DNA of 64,000 nucleotides, from contig JAFKAC010000004.1 of assembly GCA_025766275.1 (NCBI GenBank), forward strand, positions 1,054,001 through 1,118,000, in the 5' to 3' direction. This DNA comes from Lactarius indigo. Taxonomy: Eukaryota > Basidiomycota > Agaricomycetes > Russulales > Russulaceae. The translations under genes and the position numbers were made by a program. Shown one piece after another: positions 1-64,000 of this stretch. Position 1 is the first letter of the stretch. The number at the start of each line of letters is the position of its first letter. The notes under the pieces are model-generated. The model saw nothing but the letters and a program-made list of their open reading frames with translations, ran no database searches and was not told where the DNA came from.

Positions 1-223
1 AGCGCTCCCCTACATTAATTACAGCCGTTTTCATATCGATAGTCCGTTTTTTGGAAAAGCTACTAGCAGGCTGAGTGAGCGGAGGTCAAGGATAACCAGT
101 TATCTGAGATCCAATCGAAAAAAAATAAGGCTTATCCTTTTTCTTTCTTTTTTTTCCGCATCGCCCCACTTCCCAACACTGTCAATGCACAATCGTCCAA
201 TCGTCGTCGCTTTTCTCAAGAAA

Positions 224-871
224 TCAAGGAGGTGGCCTTGCACATGTCTCATCAAGGGGTGTCTGATGCTGAGATAGAAGGGTGAGTGATCCATGAGACA
301 GTTGAGGGCGAATAAACCGTGAGAGTACCTGTGCCAGCTCACTGTGATGAACCACGCAAAACAAACCGAGCTTCTCTAATTGTGTGTTTTTCGCGTACTC
401 CTGTGCATGCTCCTGGGTGGTCCTTGCATACCCAAGAACACCTTCACTCCATTTCTTAGTGTCCTGTGTGGGCAGACTCTTCACCTGTTCATTGACGACG
501 GACATGGCCTGTTGTAAAGCTATTGACGCACTCGACCAGACGCTGCCCCACCCCCAACTGCCACTGGATGGCTGTCTCTTGTGTTCAGGAACTGCCTATT
601 GCCTTTCAGTAGGTGCCAAGTTGGACGAAGATGTTGAAGGTGAGACGCCTCTGGCAGACAAGGAGCCGGGACCTGTGAGGGAGGAGCCATCGACCTTGAC
701 GCGCTCCATGCTCTTCCAAAGAGTCAGGATACCCAACTTGGAAAGGTGGCGATCAACGAGGGATGCTGCTGAACATGTAGGTTCGGAACTCTTCTGTGTG
801 ATCTCGTCAAGGAAGGCAAGGACCTTGGCAGCTTCTCCAGGGTTGGTAGCTATGGGAGAAGGGGCGGTCAT
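224..871 (-). pseudogene. Unidentified small protein gene with one in-frame stop
   Basis: A minus-strand frame runs from an ATG at 871 to a stop at 224 and is interrupted only by a TAG at 596-598; the frame continues on the far side without a shift. A GT..AG intron of about 59 nt near 260-320 would remove a short segment close to the C terminus. The protein looks alanine, serine and glutamine rich with amphipathic helices in its second half. I do not recognise the family. It lies inside the candidate TIR element, so it may be transposon cargo rather than a host gene. It could also be a chance frame; no homologue is present elsewhere in the window to support it. Confidence 0.25.
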
Positions 872-1108
872 TGCAGAGTCGATGCACTAATCTCAATGCA
901 CACAAACTCTCATTTCAACAGCAAATATGATGGAAAACAAGCCCTCGATGAGTCTGATGAGGGTGTATATCACGTTGGTTCGTGGTGCTTTATTTTCCTT
1001 ACAGCATATACAAGGGGCAAATGCGTCCACTGCCAGAGGTTATAACTAGTGCGCGAGTCAATGAAGACGCCGAATGGGTCAGTGTGCCATCATTCCTCTA
1101 TCCCTGAA

Positions 1109-1614
1109 TGTTACGGTATGGACTTCGCGATTGATTACACACGACTCATGACCGGTTATGACTACGGTCCGGTATCAGCATTAGTCATGGACTCTTACAT
1201 CATATCAGTCAGCATAGTAGTTCGCACGTGATTGTGACTCATGTATGACTCATTCCTAGGATAGCTGTACTAGGGTTCGAGCTAGTTACGCTATTGGGTA
1301 TTTACTGTTCTAGCGGCGCTTTAAAGCCCGCGTGTACTTGTATAAGTAGTCGACCTGGAAGACCAAGAGTCCCCATCTTGGTCTTCTTCAATCCACCACT
1401 TGACTTGTCTTCTGCTTGCCTTAGTCTCGGACTAAGTGTACCTCCGCTTGTATCCACCAGAGGATATCCTTCTTCCTTTTTGCTGCAGCGTGTGTCAGAA
1501 GTGCCCCTGTTCAGCTTGTGTTGGGTTGACACATGGTCCCCATTCACCTATCTTCGCTAAGTCGATTACGCCTATTTCGTGTCCAAGTCGGACTGACACT
1601 GGTGGAGCATAACA
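1109..1614 (+). repeat. 5' LTR of element 1
   Basis: 506 bp, TGTTACGG at the start and CATAACA at the end. It matches 8402-8907 except for about five substitutions, three of them CpG transitions. It contains a TATA-like box at 1341-1348 and an inverted pair at 1358-1385 that supplies the predicted RNA 5' end. Confidence 0.95.
1341..1385 (+). promoter_or_regulatory. Predicted LTR core promoter and self-primer
   Basis: TATAAGTA at 1341 is followed 34 nt later by ATCTTGGTCTT at 1375-1385. This 11-mer is the exact complement of the PBS at 1617-1627. An inverted copy at 1359-1368 would form a hairpin with it in the DNA, or in RNA from an upstream start. The spacing suits a transcription start at 1375, which would place the 11-mer at the very 5' end of the RNA, as in Tf1. 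The start site itself is inferred. Confidence 0.6.
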
Positions 1615-1616
1615 TT

Positions 1617-1627
1617 AAGACCAAGAT
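1617..1627 (+). other. Primer-binding site of self-priming type
   Basis: AAGACCAAGAT begins 2 nt after the 5' LTR. It does not start with TGG as a tRNA-primed site would, and is exactly complementary to 1375-1385 in the LTR. The same 11-mer sits at the same place in elements 2 and 3. Confidence 0.65.
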
Positions 1628-1635
1628 CCTCAATC

Positions 1636-3606
1636 GTGGCGTACTCGACCAGAGACCAGTGGACGTCGTTCCGCCCCTATCACATCGAGAGACGAGGAGA
1701 TCGCAACGTACCTACAAGATTCTTAGGAGCAGCTCAGTGGAGAGAACGAGGAGAAGACACCGGATATTTTGTGGAGTTTAACGGTCCTAACCGTTTCCGA
1801 CCCGTTGAGTTCAATTTTGAACATCTCTGTTGGGTCGAGGTTACTTGGAACCCCATAGACCATCGCTGGGACATTGTACGACCAGCGGGAAGGAACTACA
1901 ACTGCGATATCGACGCACGAGAGCTCAATAGCCGCGCTGATTACGGTCCTATTGATGGACAAGCACAAGAACACACCGACGAAGGAATTAGTGGGGAAGA
2001 AGCCTCCGATAGTCAACAATCGCCAAGTTGAGGAACAACGCCAGCAGAAGAAGCAAGCCTAGGAGCCATCGGCGACCATATCATACAACAAACTGAGTTG
2101 TTAACTATTCATCAACCTGAACCAGAAGTGATCCACATTCATAGCCCAGCAGTCGCAATGGCAACAACCACCGCCACCCAAGAAGAAGTACACCTCACTA
2201 TCGAAGCAAGGGATCAGATCGCCCTAGAAGAACAAAGACGCATTGCAGAAGAATCGCGAGCTAATCTAGCTCCTATCAACCCCTACACTGGTCATCGAAT
2301 GACCGAAGATGACATAGCAATCCATCGTGCTATTGGACCTGACGTAGCCGACCCCCCTAGTGGAGGAGGCGGACCCCCTAGCGATCTGCCCAGAGGAGGA
2401 GGAGGTAACGGACCCCCATCAGGAGGACCGGGGTTCGGAGGATTCCCTGGGGGATTTCCAGGAGGACCACCAGGAGGAGGACCTCTGGGAGGAGGATTAC
2501 CAGGTGCAGGTCCTATTATTCCCCCTCCGAGTAACAAATTAGCTGGCGAAGCACCCACAGTATTCGACGGAGAACGCGCCAAAGTTGAAGCGTTTCTCAC
2601 TCAGTGGCATGTCTACTGGGGCATGAACGCGGACAAAGGCATAATGGCCACACCCTATCGACGAGCCCTACTTTTCCTATCTTACATCAAAGGCGTCAAC
2701 GTCAGCGAATGGGTACTGGCGATGCTCACCTGGCTCAATGGCCAGATACAAGCTGGTATACCTCGTACTAGTGAAGGGCTATGGAATGAAGTCACGCGCA
2801 GCTTTATGCAGCGCTTCCGGAATACAATGGAACAAGAGCAAGCTCAATACGAGCTCAAAAAGGGAGTTAAGATGATCGGGGGCAATCTAGATGAGTATTG
2901 CACCCAATTCGAACAACTGATATGCCGTGCTCAGTATCGACTCGACGATCCGCAGACGCTGGATCTATTTGCAAGCGGACTACCAAAAGACCTATACGAA
3001 AAGGTCTACACCCTTGATAACCCCCGCAACTACCGCGAGTGGAAAGAAGTGGCCACCACTCGTCAACAACAGTATCTTCACCTAAAAGCGGTATTGAACA
3101 AGGGGGTTCCCCCTGGGCAAGGACAAGGAAGGCAACGACAACAACGACAGTGGCAAGGACCACCAAGAAGTTCATGGCAGCCAAGAAACCTACGAGATCC
3201 AAATGCCATGGACACCTCCGCAGACCGAATTCAAGGGTGACTCGCAGGGGCTGAAGATATACTCGTCCCTCATCCTCCGTACCGACCAAGAGGAGGATTT
3301 CTACAGAGAGGAGGGGGGCGCAATAACCAAAGGCCAGTCACATGTTATAATTGTGGAAAGGACGGACACATGGCCCACGATTGCAGACAACCACGCGGGG
3401 GATATCAACCCCAAACATCGGCCAGTCGGTACATCGATACCGACTACCACCAACAAGAACCAGAAGTCGCTACCAGGGCGGTCCAAGAAGCACCCCCTCA
3501 ACAGCGCGCCAGCGACTGGCTTAACGGAGTAGCTGGAGAATCAGACGACGTAAAAGATATTATCCTCCAACAATTGTGGAAGAAGGAGGGTTTTCAGGAC
3601 GCCTGA
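1636..3606 (+). pseudogene. gag: gag of element 1, interrupted by two TGA codons
   Basis: One frame runs from GTG 1636 to the TGA at 3604-3606, broken by in-frame TGA at 2029-2031 and 3238-3240. At the second site element 3 has an Arg codon, so a CGA to TGA change fits. The N-terminal 130 residues form a domain shared with elements 2 and 3 (motifs WTSFRPY, GYFVEFNGP, LNSRAD). A Gly/Pro-rich linker follows, then a capsid-like helical domain (about residues 290-480), then a CCHC zinc knuckle (CYNCGKDGHMAHDC, about 3349-3390). No ATG lies at the start of the conserved N-terminal domain; the first in-frame ATG is only at 2158. Gag would form the virus-like particle and bind the RNA. Confidence 0.85.
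3588..3594 (+). promoter_or_regulatory. Gag-Pol -1 frameshift heptamer
   Basis: GGGTTTT is read G GGT TTT in the gag frame and fits the X XXY YYZ rule. Slipping back one base joins gag directly to the pol frame 10 nt before the gag stop. Elements 2 and 3 have the identical heptamer at the homologous codons. Confidence 0.75.
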
Positions 3607-6600
3607 ACCCATCGGCCTGGGTGAGGGCAGTTAATTGTAACAGTGTAATCATGACTCGCTATCGTTCTATGAGAGTTCCAGTATCGATTCGCACCAGTTA
3701 CGCAATGGCCGACATAAGGGCACTAGTCGACAGTGGAGCAACGCATTGCTTCATGAAACCCTCCTTTGCAAAAAGGATGGGATTAGGAACCAAGCCACTC
3801 GATGTTCCAAAGAAAATATGGAATATTGACAATACTGAGAACAAGTCGGGGCGTATTACTCATTATACAGATGTAGACGTCCAAACTAAAGGCATTCATA
3901 AGGAAATCCGCTTCCTTATTACAGACATCGGCAACGAGGACATTGTACTGGGCTATCCTTGGCTCGCCATCTACGATCCCCACATCAAATGGTCACAGGC
4001 GGCCATTCACGAAGATATGCTCCCTATTATTATTCGTTCCACTAATCCAAGCATCAAAACAATACCGGTGATTGCAACAACCGCTGTCCAGGACGATGAC
4101 TACAAAATAGTACACTCCTGCGTTATTACCGACGAACAACAGCAACAATTCGAGGAAGGGTGTCGAATTCGGGCCACCGCTACCGACCTTGCCATCGCTG
4201 CTCAACAGTATACCACTAAAGCTGAGTTACCCCCCGAATACCGCGAATTTGAACGTCTCTTCAGCGAAGAAGCATCGGACAGGTTTCCGCCCAGCAGGCC
4301 CTGGGACCACGCCATCGAGTTCAAACCCGGGACAGCCGACGCCATCGATTGCAAGATATACCCCATGACTCAAGAAGAAGACAAGAAACTGCGGGAATGG
4401 ATCGACGAACAGCTGAAAAAGGGGTATATCCGACCCTCTAAATCCCCCTACGCCTCATCCTTCTTCTTTATCAAAAAGAAGGATGGTAAGTTGCGACCCG
4501 TCCAGGATTACCGAAAAATCAACGCTGTCACCATCTGCAACCAATACCCACTCCCTCTCATTTCCGATCTTATCACCGACCTCAGCAACGCCCACATCTA
4601 TACTAAACTTGATGTTAGGTGGGGGTACAATAACATACGCATCAAAGAGGGAGACGAGGAAAAGGCAGCGTTCAAAACACGATATGGATTATTTGAACCA
4701 ACGGTGATGTTTTTCGGCTTAACCAATTCCCCAGCAACATTCCAGACCATGATGAACTTCATCTTCAGGGATGTCATTGCAAAGCATGAAAAACGCGGCA
4801 CAACTATTCGGGTCTACATGGACGACATCGGCATCGCTACCGGGCTTCATCACTCTTTACCAGATCACATTGACGCAGTCAAAGACGTCCTCCGCGTATC
4901 TGCGGAGCATGACCTATATTACAAACTCGAGAAATGCCTCTTCCACTCCCCGCGTATGGATTACCTGGGGGTAATCCTTGAAAAGGGGGTGACACGCATG
5001 GACCCCGTCAAAATTTCAGGCATTAAAGACTGGCCAACGCCAACCAAAGTTAAGGACGTCTGCTCTTTTCTCGGCTTTTGCAATTTTTACCGACCTTTCA
5101 TACGAGGTTTCGCAACAAAAGCACGACCTCTCAACAGACTTACACGTAAAGACACCGAATGGCATTGGGGAACAGAGGAAGAAAAGGCGTTCCAAGACCT
5201 CAAAACCCTTGTTACCAGCGAACCCGTCCTTGCACATCCTGACCTCGCGCAGCAATTTGAATTAGAAGTCGATGCATCCGGATTTGCCACAGGGGCTGTC
5301 CTCCTTCAACGAAAAGCAGACGGCAAGAAACATCCCATTGGTTACTACTCGTCTACTCTCAATGAAGCTGAACGAAACTACGACATTTACGACCTTGAAC
5401 TCCTGGCGATCGTCAAAGCCTTCCGCCATTGGAGACCCCTCTTAGCGGGTTCTCCTCACAAGATTAAAGTATTCTCTGACCATCTCAACCTACAATACTG
5501 GAAGTCGCCACAGAAAATTAGCAGACGCGTAGCCCGGGAAGTACTCGAACTCTCTGAATATGATTTTGAAATTCATCACATCAAGGGGACTTCCAATGGA
5601 CGCGCTGACGCCTTATCGCGGAGACCAGATTATGATCAAGGGGAGAACGATAACGAAGGGATCACGGTACTACCCGAAAGCGTCTTCGCGCGCGCCACCA
5701 CACTAGAAGAACCGCAACACCCTCACTGGAGACCCGAGATCCTACCCGTGGAAATGACACCAGAGCATCCCATTTACGAACAAAACATAGCTAAGTTGAA
5801 ACCCTGGGTCGATGCTCACAAACTAAAAGACATCGAAGGAACATGGTACAAAGACGGACGCCGAGTAGTCACCGGCAGCATCCATGACAAGCGTACTATC
5901 ATCGCTGCTCATCATGACTCCCCTGTCTATGGTCATCCGGGTATCAAACGTACTCTCCAGCTTACTGAACGGCATTATTGGTGGCCACAGATGAAGAATG
6001 ACGTTCAAGATTACGTCCAAGGCTGTGCCGAGTGTCAGCGACACAAAGTCAATCTTCGCCCTATCAGAGCACCTCTACAACCCATTTATCCCAAACCGGA
6101 AGCCCTGCCATTCGAGACCATTGCGGTGGACTTCATTACGAAACTCCCCATCTCTCGGGGTTATGATTCCATTCTGACGGTTACAGATCACGATTGTACC
6201 AAAGCCGCCGTCTTCGTCCCATGTAACGAAGAAATAACAGCCGAGGGAACGGCTGCTTTGTACGTATCTCACGTCTTCCCACGATTCGGGCTCCCCTCGC
6301 GCGTTATCAGTGACCGAGACCCCCGATTCGCATCTAAGTTCATGCGGGAGATATGCAAAATCCTTGGCATCAGCCAAAATATCTCAACCGCTTATCATCC
6401 TAGAACCGACAGCCAATCAGAACGAATGAACCAGTGGTTAGAACAATATCTCCGCTTCTGGGTAAATGAACGACAAGACGATTGGGTTCGTTATCTACCA
6501 ATGGCAGAATTCACGCACAACAACTGGCCCAACAAAACCACGCGAGAGTCCCCTTTCTTCCTCTTATCAGGGTTCAACCCCCGTGCTGATTGGACCGATA

Positions 6601-8369
6601 GGCCTTCTCCTATACCACAGGTGTCACTTAGGCTAGACCAGTTTAAACAGGCACGACAGCGTGCCTTCTCCTGCATGCTCCGGGCGCAGAAGTCATGGGT
6701 CAAGCACAAAGATACGCCCAGATTCAAAAACGGAGACCTCGTGTGGCTCGAAGGGCGCCACTTACGCACACACCAGCCAACCGCGAAACTAGCGGCCAAA
6801 AGACATGGACCATTTAAGGTCATCCAGGTGATGTCTCCTGTCAATTATCGTCTTGAACTTCCCACGCAGTGGAGCATCCATGATGTCTTCCACATAGACC
6901 TTCTCACGCCTTATCGCGAGACACCCACGCACGGACCAAACTATCAACGCCCACCGCCTGATTTGGTCGATAACGAAGAAGAATACGAAGTCGAAAAGAT
7001 CCTAGACTCTCGGCGATTCGGCAGAAGACGCCGACTCCAATACCTTGTCAAATGGAAGGGCTATCCAGACTCAGATAATCAATGGATAGATAAGGATGAC
7101 GTATTTGCCGACGAAGCCGTTCGGGAATTCAAAAGTTCCAACCCCGACAGAGAAACGCATATAAGGATGACCTCTTGTCGTGATAAGTCCCCATCACTCA
7201 CTCCTCTCATGTCCTCTACTCGACGCAATGACCAGCTCGCACTCCTCTCTACCCTCGTCAACGACTCCTCCGCTACGCTTGTCAACAACACCACAGCCGA
7301 TGGAGCTACAAACAGAGGCCGTACCTCCGTGCAGCATGGGGAAGACGGCCCTATCACTAGTGAAGAACTGTACCAGACACTGCAACGATTCCCTCTGCCC
7401 ATACAGGGAGTTGTCGACGACAATCCAGCAGCAGCTCAACCAACACCTCCGCAGCCACTGTACGCCCTCACTAACCCCAACACCAGTGAGCCCGACGTCT
7501 TCCTCACCGAGGATGAGCTCTTTCGGCTTCAAGCAGCTGTCCCGTGCAGTGAAGCCACCAGACGCGATGAAGAAATACGAACAAGAATGGAAGGAGACGG
7601 CGGCACGGTGGCAGCGGGAGCAACTGCATATCGCCACCTGCCGACGCCGAATGATGAAGGAGCGGAGGGAGTATTGGACGAAGATGAGGATGAAGACGAG
7701 CTTAGAGACCATTACCCCATCAGGCACGCATTCCTTAACCATGAATTCTACGCTGAAGATCCAGCTGCCACTCCCTACCTCGTCGACGCAGCGGGGGGGC
7801 CTCTACACAGAGGGCGAGTCGCCGTGGCACAAGCGGCTCGTCATACACCAATGGGAGAACGAGACCCAGCAACCAGGGCCGTCGTCCCTGAAGGGTTCCG
7901 GGTCAATCAAGGACCCAATTACATTCCGTTCCCGATCAAGCTCCCCAACGGACCGATGGTACAAGCCTCCCACGTACAGGTTATCCGAGGAGGAGACCCC
8001 TTCGTACTCGGACTAGCTCCGGGATCGGGCTTCCTCTACGGGAAACCCCTTTACGCCACTCCCCATCTCCCAAAAAATAACCGTGCGTTCATCCCACACG
8101 AGGAGTATTTCATGCTCCGAGACCGACACCCCACCGATCTGCTGCTAATGCGCATTGGGGACGTCACCCTTACGCAAGAACTGCGCCGCTTCAGACAGTT
8201 CGCATTCGCGGAGGACCAATTGGAGAAGCGGATGCGGCAACTCCAGCTGGAATTGGAGATGGTACGGGATGATAAAAAGGACAGTCTCTACCGTCTGGAG
8301 CGAGCTAACATACTGGTACGCATGGAGGACGAGGCAGAGGAAATGCGGAAGGAATCGGCAGCGGATTAG
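3594..8369 (+). CDS. pol: Pol polyprotein of element 1 (PR-RT-RH-IN-chromodomain plus C-terminal tail)
   Basis: Open for about 1590 residues and expressed by -1 frameshifting from gag. Domains, counted from the open frame at 3576: aspartic protease with DSGA near residue 51; reverse transcriptase with VYMDD near 413; RNase H with LEVDASG near 563 and DALSRR; integrase with an HHCC zinc site (GHPGIKRT.. CAECQ) near 787 and the DDE residues in VDFITKL, SDRDPRF (near 911) and SQSER; GPF module; chromodomain near 1137-1186 (VEKILD.. VKWKGY). All catalytic motifs look intact. The remaining 400 residues have no family I recognise and end in a predicted coiled coil. The chromodomain is expected to guide integration to marked chromatin. 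Confidence 0.93.
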   Translation, partial: SGRLNPSAWVRAVNCNSVIMTRYRSMRVPVSIRTSYAMADIRALVDSGATHCFMKPSFAKRMGLGTKPLDVPKKIWNIDNTENKSGRITHYTDVDVQTKGIHKEIRFLITDIGNEDIVLGYPWLAIYDPHIKWSQAAIHEDMLPIIIRSTNPSIKTIPVIATTAVQDDDYKIVHSCVITDEQQQQFEEGCRIRATATDLAIAAQQYTTKAELPPEYREFERLFSEEASDRFPPSRPWDHAIEFKPGTADAIDCKIYPMTQEEDKKLREWIDEQLKKGYIRPSKSPYASSFFFIKKKDGKLRPVQDYRKINAVTICNQYPLPLISDLITDLSNAHIYTKLDVRWGYNNIRIKEGDEEKAAFKTRYGLFEPTVMFFGLTNSPATFQTMMNFIFRDVIAKHEKRGTTIRVYMDDIGIATGLHHSLPDHIDAVKDVLRVSAEHDLYYKLEKCLFHSPRMDYLGVILEKGVTRMDPVKISGIKDWPTPTKVKDVCSFLGFCNFYRPFIRGFATKARPLNRLTRKDTEWHWGTEEEKAFQDLKTLVTSEPVLAHPDLAQQFELEVDASGFATGAVLLQRKADGKKHPIGYYSSTLNEAERNYDIYDLELLAIVKAFRHWRPLLAGSPHKIKVFSDHLNLQYWKSPQKISRRVAREVLELSEYDFEIHHIKGTSNGRADALSRRPDYDQGENDNEGITVLPESVFARATTLEEPQHPHWRPEILPVEMTPEHPIYEQNIAKLKPWVDAHKLKDIEGTWYKDGRRVVTGSIHDKRTIIAAHHDSPVYGHPGIKRTLQLTERHYWWPQMKNDVQDYVQGCAECQRHKVNLRPIRAPLQPIYPKPEALPFETIAVDFITKLPISRGYDSILTVTDHDCTKAAVFVPCNEEITAEGTAALYVSHVFPRFGLPSRVISDRDPRFASKFMREICKILGISQNISTAYHPRTDSQSERMNQWLEQYLRFWVNERQDDWVRYLPMAEFTHNNWPNKTTRESPFFLLSGFNPRADWTDRPSPIPQVSLRLDQFKQARQRAFSCMLRAQKSWVKHKDTPRFKNGDLVWLEGRHLRTHQPTAKLAAKRHGPFKVIQVMSPVNYRLELPTQWSIHDVFHIDLLTPYRETPTHGPNYQRPPPDLVDNEEEYEVEKILDSRRFGRRRRLQYLVKWKGYPDSDNQWIDKDDVFADEAVREFKSSNPDRETHIRMTSCRDKSPSLTPLMSSTRRNDQLALLSTLVNDSSATLVNNTTADGATNRGRTSVQHGEDGPITSEELYQTLQRFPLPIQGVVDDNPAAAQPTPPQPLYALTNPNTSEPDVFLTEDELFRLQAAVPCSEATRRDEEIRTRMEGDGGTVAAGATAYRHLPTPNDEGAEGVLDEDEDEDELRDHYPIRHAFLNHEFYAEDPAATPYLVDAAGGPLHRGRVAVAQAARHTPMGERDPATRAVVPEGFRVNQGPNYIPFPIKLPNGPMVQASHVQVIRGGDPFVLGLAPGSGFLYGKPLYATPHLPKNNRAFIPHEEYFMLRDRHPTDLLLMRIGDVTLTQELRRFRQFAFAEDQLEKRMRQLQLELEMVRDDKKDSLYRLERANILVRMEDEAEEMRKESAAD
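7180..8016 (+). CDS. Overlapping +1-frame ORF in the pol tail of element 1
   Basis: An open frame of 278 codons, +1 relative to pol, overlaps the Pol C-terminal tail. Homologous +1 frames are open in element 2 (39890-40654) and element 3 (46987-47844). Its core (about 7567-7700) encodes a charged helix with the pattern YExEW..AA.WQ.EQL..A..R.R.M.ER, clearly shared with the other two copies, whereas the Pol frame over the same bases is not conserved. A later motif GSG...DPI is also shared. The tool-called start at 7180 is GTG; a later in-frame ATG at about 7225 matches the ATG region of the other copies. Product and function unknown; it could be a small coiled-coil protein made by leaky or internal initiation. 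Confidence 0.45.
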   Translation: MISPHHSLLSCPLLDAMTSSHSSLPSSTTPPLRLSTTPQPMELQTEAVPPCSMGKTALSLVKNCTRHCNDSLCPYRELSTTIQQQLNQHLRSHCTPSLTPTPVSPTSSSPRMSSFGFKQLSRAVKPPDAMKKYEQEWKETAARWQREQLHIATCRRRMMKERREYWTKMRMKTSLETITPSGTHSLTMNSTLKIQLPLPTSSTQRGGLYTEGESPWHKRLVIHQWENETQQPGPSSLKGSGSIKDPITFRSRSSSPTDRWYKPPTYRLSEEETPSYSD

Positions 8370-8388
8370 TGAGGTGGGCCTCACTCCT

Positions 8389-8401
8389 GAAAAGGGGGTG
8401 A
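8389..8401 (+). other. Polypurine tract of element 1
   Basis: GAAAAGGGGGTGA lies directly before the 3' LTR, where plus-strand DNA synthesis would be primed. Element 2 has the same tract before its 3' LTR. Confidence 0.8.
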
Positions 8402-8907
8402 TGTTACGGTATGGACTTCGCGATTCATTACACACGACTCATGACCGGTTATGACTACGGTCCGGTATCAGCATTAGTCATGGACTCTTACATCATATCA
8501 GTCAGCATAGTAGTTCGCACGTGATTGTGACTCATGTATGACTCATTCCTAGGATAGCTGTACTAGGGTTCGAGCTAGTTACGCTATTGGGTATTTACTG
8601 TTCTAGCGGCGCTTTAAAGCCCGCGTGTACTTGTATAAGTAGTCGACCTGGAAGACCAAGAGTCCCCATCTTGGTCTTCTTCAATCCACCACTTGACTTG
8701 TCTTCTGCTTGCCTTAGTCTCGGACTAAGTGTACCTCCGCTTGTATCCACCAGAGGATATCCTTCTTCCTTTTTGCTGCAGCGTGTGTCAGAAGTGCCCC
8801 TGTTCAGCTTGTGTTGGGTTGACACGTGGTCCCCATTCACCTATCTTCGCTAAGTCGATTACGCCTATTTCGTGTCCAAGTCGGACTAACGCTGGTGGAG
8901 CGTAACA
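8402..8907 (+). repeat. 3' LTR of element 1
   Basis: 506 bp copy of 1109-1614, ending CGTAACA and followed by the target duplication CTGAA. Confidence 0.95.
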
Positions 8908-9177
8908 CTGAATGCGTAGATTGCACAAAGTCGTGATAATCTCAACTTGCCTCTTTTCTTTTTTCTTTTCTTTTTATTTCACCAAAACATACGGTAAGTC
9001 TCGGCAAATATGCCGACGGGGGATCCCAGAACTCAGCCCGCTAGTAGCTTTTCCGAAAAACGGACTATCGATATGAAAACAGCTGTAAAGATGAGCAGTC
9101 AAAAAAGCTTAGATCATGGAAGACGGACTTGGGTTATGTCCCAGTGAACGTCGAGTAGAGGTTTCTCAAGCACTTAC

Positions 9178-9240
9178 GCGCTGCATGTGAAAGCCTCCGT
9201 GGAATTCAGGGACCTTGTCCGGGACAGCACGATCGCTCAT
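9178..9240 (-). CDS. First exon of an unidentified host gene (partial)
   Basis: On the minus strand an ATG at 9240 opens 21 codons (start MSDRAVPDK, end HGGFHMQR) that end in phase 0 at a consensus donor GTAAGT. If the TIR element is removed at its TA duplication, the sequence continues to a TAG acceptor at about 8-10 near the left window edge, giving an intron of roughly 110 nt. The remaining exons would lie left of the window. The family is not recognised. The call rests on exon shape alone. Confidence 0.4.
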
Positions 9241-9360
9241 AAGATAATCATTTGTGTCGAACTACGTGCATATGCACCTTCGGCGCGTTGTACTGGCGTG
9301 CCGAGCATCTTTAGATCACAATATGTAGCATACGCTAAATCGTGTACTGTCTAGTTACCT

Positions 9361-11185
9361 CTAGTTACTGCTTTGTGACCACGTGTTCCGCGGAAGCTGC
9401 GCAGAAACGCACAAACCAACACCAACTAAACCGACGAGAATCACGTATGCAAAGTTCCCACCCAAAACATTATTCGTCAGGGAGAAAGCAAACAGCCAGT
9501 CTGCTGCGGCTGGTCCGACCACGCGCTGGACCGAACCCACCATCTGCGCGAGGCCATACACCGCACCTAGCGATCGCTTGTTGGAGATGGCAGAAGAAAT
9601 GTACACATATATGGTGCCTAATGGTTTGGTGTCCTGTCAGTGCCAGTGCGCAGCCTAGAGAGTGGGTCCGACTTACTATATCCCATATCGGCGATCCCTG
9701 CTGACGACAGCTGTAGCATGATGAGCAACTTCTCCGCCACTTTTGAACTACCGGAGGCATGACGGAGCGCCAAGTTCTCGAATGGGAATAAGACATAGAT
9801 GAGCGCATACATCGAGACACTGGTAAGAAAGGCACGCCGCGGACCAAGACGGGCCACAAATCGTGGGAACAAAACGTATTGGACGATGCCATTTATCCAT
9901 CCGAACCCAGACATCCACAATCCAATGGATGCTGGGCTCAGGCCCAGCCCACCAAACTCGACCGATGTCGACCAGACTAGAGGGATGAGTGCGTCTACCG
10001 CAGTGCCAAGGAGCGAGAGCATTGCGTAACTGGAGATTGAGATTAAGACAGGTCTTGTGAGGATGGAGCGCAGCGGAGGTGGCTTCTCCGAATCTTTCGG
10101 TGGTAAGATGGGCGAAATACCAGCTGGTTCTTCCTCGGTGGCATCTGAACTAGTCTCTGAATGACGGGGCTCAGTGAGCGGACCACATTTGACTGTCTGA
10201 CATCAATATATCGTGTTTCACGGAATAAGGGACAGTAAACAAACCTCTTTTAGATATATGAGATTGACGGTGAGCGAAGCACAACAACAGGTAGCAGCCA
10301 CGAAGCATGGAAGGAAGTAAGGGTATTCGGCCCAGAAAGGGTGTGAAAAGACGCCTGGCCAGCGATCTTGCGGTCGTGATAGCATGCCCCCGATGAAAGG
10401 ACTAAATGTCTGGTATTTTAGCGGGAGAGTGGGGTAGTGGATGGCATTACAGACCCGATAGCATTACCAAGAGACTGAGTCACTGGTAATATCGAAAATC
10501 CCCGTGCAACATTGGTTTCGTCCGTGAGCTCCGCCATCACACTTTTCACGACACCAACGTGTCCCTTCAGCGCGCCATGCAAGGAGCGACTGTAACCATC
10601 GCATCAGCGAACGGTATTCTCGACGACATCAATTACGTAGGGGGTACCTAAAGACGAGCGCCCAGAAGGAACGGGAAAGGCCAAACATAATGACGGAAAC
10701 GATGACACCGACAAGACACAGCAAAAGTACCGGTTTGCGACCGATATGGTCGGACAGACTGCTCCAATAAAGCACAGTGACTGCCTCGGCAGCATAATGC
10801 GAAGACACCTGTTATCAGTTGGTTAGGTGCCCATCCCTTCCCTTGGGAGAGTAAGTGAGACGCACTATAATGCCCGTATAGTATCCAACCTTCCGTCCAT
10901 CGCCACCGACGATCGGGAGCTCTCTCACGAGCTGGAGCAGACGTCAAGCCTGACGGATACAGTTCAGCCAGCTTACAGTACCTGGTTGAGGTAGGGGCTT
11001 ATGGAACTGGATATGAGGGACTCGACGAGCCAGATGGAGAGGATAACTGCAACTTGAAGTCTCGGTAGCGGGGTTGGCTTTCGTGGGGCATCATCTCTGG
11101 GGAGGAATGGGGTCTCCTCGTCTATGTGATCGTCTTCGGATATTGGGGGTGAAAGTGACATCGATGAAGGGAGAGACGCAAGCAA
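9361..11185 (-). CDS. MFS transporter, copy 1
   Basis: Seven exons: 11185-10982, 10931-10866, 10808-10648, 10589-10455, 10401-10245, 10196-9677 and 9617-9361, all with GT..AG introns, giving 499 codons plus stop. It is a 12-helix-type major facilitator. The signature loop LSDHIGRKPVLL after helix 2 is clear, as are ELTDETNVARGF and PFIGGMLSRPQDRWP, typical of fungal general-substrate/ZIFL-like MFS proteins of the DHA1 type. The N terminus is acidic and cytosolic (PFLP motif). Substrate unknown; likely a plasma- or vacuolar-membrane exporter. MSLSPP at 11161 is an alternative start. It is a tandem duplicate of the gene at 11904-13766, and the similarity extends into the 3' flank. Confidence 0.9.
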
Positions 11186-11903
11186 GCACTGGCAGTCAGC
11201 TTGTACTAGACAGTGGCGGCCATACTCAGGCTGTAGTTACGGCCTTTCTTGACAAATCTGGTTTGAGCCGTTTCACTGGAAACGAATGACAAATGGCATC
11301 GCCACGTGCATCAGAGACTTGTACGTAGGTTTTCGGGAAGTCCCAATTTCCCGTTTTGGATGTCATTGCGTGCACCAATCCGCAGGCCTTCGCTTTAGAT
11401 GTAGGCACCCGGCCGCAGGTAGCTTGAATGACGGCTGTCTGATGACGTCTAGAGGAGAATCAGAACTGTATCTCAGCCGGACATACCCGAACGTGGATGC
11501 AGCGCTGCGACATGAGAAGATGTTTGGATCTGTGCCAGTGAGGTGTGCAGCTCAAGCCTGGAATGATCTTTTTTCGTTGAGCCGGGGCAGGGCCTTGATT
11601 CGTTGGAATCAGTTCGGAAGATGGCTCAATGCCTTGTCAAGGCATGAAATCTTAGACGCAGTTGTCGAACTTTCTATGATAGAGCATGCAGACATGCTGA
11701 ATGCGAGTGCCTCTGAGGCCCGGGGATGGCACAATCGCTTACTGTATGAGTTGGTCATATACGTTCTGGTGTACAGTTACTTAAATAGTTAAACTACACA
11801 ATGCATATGCGTCCTTGACTCGTTGCGCCGGCATGCTGAGAGATAGCGCCTTTAGATTATAATAGTATATACACAATTCTGTGCACTCGGTGTCCGGTTG
11901 CCT
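11186..11903. other. Intergenic region between the MFS duplicates
   Basis: About 0.7 kb. Its right part (11810-11903) is the 3' flank of MFS copy 2 and resembles the 3' flank of copy 1. A plus-strand frame at 11286-11792 (168 codons) is open but shows no motif I recognise and no homologue in the window; I treat it as probably non-coding. The promoter of copy 1 should lie at 11186-11400. Confidence 0.5.
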
Positions 11904-13766
11904 CTAGTTACTGCTATGTGTCCACATCTTCCGTGGAAGCTGCGCCGAAATGCATATACCAACACCAACTAATGCGACAAGAACTACGTATGCAAAGTTC
12001 CCACCCAAAATGTTATTCACCAGGGAGAACGCAAACAGCCAGTCTGCTGCCGCTGGTCCGAGTATACATTGGACCGAACCCACCATCTGCGCAAGGCCAT
12101 TCGTCGCGCCAAGCGATCGCTTGTTCGGAACGGCAGAAGAAATGTACATATATATGGTGCCTGATGAATTTGTGCTGTGTCAGTACCAGCGCGCAGCAAG
12201 GAGCACGGGATCAACTTACTAAATCCCATCTCGGTGATAGATAATGACGAGAGCTGTAACGTGATGAGCAGCCTCTCCGCCACAATTGAACCACTAGAAG
12301 CATGGCGGATCGCCAAGTTCTCGAATGGGAATAAGGCGTAGACCAGCGCGCACATTGAGATGCTGGTAAGAAAGACAACCTTTGGGCCAAATCGTGACAC
12401 CAAACGCGGGAAAAAGGCATATTGAACGATGCCATTCATGCATCCATAGCCAGACATCCATAGACCAATGGATGATGGGCTTAGGCCAAGCCCACCTAAC
12501 TCGATCGATGTCGACCAGACCAGAGGGATCAGTGAGAATGCAGCTATGGAGAGGAACGCGAGCGTTGCACAGCTAGAGATCGAGACCAGGACAGGTCTTA
12601 TGAGAATGGAGCGTAGCGGAGGCGGCTTCTCTAGGCCTTTCGGTGGCAACACCGGCGAAATGCCAGCCGACTCTTCCCCGGCGGCATCCGAACTAGTCTC
12701 CGAAGGACGGAGGACAGTGGGTGGACCACAACTCACTGTCTAATATCAATATATCTTGTTTCAGGGGATATATGACAGTAGACAAACCTCTTTCAGGTAC
12801 ATGACACAGGCGGAGAAGGGTGCGCAACTGCAGGCGGCAGTCACTAAGCATGGAAGGAAGTACGGGTATTCAGCCCAGAAATGGTGGGAAAAGGCGTGTG
12901 GCCAGCGATCTTGCGGTCGTGATAGCATGCCCCCAATGAAAGGACTATGAACCTGATATTTCAGTAGGAGAGCGGGATAGTGGGTAGTATGGCTGACCCA
13001 ACGACATAGCCAAGGGACCAAATCATTGGTAACATCGAAAACCCACGTGCAACGTTAGTTTCGTCCGTGAGCTCCGCCACCATGCTTTTCACGACACCAA
13101 GGTATCCTTTCAGCGCACCATGCAAGGAGCGGCTATAACCGTCATAGAGTGACTTGTCAGCGAACAACACTTCTCAATGATGTCGTTTACGTAAGAAGTA
13201 CCTGAAGACGAGTGCCCAGAAGGAGCGGGAAAGGCCAAATGCGATGACGGAAACGATTGTGCCAATCAGACACAACAAAAGCACGGGTTTGCGACCGATA
13301 TGGTCGGAAAGGCGGTTCCAATAGAGCACAGTGGCGGCCTCCGCAGCAAAATGCGCAGACATCTGTGATACGGTTGGTCCGTGCGTCCCTACCCTTCAGA
13401 GAGTAAATGGGACGTACTATGATCCCCGTGTAGTATCCAACCTTCCTTTCATCACCGCCGACGATCGGAAGCTCTTTCACTAGCTGGGGTAGACGTCAAG
13501 TCCGATGTGTCTCATACAAATTAGCTGGTCTACAGTACCTGGTTGAGATAGGGGCTTATTGAACTGGATATGATGGACTCGACGAGCCACACGGAGAGAA
13601 GAATTGCAATTTGCCCTCTGGGAAGCGGGGTTGGTTTCCGTTCAGCACTGTCTTCGGGGAGGAATGGGATCTCCTCGTCGAGATGATCATCTTCAAATCT
13701 TGGGGGCAACTGCGACATCAGTGAGAAGGACGATGGGGGGGAGGGGAATATGAATGGTTCAGCCAT
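11904..13766 (-). CDS. MFS transporter, copy 2
   Basis: Seven exons: 13766-13539, 13483-13418, 13362-13202, 13132-12998, 12944-12788, 12739-12220 and 12160-11904, summing to 1524 nt (507 residues). Exons 2-7 have exactly the same lengths as in copy 1 (66, 161, 135, 157, 520, 257 nt), so the two are tandem duplicates with conserved intron positions. Motifs match copy 1: LSDHIGRKPVLL, ELTDETNVARGF, PFIGGMLSRP. All frames are open and the splice sites are consensus. Compared with copy 1, some positions of the helix-6 region are less hydrophobic. Substrate not predictable; the class includes drug and metal-chelate exporters. Confidence 0.9.
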
Positions 13767-14086
13767 CGCTCGGTTTATATTACCTGCTTTGTGCGCCACT
13801 GAGAGTAACCTCCAACTGTAGTCTTTGACTTTTCGCACGGATCTCACGGTCCGGGCCGGTCTTGCCGGTTCTCACGCCACTCAAATTCAAAGTCCGATTT
13901 CTTCGAACTTTTGGGCGACCATATTTTATTTCCACCAAGTAAATACCAGAGTGAAATAACAGTAAAATAAATAAACGCGTAAACAATGCATAAATAATGC
14001 GTCAATAACGCGGTCTGTGTATCGGTTTGGGTGTGTATGAGGGAAGGGAAGGAAGGACAAACAATCCCTCTTCCCAATCTCCCATA
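13767..14086. other. Divergent upstream region of MFS copy 2
   Basis: AT-richer spacer between the MFS copy 2 start and the plus-strand ORF at 14087. It should hold promoters for both. No specific site can be named. Confidence 0.4.
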
Positions 14087-14243
14087 ATGCCCACCTTTGA
14101 TATTCCCACTGGCCCCTCGATTACTGAAAGGGGCGACACCTACCTTGTTTCTGACGTGAAGCTGCGCTGTGGGAAACGTGCTGTCACGAAGCCGCCATAC
14201 GGGAGCATTACCTATGATCGCGAGAAAGGGGAAATGTCACTGG
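14087..14243 (+). pseudogene. 5' end of a host ORF cut by the LTR of element 2
   Basis: An ATG at 14087 opens a frame (MPTFDIPTGPS.. YDREKGEMSLV) that runs into the LTR at 14244 and stops within it. The CT-rich leader before the ATG looks like a fungal promoter. Family not recognised. The sequence on the far side of element 2 (41580 on) does not continue it, and no target duplication is seen. Confidence 0.4.
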
Positions 14244-14529
14244 TGTTACATTCTGCATGGGGACTCATATACCCTTACTGTACCGGTTGCAACTACGGCG
14301 GTAAGGTAGATTAGTTGCGGACTTACTTACGGTGATACAGTAGTGCGATAGGCGATTACGACTGATAGCTGACTGAGCGGTGCCTCGATGACTCGATACT
14401 AGTACAGGTACTAGTAGTATTAGTTTTGAGATGTTTCTGCGATACGTTGGATGCTTACTTACTGTGCCTCATGGCAGTGCTTCAAAGCCTGCTTGATTTG
14501 TATTTAAATTGTCTTGCGAAGACCAAGAT

Positions 14530-14989
14530 TGTCACGCCACTGTCGGGGCGTGTGTTGGGTGAGTCTGTAACAGGTCCTGCCTAAGGCAAAGGATACTGAG
14601 TTGGTCCGCTGCTGAGCAGAACGGCACCTAAGTCTGTGGGTGTTCCTTGATATAGCTCAAGGCAACAAGGCTTCAGAGAAGAGAACTGTGGTAGAGATGA
14701 GAGGGAAGTGCTGAGGGAACTAGACAGTATATTGACGAAGCCAAAGCTAAGGAAATACAGGGCATACTACAGGGTTTATATAGCTAATGTCCAGGAGTGC
14801 CAGCGAGGCGATATAATGCCAGCAAGACAAATGCCAGCAAAGCGGATGCCAGCAACGCAAAGAAGCGAAGGAAGGCGATATAATGCCAGCAAGACAAATG
14901 CCAGCGAAGCGGATGCCAGCAACGCAAAGAAGCGAAGGAAGAGTGGAGAAGACGGAAGAAAAAAAAGAAAGCAGGGGGTGTTCATGACA
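14530..14989 (-). mobile_element. Solo LTR related to retroelement Y
   Basis: 460 bp from TGTCACGCC to TTCATGACA with a perfect 5-bp duplication AAGAT (14525-14529 and 14990-14994). Read on the minus strand it resembles the Y LTR at 42140-42872: both begin TGTCATGAAC and end GGCGTGACA, and both share the AACTCAG / TTTGCCT / GGCAGGA segment near the end. No internal element sequence is present, so LTR-LTR recombination removed it. It separates the TATA box from the predicted start site of the element 2 5' LTR. Confidence 0.88.
14807..14940 (+). repeat. 67-bp tandem repeat, two units, in the solo LTR
   Basis: Units 14807-14873 and 14874-14940 differ at a single position (a CpG versus CpA). Each contains repeated ATGCCAGCA words. 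Confidence 0.9.
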
Positions 14990-15244
14990 AAGATACACCA
15001 TCTTGGTCTTCTTGAATTGTCACTTGTTTCTATTTCTCCTTCCGCCTCATCCTCTTGTTTGAACGAGTTTTGCGTCCAACTCCAGTTGTGACAAATACAA
15101 GTCAAAAGGATCTTGCCGGTGTACCTCTGCGTATTCACTCAAGGCAGGAACACGGACCTTTGTGTCATCGTGTTGAGATCATTGCTAAGTTGTTACCACC
15201 TCATTGAAGCTCAAGTCGAGCTAACATCATGATGACGTTACATT

Positions 15245-15255
15245 AAGACCAAGAT
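15245..15255 (+). other. Self-priming PBS of element 2
   Basis: AAGACCAAGAT, 2 nt after the 5' LTR, complementary to ATCTTGGTCTT in the LTRs (41337-41347 in the 3' copy), exactly as in elements 1 and 3. Confidence 0.65.
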
Positions 15256-15261
15256 CCCACC

Positions 15262-17307
15262 GTGGCCGTAACAACCAGAGACCAGTGGACGAGCTTTCGC
15301 CCCTATTCACTCCCTAGAAGAGGAGATCGTAACATCCCCATGCACTTCCTAGGAGCAGCAAATTGGAGGGAAAGGGCAGAAGAAACAGGATACTTTGTAG
15401 AATTCAATGGGCCTAGTAGGTTCCGACCAGTTGAGTTTAACTTCGACCACTTGTGTTGGACGGAAGTTGCTTGGAACCCTATAGACACGCACTGGAACGT
15501 TGTCAGACCAGCAGGACCGAGATACCGTTGCAATATCGATGCACGAGAACTCAATAGTAGGGCAGACTGGGGTCCCATTGACGGACAAGTACAAGAGCAT
15601 ACCATGGGAGAAGCCGTGTCTGAAGAAACCGAGCAAAGCCAAGAAGAGGGCAGCGAAGAAGACGAAGGACGAAGGCCAGACCAAACCGAAAGCAGCGGAG
15701 GAGCAATACAGGATCTCCTTATTGAGTGAGCTGAGTCCGCACATATCACAGAGCCAGAACTGATTCACATATGATCACCAGCAATCATGGCCACCATCAC
15801 ACAAGCAATGGAAGAGGTCGCGCTCGAAGAGTCGCGCGCAATACAGGCAGAGGCAAGAGAAATACTGATGCCAATCAATCCAGAAACCGGAAGACGAATG
15901 ACGGCTGACGACGCCGCGATATTTTGCACCATAGGTTCTGATAGAGGAGACCCACCATCGGGGAGGCCTCTAGCACTAGAACTACCTCCCAGAATAGGAG
16001 GACCCAGTGGAGATCCACCACCGCCCCCAAGCGGAGGAGTTCCCTTCGATATACGCAGAACCAAACCACCATGAGGACTGCCTGCTGGACCACCAGGAGG
16101 TGGAGGAGGCGGAGGAGGCGGAGACGGTGGAGGAGGACACCATAACAAGAAATTAACTGGCGAGCCCCCTTCCATCTTTGACGGGGATAGACTGAAAGTG
16201 GATCAGTTCCTAACGCAGTGGCACATCTATTGGGGGATGAACTTGGATGCCCCCATTATGTGAAACGACTACAGGAGGTGTCTCCTGTTCCTCTCTTACA
16301 TCAAGGGAGGGGCGGTGAGCGAATGGGTCCTGTCATTCCTCAACTGGCTCAACCGCCAGATACAACAGGGAATCAGCCCTTATACAAGAGATCTATGGGA
16401 AGCCGTGGCTGACGGTTTCAGCCAGCGATTCGAAAACACGCTGGAATGGGAGCAAGCGCAAGCCATACTAAGGAAAGGCTTTAAAATGATGGGAGAAGAC
16501 ATTGACAAGTACGTCAATGATTTTGAACAGCTCGCACGGAAGGCTCACTACTGCCTCAACAAACCACAAACCATCGACCTTTTCACATCGGGTCTACCCA
16601 AGGAGCTGTTCAAGAATGCGTTCCAATTCGATGACCCAATCACATTCGACGACTGGAAGAGAGCTGTCCTCAAGAGACAAAAGAATTACATACATCTCAA
16701 GGTGAGGCTCAACGAATACAAGAATACCCCGACACAGCCAAAGAAACAGAGCAGCAACGCTGGATGGATGCTTCCACAAAACCTACCCCAAACCAATCCC
16801 TGGGCTATGGACACGTCAGCCGATCGCGCCAAAGTACGACTTGCGGGCTCAGAAGATATCGACTTCAACAAGCTGCCCCATAACGACTGGCCAACACCAC
16901 CCTTCCCAGCAAGGGGAGGCCCTGGAGTCAGAGGACGAGGGAGGGGAGGATCCCGAAGGGACTTAAGGAACGTCCTTTGCTATAACTGTAATGCCCCGGG
17001 TCACCTCTCACGAAACTGTCCATATCCCCGCACGCAAAGGCAATGGCAGAATGCACCTTCAAGTAGCCGCATGACCGAAACAACGGGGTATCCTCAAGGA
17101 CCCGTGTCGCAATACGAACCATCACTGCCAGGCTACATGTCACCGGCACCCAGCGTAACGCCAATGCCCCAGATTAACGCGGCAAATACGAAGACAGCAG
17201 GAGAGCAAGTGAAGGAATGGCTCACACAGGTGGCCAACAGTATGGATGAGGTAAAAGACCTCATACTCCAAGATTTGTGGGGAAAAGAGGGTTTTTGGGA
17301 CGCCTGA
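15262..17307 (+). pseudogene. gag: gag of element 2
   Basis: Homologue of the intact Gag of element 3. One frame from GTG 15262 to TGA 17305-17307, broken by TGA at 15727-15729, about 15772, 16072-16074 and 16261-16263. Element 3 has Arg at each position, CGA at the first two. Arg to Trp or Cys changes elsewhere also fit CpG decay. The capsid-like region (16315-16720), zinc knuckle CYNCNAPGHLSRNC (about 16978-17020) and the frameshift heptamer are preserved. No ATG stands at the conserved start. Confidence 0.88.
17289..17295 (+). promoter_or_regulatory. Gag-Pol -1 frameshift heptamer of element 2
   Basis: GGGTTTT in the frame G GGT TTT, then TGG GAC GCC TGA. Same position as in elements 1 and 3. 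Confidence 0.7.
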
Positions 17308-19583
17308 ACCCGTCAGTCTGGGTAAGGGCTCTACAATGTAATTCTGTAATTGTGACAACGCGCTATCGATCTCTACGATTCCAGTAACTGTCCGAACAAA
17401 TTACCAAACAACTGAAACACACGCGTTGGTCGACTCTGGAGCAACCGACAACTTTATTTGACCTAGCACGGCAGCACGGGCTGGTATCCCGGTACAGCCA
17501 CTAGAAATGCCTCGCAAGATATGGAACATAGATAACACGGAGAACAAAGCTGGGTTGATCACTCATTACGTCAACCTAGAAGTGAAAACATGAGGACAGG
17601 TGAAGAAGATGACCTTCCTAGTCACCAATCTCGGTAGTGAAGACATGGTACTGGGCTATCCGTGGCTAAGCGCCTTTGAACCCACCATTAGCTGGGCTAT
17701 GGCAACTATGCACCCCGATATGCAACCAGTAGTACTGGCCACTACCGAGGAACTACTTTCCATACCCACCATTCGAGCTCTAATCGTAACAGAAAAAGAA
17801 GATATCGTGCAAGAGCTGGATGAGGAGACTTTCACTAGGGCCACCACCTCGACAGAACTGGCCATACAAGCGAAGCAACAACAAACGGCGGCGGTGCTTC
17901 CTCCCACATACGCAATGTTCAGCAAGCTTTTTAACGAGCAAGCCTCGCATCGCTTCCCCCCAGCAAGACCATGGGATCACGCAATAGACTTCAAACCCTC
18001 TGCGCCGGCCGCTATAGACTGCAAAATATACCCTATGACGCAGAAGGAAGAGGGTGAACTCAAGGAATTCCTAGAAGAAAAGCTGAAGCAGGGGTACTTA
18101 CGCCCGTCCATCTCCCTGTACGCATCCTCCTTTTTCTTCATTAAAAAGAAGGACGGAAAACTACGCCCGGTACAGGATTATCGGGTCATCAACTCGCACA
18201 CCATCCGCAACCAGTATCCGCTACCGCTAATCCAGGACCTCATTCTGGACCTCAGCAACGCCCATATTTATACGAAACTCGACATTCGCTGGGGGTATAA
18301 CAACATATGAATCCGCGACGGAGATCAAGAGAAGGCGGCATTCAAAACCAAATTTGGCCTTTTTGAACCGACAGTCATGTTCTTTGGCCTCACGAACTCC
18401 CCTGCCACCTTCCAAGCCATGATGAACCACATCTACCGTGATACGATAGCAAAACACGAGCGTTTGGGCACCACGATACGTGTTTACATGGACGATATCG
18501 GTATCGCCACTCACTTCGACCATGATCTAGCGGCCCACATTGCAGCAGTACACGACGTCTTGCACTACGCGCAAGAACATGACCTCTACTTTAAGCTCGA
18601 AAAATGCCTATTCCATCAGCCGCGTATGGATTACCTGGGGGTAATCCTTGAAAAGGGGGTAACTTGCATGGACCCTGTAAAAGTTCAGGGCATTAAAGAC
18701 TGGCCAACGCCAACGAAGGTCAAAGATGTTCGATCCTTCCTAAGCTTCTGTAACTTTTACCAACTCTTCATCCGCGGCTTCGCGACTCACGCCAAACCAC
18801 TCACCAAATTGACACGAAAAGACGAGGAATGGCGATGGACGGAAGAAGAAGACAAGGCATTCAACACACTAAAGCGCCTTGTAACAGAAGAACCAGTATT
18901 GGCGCACCCTGTCCTCCAAGACCCATTTGAGCCGGAAGTTGATGCTTCGGGTTACGTGGTGGGAGCCGTATTATTACAAAAGAAATCTGATGGAAAACAG
19001 CACCCTATAGGCTACTACTCCGTGACACTCTCCGAAGTGGAGCGGAATTACGACATTTACAACCTAGAGTTGCTCGCAATAGTCAAAGCCCTGCGGAACT
19101 GGAAACCACTACTTGCAGGGGCCCCACACAAAATCAAAATCTATTCGGACCATCTGAACTTACAATACTGGAAATCGCCGCAGAAGATTAGCAGACAGGT
19201 CGCAAGGGAAGTGCTCGAACTATCTGAATACAACTTCGAGATCCACCACATCAAAGGGAAGAATAACGGCAGGGCGGATGCCTTATCAAGACGGCCCAAT
19301 TATGATCAAGGAGCCGAGGACAACAGCGAAGTCATTGTCCTTCCCCCTGAAGTCTTCGTAAGGACCCTCAATATGGCCAGAATGCTCACTATCAACCTGA
19401 ACCTGCTACAACCCCGACATCAACAAGACATGGAAGTCATCAAGCTGTGGGTCGACCCTCATGGCTTGAAGAAAATACAAGGAGAATGGTACAAGGACAG
19501 CAGGTTCGTAATCACAGGACCCACATCCATACAGCAAGTGCTGATACATGACCACCACGACCTGCCAATGCATGGACACCCGG
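17295..19583 (+). pseudogene. pol: pol of element 2, first part (PR, RT, RNase H, start of IN)
   Basis: Carries protease (DSGAT), RT (VYMDDIGIAT), RNase H (VDASGYV, DALSRR) and the beginning of the integrase zinc domain, where element X enters after the codons for HGHP. In-frame TGA codons at 17459-17461, 17591-17593 and 18308-18310 replace Arg codons of element 3. The reading frame resumes at 38581. Confidence 0.9.
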
Positions 19584-20435
19584 TGATACACCCAGCGTGC
19601 CGCTAAGTGTTAATTTTCGCTAATCTAAGCTAATACGACAATATGCGGCAGACCGGCCCAACTGGCCCGTCTAGAGTACTGCGATCGGTCACTCTCGGCG
19701 GCGGGAAGAGCGGCCCGTGGTGATGGGCCGAGACGCCCGAATATTCTAGCTGCATATGTGAATGGTAGCCTACTGCTGCAATCACGGGTGCGGCCCCAGC
19801 GCGGGGTATGGGACGGTGCCTATATTAGCGCGGAACATGTGAAAGCCCCAGAAACCGATCAGGGCCGACATGGCGAATAGCGACATACCGGAGCGGCCGA
19901 GCAGAATCACAGGCGTGGCCATGGCGCGAATAGGCAAAGCAGCACCTAGGGTTGGTAAGGCGACACCCCAGAGAAGAGCGGATCAGACCGGCATGGGTTT
20001 AAGGCAGGAGAGTAAGATGGACGTTCAGCAAGGGAAAAGCGGCGAGGTGCGGATTCGGTCGGCGAGCGGCAGCACATAAATAGCTCTATACCACAGGTAC
20101 AAGAACAGCAACCTTCGGGGAGCCCATAGCGACCTCATTCTATTCATACGCTCATATCCTACTATTCGATTATCTACGACATCTATTCTATTTTGATTTC
20201 GCGAAGCACCCGTGTGTGCGTTTTTGGCTATACCTCGGCTATTCGCAGCCCTGCGTCGTGTTAAGACTACATCGCTCTCACCTCGGTCGGCTTCGGCTCG
20301 TTCGGTCCCGCGTCGGTGCGCCTTCAGTTAAAGTCGCCATCGGCCGGATTATCGGTCCTATATTCCCTGACTTCTCGAACCCAATATCACTCCTTTACCG
20401 GTCGTTCTTGCGTTTAGCGACGGTTTAGGGTATCA
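19584..20435 (+). repeat. 5' LTR of element X
   Basis: 852 bp. By eye it differs from 37729-38580 at 14 positions, every one a CpG to TpG or CpA transition; 10 of the decayed states are in this copy. CT-rich pyrimidine stretches and TATTAGCG-type AT words lie in the middle. Confidence 0.95.
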
Positions 20436-20439
20436 TTTC

Positions 20440-20457
20440 TGGTGGCCAACGTGGGGA
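20440..20457 (+). other. Primer-binding site of element X (tRNA type)
   Basis: TGGTGGCCAACGTGGGG starts 4 nt after the LTR with the TGG expected of a tRNA 3' end. The tRNA cannot be named safely from memory. Confidence 0.5.
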
Positions 20458-20490
20458 AGTTGGAATATAGAAGGTTTGCGTGCGCATTAA

Positions 20491-22487
20491 ATAACTAACA
20501 TACTGCCGAGAAGGCGAGAACAGCGAAGCCTACTAGAAGAATTAATCGCGGCCGGATACGACCCGACTCAATCAATTCCAGGAAGCTATCCTAGCCCCGA
20601 AGACCTAACACCCCTTAGCAGCCTTAGTAGTGAACAAAGCGACCCCTCATCTAGTCACTCGGGACAAGAAGAAACCAATAGTGAAAAGGAAGTCGACCTC
20701 ATCCTGTCAAGTCACTCGGCTCCGTTACCCGCGCGCCACGGCGCAACAACAAGATCAAGAGCGAAAATCCTAGCACAACAACAGCAGGCGGAAGCGTTAT
20801 CGGCCGAAGAACAGGAAGCAGCCGATCAAAGTGTTAACCAACCAGCGAACACCACAGCATCAGCGACAGAAGATAATAACCGGCAGCCCGGCAGTAGTAA
20901 CCAACGAGCGCAATCGGCGCCGCCTCAGCAAAGCAACACAGCGATAAACCCCGTAGTACCCTCGATAAACCAGAACCCAACTCAAACACAGGCCGTACTG
21001 CAACCGGCCCCAAGACTACCACCAGCAAGAATAAACCAGCCCGTCCCCGCAGCAGCGGTCAACGTCAGAAGGATGCCCCTTGCAGATTTACCTGGAAGAG
21101 GCGAGCGGTCAGCACCTAGTTTTGATGGCGAGCACCCAGAAGAGCTTGGCCGATATTTTGCCGAAGTAGAAGCCCTATACGATAGGCACACAGTAACGAC
21201 CAACGCAGATAAGAAAAGCGGCACACTCAAATACCTTACGACAGCCGCGACCAAAAGAGTATGGAAGACAAGCGACGCGTTAACGGACGTAACAAAAACA
21301 TACGAAGAATACAAAGCCGAGATCTACAAGCTATACCCCGGATCCTCGGAAGACATTCATACAATCCTACACCTGGATACACTAGTAGGACAGCACGCCC
21401 GCATCGGCATAGTCTCAGAACTGGAACTCGGCGAATACTACCGACAATTCAAAGTAATCTCCAAATACTTGATCGGCAAAAACAGAATGTCGCAGGCCGA
21501 GCAGACCAGAGCGTTCATGCGAGGATTACAGCCGGATATGGAACAACAAGTCAAGCAAAGGCTACAGCTAAAGATGCCAGACCACAACCAGCAAGACCCC
21601 TACAGATTAGAAGACTTGCATGATGCCGCAAGCTACGTACTCCAGGGCCGAGCACCGGTCGCGATCTCTAGCATAACTTCGGCAAGCGCGACACTCCCAC
21701 TGGCAACAGAGATAAAGACAGAGATCCAAACCGCGCTAGCAACCGCGGTCACGACACTAGGCGAAATGTTCAAAAACGCGCTAGAAATCCAAAACTCAAG
21801 CGAGAAGGCCCGAAACGCCGGAAATCCTAGGCCGATAGGGGAACCAACCACCAAGTGCAACTTCTGCGGAACGCCAGGACACTTCATGCGAGAGTGCGAA
21901 GTAGCGGCCGAATATATGCGACTCGGCAAGTGCAAGCGTAGTGCAGAAGGGAAAATCGTGCTACCATCAGGCGCCGTGGTCCCTAGGCATATCACTGGAG
22001 CATGGCTGCGCGACCACATAGACGAATACCACAGGCAAAATCCAGGACAAATAGCGGCGGCACAAATGTTACTCGAAATGTCAAGGCCGACGGCATCCGC
22101 AGAAGCGCGAACGGCGAAAACAGTCCGCTTTGCAGAAGAATGCCCAGAACCAGGACAAGCAGGCGTATATGCATTTCGAAGAGGCTTCATACCAAGGATG
22201 GGCGGAAGGACCAGGACCAGGTTCGAACATATGCCAACTGCCCACATCCAGCAAGAAGACTCAGAAGAAGAGCAAGAAAGCCAGTCGCATCGCAAGGAAC
22301 GACCGCCACACCTAGAAAAGACGATAGAAGCAACAACCGAGGTTGCGGCGACAATAAAGGAACATCCATTCGCCAGAACACAAGAAGCAGAACCAATTAC
22401 TCTAGGACCGACCCCGGCAACAAATACGGCGAACGACCGCAAAAGCGAGCGCGCTTATACATCAAATACGGCCATATACGACGAAAA
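20491..22487 (+). pseudogene. gag: gag part of the gag-protease ORF of element X
   Basis: Open from 20491 (after TAA 20488-20490) to the copia insertion. The expected start codon reads ATA at 20494-20505 region (AAC ATA CTG CCG AGA), which may be a decayed ATG; the first real in-frame ATG is 21073. A Gln/Ser/Ala-rich N-terminal region is followed by a helical capsid domain (about 21100-21650) and a zinc knuckle CNFCGTPGHFMREC (about 21850-21900). The frame resumes after the copia element at 29426 without shift, because the duplicated GAAAA is part of it. Confidence 0.8.
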
Positions 22488-22887
22488 TGTTGCGCAGCAA
22501 AAGCCTTTATAGGCCAAAGCGCAGCACGCAGGAAGGACATTCTCACCTTTGAGTAGGTTGAGAGACTAATGAGAGAGGAGAATGTGCACAAGCAAAGTGG
22601 GTGATGTTCTGTATTCGCCTCTCTCCCCACATAGGAGGGTATTTATGCTCTATGGCCCCACCATGTCCATTTGCGGTTAAGTGATGAGTAAAGGCGTCCA
22701 CAATATCGCGTTTTTACACACGCCTAATGTGTTTTGCCCTTCTGAGATAGTCATAGGACTTCTCCTCATCACGGGACATGATACGCCCGCTATTGTACGT
22801 ATCGTGACTGCCTAATATGGTAAATATAGTACAGTAATGTCGTAACTGCTATAGATAAGGTCCTTACGTACTTATCACGTTTCAACA
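22488..22887 (-). repeat. 3' LTR of the copia element
   Basis: 400 bp, TGTTGCGCAG.. TTTCAACA on the plus strand, identical to 29026-29425 by eye. Confidence 0.95.
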
Positions 22888-22900
22888 CTCCCCCTTGCTT
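22888..22900 (-). other. Polypurine tract of the copia element
   Basis: On the minus strand AAGCAAGGGGGAG lies immediately before the 3' LTR. Confidence 0.75.
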
Positions 22901-23405
22901 AGTGCAGCTAGTAAAGCGCATCTAAGCAATGACCTTACATTCAAGACATTTGTATAGTAGGATCGGTAATAAACATCGACCAAGGACGCTTCGATCCTCA
23001 GATGTCAGAGGGATGTATAGGGGATTGGGTGTGGGATTATAGCAACATCCCTTGATAAAATCAAAGGGACGCTTAACCCCAACAATGGTCGTCGATCCTC
23101 GGTTTAGTGAGCAGTTATACTATGCTGGTGATAGGACAGGATGTATGAGCTTCCTTCTGGTAAGAATACCAGGGTTGTTTGACACAAAACCATAGAAGGC
23201 TTAGAGTCGGATGACTCAATAAACTTTTATGATTTGTGAGAGAACAACTCTCGCGGGACAGTCTTCTCAGTTGAGAAGAACAAGTCGTTCGTGACTCATT
23301 TCTTATGTATTCCCTATTACTGGGAAAGAAGAAACGATGTACACGGAGAAGCTACGAAAAACCCTTCTTATTCTACCTCCAACCATAGCGTTGAGCTGCT
23401 CAAGC
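22901..23405 (-). other. 3' untranslated region of the copia element
   Basis: About 0.5 kb between the pol stop and the PPT. No gene or structured repeat seen. Confidence 0.6.
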
Positions 23406-26400
23406 TCACATGGGCGAGTGAAACTCCAGCCCAAGCTGTTCCCTGAATTTTAGGAACTTTATGCGACCCAGATTCTTAGTAAAAAGATCTGCGGGGTTCT
23501 CAGCTCCTTCTATAAAGAATAGTTCTATCTTCTTATCTCGAATTACTTCACGTATGTAGTGGTGACGCAAATCGATATGTTTAATCCGTTTTTCTTGAAC
23601 CGGATTAGAAGATAGAAATATGGAGCCTTGATTATCTCCGCATAATGGAATTGGTTCTAGATTTATTCCTAGCTCAAGAAAGAGCGAACGTATCCAGACC
23701 AATTGTCTGCTTGTATCACACAGCGACATATATTCTGCTTCAGTGGATGAGAGCGCAATTGATTTTTGTGCTCTCGAATTCCAGCAGAATATTCCATTTG
23801 CCATTTTTACTAGGTAGCCCGTAGTGGACTTCCTAGTGACTGGATCTGAGGCCCAATCAGAATCTGCGTATGCTATTATACCACCATCACTTTTGCCGTT
23901 ATAGACTAAAGTATAATTAGAGGTGCCAAGTAAATAGCGGCATATGTAAAGTGCACGCTTTAAGTGGTCCTCAGATGGGTTGGCAGCAAACTGCGCCATT
24001 TTGGTAACAGCATAAGCAATATCTGGTCGCGTTCCAATCATTATGTATAGGAGTGAACCTATCACTTGTTGGTATGTAGCGCGAAGTTCTGGAGATGCAG
24101 ATTCCTTATTAGGAGTAGGATGATACCCTTCCGGTAATGGAGTTGGTACTGATTTGGCATTAATCAGTTTGAAGCGCTGTAGTACTTTCTGAAGGTAGTC
24201 CTGTTGATCAATGAGGATTCTACCCTTAGATCGTAGTATGCGCATTCGAAGAAACTCCTTGGTATCTCCAAGATCTCTGCATTCCCAGATCTTCATGAAG
24301 CGCTGCTTCAGGGAATCAATATGTTTTTTATTTTTTCCGAGGAAGAGGACATCATCAACATAGACAATTACGACAATTGTCTTATCCTCATTTACAAAAA
24401 GACCTGAGTCTGATTGTAAATGTGTGCAACTTAGAGTACCCATTGACTTATCTAGCGCTCTCCACCAAGCGAGAGCAGCTTGCTTAAGTCCATAAATAGC
24501 TTTTCTAAGGCGCATTACTTTGTTTTGTTGACCAGGGATTTTAAACCCTTCAGGTTGTTCCATGTAGAGTTCCTCATCGAGGTCCCCATACAGGAAAGCT
24601 GTTTTGACGTCTAGTCCAGAGATGTGCCAATCTTTAAGCGCTGCAAGCGCAAGCATCATTCGGACAGTCTCAAACCGTACCACAGGCGAGAATATTTCGT
24701 CATAATCAATGCCTTCAACCTGAGAAAAACCTTTGGCAACTAGCCTGGCTTTCTTTCGGCCATCTGACTTTAAGTCAAATACCCATCGGTTCTTGATAAC
24801 CTTTCTGCCTTTCGGCGGGTTAACAAGTTCATAGACTTTGCGATTGCGAAGGGAAGCTAGTTCCTCTTTGCACGCATTACGCCACTCCTCCTGAGAGTCG
24901 CTTGGCATCTTTAGAATGTCTCGATAAGTCCATTCTCGAATATTAGAGGTATCAGGTGCGTCTAGATCTGTTGGTGAAACTGCCTTGGCTAGCAGAAGAT
25001 CTAGAAATTTGACTCCCCCTTCCTGAGCAAGGCGGGTGAGCAATTGCTGCTCTACTTCATCGTCCGAAAGGTGCGGATTATCACCCGAAGCACGAGGAGG
25101 ACCAGACTCGGGTTGCTCAGGAAAATCTCCTGGTACCGTCTGATCTTGACGTGAACGCAACCGAGAGCTACTCGGCTGGTCACCAGTCAACTGTCGCCAT
25201 GTGCGAGTCCGCTCAATGTCACGAATAATCGTAGTAGGAGGCCTATCTCCATAGACATTATCTGGACGAGAAGTTTGTTTCCTTGTACGCGCTGACCTCC
25301 TAGGCTGACTAGGACCTGGTACGGGTTGCGGCGGTAAAGGCGGAGGTAGCTGCGATCCACTTCCTCCAGTAGACATACTAGGAGGAGGTGCCACAGGGGC
25401 TTGTGGAGTGCTCCTCACTTTAGGAGGCTCAGGTGGAGGGTCGTCATCAACACCAGGAGTGGTATCGTCATTTAACAGCTCATCATCAGAAGCTGTATCA
25501 TCTAACTGAGTAACACCTTTGGGTTTACTCCTAATACTGTCCGATGGACATTTAGGAAACAATGCTTCATCAAAGAGGGCTTTGTCCGAGTAAAATAAGG
25601 TATTCGGAGTGCGCATGAAGACATCAGCCTTCATTCCAGATCCCCTACCAAGGTAGATCATAAGTTCACTTTTAGGGGAAAGTTTATTCACCCGGCGAGC
25701 TTCAGGGATATGGACATAAGCACCCGATCCAAAGACTCGAAGATGAGCAATGTCAGGTTTCTCATTGTATAATAGTCCATAGGGGGTCTGCCATTGAAGG
25801 CGACTGATTGGAGTTCTATTATAACAATGTGTAGCATGTAAAACTGCAAATTCCCACCAACTCTGAGGTAAACAAGCATCAAGGCGCATAGCCTGAGCTT
25901 TGTCCATGACTGTACGCATAAAGCGCTCAGCGCGGCCATTCTGCTGTGGGGTATGTGGCGCGGACTGTAGCACTGTAATGCCGGCATCCTTTAGCTGCTT
26001 GAGAAAAGCATCCGATTTGTATTCACCGCCAGCATCAGACATCCACTCTTTTATGGTAGCGTCAAATTGATTTTTAATCAACGCAAGCCACTGCTTTAAA
26101 GCAGTAATAGCGGAGGCTTTATCCCGTAGGAGAGTGATCCAAGCAAAAGAAGTATAATCGTCAAAGAAGACGATAAAATACTTATACTTGTGATATGACG
26201 GTATAGGGAAGCTTTTTAGATCGGAATGAATCCGACTAAAAGAGGCTTTAGCCCTAGTCTCGGAAGGAGGATGAGATGCTGCAGGCATTTTGCCTTGCGC
26301 ACATCCTGGACATAGTTTATCAGAGGTGGGAATTATAATCCCATCAGGGAAACCCTTAGTGTTTTCCTTAGATCGTCTTAGAACCTCTTTAGATGGGTGT

Positions 26401-28649
26401 CCGAGGCGACGATGCATAAGGTCATAATCCACATTTTGCAATGCAGATATATTGGCGTAATCTAACTCAGTTAGATTAGATATGGAGGTATCTAGCCAAA
26501 ATAGCGATTGCCCGTGAATAAGGGGTTTACATTGGACAATTGTTTTATTTTTTCTTAGCAAGTTTATATGCTGCGAATTCCCCAAAACGCGCAATCCTTG
26601 CTGTAGGAATACTCCCATTGATAGTAACCGTGTGCTCATAGAAGGTATGTGAAAGACTGGATAAACTCGTGTAGTTACAAGTTTGTCTGCGATATAATGC
26701 TCTAGCAAGACAGTACCAATTCCTTCAACATATATCATGTGAGCCGCAGTTTTGACAGGTATTCTGTCAGACTTGGCTAGCGACTTATACTCAATAAAAT
26801 CACTAAGATTATTGGTAAAGTGCGCTGAGGCTCCTGAGTCAAGAAGCCACATATTTTCAGTACGCTTCAAGCATTCTGCACATTGACTGAAGTACTCATT
26901 ATGTTCACACTCAAGAAAGTCGAGAAGAGCACTAGTATAATTGTACATTTCAGGCAACTTCTTTACATGCGACCCGAGTACGTTATAGTTAGATCTGCCA
27001 CCCCTTAGATTTTTTGGGGGCTGGACTAATTCTATAACGTGATCAGCACGTAATAGGCAAAATGAAGGAGTAACGTACTCTTCTTCATCGGAACCCCAAT
27101 CCAGGACCTCATCTGGACCGGTTAGAAAGTGTTTGGGGGTTATCGAACGTGAGCCTGACGGGGATATCAAAGTACCGAAGTCAGGGTGTGTAGGAAGCCC
27201 ATGGTCACATAAATATTGCTGATTCCTAGTCCATGCGGCAAGAATTAGCTCCGCAGAAGAAACTTTTGGAATGGAACCAGCGCCAGTAAATGAAGGTTGT
27301 TCCCACATTTTTGTTATCTCTTCAGCCTCAATTGCCTCCGGATCAACATATTTGGGTGTCGGAGCTCGGTTTTCTTTATCCGAGTCCACATCCGATATAG
27401 TCAGATCACTCAAGTCTAATTGTAGAGCGTTTGAAGACTCACTACAATAGGCGGCAATCTCAGAGTCGTCTAGACTCTCGATGTCGACAATGGGTCGAGC
27501 GCCAGCAGGGGGTGCTCGCGTCATGTCAATGTCGAAATCGGAGTCATACTCCTCGTCAATAAATTTATCGATCCGAGGGCGCATCTGGACGTCCACATCG
27601 GCGAAACGCTGCTCAAGCGTCTTCGCGGTCTGAACTGTAGCTGGTACATTCAGCCGCTCTGCGAGCGTCATAGCGGTATTAACGGAGGGAAAGAAGCCAG
27701 GGGTCCTCTGAGGCGAAGAGGATTCGACTTCTGTGCGAGTAGAGACGCCAGATGACCCAATATGGATCACCTTGTGAGAAGTGGGTGGAGATAATGCGGC
27801 TACAGAGGCTATGTGGGAATGCTGGGGAGCGCCGCCACGCGCTTTGCCTTTGCCTTTTCCTTTGCCTCGTCCAGAGCCTCGTCCTCCGCGCTGCCGATTA
27901 GGCTGCTGCTGGGAAGATGGGCCGGGGGCATTGGAAGAGGAAGGCTGCTGCTGCTGACCACCCTGCTTCGAAAAGCGAGGGTTTTCGCGCTTGCGTTTAA
28001 CGGCAGAGAGTTTCTGCGCGTTATGAGCTCCCTTATGCTGTCCGCGATTAGTTTCAGTTTCAAACTGGCCAATAACTATGCCAGAAACTGAAGCAAGTTT
28101 GAGATCAGCGGTTGCAACACCGCTACAGATAATGGGGATAAGATTTTCCCATTTCTGAGGAAGCGCGGACATGGCTATCAAAGCCTGAAGGGGAGGAGAT
28201 ATCGCAAGCGTTGTTTGATTAGGAGCAGTGCCAATAGTAACAGCACCAAGTCGAGAGAAGGCGGCAGCCATTTTCTCGAAAGTTGCTACTGGGTTTTGGT
28301 TAGGATTGAAGCGAATAGAAACTGCTTCTTTGAAATCCTTGTAAATGCGTGGCAAAGAGACCGCTCCATAGCGATCTTGTACAGCATCCCAGAGCAATTT
28401 GGCAGAGGTGCCGGTGACAGCTTGCTGGATAGCAGGAGAAAGGCGAAGGGTAAGATTACCCCTTGCCATTTCATCACTGCGACGCCAAGCAGCTTGAATT
28501 TCAGCGGTGGCAGTGGTGTCGAGAGGGATAGAACCATCGACATAACCCCAAAGACCTTGGGACATGAAGAAGGCTTGCATGGCATTGGACCAAAGGGTCC
28601 AGTTAGAGCCATCGAAGACGGAGACAAGAGTAGTTAATTGAGATGACAT
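23406..28649 (-). CDS. gag-pol: Copia Gag-Pol polyprotein
   Basis: 1747 residues in one frame. Order typical of Ty1/copia: Gag-like N terminus (VFDGSNWTLWSNAM, residues about 10-200), a Gln/Gly/Arg/Lys-rich basic segment in place of a zinc knuckle, an acidic linker, protease LLDSGASAHF near 601, GAG-pre-integrase zinc region (HRRLGHPS.. CPGCAQGKM), integrase with D in IHSDLK (near 811), D in SDAGGEY and E in NGRAERF, a Pro-rich linker, RT (DVKTAFLYGDL, YVDDVLF near 1430) and RNase H (YADSDWAS near 1597, SSTEAEYM). No missing catalytic residue was seen. Start ATG 28649 follows a 364-nt leader. Confidence 0.96.
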   Translation of the reverse strand: MSSQLTTLVSVFDGSNWTLWSNAMQAFFMSQGLWGYVDGSIPLDTTATAEIQAAWRRSDEMARGNLTLRLSPAIQQAVTGTSAKLLWDAVQDRYGAVSLPRIYKDFKEAVSIRFNPNQNPVATFEKMAAAFSRLGAVTIGTAPNQTTLAISPPLQALIAMSALPQKWENLIPIICSGVATADLKLASVSGIVIGQFETETNRGQHKGAHNAQKLSAVKRKRENPRFSKQGGQQQQPSSSNAPGPSSQQQPNRQRGGRGSGRGKGKGKGKARGGAPQHSHIASVAALSPPTSHKVIHIGSSGVSTRTEVESSSPQRTPGFFPSVNTAMTLAERLNVPATVQTAKTLEQRFADVDVQMRPRIDKFIDEEYDSDFDIDMTRAPPAGARPIVDIESLDDSEIAAYCSESSNALQLDLSDLTISDVDSDKENRAPTPKYVDPEAIEAEEITKMWEQPSFTGAGSIPKVSSAELILAAWTRNQQYLCDHGLPTHPDFGTLISPSGSRSITPKHFLTGPDEVLDWGSDEEEYVTPSFCLLRADHVIELVQPPKNLRGGRSNYNVLGSHVKKLPEMYNYTSALLDFLECEHNEYFSQCAECLKRTENMWLLDSGASAHFTNNLSDFIEYKSLAKSDRIPVKTAAHMIYVEGIGTVLLEHYIADKLVTTRVYPVFHIPSMSTRLLSMGVFLQQGLRVLGNSQHINLLRKNKTIVQCKPLIHGQSLFWLDTSISNLTELDYANISALQNVDYDLMHRRLGHPSKEVLRRSKENTKGFPDGIIIPTSDKLCPGCAQGKMPAASHPPSETRAKASFSRIHSDLKSFPIPSYHKYKYFIVFFDDYTSFAWITLLRDKASAITALKQWLALIKNQFDATIKEWMSDAGGEYKSDAFLKQLKDAGITVLQSAPHTPQQNGRAERFMRTVMDKAQAMRLDACLPQSWWEFAVLHATHCYNRTPISRLQWQTPYGLLYNEKPDIAHLRVFGSGAYVHIPEARRVNKLSPKSELMIYLGRGSGMKADVFMRTPNTLFYSDKALFDEALFPKCPSDSIRSKPKGVTQLDDTASDDELLNDDTTPGVDDDPPPEPPKVRSTPQAPVAPPPSMSTGGSGSQLPPPLPPQPVPGPSQPRRSARTRKQTSRPDNVYGDRPPTTIIRDIERTRTWRQLTGDQPSSSRLRSRQDQTVPGDFPEQPESGPPRASGDNPHLSDDEVEQQLLTRLAQEGGVKFLDLLLAKAVSPTDLDAPDTSNIREWTYRDILKMPSDSQEEWRNACKEELASLRNRKVYELVNPPKGRKVIKNRWVFDLKSDGRKKARLVAKGFSQVEGIDYDEIFSPVVRFETVRMMLALAALKDWHISGLDVKTAFLYGDLDEELYMEQPEGFKIPGQQNKVMRLRKAIYGLKQAALAWWRALDKSMGTLSCTHLQSDSGLFVNEDKTIVVIVYVDDVLFLGKNKKHIDSLKQRFMKIWECRDLGDTKEFLRMRILRSKGRILIDQQDYLQKVLQRFKLINAKSVPTPLPEGYHPTPNKESASPELRATYQQVIGSLLYIMIGTRPDIAYAVTKMAQFAANPSEDHLKRALYICRYLLGTSNYTLVYNGKSDGGIIAYADSDWASDPVTRKSTTGYLVKMANGIFCWNSRAQKSIALSSTEAEYMSLCDTSRQLVWIRSLFLELGINLEPIPLCGDNQGSIFLSSNPVQEKRIKHIDLRHHYIREVIRDKKIELFFIEGAENPADLFTKNLGRIKFLKFREQLGLEFHSPM

Positions 28650-29013
28650 TGTTGGTAAATCTGTTGGCTTTATAGTACGTCAGTATTTAGAATTTTTCAT
28701 CATAATACTGAGTGAAATAATAAAACCAGCATTAATCCCTTCGGCTACAGAACGTATTCTGTAGCAGACATTGGTCTTTGCAGACTACCAATTGTCTATG
28801 CCAAAAGAACTGCTCGACCATGTCAACGTTAGACAGTGGGCCAAGTCTATGTACTCCTCTAGAGTACAATACTGGGTCTGTTATGAACCAGGGTGCCTCC
28901 CGGGGTCTGCTCGCTATTTTCTCGTTACCACTCTGTTCATAGATACAGAGGGTAGGAGTGCGATACCACCAGGTGCAACTTCGTCTAGAAGTGCAGCGGC
29001 AAGCCCTGTAACA
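28650..29013 (-). other. 5' leader of the copia element
   Basis: Untranslated stretch between PBS and Gag-Pol start. No convincing ORF; probably contains the packaging signal. Confidence 0.5.
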
Positions 29014-29025
29014 GGGCCCATAACC
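29014..29025 (-). other. Copia PBS complementary to the initiator tRNA anticodon arm
   Basis: Adjacent to the 5' LTR the minus strand reads GGTTATGGGCCC. Its complement GGGCCCATAACC is the anticodon-loop sequence (CAT) of initiator methionine tRNA. This is the half-tRNA priming arrangement known from Drosophila copia and yeast Ty5. Confidence 0.8.
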
Positions 29026-29425
29026 TGTTGCGCAGCAAAAGCCTTTATAGGCCAAAGCGCAGCACGCAGGAAGGACATTCTCACCTTTGAGTAGGTTGAG
29101 AGACTAATGAGAGAGGAGAATGTGCACAAGCAAAGTGGGTGATGTTCTGTATTCGCCTCTCTCCCCACATAGGAGGGTATTTATGCTCTATGGCCCCACC
29201 ATGTCCATTTGCGGTTAAGTGATGAGTAAAGGCGTCCACAATATCGCGTTTTTACACACGCCTAATGTGTTTTGCCCTTCTGAGATAGTCATAGGACTTC
29301 TCCTCATCACGGGACATGATACGCCCGCTATTGTACGTATCGTGACTGCCTAATATGGTAAATATAGTACAGTAATGTCGTAACTGCTATAGATAAGGTC
29401 CTTACGTACTTATCACGTTTCAACA
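29026..29425 (-). repeat. 5' LTR of the copia element
   Basis: 400 bp, identical by eye to 22488-22887. Confidence 0.95.
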
Positions 29426-30229
29426 GAAAAGGCAGCAGGAAAAGTCTACGAAAGGATGATGGAAGCCGAAGTAACAGTGACGCAAAGAGAACTACTCTTG
29501 TTAGCACCAGAACTGCGGGCCCAAGTCAACGAAGTAACAACAAAGCGCCGCGTTGCTCGCGTTAACGCCCAAGAAAGCGTAGAAGACAGTACCGAGGAGG
29601 AGCCGAAGCGATCGACAGAATCGCATATGCCGGCGGCATTCTCGATCGCCAAGCGCACTCCACCGGCCGACGCGACAATAATAGCCGACCCATATGAGGC
29701 GTTACTAAAGGCGCGACCGGCCGATGACGATGGATCGCAAAATACGATCGAAGTCGCGACCGAATCAAATGCCCTACGCGCGATCTTACCGGTAGTCGAC
29801 GGATCAGAAAAGATAGAAGCCATCTTAGATCCCGGCTGCCAAATAGTCGCAATGTCAGAAGAAGTGTGCAACGCACTGGCGATCCCTTACGACCCGAGCA
29901 TACGGCTCAACATGATCTCGGCGAATGGCGGTGTAGATCAATCGCTAGGACTGGCACGCAACGTACCATTCCACGTCGGCGAAATAACCCTCTATCTACA
30001 AGTTCACATACTGCGCTCGCCAGCCTATGATATATTACTCGGGCGGCCATTCGACATACTGACCCAATCCGTGGTGCGCAACTACCGGAACGAAGACCAG
30101 ACAATAACGATCCTCGACCCGAACACCGGGAAAACGGCAACGGTGCCGACGGTACCGCGCGGCAGCAACCGATTTGCCGAGCGAAGAAAGAAGCTGACAA
30201 GCGAACAATCGCAAGACTCGGATTTTTAA
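29426..30229 (+). pseudogene. Protease part of the gag-protease ORF of element X
   Basis: Continues the gag frame interrupted by copia. The retropepsin core has ILDPGCQIV (about residue 120 of this segment) with DPG in place of the common DSG or DTG, followed by the hydrophobic ILLGRPF motif. The ORF ends at TAA 30227-30229 in a run of five T, and the RT frame is -1 to it. The downstream end is rich in Lys and Arg. Confidence 0.8.
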
Positions 30230-33200
30230 GCGTCGATGATTTGGTAACAAACCAAGGAGAGCTCGCAATAATATTAAATTTCAATCAATCAAGTCAGGAA
30301 GCGACAATCGAAGCTTGTGCGCCGCTACCGGCAAATACCACGCAACAAGACATCGCAGCGGCGTACATCTCTCTATGTGATTCAGAAAACCCCAACCTAA
30401 GCACCTACCTTAATACCTCGGAATCTAACAGCAGCGATCAGCCGGCCTGGCAGGAAGGCAAAAGCATCGCCTTCGCCGACGCAAAAGCACCGACCGCAAT
30501 ATACCTCGGCAAGAAATACAAACCCGTAGCACTCAAAATCAGACCAATAGAAACCGAACTCCCAAGCCGGTTCAGAATAATCCGCGAAATAACCGGCGAC
30601 CCACTACAAGACCTACTGGCACTACCCACTAAACCAAGCGAGTTCCGACCGACCGGCCGATATACTAGCGAACGCAAAACGCAATTCGACCTCGCGCACG
30701 CCGGTACCTTCTTATTACCAGAAGAACGCAAGCTAATGCACGAATTCATGTGCATCCAGAATAAAGCATTTGCCTGGGAAGATGCGGAGCGTGGACACTT
30801 CCGCGAAGACTTCTTTCCACCGATCGAAATCCCTACGATCCCGCACAAGCCTTGGGCTCAGCGAAACATACCAATACCACCCGGAATCTACGACGAAGTC
30901 TGCCGGTTAATAAAATGCAAGATCGACGCCGGCGTATACGAGCCATCAAACTCTTCATACCGATCTCGGTGGTTCTGCGTCGTAAAGAAAGATGGAAAAT
31001 CACTGCGCATAGTCCACAGCCTGGAGCCGCTTAACAAAGTTACAATCAAGCACGCCGGCGTCACCCCATTCACTGATCAGATTGGCGAGCATTTCGCCGG
31101 CCGAGCATGCGGCGGCATGCTAGACCTATATGTCGGCTACGATGAACGAGGCTTATCACCAGAATCATGAGATTTAACAACCTTCCAATCACCATTCGGC
31201 GCCTTGCGACTGGTCACTTTACCCATGGGATGGACGAACTCAGTCCCGATATTTCACGACGACGTCACATACATATTGCAGCCAGAGATCCCGGACGTCA
31301 CGGTTCCTTACATCGATGATGTGCCGATTCGCAGACCGGCAGGTCGGTACGAACTAGCCGATGGAACCGAAGAACGAATATTAGAAAATACCGGCATCCG
31401 CCGATTTATCTGGGAGCACTTCCAAGGACTCAATCGAGTAGTCCAGCGAGTCAAGTACTGCGGCGGCACGTTTAGCGGCCTAAAATCAATACTTTGCGCA
31501 GAGGAAATAACTGCAGTTGGACACCAGTGCACACCGCGCGGAAGGCTACCAGAGGTGGCCCGCGTGAACAAGATTGTTAACTGGGGACCGTGCAAAGACC
31601 TATCTGAAGTTCGCGCATTCCTCGGCACTGTAGGAGTGTGCAGGATATTCATACAAAACTTCGCGAAACGAGCCAACTAGCTCATCAATCTCACTCGCAA
31701 AGGCGTTCCATTCGAATTTGGACCGGCGCAAGTTGCGGCCCAAGAAGATTTAAAGCAGGCCCTCTTGAGTTCGCCGGCGCTTCGGCCGATTGACTACCAA
31801 TCCGACTCACCGGTAATACTGGCCGTGGACACCTCACCAATAGCCGTAGGGTTTTACCTCTGCCAGGCCGACTCAGCAATGCCGAAAAAGCGGTACTACG
31901 CACGCTTTGGTTCGTTGCCGCTAAACGACCGAGAGCGCCGCTTTTTGCAACCGAAGCTAGAACTATACGGCCTCTATAGGGCACTGCGCGCTTACAAAAT
32001 ATTCATCGTCGGCGTGCGCAACCTAATAGTGGAAGTAGATGCCAGGTATATCAAAGGCATGCTCAATAATCCAGACATCGCACCGTCGGCCAGCGTCAAC
32101 CGCTGGATAGTATCAATTCTAACCTTTCATTTTGAGCTGCGCCATGTCCCCGGAAAGCAGCACGGACCGGATGGACTCTCTCGGCGGCCAGTACAGCCGG
32201 ATGACGAACAAGAAGAGGAGGAAGAAAGCAGCGAAGAAGAATTCGAAGATTGGATTGATAACCTATATGGCTTCATGCATATGGTTAACCACCCGGTCAC
32301 GGCGCCTCGCACAAACCAACTTCTATACACCATCGCAAGCACGAACATACCAGAAAAGCGACCATATGAGATGGCCGACGCATTTCCATATGAGCCGAAC
32401 TACGATCTAATCCCACGAACGAAAGCGGCCGCGCGAGCCGACGAAAAACTAGCGGCAGCGCACGACTGGCTGACCTTCCTGGAGCGACCGGAAGGCATGA
32501 CAGAACAAGATTATACCGCTCTAGTGCGCTTTGCAGCAAGATTCTTCGTAGACGACGGGCTACTCTGGAAGCGAAACCCGCAGGGGGCTCACCAGAGAGT
32601 CCTGTATCGGCACCGACGCATTGAAGCAATACACGCGGCCCACGACGATACCGGGCACCGCGGCTTCTACGCGACCCGAGCTCTACTAATAGAACGGTAC
32701 TGGTGGCCATTCATGGGCGACGACATCGCTTGGTACGTGCGCACCTGCCATGTCTGCCAGACCCGGCAGACCCAGCAAATCTCAATACCGCCGGTGGTCG
32801 CCACCCCCGCACCTTTATTTGCGAAGATGTATATGGACACAATGCACCTCCCGCGTGCCGCTGGCTACTCCTACATTGTACAAGGCCGCTGCTCTCTGAC
32901 CGGATACCCAGAATTTAGAATGCTCCGAAAAGAAACGGCTCAGGCACTCGGCGACTGGATATTCCAAGATGTACTATGCCAATGGGGAACGCTGACAGAA
33001 ATAGTCTCAGATAACGGCAAGCCCTTCGTCGCAGCGCTCGGCCACTTGGAGCGCAAGTACCACGTGACGCATATTAGGATAAGCGGATATAACTCTCGTG
33101 CGAATGGCATAGTAGAGCGCGCGCACTTCGACGTGCGGCAAGCGCTGTTTAAAGCGGTCGACGGTGAGCAAAACCGCTGGCCGCAGGCAACATATTCCGT

Positions 33201-33849
33201 ATTCTGGTCGGAGCGCGTTACGCCGCAGAAGCGTCTCGGCTGCTCGCCATTCTTCGCGGCGACCGGCGTTCACCCACTGCTACCCTTCGACATCGTAGAA
33301 GCAAACTATCTATCGCCCCCACCCGATTCAATACTAGCGACAACTGACCTCATCGCCCGGCGGGCGGTAGCTCTACAAAAGTGACCGGAAGACCTAGACC
33401 GGCTCAAGGCGAGAGTCCACGAACACCGCAATCGCGCGGCCCTCCGGTTCGAGAAGGCACATTCGGCAACAATTCGCGACTACAATTTCAAAAGAGGCAC
33501 TCTAGTCCTAATCCGCAACACCGCGATAGAAAAAGCACTGAATCGCAAAATGCGGCCGCGCTACTTCGGACCACTAGTAGTGGTCTCGTGAAACAAAGGA
33601 GGGGCCTACATAGTATGCGAACTCGACGGCACACTGCTACACAGCACCATAGCAGCCTTCAGAGTGGTGCCGTATTTTGCCCGCGAATATATGGACATAC
33701 CCGATCTAGAACAACATTTGGACGTCTCGGTCGCTCGGTTGCGCGAATTGGAAGCCAGTGGCGAACCGGATGTGGACCCACGGCAAGGCACCCAGGAGAG
33801 CGAAGACGACGAAGATATACCCGAGGCAGCCGAAGAACTCGACATGTGA
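30223..33849 (+). pseudogene. pol: Reverse transcriptase, RNase H and integrase of element X
   Basis: A single frame broken by stops at 31168-31170 (TGA), 31678-31680 (TAG), 33382-33384 (TGA) and 33589-33591 (TGA). RT: KKDGKSLRIVHS, LPMGWTNS, YIDDVP. RNase H: AVDTSPIAVG, ELYGLYRAL, EVDARY. Integrase: zinc site GHRGFY.. CHVCQ, D in MYMDTMH, D in VSDNGKPF, E in NGIVERAH. The tail is acidic (about 33700-33849). Relative to gag-PR the frame is -1; only a T-run at the stop (T TTT TAA) could serve as a slip site. There is no chromodomain. Confidence 0.9.
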
Positions 33850-34207
33850 ACATTCCATAAGCGCGAAAACACGGGCTGCGAAAGAGCCATCTCTGGACTT
33901 TAATTTTCTATAGTCTTACTTTATTATTGCTTTTAATCCTATGCGAACAGTGAAATAACACGCGATATACCCGCTACACGAGGCCGAACCCCAAGCGCAC
34001 CGAGCACACACATGCCAGCCTAACAAGCCTGTTTCCGCAGTACCGGGCCAACTAAAACACCGAACTTCCGCAATAGCCAACGCCCACGGGGACTCTCACA
34101 TCGAGATAAACAACTTCTCCAGTACAGCAGGAGGCCGCTACAAGCTCGCTACCAAAATTCTGGGTATACCAGCGCCACCGCTCCTTCACGATCCAATGCG
34201 ACAGTCC
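33850..34207. other. Convergent spacer between pol and the antisense genes of element X
   Basis: About 0.36 kb where the sense pol and antisense gene C end toward each other. It should hold both 3' ends; no ORF of note. Confidence 0.5.
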
Positions 34208-34994
34208 TTAGACACCTACCCCAGTCTCACCACCATCGTCCTCTGCACCGTCTTCCGCACCAGCAACAAAATAACCTTCGGCGCCAATACCAATGTGCAA
34301 CTCTACAGCGAAGCGATTAGGCATAAAGCGGCGAAAAAGAAATAGGCAAAGCATACCGCGAGGCGAGCGGCCCAGACTCATGATCTTCGGGAGCGACCCT
34401 CGCTTGCAAATCACCGTCAGCCGGTCAGATCGCAACTTCGAGAGGTACCAATAATAGTCCTCGCGCGAAATGTCCCCGGCAGCCCGAAGCGACTCAAACT
34501 CGATAGCGGCACGATCATAAACATCCGGGACCTGCTCGCTAACCAGTGCTCCGGCGAGACACTCCTCAAGAGCAGCACTCTGCGTGCGACATAAGACCCC
34601 CGTATACAGCAACACTCGGCTTCGAACGTGCTCAGTGACCATGGGGAACTCGAGCAGCCAATTAACATCCGCAAATGGTGCGGCCTCGGTCTGAACAAGC
34701 GAACGCAGGGCATATGCGTCGGCCCCCATCTCGCCATCGTTAGCAGCATCCGCCATCAGCCGAAGATAATCCTAGAAGTGCCCAATCACCATGGAATGAA
34801 CAAAACACATAGATTTAGCGACGTACCCACGACCCCTGGAACAAGCGTAGCCACGACGCGATCTGCGGCGCCTGGCGAGGACACTGCGACCAAGTTTCGC
34901 CAAACACAAAGAAACTAGTCAAAGCGGAATCGAAGGCAGCCTTGAGCAAACCCTCGGGCAAGTAGGCATCAGAGTCATGACCGGTATCAGCCAT
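34208..34994 (-). CDS. Antisense gene C of element X (unknown family)
   Basis: Two exons, 34994-34827 and 34771-34208, with a 55-nt GT..AG intron in phase 0, coding for about 243 residues. Exon 1 ends in a Trp codon and exon 2 begins DYLRLM; gene B has the same arrangement (W, then EYAERM), so the intron position is conserved. The middle part (APFADVNWLLEFP, RTQSAALEE, EFESLRAAGDISREDYYW) aligns with gene B. The C-terminal 70 residues are unique and end acidic. No stop interrupts it although the sense pol of the same element has four. Function unknown. Confidence 0.6.
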
Positions 34995-35160
34995 GGCAGG
35001 GAATGTTGGGACCGGCTCACAGCGAACAAGCCGCTTTAATGCGAGACAACTCGCTACAGACTCTTTTCACATGTCAATGGACGAAGATCGACACAAGCGA
35101 CACCATTTAATAACCGGTTGTAGTACGCCAATTACAAAGGCCGGACAGGTACAAGGAACG

Positions 35161-35821
35161 CTACTCCGCATCATGCGATACCCCCTCGGTCGCCGAAGAG
35201 CTTCGCCGCGCGGTTTCGGCCAGTAAACTAGCCCGACCGAGCCGCTCCTCCTGCCACTGATACTCGTCGAAACTGATAACGCCAGCAGCAAGAAGGTCCC
35301 GAAACTCGGCAATGGCTAAGACGTACGGGTCCCGAAGCGCAGATACCCCCGGTCCATGGATAACGTTCGCGATAACGGCGGACTGAGCGCGGCTGAATAC
35401 GACGGCATACCGAATGAGCCGCGACTGGTGCTCCTCGAAAACGCCAGGGAATAATAGAAGCCATTCCAGCTCGGCATGAGGCGCGGCAGCTTCCTCGATG
35501 ATGGTCCGAAGCTCCCGAGCGGACTCGGCGAGGTTATGAACACCAGCACGGGTGGCCATGCGCTCGGCATATTCCTGGAGAAGTTAGGCGTCTAGCAAAG
35601 ACAAGCGAAAAGAAGCGTCGTACCCAAGCGCGATAGAAATCTCGAAGGAAGTCGGCAACATCCGCGGGGCGGCGCTGAAGACCGAACCACCGCTTGGAAA
35701 GCACGGCCAGCTGCGCAATCGCACGCACATACGTGCGACAGTTTTCGCCATCGCTCGAGTCCACCAGACTAGAGTTATTCGAAGGAACGGGCATCGAGCG
35801 CAAAGGGAGAAAACGTTCCAT
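35161..35821 (-). CDS. Antisense gene B of element X (unknown family)
   Basis: Two exons, 35821-35624 and 35574-35161, with a 49-nt intron that has a CTAAC branch site and CCAG acceptor, phase 0, about 203 residues. Exon 2 contains APHAELEWLLLFPG, SRAQSAVIANV and EFRDLLAAGVISFDEYQW, the family core shared with gene C and more distantly with gene A. Predicted mostly helical, no signal peptide or membrane segment. Ends in a short Ser/Arg-rich tail. Function unknown. Confidence 0.6.
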
Positions 35822-36060
35822 CCCTACTCACACCGCAAGCGCGACAAAAGTATCGCCAGCGCCGAGATGCCGGCCTGACGCGGTGGCTGAGGACAGCCAA
35901 ATTAATTTTTTCAGGGGGGGAAAGCGCAAGAAAAAGCGCAAGGCAATCGGCGCTAACTCATTTCAACGAAACGTGGCAAGATTGATACATTCCCAGGCAC
36001 AGGGCAACACGGAAAGTCTATTTACAAATGTTCTACAACGGTACATCGGGCGACCGCGGC

Positions 36061-37547
36061 TTACTCGGCGCCGAGATCCCCGGAAATGCCCGCCCAGTCC
36101 ATTTCGGCATCTTCCTCCTCATACTCGTATTCGGTCCCGTCTTCAATTTCATCCTTGTCAGCCGCTTCGGCATCATCATCCGAGGGCGCGTCAACGTCGA
36201 TCGCTCGCTCCTTACCCTTCGACGAAGCGCGCGTTCGCGGCCGTTTCGGTGGCGGCTGCCTGAGAGAAGTGCCGGGCTCAACCATCATACCAAGATAGCT
36301 GGCCAACTGGAAGCGAAGGAAAATGATATTCTCGTCGATCAATGTACGAGAAGCCATCGCGCGAGCAAGCTCAGCACGATAAAACACGATCGTCGCGGCG
36401 AGCTCGACGCCCGAACAGTCCTCTGGGGGACCGAAAAAGGCGCCGGCGCGAGCGTTGCCAGAGAACGAGCCGGCGCGAGCACTGCCAGACGGCGCGGGAC
36501 TGGGCGAAGTGACACCGGGTGAAGTGACACCGGGAGAGGGAACACGGGGAGGCGTGGCGGCGCCTGCCCGACGGCGGCGACGGCGCAGAAGCGGCGCCCG
36601 AACACACGCGCGATCCCCGTGAACGCACCGCCAGCACGGATACGGCGGCAAACTACCGACAACGGGCGCGCATTTAACCTTGCTCTTGATGCAAGTCATG
36701 CACTAGAAGACAGGTTAGCCAACACCCAAGAGAAGCCGACCAAAACGCACCCGCCGCCACCCAGCGATCAACGTAACATCCATCAATTCGGGCATACGAC
36801 CGCGCTTAACGCCGCGACCGGTCCCCGACCCGGAAGCGACCGCGGGCTCCTCAGAAAGCGCGGCGGCGGCACCAGACGGGGAAGGCGCCGCCCCAGCCGC
36901 ACGAAGAGCAGGAGATTGGATGGAACTCTGCGAAAAGAGTTCTGATAAGCCGAAGGTGGGAGAACCGCCGACAGGTGAAGGGCCGAGTGGGCGCGTGGAC
37001 GACTGCAAGAGCGGCGATGGAACCGGCAGCGACGGCGGCATGTCGGGCCTGGTGTCGGCTGTGAGAATGGCTGCACGGTGGGCCTCGAACTCGGCACGAG
37101 ACAAAGTACCAGCCTCCACCTGTCGGCGGTACTCGGCGAGCCACGCATAGTCACCGGGTATATCGGCCGACCCAGGCGGAACCGACGGCGCCAACAAGGA
37201 GCCCAGCCGCTCCTCGCTCCCAGCGACAAGACGAGGCGAATGTTCAAGCCAAGCCACCGAAGCGAACGGAAGCAGGCAGCTGCGTGCAGCGCCAACAAGA
37301 GCGTCCACCTCCTGATCGACGCCAACATCTACGCCGGCCTCGATCGCCGACGAAACGACAAGTTCCTGTCAACCCGATCAACCACGATCAGCACGGATCA
37401 AAGCCGACAAGTACTCACCAGAGCCGACGAAAAGGTCTGCGCTAGCTCGTCGGCCGACGTGGCATCCAAATCGGTCCTCTCAAACTCGGGGCGAAGATGC
37501 AAGAGCGACAACTTAGCGAACGAAAAAACACAGGATTTTTGCGACAT
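36061..37547 (-). CDS. Antisense gene A of element X: Zn2Cys6-type zinc-cluster protein
   Basis: Three exons, 37547-37419, 37365-36751 and 36702-36061, introns of 53 and 48 nt, all phase 0; the first donor is GTGAGT and the second intron has a CTAAC branch site. Product about 461 residues. Exon 2 carries a core like genes B and C (LLPFASVAWLEHSPR, YRRQVEAGTLSRAEFEAH). Splicing exon 2 to exon 3 creates the pattern C-X2-C-X6-C-X11-C-X2-C-X6-C (CMTCIKSKVKC.. CWRCVHGDRAC), the spacing of fungal Zn(II)2Cys6 binuclear clusters, followed by an Arg stretch. The C-terminal part has a basic PPPKRPRTRASSKGKERA segment, likely a nuclear signal, and a strongly acidic tail. A DNA-binding regulator is the natural inference. 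Confidence 0.65.
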
Positions 37548-37718
37548 GTTAGAAGAATCGACTCAAGGAAGAAAAACGGCGAAAGGACGACGATAACAAT
37601 ATCGGCGACAATGTATGGCGGACTCGTGGACCATTCTCACGCTACCGGCACCGCCCGACGACTTCTACCACGCGATGCTATTGCGCTGACTGACTGAGGA
37701 CAGTCAGAAGCTCAGCCA

Positions 37719-37728
37719 AGAGGGGAAA
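37719..37728 (+). other. Polypurine tract of element X
   Basis: AGAGGGGAAA directly before the 3' LTR. Confidence 0.75.
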
Positions 37729-38580
37729 TGATACACCCGGCGCGCCGCTAAGCGTTAATTTTCGCTAATCTAAGCTAATACGACAATATGCGGCAGACCG
37801 GCCCAACCGGCCCGTCTAGAGTACTGCGATCGGTCACTCTCGGCGGCGGGAAGAGCGGCCCATGGTGATGGGCCGAGACGCCTGAATATTCTAGCCGCAT
37901 ATGCGAACGGTAGCCTACTGCTGCAATCACGGGTGCGGCCCCAGCGCGGGGTACGGGACGGTGCCTATATTAGCGCGGAACATGTGAAAGCCCCAGAAAC
38001 CGATCAGGGCCGACATGGCGAATAGCGACATACCGGAGCGGCCGAGCAGAATCACAGGCGCGGCCATGGCGCGAATAGGCAAAGCAGCACCTAGGGTTGG
38101 TAAGGCGACACCCCAGAGAAGAGCGGATCAGACCGGCATGGGTTTAAGGCAGGAGAGTAAGATGGACGTTCAGCAAGGGAAAAGCGGCGAGGTGCGGATT
38201 CGGTCGGCGAGCGGCAGCACATAAATAGCTCTATACCACAGGTACAAGAACAGCAACCTTCGGGGAGCCCATAGCGACCTCATTCTATTCATACGCTCAT
38301 ATCCTACTATTCGATTATCTACGACATCTATTCTATTTTGATTTCGCGAAGCACCCGTGTGTGCGTTTTTGGCTATACCTCGGCTATTCGCAGCCCTGCG
38401 TCGTGTTAAGACTACATCGCTCTCACCTCGGTCGGCTTCGGCTCGTTCGGTCCCGCGTTGGTGCGCCTTCGGTTAAAGTCGCCATCGGCTGGATTATCGG
38501 TCCTATATTCCCTGACTTCTCGAACCCAATATCACTCCTTTACCGGTCGTTCTTGCGTTTAGCGACGGTTTAGGGTATCA
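37729..38580 (+). repeat. 3' LTR of element X
   Basis: 852-bp copy of 19584-20435. By position it would also serve as the upstream region of antisense gene A, read from the opposite strand. Confidence 0.95.
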
Positions 38581-41016
38581 CCGGGCATCGCAAGGACGCA
38601 ATGAATCCTAGAAAGACACTACTGGTGGCCAAGACTACGAAAAGACATGTATGAATATGTGCAAGGGTGCGCAGAGTGCCAAAGGAACAAGGTCAACACC
38701 AGACCAATTAGGGCGGCCTTACACCCTATAACGCCAGTACTGGAAGCCACCCCGTTCCAGACGGTAGCATTGGACTTCATCACCAAACTGCCTATATCAA
38801 ACAGACACGATAGCATACTGATGGTTACTGACCATGACTGCAGCAAGGCTTCCGTCTTTATACCATGCAAGGAAGAAATCACCGCCGAAGAAATGGCTGC
38901 CCTGTACGTTGACCATGTTTTCAAACGTTACAGACTACCGTGTAAAATTATCAGCGATCGTGACCCTTGATTCACATCCAAGTTCACCTGAGAGGCATGT
39001 CGCATCCTTGGGATTCAGCAGAACATATCCACAGCATACCATCCACGTACCGATGGACAATCGGAAAGGACTAATCAGTGGCTAGAACAGTACCTGCATT
39101 TCTGGGTAAACGAGCGTCAAGATAACTGGACCACTTATCTATCAATTGCTGAATTCGCACATAACAATTGGCCCCATGAGCACACTAAGTGCTCGCCGTT
39201 CCAGCTTCTGATGGGATACGACCCACAAGCTGATTGGACCGATAAGCCCTCTCCAATTCCCCAAGTGACCATGCGACTAACACAGCTGAAAGAAGCTAGA
39301 GACAACGCCCAATGCCTCATGAAAAGGGCACAAGAAGCATGGGTGCACAACAAAGATACGCCCAAATTCCGCGTCAACGACCTCGTGTGGCTCGAAGGAA
39401 AGCATTTGTGAACCAATCAACCCACAGCAAAATTAGCAGCGCGACGCCACGGACCCTTTAGGGTGATACAGGTGATGTCACCTTACAATTATCGATTGGA
39501 GCTTCCCACGCAGTGGAGCATACACCCAGTGTTCCACATCGATCTTCTCACACCCTACAAGCAAACTCCCTTTCATGGCGAAAACTTCACATGACCGCTG
39601 CCGGAGCTGATCGATGGAGAGGAAGAATATGAGGTCGAGGCCATTCTAGACACTTGGCATGTCGGCAGAGGAAGATGCCTCCAGTACCTGATCAAGTGGA
39701 AAGGGTATCCGGACTCGGAGAACCAGTGGGTCAACAAGGATGACGTCTTCGCACCTGAAGCCCTCCGACAATATCAGGAAACCCTGATGCGCGGCCGAAC
39801 ACTTAAAAGCGGGGATGTATTAGCTCTAGAAAGTCATCCCCTTCTCCTCCGCTCTACCACTACTCACATGCCTACTTCCCCACTGCAACATGTCACACAA
39901 GTGGCACTCCTCGACTCCCTCGCGCAAGATGCACGCGCCCTCTTGGCTGAAGATGACGACACTGAAGTACCCAACACTCAGCTCACCCCATGGACACCTC
40001 TTAGACCAGCAGAGGGGCCTATCACCGCGCAAGAATGGGCGCACGTCACCACCAGGTTCCCCGACCCCACAACATTGCCCGACGATGAACAATCCATTGT
40101 CCACGTCTTCAGAAACGAGGCTGGGGAGCGCGAACCCATCGCCGCCATCCCCCCAAGTGACGACCTCATTGGCGTTCGTGGAATTTTCCTGCGCAACGAA
40201 GAGCGCACAAGCTCTGATGGAATACGAGTTGGAGGGTTGGAGGAGAGTAGCGGTGGAGTGGCAGAAAGAACAGCTGGACATGGCGGCAGCACGGCTGAGG
40301 GAGATGCGGGAGCGTTGGGAGAGATGGCGGCTGCTGAGGCTGGCCATGACAATGACGATTACTACCCAGCGAGACACCCCCTCCTTCGAACGAAACGTGA
40401 CCCTACTGATCCCCGCATCACGCCATGGCTCGTCTACACCGACGGCTCCCCCATGTTTCAAGGATGTCTGCGAGTACCCGGCGCAGCACCCACCCGTGAC
40501 TTCACCGCAGCCGAGGACCTGGCGCACGTCATTGCGCCTGAGGGGTTCCGGGCTAATCGACGACCCCATCATATTGCATACCCCATCACCGGGCCGGACA
40601 GCGTTGAGAGAGACGCCTCCCACGTTCAACTCATTGGAGGAGCCGAGCCAATGATCTTGGGGGTCATACCAGGTTCACCCCACGTCTACGGCAAACCCCT
40701 CTACGCAGAGCCACATGTCTCACCGGTGCTGCGCCCCATCTACCCGCACGAGGACCTCGTGATCTTCATGGCCGACAAAATCACCAACCACACACTCAAC
40801 CGCATCAACGATGAGACACTCACAGTGAAGGTGACGCGCTACTGCGTGGCAAGCTACGAGGTAGACCAGCTCCATGCACGGGTGAGTCAACTCCATGCCA
40901 TGATCCTATGCGCGCAAGACGACAAGCACGACTGCATTTATCGCCTTGAGCACGCCACGGCGCTGGAGCGCATTGCCGATGAACAGTGTAGTTGGCAACC
41001 GAGGGACTTCCGGTGA
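38581..41016 (+). pseudogene. pol: pol of element 2, second part (integrase, chromodomain, tail)
   Basis: Resumes the integrase zinc domain exactly where element X entered. TGA codons at 38602-38604, 38968-38970, 38989-38991, 39409-39411 and 39592-39594 stand at Arg codons of element 3. The second catalytic Asp (SDRDP) is still present, as are GPF and the chromodomain ([13 protein letters not shown]). The C-terminal tail (39787-41016) is open for 409 codons and matches the tails of elements 1 and 3. Confidence 0.9.
39890..40654 (+). CDS. Overlapping +1-frame ORF in the pol tail of element 2
   Basis: 254 open codons starting with ATG ([11 protein letters not shown]), +1 relative to pol. The helix core at about 40217-40350 ([12 protein letters not shown].. 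[20 protein letters not shown]) matches element 3 almost residue for residue and element 1 in pattern. It is free of stops although the pol frame of this element has many upstream. Confidence 0.45.
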
Positions 41017-41045
41017 GTTGGGGTCTCACGCTGAAAAGGGGGTGA

Positions 41046-41579
41046 TGTTACGTTCTGCATGGGGACTCGTATACCCTTACTGTACCGGTTGCAACTACGG
41101 CGGTAAGGTAGATTAGTTGCGGACTTACTTACGGTGATACGGTAGTGCGATAGGCGATTACGACTGATAGCTGACTGAGCGGTGCCTCGATGACTCGATA
41201 CTAGTACAGGTACTAGTAGTATTAGTTTTGAGATGTTTCTGCGATACGTTGGACACTTACTTACTGTGCCTCATGGCAGCGCTTCAAAGCCTGCTCGATT
41301 TGTATTTAAATTGTCTTGTGAAGACCAAGATACGCCATCTTGGTCTTCTTGAATTGTCACTTGTTTCTATTTCTCCTTCCGCCTCATCCTCTTGTTTGAA
41401 CGAGTTTTGCATCCAACTCCAGTTGTGACAAATACAAGTCAAAAGGATCTTGCCGGTGTACCTCCGCGTATTCACTCAAGGCAGGAGCACGGACCTTCGT
41501 GTCGTTGTGTCGAGATCATTGCTAAGTTGTTACCACCTCATTGAAGCTCAAGTCGAGCTAATGTCGTGACGACATTACA
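41046..41579 (+). repeat. 3' LTR of element 2
   Basis: 534 bp, TGTTACGTTC.. ACATTACA, preceded by the PPT GAAAAGGGGGTGA at 41033-41045. TATA-like TATTTAAA at 41303 lies 34 nt before ATCTTGGTCTT (41337-41347). Confidence 0.92.
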
Positions 41580-42101
41580 AACACCCTTAAATGGGCTGAG
41601 ATTCGACTGCTCCTAGGAGCCCTTATCATCGCTGACAGATATATGGACGACAATGCCCTTAGCAATGCACAGTGGGCTGTGGTTACAAAAAGATTCACTA
41701 AATGGCAGATTGGACAGATGGAACGGGAGTTCCTGAGTGTCCTTAACTGGAAACTCGGAGTATCCCAGGAAGACCTTCTGACGTGGCACGATGCCACCAT
41801 CATCCCCCTCACCCCTATCTTGACAGCATCCCCCTTACCTCAGCTTGCCATCAAAACACACCCCTTCAAGAAGAAGTTGGCAGCTCCCCCTAAACTGACC
41901 CACCCCCCATTTGTCAGAACCAACCACATCCGACGGCAGTGGAGGAAGTCCCTGAAACTTCCTGAAAAGAAGTCTCAGATCAAATGGAAACAACGCCAGA
42001 AGGCCAGGGTTGGTAGCCCTGAGGAGGATGCCACCTTCATGGCCTTACTCAGGATCCTGGAGGAGTCGCAGTCCAACCTTGCTGACCTAGCCACCATGTG
42101 A
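41580..42101 (+). pseudogene. Cyclin-box (Pho80/Pcl-like) fragment carried by retroelement Y
   Basis: From the LTR edge an open frame encodes about 173 residues to TGA 42099-42101. The first 75 residues follow the cyclin N-terminal fold of Pho80/Pcl and fungal preg1-like cyclins: LLLGALIIADRYMDDNALSN, QWAVVTKRF, QMEREFLSVLNWKLGV, QEDLLTWHD. The rest is basic and Pro-rich (HIRRQWRKSLKLPEKKSQ). The 5' end of the ORF was removed or displaced by element 2. It ends only about 25-38 nt before a polypurine tract and an LTR, so it lies inside a retroelement. Confidence 0.6.
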
Positions 42102-42139
42102 CTTGGCAACGTGGAATTCGCCCCTTAGAAAGGGGGTAA

Positions 42140-42872
42140 TGTCATGAACTCCCCGGTCACTTTTCCTTTTCAGTCCCTATCTGATCCATTCCCTTTATTG
42201 GCAGTTGCCTTCCTAGACCGCTGTTTCCCCTTATCTGATTAGCACCTTCTGTGCTATTCTTGTTCACCCTTCTCCTGCCTTGCTGGCATGACGCCATCTT
42301 GTACAATGCTGACACCATCCTGCCAGCACATTAGTCTATCTATAGCAACCAGTAGCACTATGCGCTCAGGCGCAATCCTGTACTATATAAGGAACCCTGT
42401 AGTGCGCCTTAGCTCCTTAGCTTTGGCTTAATCAATCATCTGCGTTGTATCTCCACTGCCTCCTTGAGTGCCTCAGTCCCTTCAGCACTCAAGCCCCTGA
42501 CCCTGAACCCCTGACCCTTGACCCTTATCCCCTTTGGGTCATTCCCCTCTCAGCCTCTGTGCAGGCTTCCCCTTGACTTCATTCTTATCCTCTTTCTGTC
42601 TTACTGGTCAGCCCAGTGACACGTGACCTTTGGACTTAGGCCTCCGTGCTCGTCCATTGCTACAGACTCAGTCACCTTGGCACAAGGGGCTGTTACAGAA
42701 GGACCTTCCCACCTTAGCATGGGGGGAATTGCCACAGACTCAGCTACCTTGGTACAGGGGCTGTTACAGAAGACCTTAGGAGTCCTTCCACTCAGTGGGA
42801 ATCCAACTCAGAGTCCTTTGCCTCAGGCAGGATCTGTTACAGAATGACGCACGCCCCTGCAGAGGCGTGACA
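42140..42872 (+). repeat. LTR of retroelement Y
   Basis: 733 bp from TGTCATGAAC to GGCGTGACA, the same family as the solo LTR at 14530-14989. A degenerate repeat occurs three times at 42658-42846 (ACAGACTCAG.. CTGTTACAGAA). Confidence 0.8.
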
Positions 42873-45400
42873 TGGCGGGCGTGGCGCAAGTACCGGTGTT
42901 CACGCAAGTTCTCAGGTGGGAAGACAGAGTACGAAAATACAAATCAATGGGATCAGAAGATCCCTTCGATGAAGATGGGCTGCCAATGCAAATCGATTGT
43001 CAAGCTGTATCCAGACACCGACACTATTCTCGGGAAGTACGAGGCCCAGCACAATCACGCGCTTGGTGACGACAATTTGCGATTCCTCAGATTGTCAGAC
43101 AACATTAGAAAGCTAGTAATGGAAATGGTGTACACGGGCATGGGCTCACAGGCAATAGTAAGTGCGATGTAATTGCTTCATTTCCCAAGTCAACGGCTAT
43201 TGTTTAGCTGAAACGGGTGCGTGAATCCTATAAGCGGATGGACCGCGATTACCACATGACAATGCGCGACGTCAGCCGCCTACGTCGGGTAGTGGAGAAT
43301 GATGAAATATGCCTCGACAACAATGACATGATCTCCATTAGACTGTGGGTCACTCGGCTCCAGCAGGGTGGTGCTGAGGCCGTCCTGAAGGACAAGAGGG
43401 ATCCCCCTCCACCTGAATCTGGATTATCTCCAGATTGTTTTGTCCTATGCATACAGACTCAATTCCAGAGGGACCGCTTCCGTGTGCTTGGCTCCGATTT
43501 TTTATCAGTTGATGCCACCCACAACACCACTCAGTATGCAGGGGTGCAGCTTTTTACCCTGATTGTGAGGGATCTGTGGGGCCATGGTGCGCTTTGTGGT
43601 GCTTCCTGCTTATGGTCGCTTACACCACTTCCACTTGACAGGTGTTCCTGTCGCGTGGATGCTGTCGTCAAATGGCACGGAAGCGACAATTGAATATTTT
43701 TTCAATTTCGTAAAAACGCGGAACCTGGAGATCACGCTGCGAATAACAATGACCGATCGTGACAAGGCGCAAATGGGGGCAATCAAAACCGTATACCCAG
43801 AGACCACAGTGCTATTGTGCTGGTGGCATGTGCTCCGTGCAATGCGGATGCACTTCTGCACGGATGAGTTCCCGGATCTTTGGCAACGTGTACGGGAATG
43901 GGTCAAAACCCCCAATCAATTAATGTTTGATTCAACCTGGGAGTGGATCCAGACCAGCAACAAGGTTCCCGAAAGCTTTGTGGAGTACCTCAAGACCAAT
44001 TGGATGAATGTTGTGCCCCTTTGGGCAGGGATCTCAAGGCAGAATCGGACGATCTTTCAAGAGGGTGATACCAATATGCTTATTGAGTCGTAAGTAATCC
44101 TATCACATAGAAGATCAGGCTGGATCACTCAAATCAATGTCCATCTAGCTATCATCATGTATTAAAATCGAAGTGGCTGGAGGGGAAGCGCAATTGCCGC
44201 GTGGACCATCTGATCCACACCCTTGTAATTCTTATGCTTCCATCGTATGAGAACCGGCATGATCGCCAGCAGCTTGGATTTGAGGGGGAAGATCTGGCCA
44301 CCAAGCATTGCAAGGAAATTCTCTCGCAAACACCGGAAATGAATGCCGAGAGTATCTGTGACCTAGGTGGCGATTGTTTTTACATGCAATCCGTAACAAA
44401 CCTGTCGCGTAGGTATTTGGTCGAGCTTGGCACACAGTCCTGTGACTGCCCTGACTGGCCCAGGGTCCGGCTGTGCAAGCACGTCTCCGCCGTTGCCCAT
44501 TTCTTTGGGAACGGTGATCAGCAAATAGAAGCGGTGGTAGACACGTCCCCAAAGAAGGTGCAACCAATTCGAGAGGGCTTGGTGCAGAGCGATATGAGTG
44601 CTGCATCAATTGTGGAGAATGTCATTGCTGTCTCCAAAGCATTCCTCATGGACGGTGCACTGTCATCTCCTGAGACGGTTCGAAACCTTCAGATGGTTGA
44701 GTCCCACCTGACCGCCGTTGTCCAGAACTCACGCAGTTCAGAGAGCCCACTCCCAGAAAAGGATGCCATCCCACCCAATCAAGGCACATGGGCCGAGACC
44801 GCTGAGTGAATGGGAGCAAAGCGACAAAGGAGGAGACCTTGCTCTCCCCTCGCGTCCTCTCTGGAACTTCAAGTTGAATACCCAGCAACTGAACGCATTG
44901 GGAACCTCAATCGCAAGAAAGTCAAGCTAACAGATCCATACAGTGGCGGAATCAGTTCTGGCTGTGACGCTGTGCCAGATGCACGAACCACAGCCCAGAA
45001 CGCTGAAGCACGCGCCCACACCGCAGCAGACCCCCCTCTCACACAACTCCCGAAGTGTGCCCGCAAGCGTGCAGGTGTTCCAGCCCTATCCATGCCCCCC
45101 TCTTCCTCGCCCCCCCCATTGTCTTCTTTCACCCCTGTTGTGTGGTATACCTCCCCAGGAACTCAAGCCAAGGCGCACAATGCAGGTGCACCTTCCGCCC
45201 CCTCAGAAAACCATCTCTCGCACCCCCTGCAACCACGCCAAGTGCACGCGGGCACCTCATCCGCTCCCCTACCCCTTTCTGCCCCCACCGTGTGGCACCC
45301 CGTTGCTTACCCTCCCAGAATGTACCCACATGCCTCGTATCATTCAGTATATCCTTCATATTGGCCTTACGGTTATTTCTCCTCCCCCCAGCCTTGTTAA
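42873..45400 (+). pseudogene. MULE (Mutator-like) transposase, 5'-truncated
   Basis: Four exons: 42873-43157, 43208-43586, 43642-44089 and 44149-45400, introns of 50, 55 and 59 nt with consensus donors. The N terminus is lost at the LTR edge but the DNA-binding zinc domain of FAR1/WRKY-GCM1 type remains (MGCQCKSIVKLY.. QHNHALG). The MULE catalytic domain follows (SVDATHNTTQY, TDRDKAQMGAI, LCWWHVLRAM), then a SWIM zinc finger CDCPDWPRVRLCKH. One in-frame TGA at 44807-44809 separates the Pro-rich tail, which stays open to 45400; CGA to TGA would explain it. Confidence 0.82.
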
Positions 45401-46044
45401 CCGCCCCGCAATAGAGTAGAATAGGTTTTTTTTTTTGGTTCTTTTTCGTTTCCATTTGCCCTTCCGTACATCTGCAAAGTAGTACATCCCTATATACCAG
45501 TAGTGCTACTACACGGCTTTCCACCGTAATATAATCCCTTCACCTTCGGTTTTGTGTGTATGAAGTGCACCTGAACAATACAATATTCCCATCCCCTGGC
45601 CCACGTTCTACTATTCAGACCTGGGTTGGATCACTTACGCTCTCCACCACACCTCGCGCTCACCCTTTCACCGCACTTGCGACTCTTTATGCCCAAGCTG
45701 TGTGGTCGCTTCATTTCCCACCTCGTGGTCACTTCGTTTCCCGCCTCGTGGGTCACTTCGTTTCCCACTTATTGTCGCTTCTGTCTCATCTCTTCAGTTG
45801 TCACCCCCGCGCTGCCTTCCACCACTCCAACTCAGTTGGATTGCTACGCCCCACTTCCCTCATGTCGTTTTACGTCTACACTCTACCTCTTCTGTATTAA
45901 AGGTACATTTCCTAGTCACTCCGGTGGCCCTCCCATCTTCTGACTCGCCTCCTAGCTCAGCCGCCCTCGCTGCCATCACTCTCGTTGCCCTACTCTCACC
46001 CTCACCCTCTGCCTTGCCAGCCTTATACCTTGCCGGCCTGCTCA
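45401..46044. other. Flank between MULE relic and element 3
   Basis: A T11 run near 45427, C/T-rich low-complexity sequence, and short direct repeats TCACTTCGTTTCCC at 45711-45771. Several overlapping short frames but no gene I can support. The MULE 3' TIR may lie here. Confidence 0.4.
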
Positions 46045-46049
46045 CCCTC

Positions 46050-46545
46050 TGTAACGCCGTCACGACGTTAGCTCGACTTGAGCTCTGTAGAGGCGGTAAC
46101 AACTTAGCGAATGACTCTGAAGACACAGAGGTCCAGGGCGTGACAAATATCTTGAAGACGCGAAGGTTCAAGCTTAAGCGATGGTGAACGCTCGAAGGCG
46201 CACTACTCGAATGAGGCGACAGAGAGAGAGAGAGATAGAGAAAGGAAGAAACAAGTGACGATTCAAGAAGACCAAGATGGCGTATCTTGGTCTTCACAAG
46301 ACAGTTTAAATACAAGTCGAGCAGGCTTTCAAGCGCTGCTATGAGTCACAGTAAATGTAGCGTCCAATGTGTCGCGTAAGTAGCTCGAACCCTAATACTA
46401 CTACTACTAGTATTAGTGGCGTAGTCCTCAGTCAGCAATCGAGGTGCAATCTCCTATCGTACTCGTAAACGCCTATCGTAAGTCCGCAACTAATCTACCT
46501 TACCGCCGTAGTTGCAACCGGTACAGTAAGGGTCGAAACGTAACA
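46050..46545 (-). repeat. 3' LTR of element 3
   Basis: 496 bp, TGTAACGCCG.. ACGTAACA on the plus strand. On the minus strand it is preceded by the PPT AGAAGAGGAGGTGA (46546-46559). Confidence 0.95.
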
Positions 46546-46576
46546 TCACCTCCTCTTCTAGCGTGAGACCCCTGGC

Positions 46577-49500
46577 TCACCGAAAGTCGCAGGCCGGCCA
46601 ATCGCGTTGTTCATCAGCAATACGCTCTAGCGCGGTGGCGCGCTCCAAGCGGTAGATCGCGTTGCGTCGATCGTCCTGTGCGCATTCGATCATTGCGCGG
46701 AGTTGACTCACCCTCGCCCGGAGTCGATCCAGCTCGTAGCTGGCCGCGCGGAAGCGCGTAACCTCCGCGGTGAGCGATTCGTCGTTGATGCGATTGAGCG
46801 CGCGGTCGGTGATCTTGTCCGCTTCGAAGACGACGAGGTCCTCGTGCGGATACGTGGGGCGGAGCGCCGCGGATACGTGGGGTTCGGCATAAAAGGGCTT
46901 ACCGTAGACGTGTGGCGAGCCTGGTATGACCCCTAATATGAGGGGGTCCGCCCCTCCGATGATCTGGACGTGCGACGCGTCCCTCTCTACTCCGTCTGGC
47001 CCGGTGATGGGGTATCGAATGTAATGGGGTCGTCGGTTCGCCCGGAACCCTTCAGGCGCAATGACATGCGCGGGGTCCTCGGCGGCGGTGAACGGACGGT
47101 GATCGGCGGCACCAGGCACGTGCACACGTCCTCGATACATGGGGGACCCGTCGGAGTAGACGAGCCAGGGTGTGACGAGGGGATTATCAGGGTCGCGTTT
47201 CGTTCGAAGGAAGGTGTGTCTCGCCGGGTAATAATCTTTGTCGTCATGGCCAGCCTCAGCTGCCGCCATCGCTGCCGCCGCTCGCGCATCTCCCTCAGTC
47301 GGGCCGCTGCTGAGTCCAGCTGCTCCTTCTGCCATGCCGCTGCTACTCTCCTCCAGCCCTCCAACTCGTACTCCATCAGCGCTTGAACGCTGGTCGTTGC
47401 TCGGGAAAACTCCGCGAACGCCGATGAGGTCGTCACTTGGGGGGATAGCGGCGATGGGTTCACGCTCGCCGCGATCGTTTCGGAAGACGTGGACGACGGC
47501 TCGGTCGTCGTCAGGGGTGGTCGTCGGGTCTGGGAATCTGGTGACGAGGTTGATCCACTCTTGCGCAGTGATGGGCCTTTCTGCTGGTGCAAGAGGTGTC
47601 CATGGCGTGAGCTGAGTGTTGGGAACTTCGGTGTCGCTGTCTTCTGCCAAGAGGGCGCGGGCGTCTTCTGCGAGGGAGTCGAGGAGTTGCGCCTGTGTGA
47701 CATGTCGCAGTGGGGAAGTGGGCATGAGAGTGGTGATTGAGCGAAGGAAGAGGGGATGACTGTCCTCTGTCCAAGCGACTCCCACTTTATCTCTTCTACC
47801 GTGGGTTTGCGCCTCCTGATACAGACGAAGCGCTTCCGGCGCAAAGACGTCGTCTTTGTTGACCCACTGGTTCTCCGAGTCTGGGTATCCCTTCCATTTG
47901 ATCAAGTACTGAAGGCGTCTTCCTCTGCTGAAATGCCGAGTGTCTAGAATGGCCTCGACTTCATATTCCTCCTCTCCATCTATCAGTTCGGGCGGTGGTC
48001 GCGTGAAATTTTCCCCATGTAGGGAAGTTTGCTTGTACGGTGTGAGAAGATCGATGTGGAACACTGGATGGATGCTCCACTGCGTGGGAAGTTTCAATCG
48101 ATAGTTGTAAGGGGACATCACCTGTACCACCCGAAAGGGTCCGTGGCGTCGTGCCGCTAATTTCGCTGTAGGCTGATTGGTTCGGAGATGTTTGCCCTCG
48201 AGCCATACGAGGTCGTTGACGCTAAACTTGGGCGTATCTTTGTTGCGCACCCATGACTCTTGCGCCTTCTTTATAAGGCGTTGGGCGGCGTCTCTAGCTT
48301 CTTTTAGCTGTGTTAGCCGCGCGGTCGCGAGGGGAATGGGAGATGGCTTATCTGTCCAGTCCGCTTGGGGGTTATACCCCATCAGAAGTTGAAACGGTGA
48401 CTCTTTAGTGTGTTCATGCGGCCAGTTGTTGTGCGCGAATTCAGCGATTGGTAGGTAGGCTTCCCAGTTGTCTTGTCGCTCATTCACCCAGAAGCGTAGG
48501 TACTGTTCCAGCCATTGGTTAGTTCGTTCGGACTGTCCATCGGTACGTGGGTGATATGCGGTCGATATGTTCTGTTGAATCCCCAGAATGCGGCACACTT
48601 CTCTGGTAAATTTGGATGTGAAGCGTGGGTCGCGGTTGCTTATTATCTTGCGCGGCAACCCGAAGCGTTTGAACACTTGGGCGACATACAGAGCCGCCGT
48701 TTCTTCTGCGGTGATTTCTTCTCGGCATGGGATGAAGATTGAGGCCTTGCTACAGTCGTGGTCCGTAACAGTCAGTATGCTGTCATGTCCCTTGGAAACG
48801 GGGAGTTTGGTGATGAAGTCCACCGCCACTGTATGGAACGGCATGGCTTCCAGTATTGGTGTGATGGGATGCAGTGCAGCTCGTATTGGCCTCGTGTTGA
48901 CCTTATTTCTTTGACATTCAGCACAGCCTTGCACGTATTCATATACGTCTCTCCGGAGTCGCGGCCACCAGTAGTGTCTCTCCAGGATGCGTTGAGTTTT
49001 CGCAATTCCCGGATGACCATGTATTGGCAAGTCGTGGTGGTCGTGTATCAGTACTCGTTGAGTCGACGCTGGCCCTGTGATTACGAACCTGCCGTCCTTG
49101 TACCACTCCCCTTGTATTTTCTTAAGGCGGTAAGGGTCGACCCATGCCTTGATCACCTCTTCGTCTTGTTGGTGGCGTGGTTGTAGCAGATTTGGGTTGG
49201 CAATGAAGGCGCGCGCGGTGTTAAGGGTTCGTACAAAGATTTCAGGGGGCAGAACTACTACTTCGCTGTTGTCCTCGACACCTTGATCGTAATCCGGTCG
49301 TCTTGACAGTGCATCTGCCCATCCGTTGTTCTTTCCCTTAATGTGATGAATCTCGAAGTCGTATTCAGAAAGTTCGAGTACTTCCCTAGCGACTCGCCTG
49401 CTGATCTTCTGTGGTGACTTCCAGTACTGTAGGTTTAGGTGGTCTGAATAGATTTTGATTTTGTGGGGGGCTCCTGCGAGAAGTGGTCGCCAGTTTCGTA

Positions 49501-51304
49501 GGGCTTTAACTATTGCGAGCAGCTCTAGGTTGTAGATGTCGTAGTTTCTTTCGGCTTCGGAAAGCGTCGCCGAGTAGTAACCTATAGGATGTCGCTTGCC
49601 GTCAGATTTCTTTTGTAGTAATACGGCTCCCACCGCATAGCCCGAGGCGTCTACTTCCAATTCGAATGGATCTTGGAGGACGGGGTGTGCTAGCACCGGT
49701 TCCTCCGTCACGAGTCGTTTTAGGGTGTTAAACACCCTTTCTTCTTCTTCAGTCCATCGCCATTCTTCGTCCTTTCGTGTTAGTTTAGTGAGTGGCTTGG
49801 CGTGAGTTGCGAAACCGCGGATAAAGAGCCTGTAAAAGTTACAGAAGCCGAGGAAAGAACGGACGTCTTTGACTTTTGTTGGTGTTGGCCAGTCCTTGAT
49901 TCCTCGAACTTTTACAGGGTCCATTCGGGTCACCCCCCTTTCAAGGATTACCCCCAGGTAATCCATTTGCGGTTGATGGAATAGGCACTTCTCGAGTTTG
50001 AAGTAGAGGTTGTGTTCCTCCGCAACGCGCAAAACATCGCGAACGGCGTCCACATGGGCCGCTAGGTCGTGATCAAAGTGAGTAGCAATACCAATATCGT
50101 CCATGTAGACGCATATGGTAGTGCCCAGGCGCTCGTGCTTCGCTATGGTGTCGTGATAGATGTGGTTCATCATGGCCTGGAAAGTGGCGGGGGAGTTAGT
50201 GAGCCCGAAGAACATAACCGTGGGTTCGAAGAGGCCAAATTTTGTTTTGAATGCTGCCTTTTCTTGGTCGCCGTCACGAATACGGATGTTGTTATAGCCC
50301 CATCGGATGTCGAGTTTTGTATAGATGTGGGCGTTGCTGAGGTCGAGGATAAGGTCTTGTATTAACGGTAGCGGGTATTGATTCCGAATGGTGTGGGAGT
50401 TGATGACCCGGTAATCCTGTACCGGGCGTAGTTTTCCGTCCTTCTTTTTAATGAAGAAGAAGGAGGATGCGTACGGGGAGATAGAGGGGCGTAGATACCC
50501 TTGCTTTAGTTTCTCCTCTAGGAACTCTTTGAGTTCGCCCTCTTCCTTTTGAGTCATAGGATAGACCTTGCAGTCGATGGCGGCCGGCGCGGACGGTTTG
50601 AGGTCTATTGCGTGATCCCACGGCCTTGCCGGGGGAAAGCGGTGCGAGGCTTGCTCGTTGAAAAGTCTGTTAAACATTGCGTATTCTTGAGGGAGCACTG
50701 CTGCCGTCTGGTGTTGTTTTGCTTGTATGGCCAATTCCGTCGAGGTGGTGGCTCTAGCAAATGTTTCTTCCTCTAGTTCCCGCATAATGTCTTCCTTTTC
50801 GGCCACAATGAGGGCTCGAACGGTCGTTGTTGATAACAGTGCTTCGTTAGTTGCTAATATTATTGGCTGCATGTCGGGGTGTATGGTGGCAGTGGCCCAA
50901 CTGATCGTTGGTTCGAACGCGCTTAGCCATGGATAGCCTAGCACCATGTCTTCGCTTCCAAGGTCGGTGACCAGGAAGGTCATCTGCTTTATCTGTCCCC
51001 GTGTTTTCACCTCTAGGTTGACATAATGAGTGATTAACCCAGCTTTATTTTCCGTGTTGTCTATATTCCATATTTTGCGAGGCGTAGTCAGCGGTTGCGT
51101 TTGGATGCCAGCCCGTTTTGCCAAGCTGGGTCGGATGAAGTTGTCGGTTGCGCCAGAGTCGACTAGCGCATTTGTTTCAGTCGTTTGGTAATTCGTACGG
51201 ACAGTCACTGGGATTCTCATAGATCGGTAGCGCGTTGTCACAATTACAGAATTACATTGAAGAGCCCTCACCCAGACTGACGGGTTCAGGTGTCCCGAAA
51301 ACCC
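46577..51304 (-). CDS. pol: Pol polyprotein of element 3
   Basis: About 1575 residues after the frameshift. Protease DSGATDNF, RT VYMDDIGIAT near residue 404, RNase H LEVDASGYAVG and DALSRRPD, integrase zinc site HGHPGIAKT.. CAECQ, first Asp in VDFITKL, Glu in GQSER, GPF and a chromodomain near 1119-1167 (VEAILDTRH.. [13 protein letters not shown]). At the second catalytic Asp the codon at 48635-48637 reads AAC: ISNRDPRF here against ISDRDP in elements 1 and 2. Other CpG-type missense changes include Arg to Cys beside YMDD and Arg to Trp before ADALSRR. The tail of 400 residues ends in a coiled coil (RLRARVSQLRAMIE). Confidence 0.93.
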   Translation of the reverse strand, partial: GFSGHLNPSVWVRALQCNSVIVTTRYRSMRIPVTVRTNYQTTETNALVDSGATDNFIRPSLAKRAGIQTQPLTTPRKIWNIDNTENKAGLITHYVNLEVKTRGQIKQMTFLVTDLGSEDMVLGYPWLSAFEPTISWATATIHPDMQPIILATNEALLSTTTVRALIVAEKEDIMRELEEETFARATTSTELAIQAKQHQTAAVLPQEYAMFNRLFNEQASHRFPPARPWDHAIDLKPSAPAAIDCKVYPMTQKEEGELKEFLEEKLKQGYLRPSISPYASSFFFIKKKDGKLRPVQDYRVINSHTIRNQYPLPLIQDLILDLSNAHIYTKLDIRWGYNNIRIRDGDQEKAAFKTKFGLFEPTVMFFGLTNSPATFQAMMNHIYHDTIAKHERLGTTICVYMDDIGIATHFDHDLAAHVDAVRDVLRVAEEHNLYFKLEKCLFHQPQMDYLGVILERGVTRMDPVKVRGIKDWPTPTKVKDVRSFLGFCNFYRLFIRGFATHAKPLTKLTRKDEEWRWTEEEERVFNTLKRLVTEEPVLAHPVLQDPFELEVDASGYAVGAVLLQKKSDGKRHPIGYYSATLSEAERNYDIYNLELLAIVKALRNWRPLLAGAPHKIKIYSDHLNLQYWKSPQKISRRVAREVLELSEYDFEIHHIKGKNNGWADALSRRPDYDQGVEDNSEVVVLPPEIFVRTLNTARAFIANPNLLQPRHQQDEEVIKAWVDPYRLKKIQGEWYKDGRFVITGPASTQRVLIHDHHDLPIHGHPGIAKTQRILERHYWWPRLRRDVYEYVQGCAECQRNKVNTRPIRAALHPITPILEAMPFHTVAVDFITKLPVSKGHDSILTVTDHDCSKASIFIPCREEITAEETAALYVAQVFKRFGLPRKIISNRDPRFTSKFTREVCRILGIQQNISTAYHPRTDGQSERTNQWLEQYLRFWVNERQDNWEAYLPIAEFAHNNWPHEHTKESPFQLLMGYNPQADWTDKPSPIPLATARLTQLKEARDAAQRLIKKAQESWVRNKDTPKFSVNDLVWLEGKHLRTNQPTAKLAARRHGPFRVVQVMSPYNYRLKLPTQWSIHPVFHIDLLTPYKQTSLHGENFTRPPPELIDGEEEYEVEAILDTRHFSRGRRLQYLIKWKGYPDSENQWVNKDDVFAPEALRLYQEAQTHGRRDKVGVAWTEDSHPLFLRSITTLMPTSPLRHVTQAQLLDSLAEDARALLAEDSDTEVPNTQLTPWTPLAPAERPITAQEWINLVTRFPDPTTTPDDDRAVVHVFRNDRGEREPIAAIPPSDDLIGVRGVFPSNDQRSSADGVRVGGLEESSSGMAEGAAGLSSGPTEGDARAAAAMAAAEAGHDDKDYYPARHTFLRTKRDPDNPLVTPWLVYSDGSPMYRGRVHVPGAADHRPFTAAEDPAHVIAPEGFRANRRPHYIRYPITGPDGVERDASHVQIIGGADPLILGVIPGSPHVYGKPFYAEPHVSAALRPTYPHEDLVVFEADKITDRALNRINDESLTAEVTRFRAASYELDRLRARVSQLRAMIECAQDDRRNAIYRLERATALERIADEQRDWPACDFR
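46987..47844 (-). CDS. Overlapping +1-frame ORF in the pol tail of element 3
   Basis: 285 open codons, +1 relative to pol. The likely start is the internal ATG of MSHRRNSSTPS, which aligns with the ATG of element 2. Core helix: [14 protein letters not shown].. [20 protein letters not shown]; later motif KGSGRTDDPITF. Function unknown. Confidence 0.45.
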   Translation of the reverse strand: MRRKRFVCIRRRKPTVEEIKWESLGQRTVIPSSFAQSPLSCPLPHCDMSHRRNSSTPSQKTPAPSWQKTATPKFPTLSSRHGHLLHQQKGPSLRKSGSTSSPDSQTRRPPLTTTEPSSTSSETIAASVNPSPLSPQVTTSSAFAEFSRATTSVQALMEYELEGWRRVAAAWQKEQLDSAAARLREMRERRQRWRQLRLAMTTKIITRRDTPSFERNATLIIPSSHPGSSTPTGPPCIEDVCTCLVPPITVRSPPPRTPRMSLRLKGSGRTDDPITFDTPSPGQTE

Positions 51305-53352
51305 TCTTTTCCCCATAGATCTTGAAGTATAAGATCTTTCACTTCATCCGTACTGTTGGCCACCTGTGTGAGCCATTCTTTGGCCTGCTCTCCTGCTGTT
51401 TTCATGCTTGCCGCGTTGATTTGGGGTGCGGGTGTCATGCTCGGTGTCGGCGACATGTACCCAGGCAGCAACGGCGTGTACTGTGACGGCGCGTACTGTG
51501 AGACGGGTCCCTGAGGATACCCCATAGTTTCGGTCATGCGGCTGCTGGATGGGGCAGCTTGCCATGGCTGCTGCGTACGCGGATATTGGCAATTTCGTGA
51601 GAGGTGGCCGGGAGCGTGACAGTTATAGCAAAGGACGTTCCTTAAGTCCCTTCGAGATCCTCCTCTTCCTCGTCCTCTAGCTCCCGGTCCTCCTCTTGGC
51701 GGGAACGGTGGTGTAGGCCAGTCGCGGTGTGGCAGTTTGTTGAAGTCGATGTCCTCGGACCCCGCGAGTCTTACTTTTGCACGGTCAGCCGAGGTATCCA
51801 TTGCCCACGGGTTGGTTTGTGGCAGGTTCTGCGGGAGTGTCCATCCCGCATTGCCGCCTTGCTTCTTTGGTTGCGTCGTCGTATTTTTGTACTCATTAAG
51901 TCGCGCTTTGAGGTGGATGTAGTTCTTCTGCCGCTTGAGGACAGCCCTTTTCCAGTCGTCGAACGTGACGGGGTCGTCGAACTGGAATGCGTTTTTGAAC
52001 AGTTCCTTGGGTAGACCCGACGTAAAGAGGTCGATGGTTTGGGGTTCATTGAGGCGATAATGAGCTTTCCGCGCGAGCTGTTCAAAGTCATTGACGTACT
52101 TGTCAATGTCTTCTCCCACCATCTTGTACCCCTTTCGTAGTATCGCTTGGGCTTGTTCCCTTTCTAATGTGTTTTCGAACCTCTGGCTAAACCCATCGGC
52201 TATGGCGTTCCATAGTTCGCGAGTATAGGGACTTATCCCCCGTTGTATCTGCCTGTTGAGCCAGTTCAGGAAGGATAGAACCCATTCGCTGACTACTCCG
52301 CCTTTGATGTAGGAAAGAAACAGAAGGCATCTTCTGTAATCGTTGCGCATGATGGGGGCGTCCAAGTTCATGCCCCAGTAGACATGCCACTGCGTTAGGA
52401 ATTGGTCTACTTTGAGTCTGTCTCCGTCAAAAATGGAAGGTGGCTCGCCGGTTAATTTTTCATTGTGATGTCTTCCTCCTCCGGCATCTCCACCACCTCC
52501 CCCTCTACCGCCATCGCCTCCACCTCCTGGTGGTCCCGTGGGTGGCATTCTTGGTGGTTCAGTTCTTTGCAGGTCAAACGGGATGCCTCCTCCAGGTGGT
52601 GGTGGCGGATCTCCGCCCGGTCCTCCTATTCCTGGTGGGAGGTCTAGTGCGGGTTGTCGTCCGGATGGGGGGTCCCCTCGATCTGACCCTATTGCTCTGA
52701 AGATGGCCGCGTCGTCTGCAGTCATTCGTACACCGGTTTCAGGGTTAATGGGCATGAGGATTTCTTGTGCTTCTTCTTGTATTGCGCGCGCTTCTTCGAT
52801 TGCGACTTCTTCCATCGCTCTTGTTATTGTTGCCATAATGGCTGGTGATCGGATGTGAATTGGCTCTGGCTCGGTAATGTGTGCGGACTCAGCTCGTTCG
52901 ATGAGGAGATCTTGTATTGCTCCTCCGCTAGTTTCTGTTTGATTTGGTTCTCGTCCTTCGCTCTCGTCTTGGCTTTGTTCTTCTTCTTCTTCTGATACCA
53001 CTTCTCCAGTGGAGTGTTCTCGTACTTGCCCGTCAATGGGGCCCCAATCTGCTCGGCTGTTGAGTTCTCGTGCATCGATATCGCACTGGTATCTGGGTCC
53101 TGCTGGTCGTATGACGTCCCACTGGGAATCTATGGGATTCCACGTAACCTCCGTCCAACACAGGTGGTCGAAGTTGAACTCAACTGGTCGGAACCTACTA
53201 GGCCCGTTGAACTCCACAAAATATCCGGTTTCTTCCTGTCTTTCCCTCCAACTAGCAGCTTGTAAAAAGCGCGTGGGGACGTTACGTTCTCCTCTTCTTG
53301 GGAGAGAATATGGACGGAAGCTCGTCCACTGATCTCTTGTTGTTACGGCCAC
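51286..53352 (-). CDS. gag: Gag of element 3, intact
   Basis: 688 codons from a GTG at 53352 to TGA 51286-51288. Conserved N-terminal domain (TTRDQWTSFRPYSLPRRG, EETGYFVEFNGP, LNSRADWGP), an acidic linker, a Gly/Pro-rich linker, capsid-like domain (FDGDRLKVDQFLTQWHVYW.. LFTSGLPKELF, residues about 310-500), an Arg/Gly-rich segment and a zinc knuckle CYNCHAPGHLSRNC near residue 580. Just upstream of GTG the frame is closed by TAA within the PBS, so no ATG is available without splicing. The first in-frame ATG is about 170 codons in, after the conserved domain. Confidence 0.9.
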   Translation of the reverse strand: MAVTTRDQWTSFRPYSLPRRGERNVPTRFLQAASWRERQEETGYFVEFNGPSRFRPVEFNFDHLCWTEVTWNPIDSQWDVIRPAGPRYQCDIDARELNSRADWGPIDGQVREHSTGEVVSEEEEEQSQDESEGREPNQTETSGGAIQDLLIERAESAHITEPEPIHIRSPAIMATITRAMEEVAIEEARAIQEEAQEILMPINPETGVRMTADDAAIFRAIGSDRGDPPSGRQPALDLPPGIGGPGGDPPPPPGGGIPFDLQRTEPPRMPPTGPPGGGGDGGRGGGGGDAGGGRHHNEKLTGEPPSIFDGDRLKVDQFLTQWHVYWGMNLDAPIMRNDYRRCLLFLSYIKGGVVSEWVLSFLNWLNRQIQRGISPYTRELWNAIADGFSQRFENTLEREQAQAILRKGYKMVGEDIDKYVNDFEQLARKAHYRLNEPQTIDLFTSGLPKELFKNAFQFDDPVTFDDWKRAVLKRQKNYIHLKARLNEYKNTTTQPKKQGGNAGWTLPQNLPQTNPWAMDTSADRAKVRLAGSEDIDFNKLPHRDWPTPPFPPRGGPGARGRGRGGSRRDLRNVLCYNCHAPGHLSRNCQYPRTQQPWQAAPSSSRMTETMGYPQGPVSQYAPSQYTPLLPGYMSPTPSMTPAPQINAASMKTAGEQAKEWLTQVANSTDEVKDLILQDLWGKEGFRDT
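51298..51304 (-). promoter_or_regulatory. Gag-Pol -1 frameshift heptamer of element 3
   Basis: Minus strand G GGT TTT followed by CGG GAC ACC TGA. Identical in elements 1 and 2. Confidence 0.75.
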
Positions 53353-53358
53353 GGTGGG

Positions 53359-53369
53359 ATCTTGGTCTT
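53359..53369 (-). other. Self-priming PBS of element 3
   Basis: Minus strand AAGACCAAGAT, 2 nt inside the 5' LTR, complementary to ATCTTGGTCTT in the LTRs (hairpin at about 46271-46300 and 53593-53622). Confidence 0.65.
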
Positions 53370-53371
53370 AA

Positions 53372-53867
53372 TGTAACGCCGTCACGACGTTAGCTCAACT
53401 TGAGCTCTGTAGAGGCGGTAACAACTTAGCGAATGACTCTGAAGACACAGAGGTCCAGGGCGTGACAAATATCTTGAAGACGCGAAGGTTCAAGCTTAAG
53501 CGATGGTGAACGCTCGAAGGCGCACTACTCGAATGAGGCGACAGAGAGAGAGAGAGATAGAGAAAGGAAGAAACAAGTGACGATTCAAGAAGACCAAGAT
53601 GGCGTATCTTGGTCTTCACAAGACAGTTTAAATACAAGTCGAGCAGGCTTTCAAGCGCTGCTATGAGTCACAGTAAATGTAGCGTCCAATGTGTCGCGTA
53701 AGTAGCTCGAACCCTAATACTACTACTACTAGTATTAGTGGCGTAGTCCTCAGTCAGCAATCGAGGTGCAATCTCCTATCGTACTCGTAAACGCCTATCG
53801 TAAGTCCGCAACTAATCTACCTTACCGCCGTAGTTGCAACTGGTACAGTAAGGGTCGAAACGTAACA
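53372..53867 (-). repeat. 5' LTR of element 3
   Basis: 496 bp; two differences from the 3' LTR, both CpG transitions. Confidence 0.95.
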
Positions 53868-53872
53868 CCCTC

Positions 53873-55233
53873 GCTGCCATCACTCTCGCTCTCACCACCC
53901 TATTCTCACCATCAGCCTGGTTGGCTGCGCTATCACACCTCGCTGGCCTCGCTCCTGCCGCCAGCCCCGCCACCACTGCCTACACTCTTACTCTCTCCCT
54001 CGCCGGCCCTCTGTCACCTTGTCCGTTCTCTGTCGCTCATGTCCCACCGACCTCATACCCCTCCTTGCCCCTCTTTCACGACCCGCGCCTCTCTCCTGAA
54101 GCATGACCTCGTCATTCCCAGACCTCCAATCGCTTCATACCCCTCCTCATCCCTTGATACCCTGGCGGTTTCTTATTTGGCTTCTACCTCACCAGCGTCT
54201 TCGGTATCGCCACAAACGCCTTTTGATGCGCACATGCCAGGACCTTTCAAGTTTGCTTTGGTAGAATCGAGCCTTGTCGAGGCTTCAGTTATTCCCCACG
54301 GTCACTCAATATCTTCCTCTGCAGAACCGAAGACCGTCGTGGACTCCAGTTATCCCCCACGGTCACTCAATATCCTCCTCCACCTCTGGGAAACTGAAGA
54401 TCGTCGGCCCAGAGGTTATCTCTTCGACCATCCTCCTTGGGCTCGACTGGCTCCAGGTACCCCCCACAGTCACTCAATATCCTCTGCGAAGCCGAAGACC
54501 ATCAGCCCAGAGGTTATCTCTTCGGCCATCCTCCTTCACGGACTCAACTGGCTCCAGTTACCCCCCACAGTCACTCAATATCCTCCTCTTTGAAGCCGAA
54601 GACTGTCGTGGGTCAGTCATGTAAGTCAATTCTTGCTCACCTCTCCCCCTCCCTTCTTGCTTACACACTCGTCCTCTCGCGCACACGTAGTCCAACCCCT
54701 TGGTTGAACCATTTCATTGCTTACTTTCTCCACCCTCTGTCTTCGTCTCACTGTCTTCAGGATCTCACTCACACATACTCCAGCTCCCTAGTTGGACCAT
54801 TTCATTGCCTACACCAATTGGGCGGCGGTGCTCGGGGCCCATGTGACTTTCATGATTAGCTAACAATCAATACATGTCGTGCTTATTGATTGTCTTGAAA
54901 AAATAACATGTTTAAGTCATTTTGTTTATTAGCTAATCGTCGAAAAAAGTTTGGTTCAAATGATCAGTCAAATGTCTGTTTAGGTGGAGACTGAAACTGA
55001 GTCCGGTCCAGAGGCAGACCGGACTGTGAGAACTGTGCAGAAAGTACCTAACTTCCAACTGTCCCAGCTCACCCCCCCCCCCTAACATGTCACGTGACAC
55101 CACGTGACACTTCCAGCAGGTCAACACCGACCTTAACAAGTTATTAATCATTTTTGAAACTAATTACATAATTATGTCATGTGACTCAATAAACAAAAAA
55201 TTGTAGTGTACGCAATTTAGATTCCCATGCCAA
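53873..55233. other. Non-coding flank with low-complexity sequence
   Basis: C/T-rich sequence with no supported gene. 53868-53893 repeats the CCCTCGCTGCCATCACTCTC seen at 45963. It also holds a C12-13 run near 55069, two CACGTGAC palindromes near 55090-55110, and an inverted pair GATTAGCTAA / TTAGCTAATC at about 54855 and 54931. Confidence 0.4.
54286..54588 (+). repeat. Four-copy dispersed repeat
   Basis: The core CCCCAC[AG]GTCACTCAATATC recurs at about 54293, 54354, 54460 and 54561, and a longer block (CCCAGAGGTTATCTCTTCG.. CCATCCTCCTT) recurs at 54410 and 54508. Spacing is irregular, so it is a decayed minisatellite. Confidence 0.75.
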
Positions 55234-56215
55234 ATGCTACCCACCACAAATGTCGACTTTGCCCCACCGTCCGAGAAAAAGTGCTCCCAGTCAAAGTGCA
55301 AGGCAGTCCTTGAAGCTGGTTATCAATATAAGACCTGTGAAAAATGCCGAAGTGTTAGCAGGCTCGGGATGCAAAAGAAGCAGAAAAGGGAGAAAGCTGA
55401 TGATGGTTCACATCACCGTAACTCACCGTCTACAGCTCCAAGCAGCCATTTGGAGGAAAGGGACATTGAGGGAGATGAGGAGCAGACAAAGGTGAGTGAA
55501 GTCATATTTCTGTTTATCAGCGGACGCTTACCCATTCAAGTTGCATGAAAATGTCCCTGTCAAATTCAAGCATAAGAACGCAATCATGAAGCAGCTAAGA
55601 AGTATATTTAAATCAGCAGAGCAGATTTTCTTTCATGGGTCCTATGACTCACTGCCAGACCCATTAATTTCCGAGAAGGCTTATGTCAAAGCAGCCGCAT
55701 ATGACATATGGAAGGTCACTGGTTATCACTTTACGTGAGAGAAGCTCTAAATAATGATAAGAAGGAATAACTCACATGAAATAGGGTAAAAGAAAACATG
55801 ACATTGAAAAACGGCCACAAAACCCGATACTGGTGTTGCCAGGACAAGAACAGACAGCAAGTGACGTGACCAAGCCAAAGGGAGGGGGTGAAACATAGAG
55901 ATACAATTGGCATGCACCGGTATGACTGCAAAAGCAAATTGAACATCTCTTGTCACACAAATACAAAAAGCGAAGAAAGCACCTACACAATCACTATCTG
56001 GCTTGAGCATCACATCAAGCACATACCCTACTACAACATCTCTCTGCCCCCTGAAGCCACGGCGTTGATCTGGGAAAACCTAGATTGGTCATGCCCTAAT
56101 GAAGTCGCAAAAAAAGTCCAAATGACTTACCCATCTACTATCGTATCTGGACCTTTGCTCAAAACCAATAAACTTTTTCTGTAGCTTCAACAACACATCG
56201 TAGACACTTCAAATT

Positions 56216-56404
56216 TTACATAGCCATAGAACAACCTGTATTGCAGTGCATACTATTTTTATTTTCTTTGTTTCTCAGGTTCTTCAAAAGTTCGAGTTTT
56301 TCCGCACCTTTGCACACCTTGGTAACACATTTGTCACACTGATGGTCGCGTTTGGACGTGACGGCACTTCGGCATTTGTGGCAAATTAGCCACTGTGCAT
56401 CCAC
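56216..56404 (-). pseudogene. C-terminal zinc-binding end of a pogo-like transposase
   Basis: Reads QWLICHKCRSAVTSKRDHQC and DKCVTKVC, a CxxC..HxCxxC cluster of the kind found at the C terminus of some fungal pogo/Fot1 transposases. Separated from the N-terminal part by a deletion. Confidence 0.5.
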
Positions 56405-56472
56405 ATGTTCATTTCGGGTTTTCGTGCAGAGTTGGAGTTGGAAACAGTTTCAAAAATTGGATATTTATAAGT

Positions 56473-56772
56473 CTACAGGTGCACATTATGGGTATGTAAA
56501 AGTAAAAGGGTATTGAAAGGGTATATCGGATGTTGCTGCAGGTCCAATGCTGGGTTGAAGGAGTGTTTGTTTAGTCGATGGCTGAGTGTAAAACGCAACA
56601 CCCAAGCTTGCACCCAAGGCGACACCTTGAAGTGGCTTGCAGCCTCAGAAATGGTCTTGAAGTGCCCAATGGTAAGGGCCTGTAGGGCCTCCTGAATCCT
56701 TCCTTCATTCTTGGCTGCTAATTTGACTTTCTTGGCACATTTTTCAGCCTTCTTGGTGAGACCATGAGGCAT
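56473..56772 (-). pseudogene. N-terminal helix-turn-helix of a pogo-like transposase
   Basis: ATG at 56772; the segment EGRIQEALQALTIGHFKTIS followed by EAASHFKVSP is a Psq/CENP-B type helix-turn-helix. The frame runs out soon after HSFNPALDLQQ, where the catalytic core should begin. Confidence 0.6.
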
Positions 56773-58283
56773 GTGTGGAAGTGCTTCTGTGCTGTGATGC
56801 CAGCTACTGCCAAAAGAGGAGCCTCAACTTGGTCACACTCCAGCCACACTTGGGGACCATTTGTGAGTTTCACTTCTGCAGCTCAATCGCCTCATTATAT
56901 TGACTCTGAATTTATCGTTTGTGATGCTTTCCATGCATTTTACTGTCCTAGTAAAAAAAAATTTCGTGTAAGGGTATCAAGATCGTTGGGATCTGAGGTG
57001 TGAACTCCTGCGCTAGACCACCCTCCTGGAATTGTGATTTTTTGGTTGTTGTAAATCTGTCTAGATCTCCAATATTATCCATGATCTCGTATCTACAGAA
57101 CCTACTGTACCTACTGTTTTTTTTTTGGGAAGAAAGACCAACAGGAAAGTTATGATCTACTTGGATCTCTGAAATGTGCAAAGGTGTGTGCACGTGCAAA
57201 GGTCCAGATACAATAGTATAACGGCAAACCAGGTCCACACTGCCTGGACAACTATGAGTGAAACACTCTGGAAACGAGATACCCAGCAAATACCTTCTGT
57301 TAAAGCTCTTCTAGGTGAACTTGGGGATGATGTGGCGATCCTTGACCTTCCGGTGATAGATGGTGTCGAGCAAGTTGCATGGGTGATGAAATGAATCACT
57401 TTGCTGCTTCAAGGCAAGTTGGTCGAGATCGGGATGGATGCCACCTGTAAGGAATGATTCTGAGTCTCGGAAACAGTCAGGCTAACTAAAAAAACAAACA
57501 GATAATACCAATTCTTGTCACCTTGAACTATACACCATCATCGGAGAATACGACAATACCGGATTTCCACTGTCCTACTGTCTCTTAACAACAGCCGCCT
57601 CATTAGAGGATAGAAAATGTACCACATCTTTACAAGCTTGGGCAGCCATCTTGCGCAATGAATACAGCATCGTCCTGAGATTTGTTCATACAGACAAGGA
57701 CATGGCAGAAATTGGCATGAGTTGACACGTCTGGCCTGAGGCAAAACACCAGCTCTGTTGGTGGCATCAGCGCGAAGCACTCTGGAGACGTCTCAAAGGA
57801 AACTTACCTACCTCCATGTACAATGTCCAGCGTGCTAGATGCGAGCACCCATTTATTGACGCTAGTTTCAAGCCCTATAGCCGTGTGGACCCAAATGATT
57901 CAGAGGGAAGTGTTCCAGGGGAGGAGGCAACAACAACATCACTCACCAGTGAAGACCCTAATTCGATCAAGCTTCGAATTCCCGCATTGAGCCAACGGAC
58001 TCAAGACCTCCAGGATACCAGAGAGACCAGTGCAAGTGACCCAACACCTGGTGGCAGTCACCGCAGCTTGGGTGGACACACTGCTGCGCATGTAGAAGAC
58101 AGCGTGGGTGACCCGACACCCGGCAGCGGTTGCCTTGATTTGCTAGGGGCCTCAGTTAATCCGGTTGCAAGTGATCTTACGCTCAGCGGGAGTCACTCTG
58201 GTCTGCAGGGTACAGCTAACGGACAATCAGTAGATCAGTATAGTGTTGCGGGGCTTGAAGAGCCCGAGCCAGTCCGAGTCTGA

Positions 58284-58610
58284 GCCATGCAAGCCCATTT
58301 TGCGGGCTTGCAAACGGAGCCAAGCCCCGGCTAATTTTGTGGCTAATTTTCTCCGAGCCAACAGCTTGAGCCAGCTAAGTCACAAAAAATATACTACGGC
58401 CACACAATTTGCAAATTTTCTGAGCACAATGGGATACAGAAAGTACAGAGGAATGATACAACATGTAAAGTATATATCTATCCAATGCCAGAACACATAT
58501 TAACGTGTCAACGACGGCCTTGTGACCACCCGAACATTTGTTGGGCGTCCAGACGAACGTAAACTGCACAACACGCCGTCAACGATGGCCAAGTGACAAT
58601 TATGTTCGAC
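58284..58610. other. Spacer between the MULE relic and the kinase gene
   Basis: 58244-58375 is dense in GAGCC and AAGCCC words with short inverted matches (GCAAGCCC.. GGGCTTGC), perhaps the end of another DNA transposon. No gene seen. Confidence 0.35.
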
Positions 58611-59693
58611 TCACATTTGGCCGCTGCATGGCGAGGGGCAGTTAGCAGGGGGGGTAAGTTTGCCGAATGAAGGCGATACGGTAACAGTGTTCGACACGAC
58701 ACAGTCGGAACCGTGAGCCAAGCATTGCATGAGGAGAGAGTGGAGGTAGTCGTACTGCGGCTTCTCATCAAAGCCGAGGGATTGAATATGCTGTCTAAAA
58801 GTGACAAAGGGTGCAGGTAGGCCTTGGCAAAGAGTTTTGCTCGAGGCGATCTTCATCTCGAGAATGGATGCTCCGTACTTCTCAATGGAGTATCCCTTGA
58901 CGATGTCCTGCCAAGGTAAGTGACCACGACATAGGTATACTATACTATACACAAGCGATTCAAGATCATCACGGCGTGATTGCATCCGTCCTGAATGGCT
59001 GTTGATCGAGGTAAAGGTGATGGTGCCTACGGTCTTGAGTCCAGAAACCAGTGGAACGTGTCGACAAGTAGAGGGGTCGTGAAAGAGTTGGGCCAAGCCG
59101 AAGTCGATCAGAAATACCTGGCTCAGCTTGCCAATTCCTGTCATGAAGTTTGTGGGTTTGACGTCTCGATGGATGTAGCTTTGTTCGTGTAATGATTTGA
59201 GACGTGAAAGCTGTAAAAGAATAGGTATATGAGATAAATGTCCGGGAGTGTGAAACGGGTGGATAATACCATTTGATCAGCATACGAGAATACCGAGTTG
59301 ATGTTGTGGCACTTGGATATCGCCTCTTCTACTGTAAGGTTGAGGTGATCGAGTACCATCACGTGGTAGGGGACCTCTCTGCCATACCAATGCATGGTAG
59401 GGATTCCCGACACGCCAGAGAGGGCCTTGTAGACACTATGTTCGTGAGAAAGCCTAGGAGTTTGTGTTTGGATAGGTTCAAGTTTTAGGGCAACGTCCTG
59501 CCCAGTTTTGATATCCCGTCCCAGATAGACATCCCCTAGAGGGTTGAGAAAAATCAAAGGGCCTGAATCAGAATGGCTCACCAGAGGTGCCAGAGCCCAG
59601 TAACATCCCCACTCTATACCTTCCACGTACGCGAACTATGCTGGACTGCTGCCTATCTAGACGTGTCACGAGGTGTTCATTTGAATCCGACAT
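58611..59693 (-). CDS. Casein-kinase-1-like protein kinase
   Basis: Three exons, 59693-59582, 59535-59270 and 59210-58611, summing to 978 nt (325 residues). Kinase landmarks: Gly loop LLGSGTSGDVYLG, catalytic Lys in DVALKLE, HRDVKPTNF, DFG in LIDFGLAQ, then GTITFTSINSHSG and SRRDDLESLVYSIVYL, close to the CK1 consensus (SRRDDLESLGYV). No APE motif, as normal for CK1. The N-terminal lobe begins soon after the start MSDSNEH. The C-terminal extension is short and lacks a palmitoylation tail. It would phosphorylate Ser/Thr in the cytosol or nucleus. All frames are open, so it is likely a functional host gene in the midst of transposons. Confidence 0.88.
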
Positions 59694-59938
59694 GGGGACG
59701 GAGATTTGGGTTGACCAAATATATCCCGGAAAAAAAGACAAGGATTCTAGTCTGAGAGTGTGAGGGGGTGAAAATGGGAGAGAACGGAACGGTGTGCTAG
59801 TTAGAGCTCCGACGGGACATTCCCACAGTTTTTCCAACGACAAGAGTGTGTAACGGATGATTTTAGAGTGTATTGAAGTACATGGAAGTATCGGGAATCG
59901 GGAACATGTGAGGTGTCTGATATAACAAAACCGAATAC

Positions 59939-62900
59939 CTAGAGTTCATTATCGTAGTTCTTCATATCATCGCCAAGTAGCTCATCCCTCGCTGTTTCGA
60001 CGTCCTCACCCAACAAAGAATCAAGCATAATTGCTGGCTCTTCCTCTGTCCTGGTCCCTCCCAGCATCGCAGCTTCCGGGGTCTTCCAACCGGCCATGAA
60101 GTCTAGACGCTGCTTCTTCAGCAGGAACTTAAGCATTTGTAGAGCCTCCATTAAGGCCACGCTGATCCGATTTCGTTTCTTGGTATCGGTCTCCCCAGCT
60201 GATGAGAAGACACGCTCGCATGGGACAGAAGACGCCTGAATCGGAAGGTAGTCCATGGCGATAGCAAACAGGGTAGGTAGTTCTGACTTGTGGGCCTAGT
60301 ATCGGTAGCACGAGTTGTAATAATGCCGCTAACCTGATTGAGGACACGGGGCTTACCTCCCAGTAGACCAGGATGTTGGTCTTGTCTGACGTCAACGGAC
60401 CCAAGGTGTACTTTGCGAATTCGTCTTCAACACCTCCCGTCGGGTCTGAACTATTGAGTCCGGGGTAAATGGGGTGGTCCTTGAGTTGGAAGCGTGTTGA
60501 CGTCTTTGTGTACGACGGAAGCTTGGGGCGAGCTTCGGTTTGTGCGGGTTGCACGATAGATGGGTCTTTTTCGCGATACTTGTGCATCTAGGGCAAATAG
60601 TCAATGCAAGACGTGAGAATAGGTCAAGTATTTACGAGGTCGTGCATGATCTTTTTCGACCTCTTAATGTATTCTGGATCCCACTCGCGCTGGATCCATG
60701 AGAAGCGTATGGAAGGGTTGAGAACTATATAGCCAATTGTATCGCACGACTCAGCAACTGTGTAGTCTAGAAAACAGAGACTCACTCATGGTAATGACGT
60801 AGGCATCGGTGTCGTCCATCCGCTTGTAATACTTTCGCGCCCAGGCCAAACCGATCCGTGTCCAATATTGTAGTTCCTGGTGTTCCTCACCCAGTCGTTC
60901 CCACTTAGTCATGAGAAGTTCAAAACTAGCGATGGCACCGCACAAGACAGGAGTTGATTCAGATGACATAGTTTGCAGGACCATGTGTGAGGCCTCATGA
61001 TTGTAAACAGGTTAACGTGACATGCGAAATGTATTCGGAGAATATACCTCTAGAACACCTTCTATGCTCTCCAGGAGCTCCCAGTCCATAGTGCTTAATC
61101 TCATAGACTCAATGGGCGGTTCATTAGCAAAATACATATCTATGGCCTTAATATCTAGAATTAGTACTGACGGACCATTATAGCATCTAAGCTCACCTTT
61201 CGAAGAAAACGGAAACGTTGGAGCATGAGGTAAACCGAATCCCATCGAGTCTTGATGTGCTGAATGAGTTGGAGTGGCGGAGCATCGCATAACTCGGGGT
61301 CATCCTTGGTACAGAGCCGGACGATCCCCACGAATGTCTGCTTTCTGGCATCCGATGCACGTATGTAGCGGACAATATCCACAACGCGTTTGATGGGATC
61401 GCTTTTCAGACTCCTAAGCCACGCCCGACGCCCTGGTGGCTGCGATGCGATGAACGCCTCGTCGAGTTCGGGCCCTGTTCGATGACAAGGGGAAATAGGG
61501 TCAAATTCATCGTCGTCGTCACCATCCAAACCGTTGCTGTCCAGGTATTTCTTGCTGACTCGAGTACTTGCGGCGACGATGTGGGCAGAGCAGATGTTGA
61601 TGACGTGGGGGTAGCACATGATACAGTTATTGAGATGATCGAATGCGATGTCACGCTCGTTGACAAGTAATTCCTGCAACTCTTTCATAGCAGCCGCATT
61701 ATTTGAGGCGTTGTCAAGAGTGAAATGGCCGATCTATGGTTTTCAGTAAGGTTCTTGGTATCAAGACACGGTTACATACCTTCGATGTAATATTGGCGCG
61801 ATCCATGAGAGACAAGACAGCACTAGCGATATTTTTACCCGTATGTGCACCCGTGAGGCGGTGAAAGCCAATTAGAGCGGCTTTCAGAGAGAGATTGTTA
61901 TTAGCATCCCGAGCAATCCAGTGTGACGTTACAGCAAGATATGGGGATAAGGATGCACTTGACCAGATATCCGCAGTGAAACTTATCCGACCACATGATG
62001 CCTTGCAGTTACAGGTCAATACAACATCGTCAATGCTCCCGGTACCAAGGAGATGACTTACAGCGAATTCGTCACGCAATTCTGTGAAGGCTTTCCCCCA
62101 TTCAACGGTGATTCGTTCACGTATCATGTCACGATGTGGGACGTGTTCAAGTTCGGGTTGGAGAAGCCAGCAGATATCATGAAATTCAGGGCAATCGACT
62201 ACACGAAATGACTGGGTTCAAGAAGATAAGATAAGACAGAAGTCAAGTAGGGTGATGCTCACCTGGTCATCCACGACGATGAAGCGAACAAGATATTGGA
62301 TGAACACGTCATAACTGTACTCAGGAAGCCTACGCCCAGGCGAGCCTTCCTGCACGGCAGGCTTATCTTGCACATCTAAAGACTTGTGCTTCCATCTGTG
62401 AGCCTTAGCAGCGTCCCTGTACAAGGCATCGTGCTTTGCGACCAGGTGTTTCCGAAGGTTACTATTGCCTGTCTTTGGACCATAGCAACGTGCCTTTTCT
62501 TCACTAAGACCCTCCTTCCTGGTGCCTCGTCAGAATCACGGCACGAATAATATTTTGATGACTTACAAACATGCATTGCACCGTCTCATCTTCTCACCAT
62601 CCTCATTATAAAACTCATCAAAAAAGAGCTCCATATTGCTGACTGGAGGCCAAGCATTGGAGTCTAAGGTGGCAAGAGTGTTGGATTGTGGTGTGAGAAA
62701 GCCTTTTGAGGGATTGGAAGCTGGCTCATCCTGGGGACTGTCGCTATCAATGTCGGGAAGCTCAAATTCTTCACCATCGCTGTCATGTGCGACGGGCTTG
62801 ATTGCAGTAGGCTTGTGGATGTTGAAGCAAAAATCCTCGATGTTAGAATTGTATCAAACTCACCGGTACACGAGTCCAAGCATACCGACCCTGGTGTGTC

Positions 62901-63173
62901 ACCGGGGCAGCAGGAGTTGAAGAGTCTCGTGGGTCTGTGGGGACAACTTTGGCCTTCGTGGTGGTAGACTAAGTTGTGATCGCAAGCTATAACCCCAACG
63001 TCGAACGATATCAAACTCACCAGCACACGGGAATGAGTACGCTGAACTTGAACCTGACCAGTCAAAGGACGAGAGGGCATGGCAGCAGGAGTTAGCGAGC
63101 CCTCCTGTGTGTCTGAGGGGACATTATTGACGACTTTGGCCTTCAGAGCCTTGGGAGCATGTCGAGGGGGCAT
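59939..63173 (-). CDS. hAT-family transposase, apparently intact
   Basis: About eleven exons with short introns give roughly 850-900 residues; every junction I followed kept the frame. A BED-type zinc finger lies at about 62590-62440 (RRCNACL.. NLRKHLVAKHDAL). The RNase H-like catalytic region contains SFTADIWSS, TLDNASNNAAAMKEL and KTRWDSVYLMLQR. The C-terminal dimerisation domain has DYLPIQASSVPCERVFSSAG (60256-60190). The first two exons look like duplicates of one another (KAKVV.. PAA). Terminal inverted repeats and an 8-bp duplication were not found, so it could be an autonomous element with distant ends or a domesticated gene. Confidence 0.8.
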
Positions 63174-63389
63174 TGATGCAGATGTGGGAAAAAAAATAAC
63201 ATTGAGTTGCTCCCGCTATATGTAATTACATGAACAGACATAAACAGACTTGCGTGCAGTCAAGCGGACCTTGCCGAAGGTCTCCAAGTCATTGCATGGC
63301 GAACGATTACAATAATTCAAACAGCCAACACTAAGACGTGAGAGTAAACAAATCGACAGTATGATGACAGACAGTGAAAATGCGAGCTA

Positions 63390-64000
63390 TCAAAGTGACT
63401 TGTTTCGCTTCGGCGATGCCTGCCGTTCCACGAGGTCCCCACTTTCGCACTCCACTGCTGCTTCCCTGCATCTCTTGGAACCTGAACGTATGGCCAACTT
63501 CTCGGTATGGGGGAGAACAAGCGCCTGCTTTTTGGCGGGTTCAACGGCTGGCCAAGGAGCGTCTCCATTATTGATAGCTTTAGTGATGATGGAGATAATG
63601 ACCTTGTGGTCACTGAGGGCTGACATGCGGTTATTGTACTCTTGGAGTCGCGCTTGGAACTCCTTTTCGTCTTGCGACAGCTCGTCGGCAGCGGACAGTT
63701 CCAAAGATAATGTGATCCCCTGAGCACCTTCATGAAGAGCTTGATGGATCACGTCGTTTATATTGAGCCTGTGAGGATGAGGCGCCTCTGGCCATTTCCT
63801 ATGACGAACAGCAAGTAGCTCCTTCAAAGTGCACAGGAGTTGAGTGAGAGGGGCATTGTCACGAAAGACGAGCCCGTCAAGTTCTTCTTCACCATGCATG
63901 AACATAATTTTCCCTGGTCCTCCAGAGCTTCCGAAGATCTGTGGATGAAAGACTGAGTTGACAAGACCAGACAGGTGATCCGTCTGTAGTTCAGCTTGGA
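63390..64000 (-). CDS. 3' end of an unidentified gene (partial)
   Basis: Last exon from an acceptor at 63939 to the stop at 63390, 182 residues; the gene continues beyond the right edge. It contains MFMHGEEELDGLVFRDNAPL, a charged helix around ADELSQDEKEFQARLQEYNN (likely coiled coil) and a basic end (GSKRCREAA, SPKRNKSL) that could be a nuclear signal. The family is not recognised. Confidence 0.5.
   Translation of the reverse strand, partial: QAELQTDHLSGLVNSVFHPQIFGSSGGPGKIMFMHGEEELDGLVFRDNAPLTQLLCTLKELLAVRHRKWPEAPHPHRLNINDVIHQALHEGAQGITLSLELSAADELSQDEKEFQARLQEYNNRMSALSDHKVIISIITKAINNGDAPWPAVEPAKKQALVLPHTEKLAIRSGSKRCREAAVECESGDLVERQASPKRNKSL

Follow-up and report, generated by a model that had tools for sequence, protein, structure and literature searches.

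Antisense genes are already known in LTR retrotransposons, from Retand in plants and Boty in fungi, a gene named brtn having reportedly been found in Boty elements by Zhao et al. in 2011. In Retand, a plant Ty3/gypsy element, antisense TRP28 genes lie in a long region between pol and the 3' LTR and are conserved over families, and DNA binding and regulation have been proposed for their products (accessible parts of PMC11963269). In Botrytis, the element Boty, or BcGypsy1, carries the antisense gene brtn (accessible parts of PMC7264820, PMC8365987 and PMC4227169), and the Boty element with brtn has a chromodomain (PMC4227169, same parts). Two of these papers (PMC7264820, a review of plant antisense genes, and PMC11963269), in their accessible portions, give the function of such genes in LTR elements as unknown. 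A sequence-only reading of the locus described here had held that no fungal element with a spliced antisense gene family was known. The presence of brtn in Boty weakens this view. A literature search at the level of titles and the beginnings of abstracts turned up neither an antisense array with introns nor an antisense Zn2Cys6 gene in any fungal element, which does not prove absence. The word 'antisense' is also missing from the main text, in its accessible form, of a survey of fungal LTR elements (PMC3248453).

We analysed a window of 64,000 nucleotides, the whole stretch of DNA under study, on contig C226 of a 90.3-Mb genome (G000). The window contains element X, a Ty3/gypsy element with LTRs of 852 nt (Table 1), which has ccgg at both outer edges and is inserted into another repeat, its flanks forming one continuing inverted-repeat match. 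A tandem pair of 67-nt repeats, 99% identical, occupies positions 14806-14939 of the window. The pol domains of X follow the Ty3/gypsy order of protease, reverse transcriptase, RNase H and integrase: a protease match covers 29393-30229, RNase H and integrase zinc-binding matches fall within 31681-33384, and the reverse transcriptase was placed by its YIDD motif in 31171-31680, a piece without a domain match or scan. The pol of this copy has two in-frame stops (31168-31170 and 31678-31680), and the C-terminus of integrase shifts to another frame and ends at ~33848; in other copies the pol frames are open, up to 1272 amino acids. A nested Copia element (22488-29325, minus strand), with an ORF of 1757 amino acids, sits at the end of gag. 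Its terminal repeats, 22488-22787 and 29026-29325, are identical and at least 300 nt long.

Between pol and the 3' LTR, three genes, A, B and C, are predicted on the opposite strand, and their sequences make it almost certain that they are real and selected paralogous genes with introns. The three models put forward in the sequence-only reading were reproduced, with all introns GT-AG and in phase 0. That reading also described all introns as 48-55 nt long and in phase 0, which is true of the modelled introns but perhaps not of a likely second intron of C (34356-34303, 54 nt), which would be in phase 1. It has a branch-like CTAAT, and its splice sites are present in 21 of 21 covering rows of the copy alignments. 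Since the frame survives removal of this second intron, both forms of C are possible proteins. For B, an alternative start at the second methionine (35794) is pointed to by Lactarius proteins, and translation may begin there.

Table 1. Features of element X, in positions of the window
Feature	Position	Strand	Details or basis
5' LTR (TGATAC...GTATCA)	19584..20435	+	838/852 match to 3' LTR
gag, split by nested Copia	20491..22487	+	ORF; zinc-knuckle/gag matches all under cut-off
Protease to integrase, 3' of Copia insert	29393..33848	+	ORFs, domain matches
Gene C, one-intron model	34208..34994; exons 34994-34827, 34771-34208	-	243 aa; intron 55 nt
Gene C, two-intron model	exons 34994-34827, 34771-34357, 34302-34208	-	225 aa
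Gene B	35161..35821; exons 35821-35624, 35574-35161	-	203 aa; intron 49 nt
Dyad upstream of B, TGGCT-GAGGAC-AGCCA	35884..35899		~60 nt before B start codon
T-run and polypurine tract beside B dyad, possible internal PPT	35907..35927	+	sequence, copies
Gene A	36061..37547; exons 37547-37419, 37365-36751, 36702-36061	-	461 aa; introns 53 and 48 nt
Zn2Cys6-like cluster of A, C-X2-C-X6-C-X11-C-X2-C-X6-C	36604..36702	-	cysteine spacing
Dyad upstream of A, CTGACT-GAGGAC-AGTCAG	37690..37707		~140 nt before A ATG, 21 nt before 3' LTR
3' polypurine tract	37717..37728	+	sequence; directly before 3' LTR
3' LTR	37729..38580	+	LTR pair comparison

The kinship of B and C proposed earlier was confirmed by whole-genome searches, in which the two matched each other at E 1e-14 to 2e-14, and a profile of proteins containing both A and B matched the profile of C proteins across the B part (96.7%, E 4e-10). 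The B/C core was said to be present more weakly in A, and the N-terminal domain of A indeed aligned with the B/C profile in hhalign (82%, E 1e-05, 136 columns). The introns of B and C interrupt the same codon, as had been observed: FYRAW/EY in B and FQGSW/DY in C (the slash marks the intron) fall in one alignment column, in phase 0. Intron 1 of A (FSSAL/EL), also in phase 0, occupies the same aligned column, a point that is new in our alignment and absent from the earlier note. The simplest account would be that the array arose by duplication of one antisense gene. Searches with the B/C profile gave a best match at only E 0.24 or worse, and an AlphaFold model of a C homologue was too poor to use.

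Fragments of the three genes, as well as pol DNA, served as queries against the genome, and split copies were counted once. Twenty-three close copies with pol (at least 90% identity) were found, and the array, tested as a case of the antisense additional ORFs of LTR retrotransposons (aORF-3R), is kept in 21 of them; the homologues that were to be sought in other copies of X are thus there. In every one of the 21 array copies, C lies 830-859 nt from where the pol query ends. Full elements measure ~12.0 kb by LTR matches (for example, C244:334084-346122). In the C35 copy pol is present and the array is gone, through one deletion joining what are window positions 34245 and 37578. At this locus (C35:181600-190400; L064, 1-1071) a nested LTR-type element separates the deletion junction from the rest of pol. 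Another nested element cuts in just after pol in the C151 copy.

In the alignments of these copies, introns 1 and 2 of A keep GT...AG in 21 of 21 rows, as do the B intron in all 21 covering rows and the C intron in all 20 full-length rows. A has an uninterrupted frame in 12 of 21 rows, B in 17 of 20 and C in 13 of the 20 full-length rows, and ten copies have all three open; in these counts B of C223 and C of C79, split by insertions into two partial rows each, are excluded from n=20, A of C79, which holds an insert, is scored as broken, and C is scored on the one-intron model. Open A copies differ from one another in coding length by 15 or 30 nt, and every such difference falls at ~36507-36521, where SPGVT codons are repeated in exon 3.

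Selection was assessed from distinct variants across the copies, compared with 400 simulations that kept base and CpG context and took variants as independent, which those of related copies are not. Scaled to the neutral expectation, the amino-acid/silent ratio was 0.64 for A (none of 400 runs as low), 0.67 for B (3 of 400) and 0.74 for C (13 of 400). The dN/dS-type test suggested earlier thus gives ratios below neutral, with frames largely preserved. The other two frames of the gene strand gave 1.12-1.41. On the pol strand, one mirror frame is also low (0.69, 0.67 and 0.83), but with 5, 6 and 9 stops; low ratios are expected there from the third positions shared with the gene frame. For a 1.4-kb piece of pol in eight copies the ratio was 0.12-0.43; in the same eight copies it was 0.35-0.60 for A, 0.48-1.23 for B and 0.30-0.91 for C, so the antisense genes are less constrained than pol. 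B and C are modestly constrained, with values as high as 1.23 (B) and 0.91 (C) in single pairs. By these comparisons, coding constraint is strong on A and moderate on B and C, and weaker than that on pol for all three.

Chance open reading frames were considered and ruled out by the recurring splice sites, the ratios below neutral in the gene frames and the higher values in the other frames. It is also extremely unlikely that the antisense RNA matters and not the protein, through dsRNA-mediated silencing or interference: an antisense-RNA role has been proposed for plant elements (accessible part of PMC7264820), but RNA alone sits badly with codon-level constraint, with the frame-keeping indels in A and with the conserved splice sites.

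The array also has three divergent relatives in the same genome. In the one at C79:504-506k, genes A', B' and C' stand in the same order. A' is 36% identical to A and has identical cysteine spacing; intron 1 and the intron that precedes the cluster's first cysteine sit at the corresponding sites, and there is one extra intron. In B' and C' an intron is readable after the matching tryptophan, and C' is interrupted. The intron comparison covers this relative only, C270 and C277 holding remnants. Only at C270 does pol lie beside the antisense remnants. At C277 the genes are ~11 kb from the closest pol match and on pol's own strand, and at C79:503-506k the closest pieces of pol are ~45 kb off.

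Homologues beyond the window element, which the sequence-only reading had proposed to look for, were found as annotated Lactarius proteins matching A, B and most of C. The protein searches scored ~8000 candidates each, a scope that bounds the observation that matches were from Lactarius only. A matched 13 annotated proteins (36-51% identity, 50-100% query coverage) and C matched six (57-72% identity, 71-89% coverage). Six of the 13 matches to A extend into B, P0002, P0010, P0011 and P0012 largely and P0001 and P0008 partly. Five of the six C proteins read through the position of the intron without a break (GSW-DYL or GLW-DYL). P0018, the remaining one, carries 18 additional residues at precisely this point, as expected from a partly retained intron, Lactarius introns being read here from protein sequences alone. 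Near-consecutive locus tags and equal-size longest contigs suggest that the genes for the A and C proteins P0004/P0015, P0010/P0017 and P0005/P0019 are neighbours, as do equal-size contigs alone for P0013/P0014 and P0007/P0016. A search with the pol protein gave no Lactarius name in the best 120 of 783 matches, most of which carry no species name. Judged by their sequences, these Lactarius proteins, annotated as hypothetical, are related to the element-borne genes.

The presence of introns inside a retroelement, together with a zinc cluster of fungal type, points to a host-gene origin, and A, B and C might be captured passengers, kept for the sake of the host or not at all. We consider this very unlikely, as the searches of the own genome listed only copies of the lineage (judged by pol or by the dyads described below), divergent relatives have the array too, each of the three genes has Lactarius kin, and conservation within element copies is deep.

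Zn2Cys6 proteins have the cysteine consensus C-X2-C-X6-C-X5-12-C-X2-C-X6-8-C, and the spacing in A agrees with it (PF00172). The six-cysteine cluster, noticed in the sequence-only reading, is present in 21 of 21 copies (two with an internal stop), in A' and in 7 of the 13 Lactarius proteins; in the models of the other six a part of it is missing. The idea that splicing creates the cluster had to be abandoned, as all six cysteines lie within exon 3 and splicing only links the N-terminal domain to them. The Pfam gathering score is not reached: at the cysteines of P0003, Zn_clus scored 16.2 against 21 bits, with E 0.011 (the best E, n=13). At E up to 10, Zn_clus is listed for 8 of the 13 Lactarius proteins, and at E up to 5 it is absent from the listing for A of the window. 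The cluster is followed by an arginine-rich stretch, a basic PPKRPRTRASSKGK patch and an acidic tail with a tryptophan motif near its end, the net charge being +13 for the cluster and basic region, +7 for the basic patch and -20 for the tail. The tryptophan motif is readable in A and present in 11 of the 13 Lactarius proteins, and was not found in A' or the other two. Two AlphaFold models were poor overall (mean pLDDT 46.8 and 41.3). That of P0003 has a helical N-terminal part (pLDDT 68-89 in ten-residue blocks over residues 1-90, and ~80-86 near 121-140) and low confidence elsewhere, cluster included. With a model of an A homologue, Foldseek found nothing in the PDB that reached E 0.001, and a PDB sequence search with a Lactarius cluster peptide gave 0 matches. 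Taken together, the sequence features suggest that A is probably a DNA-binding regulator.

The three proteins might instead act elsewhere in the life cycle, as nucleic-acid or integrase-targeting cofactors, with the cluster of A contacting host chromatin or genomic RNA. Such a role would be consistent with the conservation of B and C, which have no DNA-binding part, alongside A both at C79 and among the Lactarius proteins, and with the absence of a recognised fold or solved relative of the shared domain in Foldseek and profile searches. The layout of A, with its cluster, basic patch and acidic tail, fits a transcription regulator better, and we regard a function elsewhere as unlikely.

Two dyad sites lie upstream of A and of B (Table 1). 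The A-side dyad can be written CTGACT-GRGGAC-AGTCAG, and the B-side dyad, with its core in common with the A-side dyad, GCTGRGGACAGCC; the arms differ between the A and B sites of the window yet remain complementary. The exact A-side 18-mer has 24 matches in the genome, namely 20 of the 21 array copies, C35 and the three divergent relatives, and the C271 array copy has this dyad with one change. The B-side 16-mer around the core likewise has 24 (21 array copies and the three divergent relatives). Reversed-pattern controls for both dyads gave 0 genome matches. Between pol and the LTR of the window element, a search allowing one mismatch located the core at the two dyads and nowhere else; with two mismatches allowed, it was not found in the 5' LTR and leader of X, nor upstream of C in the window. 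The usual Zn2Cys6 half-site is a CGG triplet, and the dyads contain none.

Each dyad is followed, in the sense of pol, by a polypurine tract, and this makes a role in reverse transcription a serious rival to antisense control. The dyads and adjoining tracts would then be signals for the 3' and an internal polypurine tract, a reading compatible with A, B and C being real genes. The internal tract comes with a T-run, and its counterpart at C79 looks like the 3' polypurine tract of that family (ggggaggaga in both). On the other side, the dyads of the window and of the C79 relative, and thus of two families, also lie ~60-160 nt before antisense start codons, a position compatible with either reading. 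We see reverse-transcription signals as a possible explanation of the dyads, short of a probable one. The tract at 35907-35927, between A and B, is kept in the copies and has an altered form in the divergent relatives.

On balance we lean, by a little, towards reading A, B and C as a self-encoded antisense regulator module of this Ty3/gypsy lineage. Its transcription would run leftward, starting at promoters next to the 3' LTR. A would be the nuclear DNA-binding member of the module, as suggested by the cluster, the arginine-rich stretch, the basic patch and the acidic tail ending in the tryptophan motif, and B and C, which lack the cluster, would associate with A via the domain that all three share and modulate it. 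The dyads would serve as operator or promoter sites, through which A might control the module that encodes it and perhaps the adjacent LTR as well, in the manner proposed for the antisense-encoded HBZ in HTLV-1. That A acts through the dyads is a tentative proposal. Equally speculative is the full circuit of three proteins, in which a Zn2Cys6 factor and two partners without a DNA-binding part would determine, via two element-specific dyad operators beside the antisense promoters, how antisense and LTR transcription are balanced. The sequences directly show the open frames under selection, the conservation of splice sites, the paralogy, the cluster and the cis sites; we infer that the genes are transcribed and their RNAs spliced in vivo, that A reaches the nucleus, that the three proteins pair, and that the dyads or the LTR are bound.

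Compared with the described systems, X resembles Retand in having antisense genes between pol and the 3' LTR, and differs from it in that there are three intron-bearing paralogues, one of which encodes a Zn2Cys6-like cluster. The accessible main text of the Retand TRP28 paper (PMC11963269) does not contain the word 'intron'. The TRP28 domain, PF04195, appeared among the matches of none of the three genes at E up to 5, with filters that drop most weak matches. Boty, like X, is a fungal LTR element with an extra antisense gene, but has one named antisense gene where X has three, a comparison made by description in the accessible sources. New here are the codon position that intron 1 of A shares with the B and C introns, the likely second intron of C and the two dyad sites with a shared core.

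A shares with the GAL4-type Zn2Cys6 regulators (PF00172) the six-cysteine spacing, K-x-K-C after the first pair and a basic stretch after the cluster, and differs from them in scoring under the Pfam cut-off, in having its cluster mid-protein behind a domain of unknown kind, and in being encoded antisense in a retroelement. HBZ of HTLV-1 is an antisense nuclear regulator made beside the 3' LTR, and is a bZIP protein. A, in the role proposed here, would likewise be an antisense-encoded nuclear regulator beside the 3' LTR, with a Zn2Cys6-like cluster in place of a bZIP. HBZ is mentioned in the accessible part of PMC11963269. Set beside these systems, the X lineage shows that an LTR element lineage can maintain an array of intron-bearing paralogous genes, and it offers a compact and conserved case of antisense genes whose recognisable protein motif and candidate binding sites make the question of function directly testable in a fungus.
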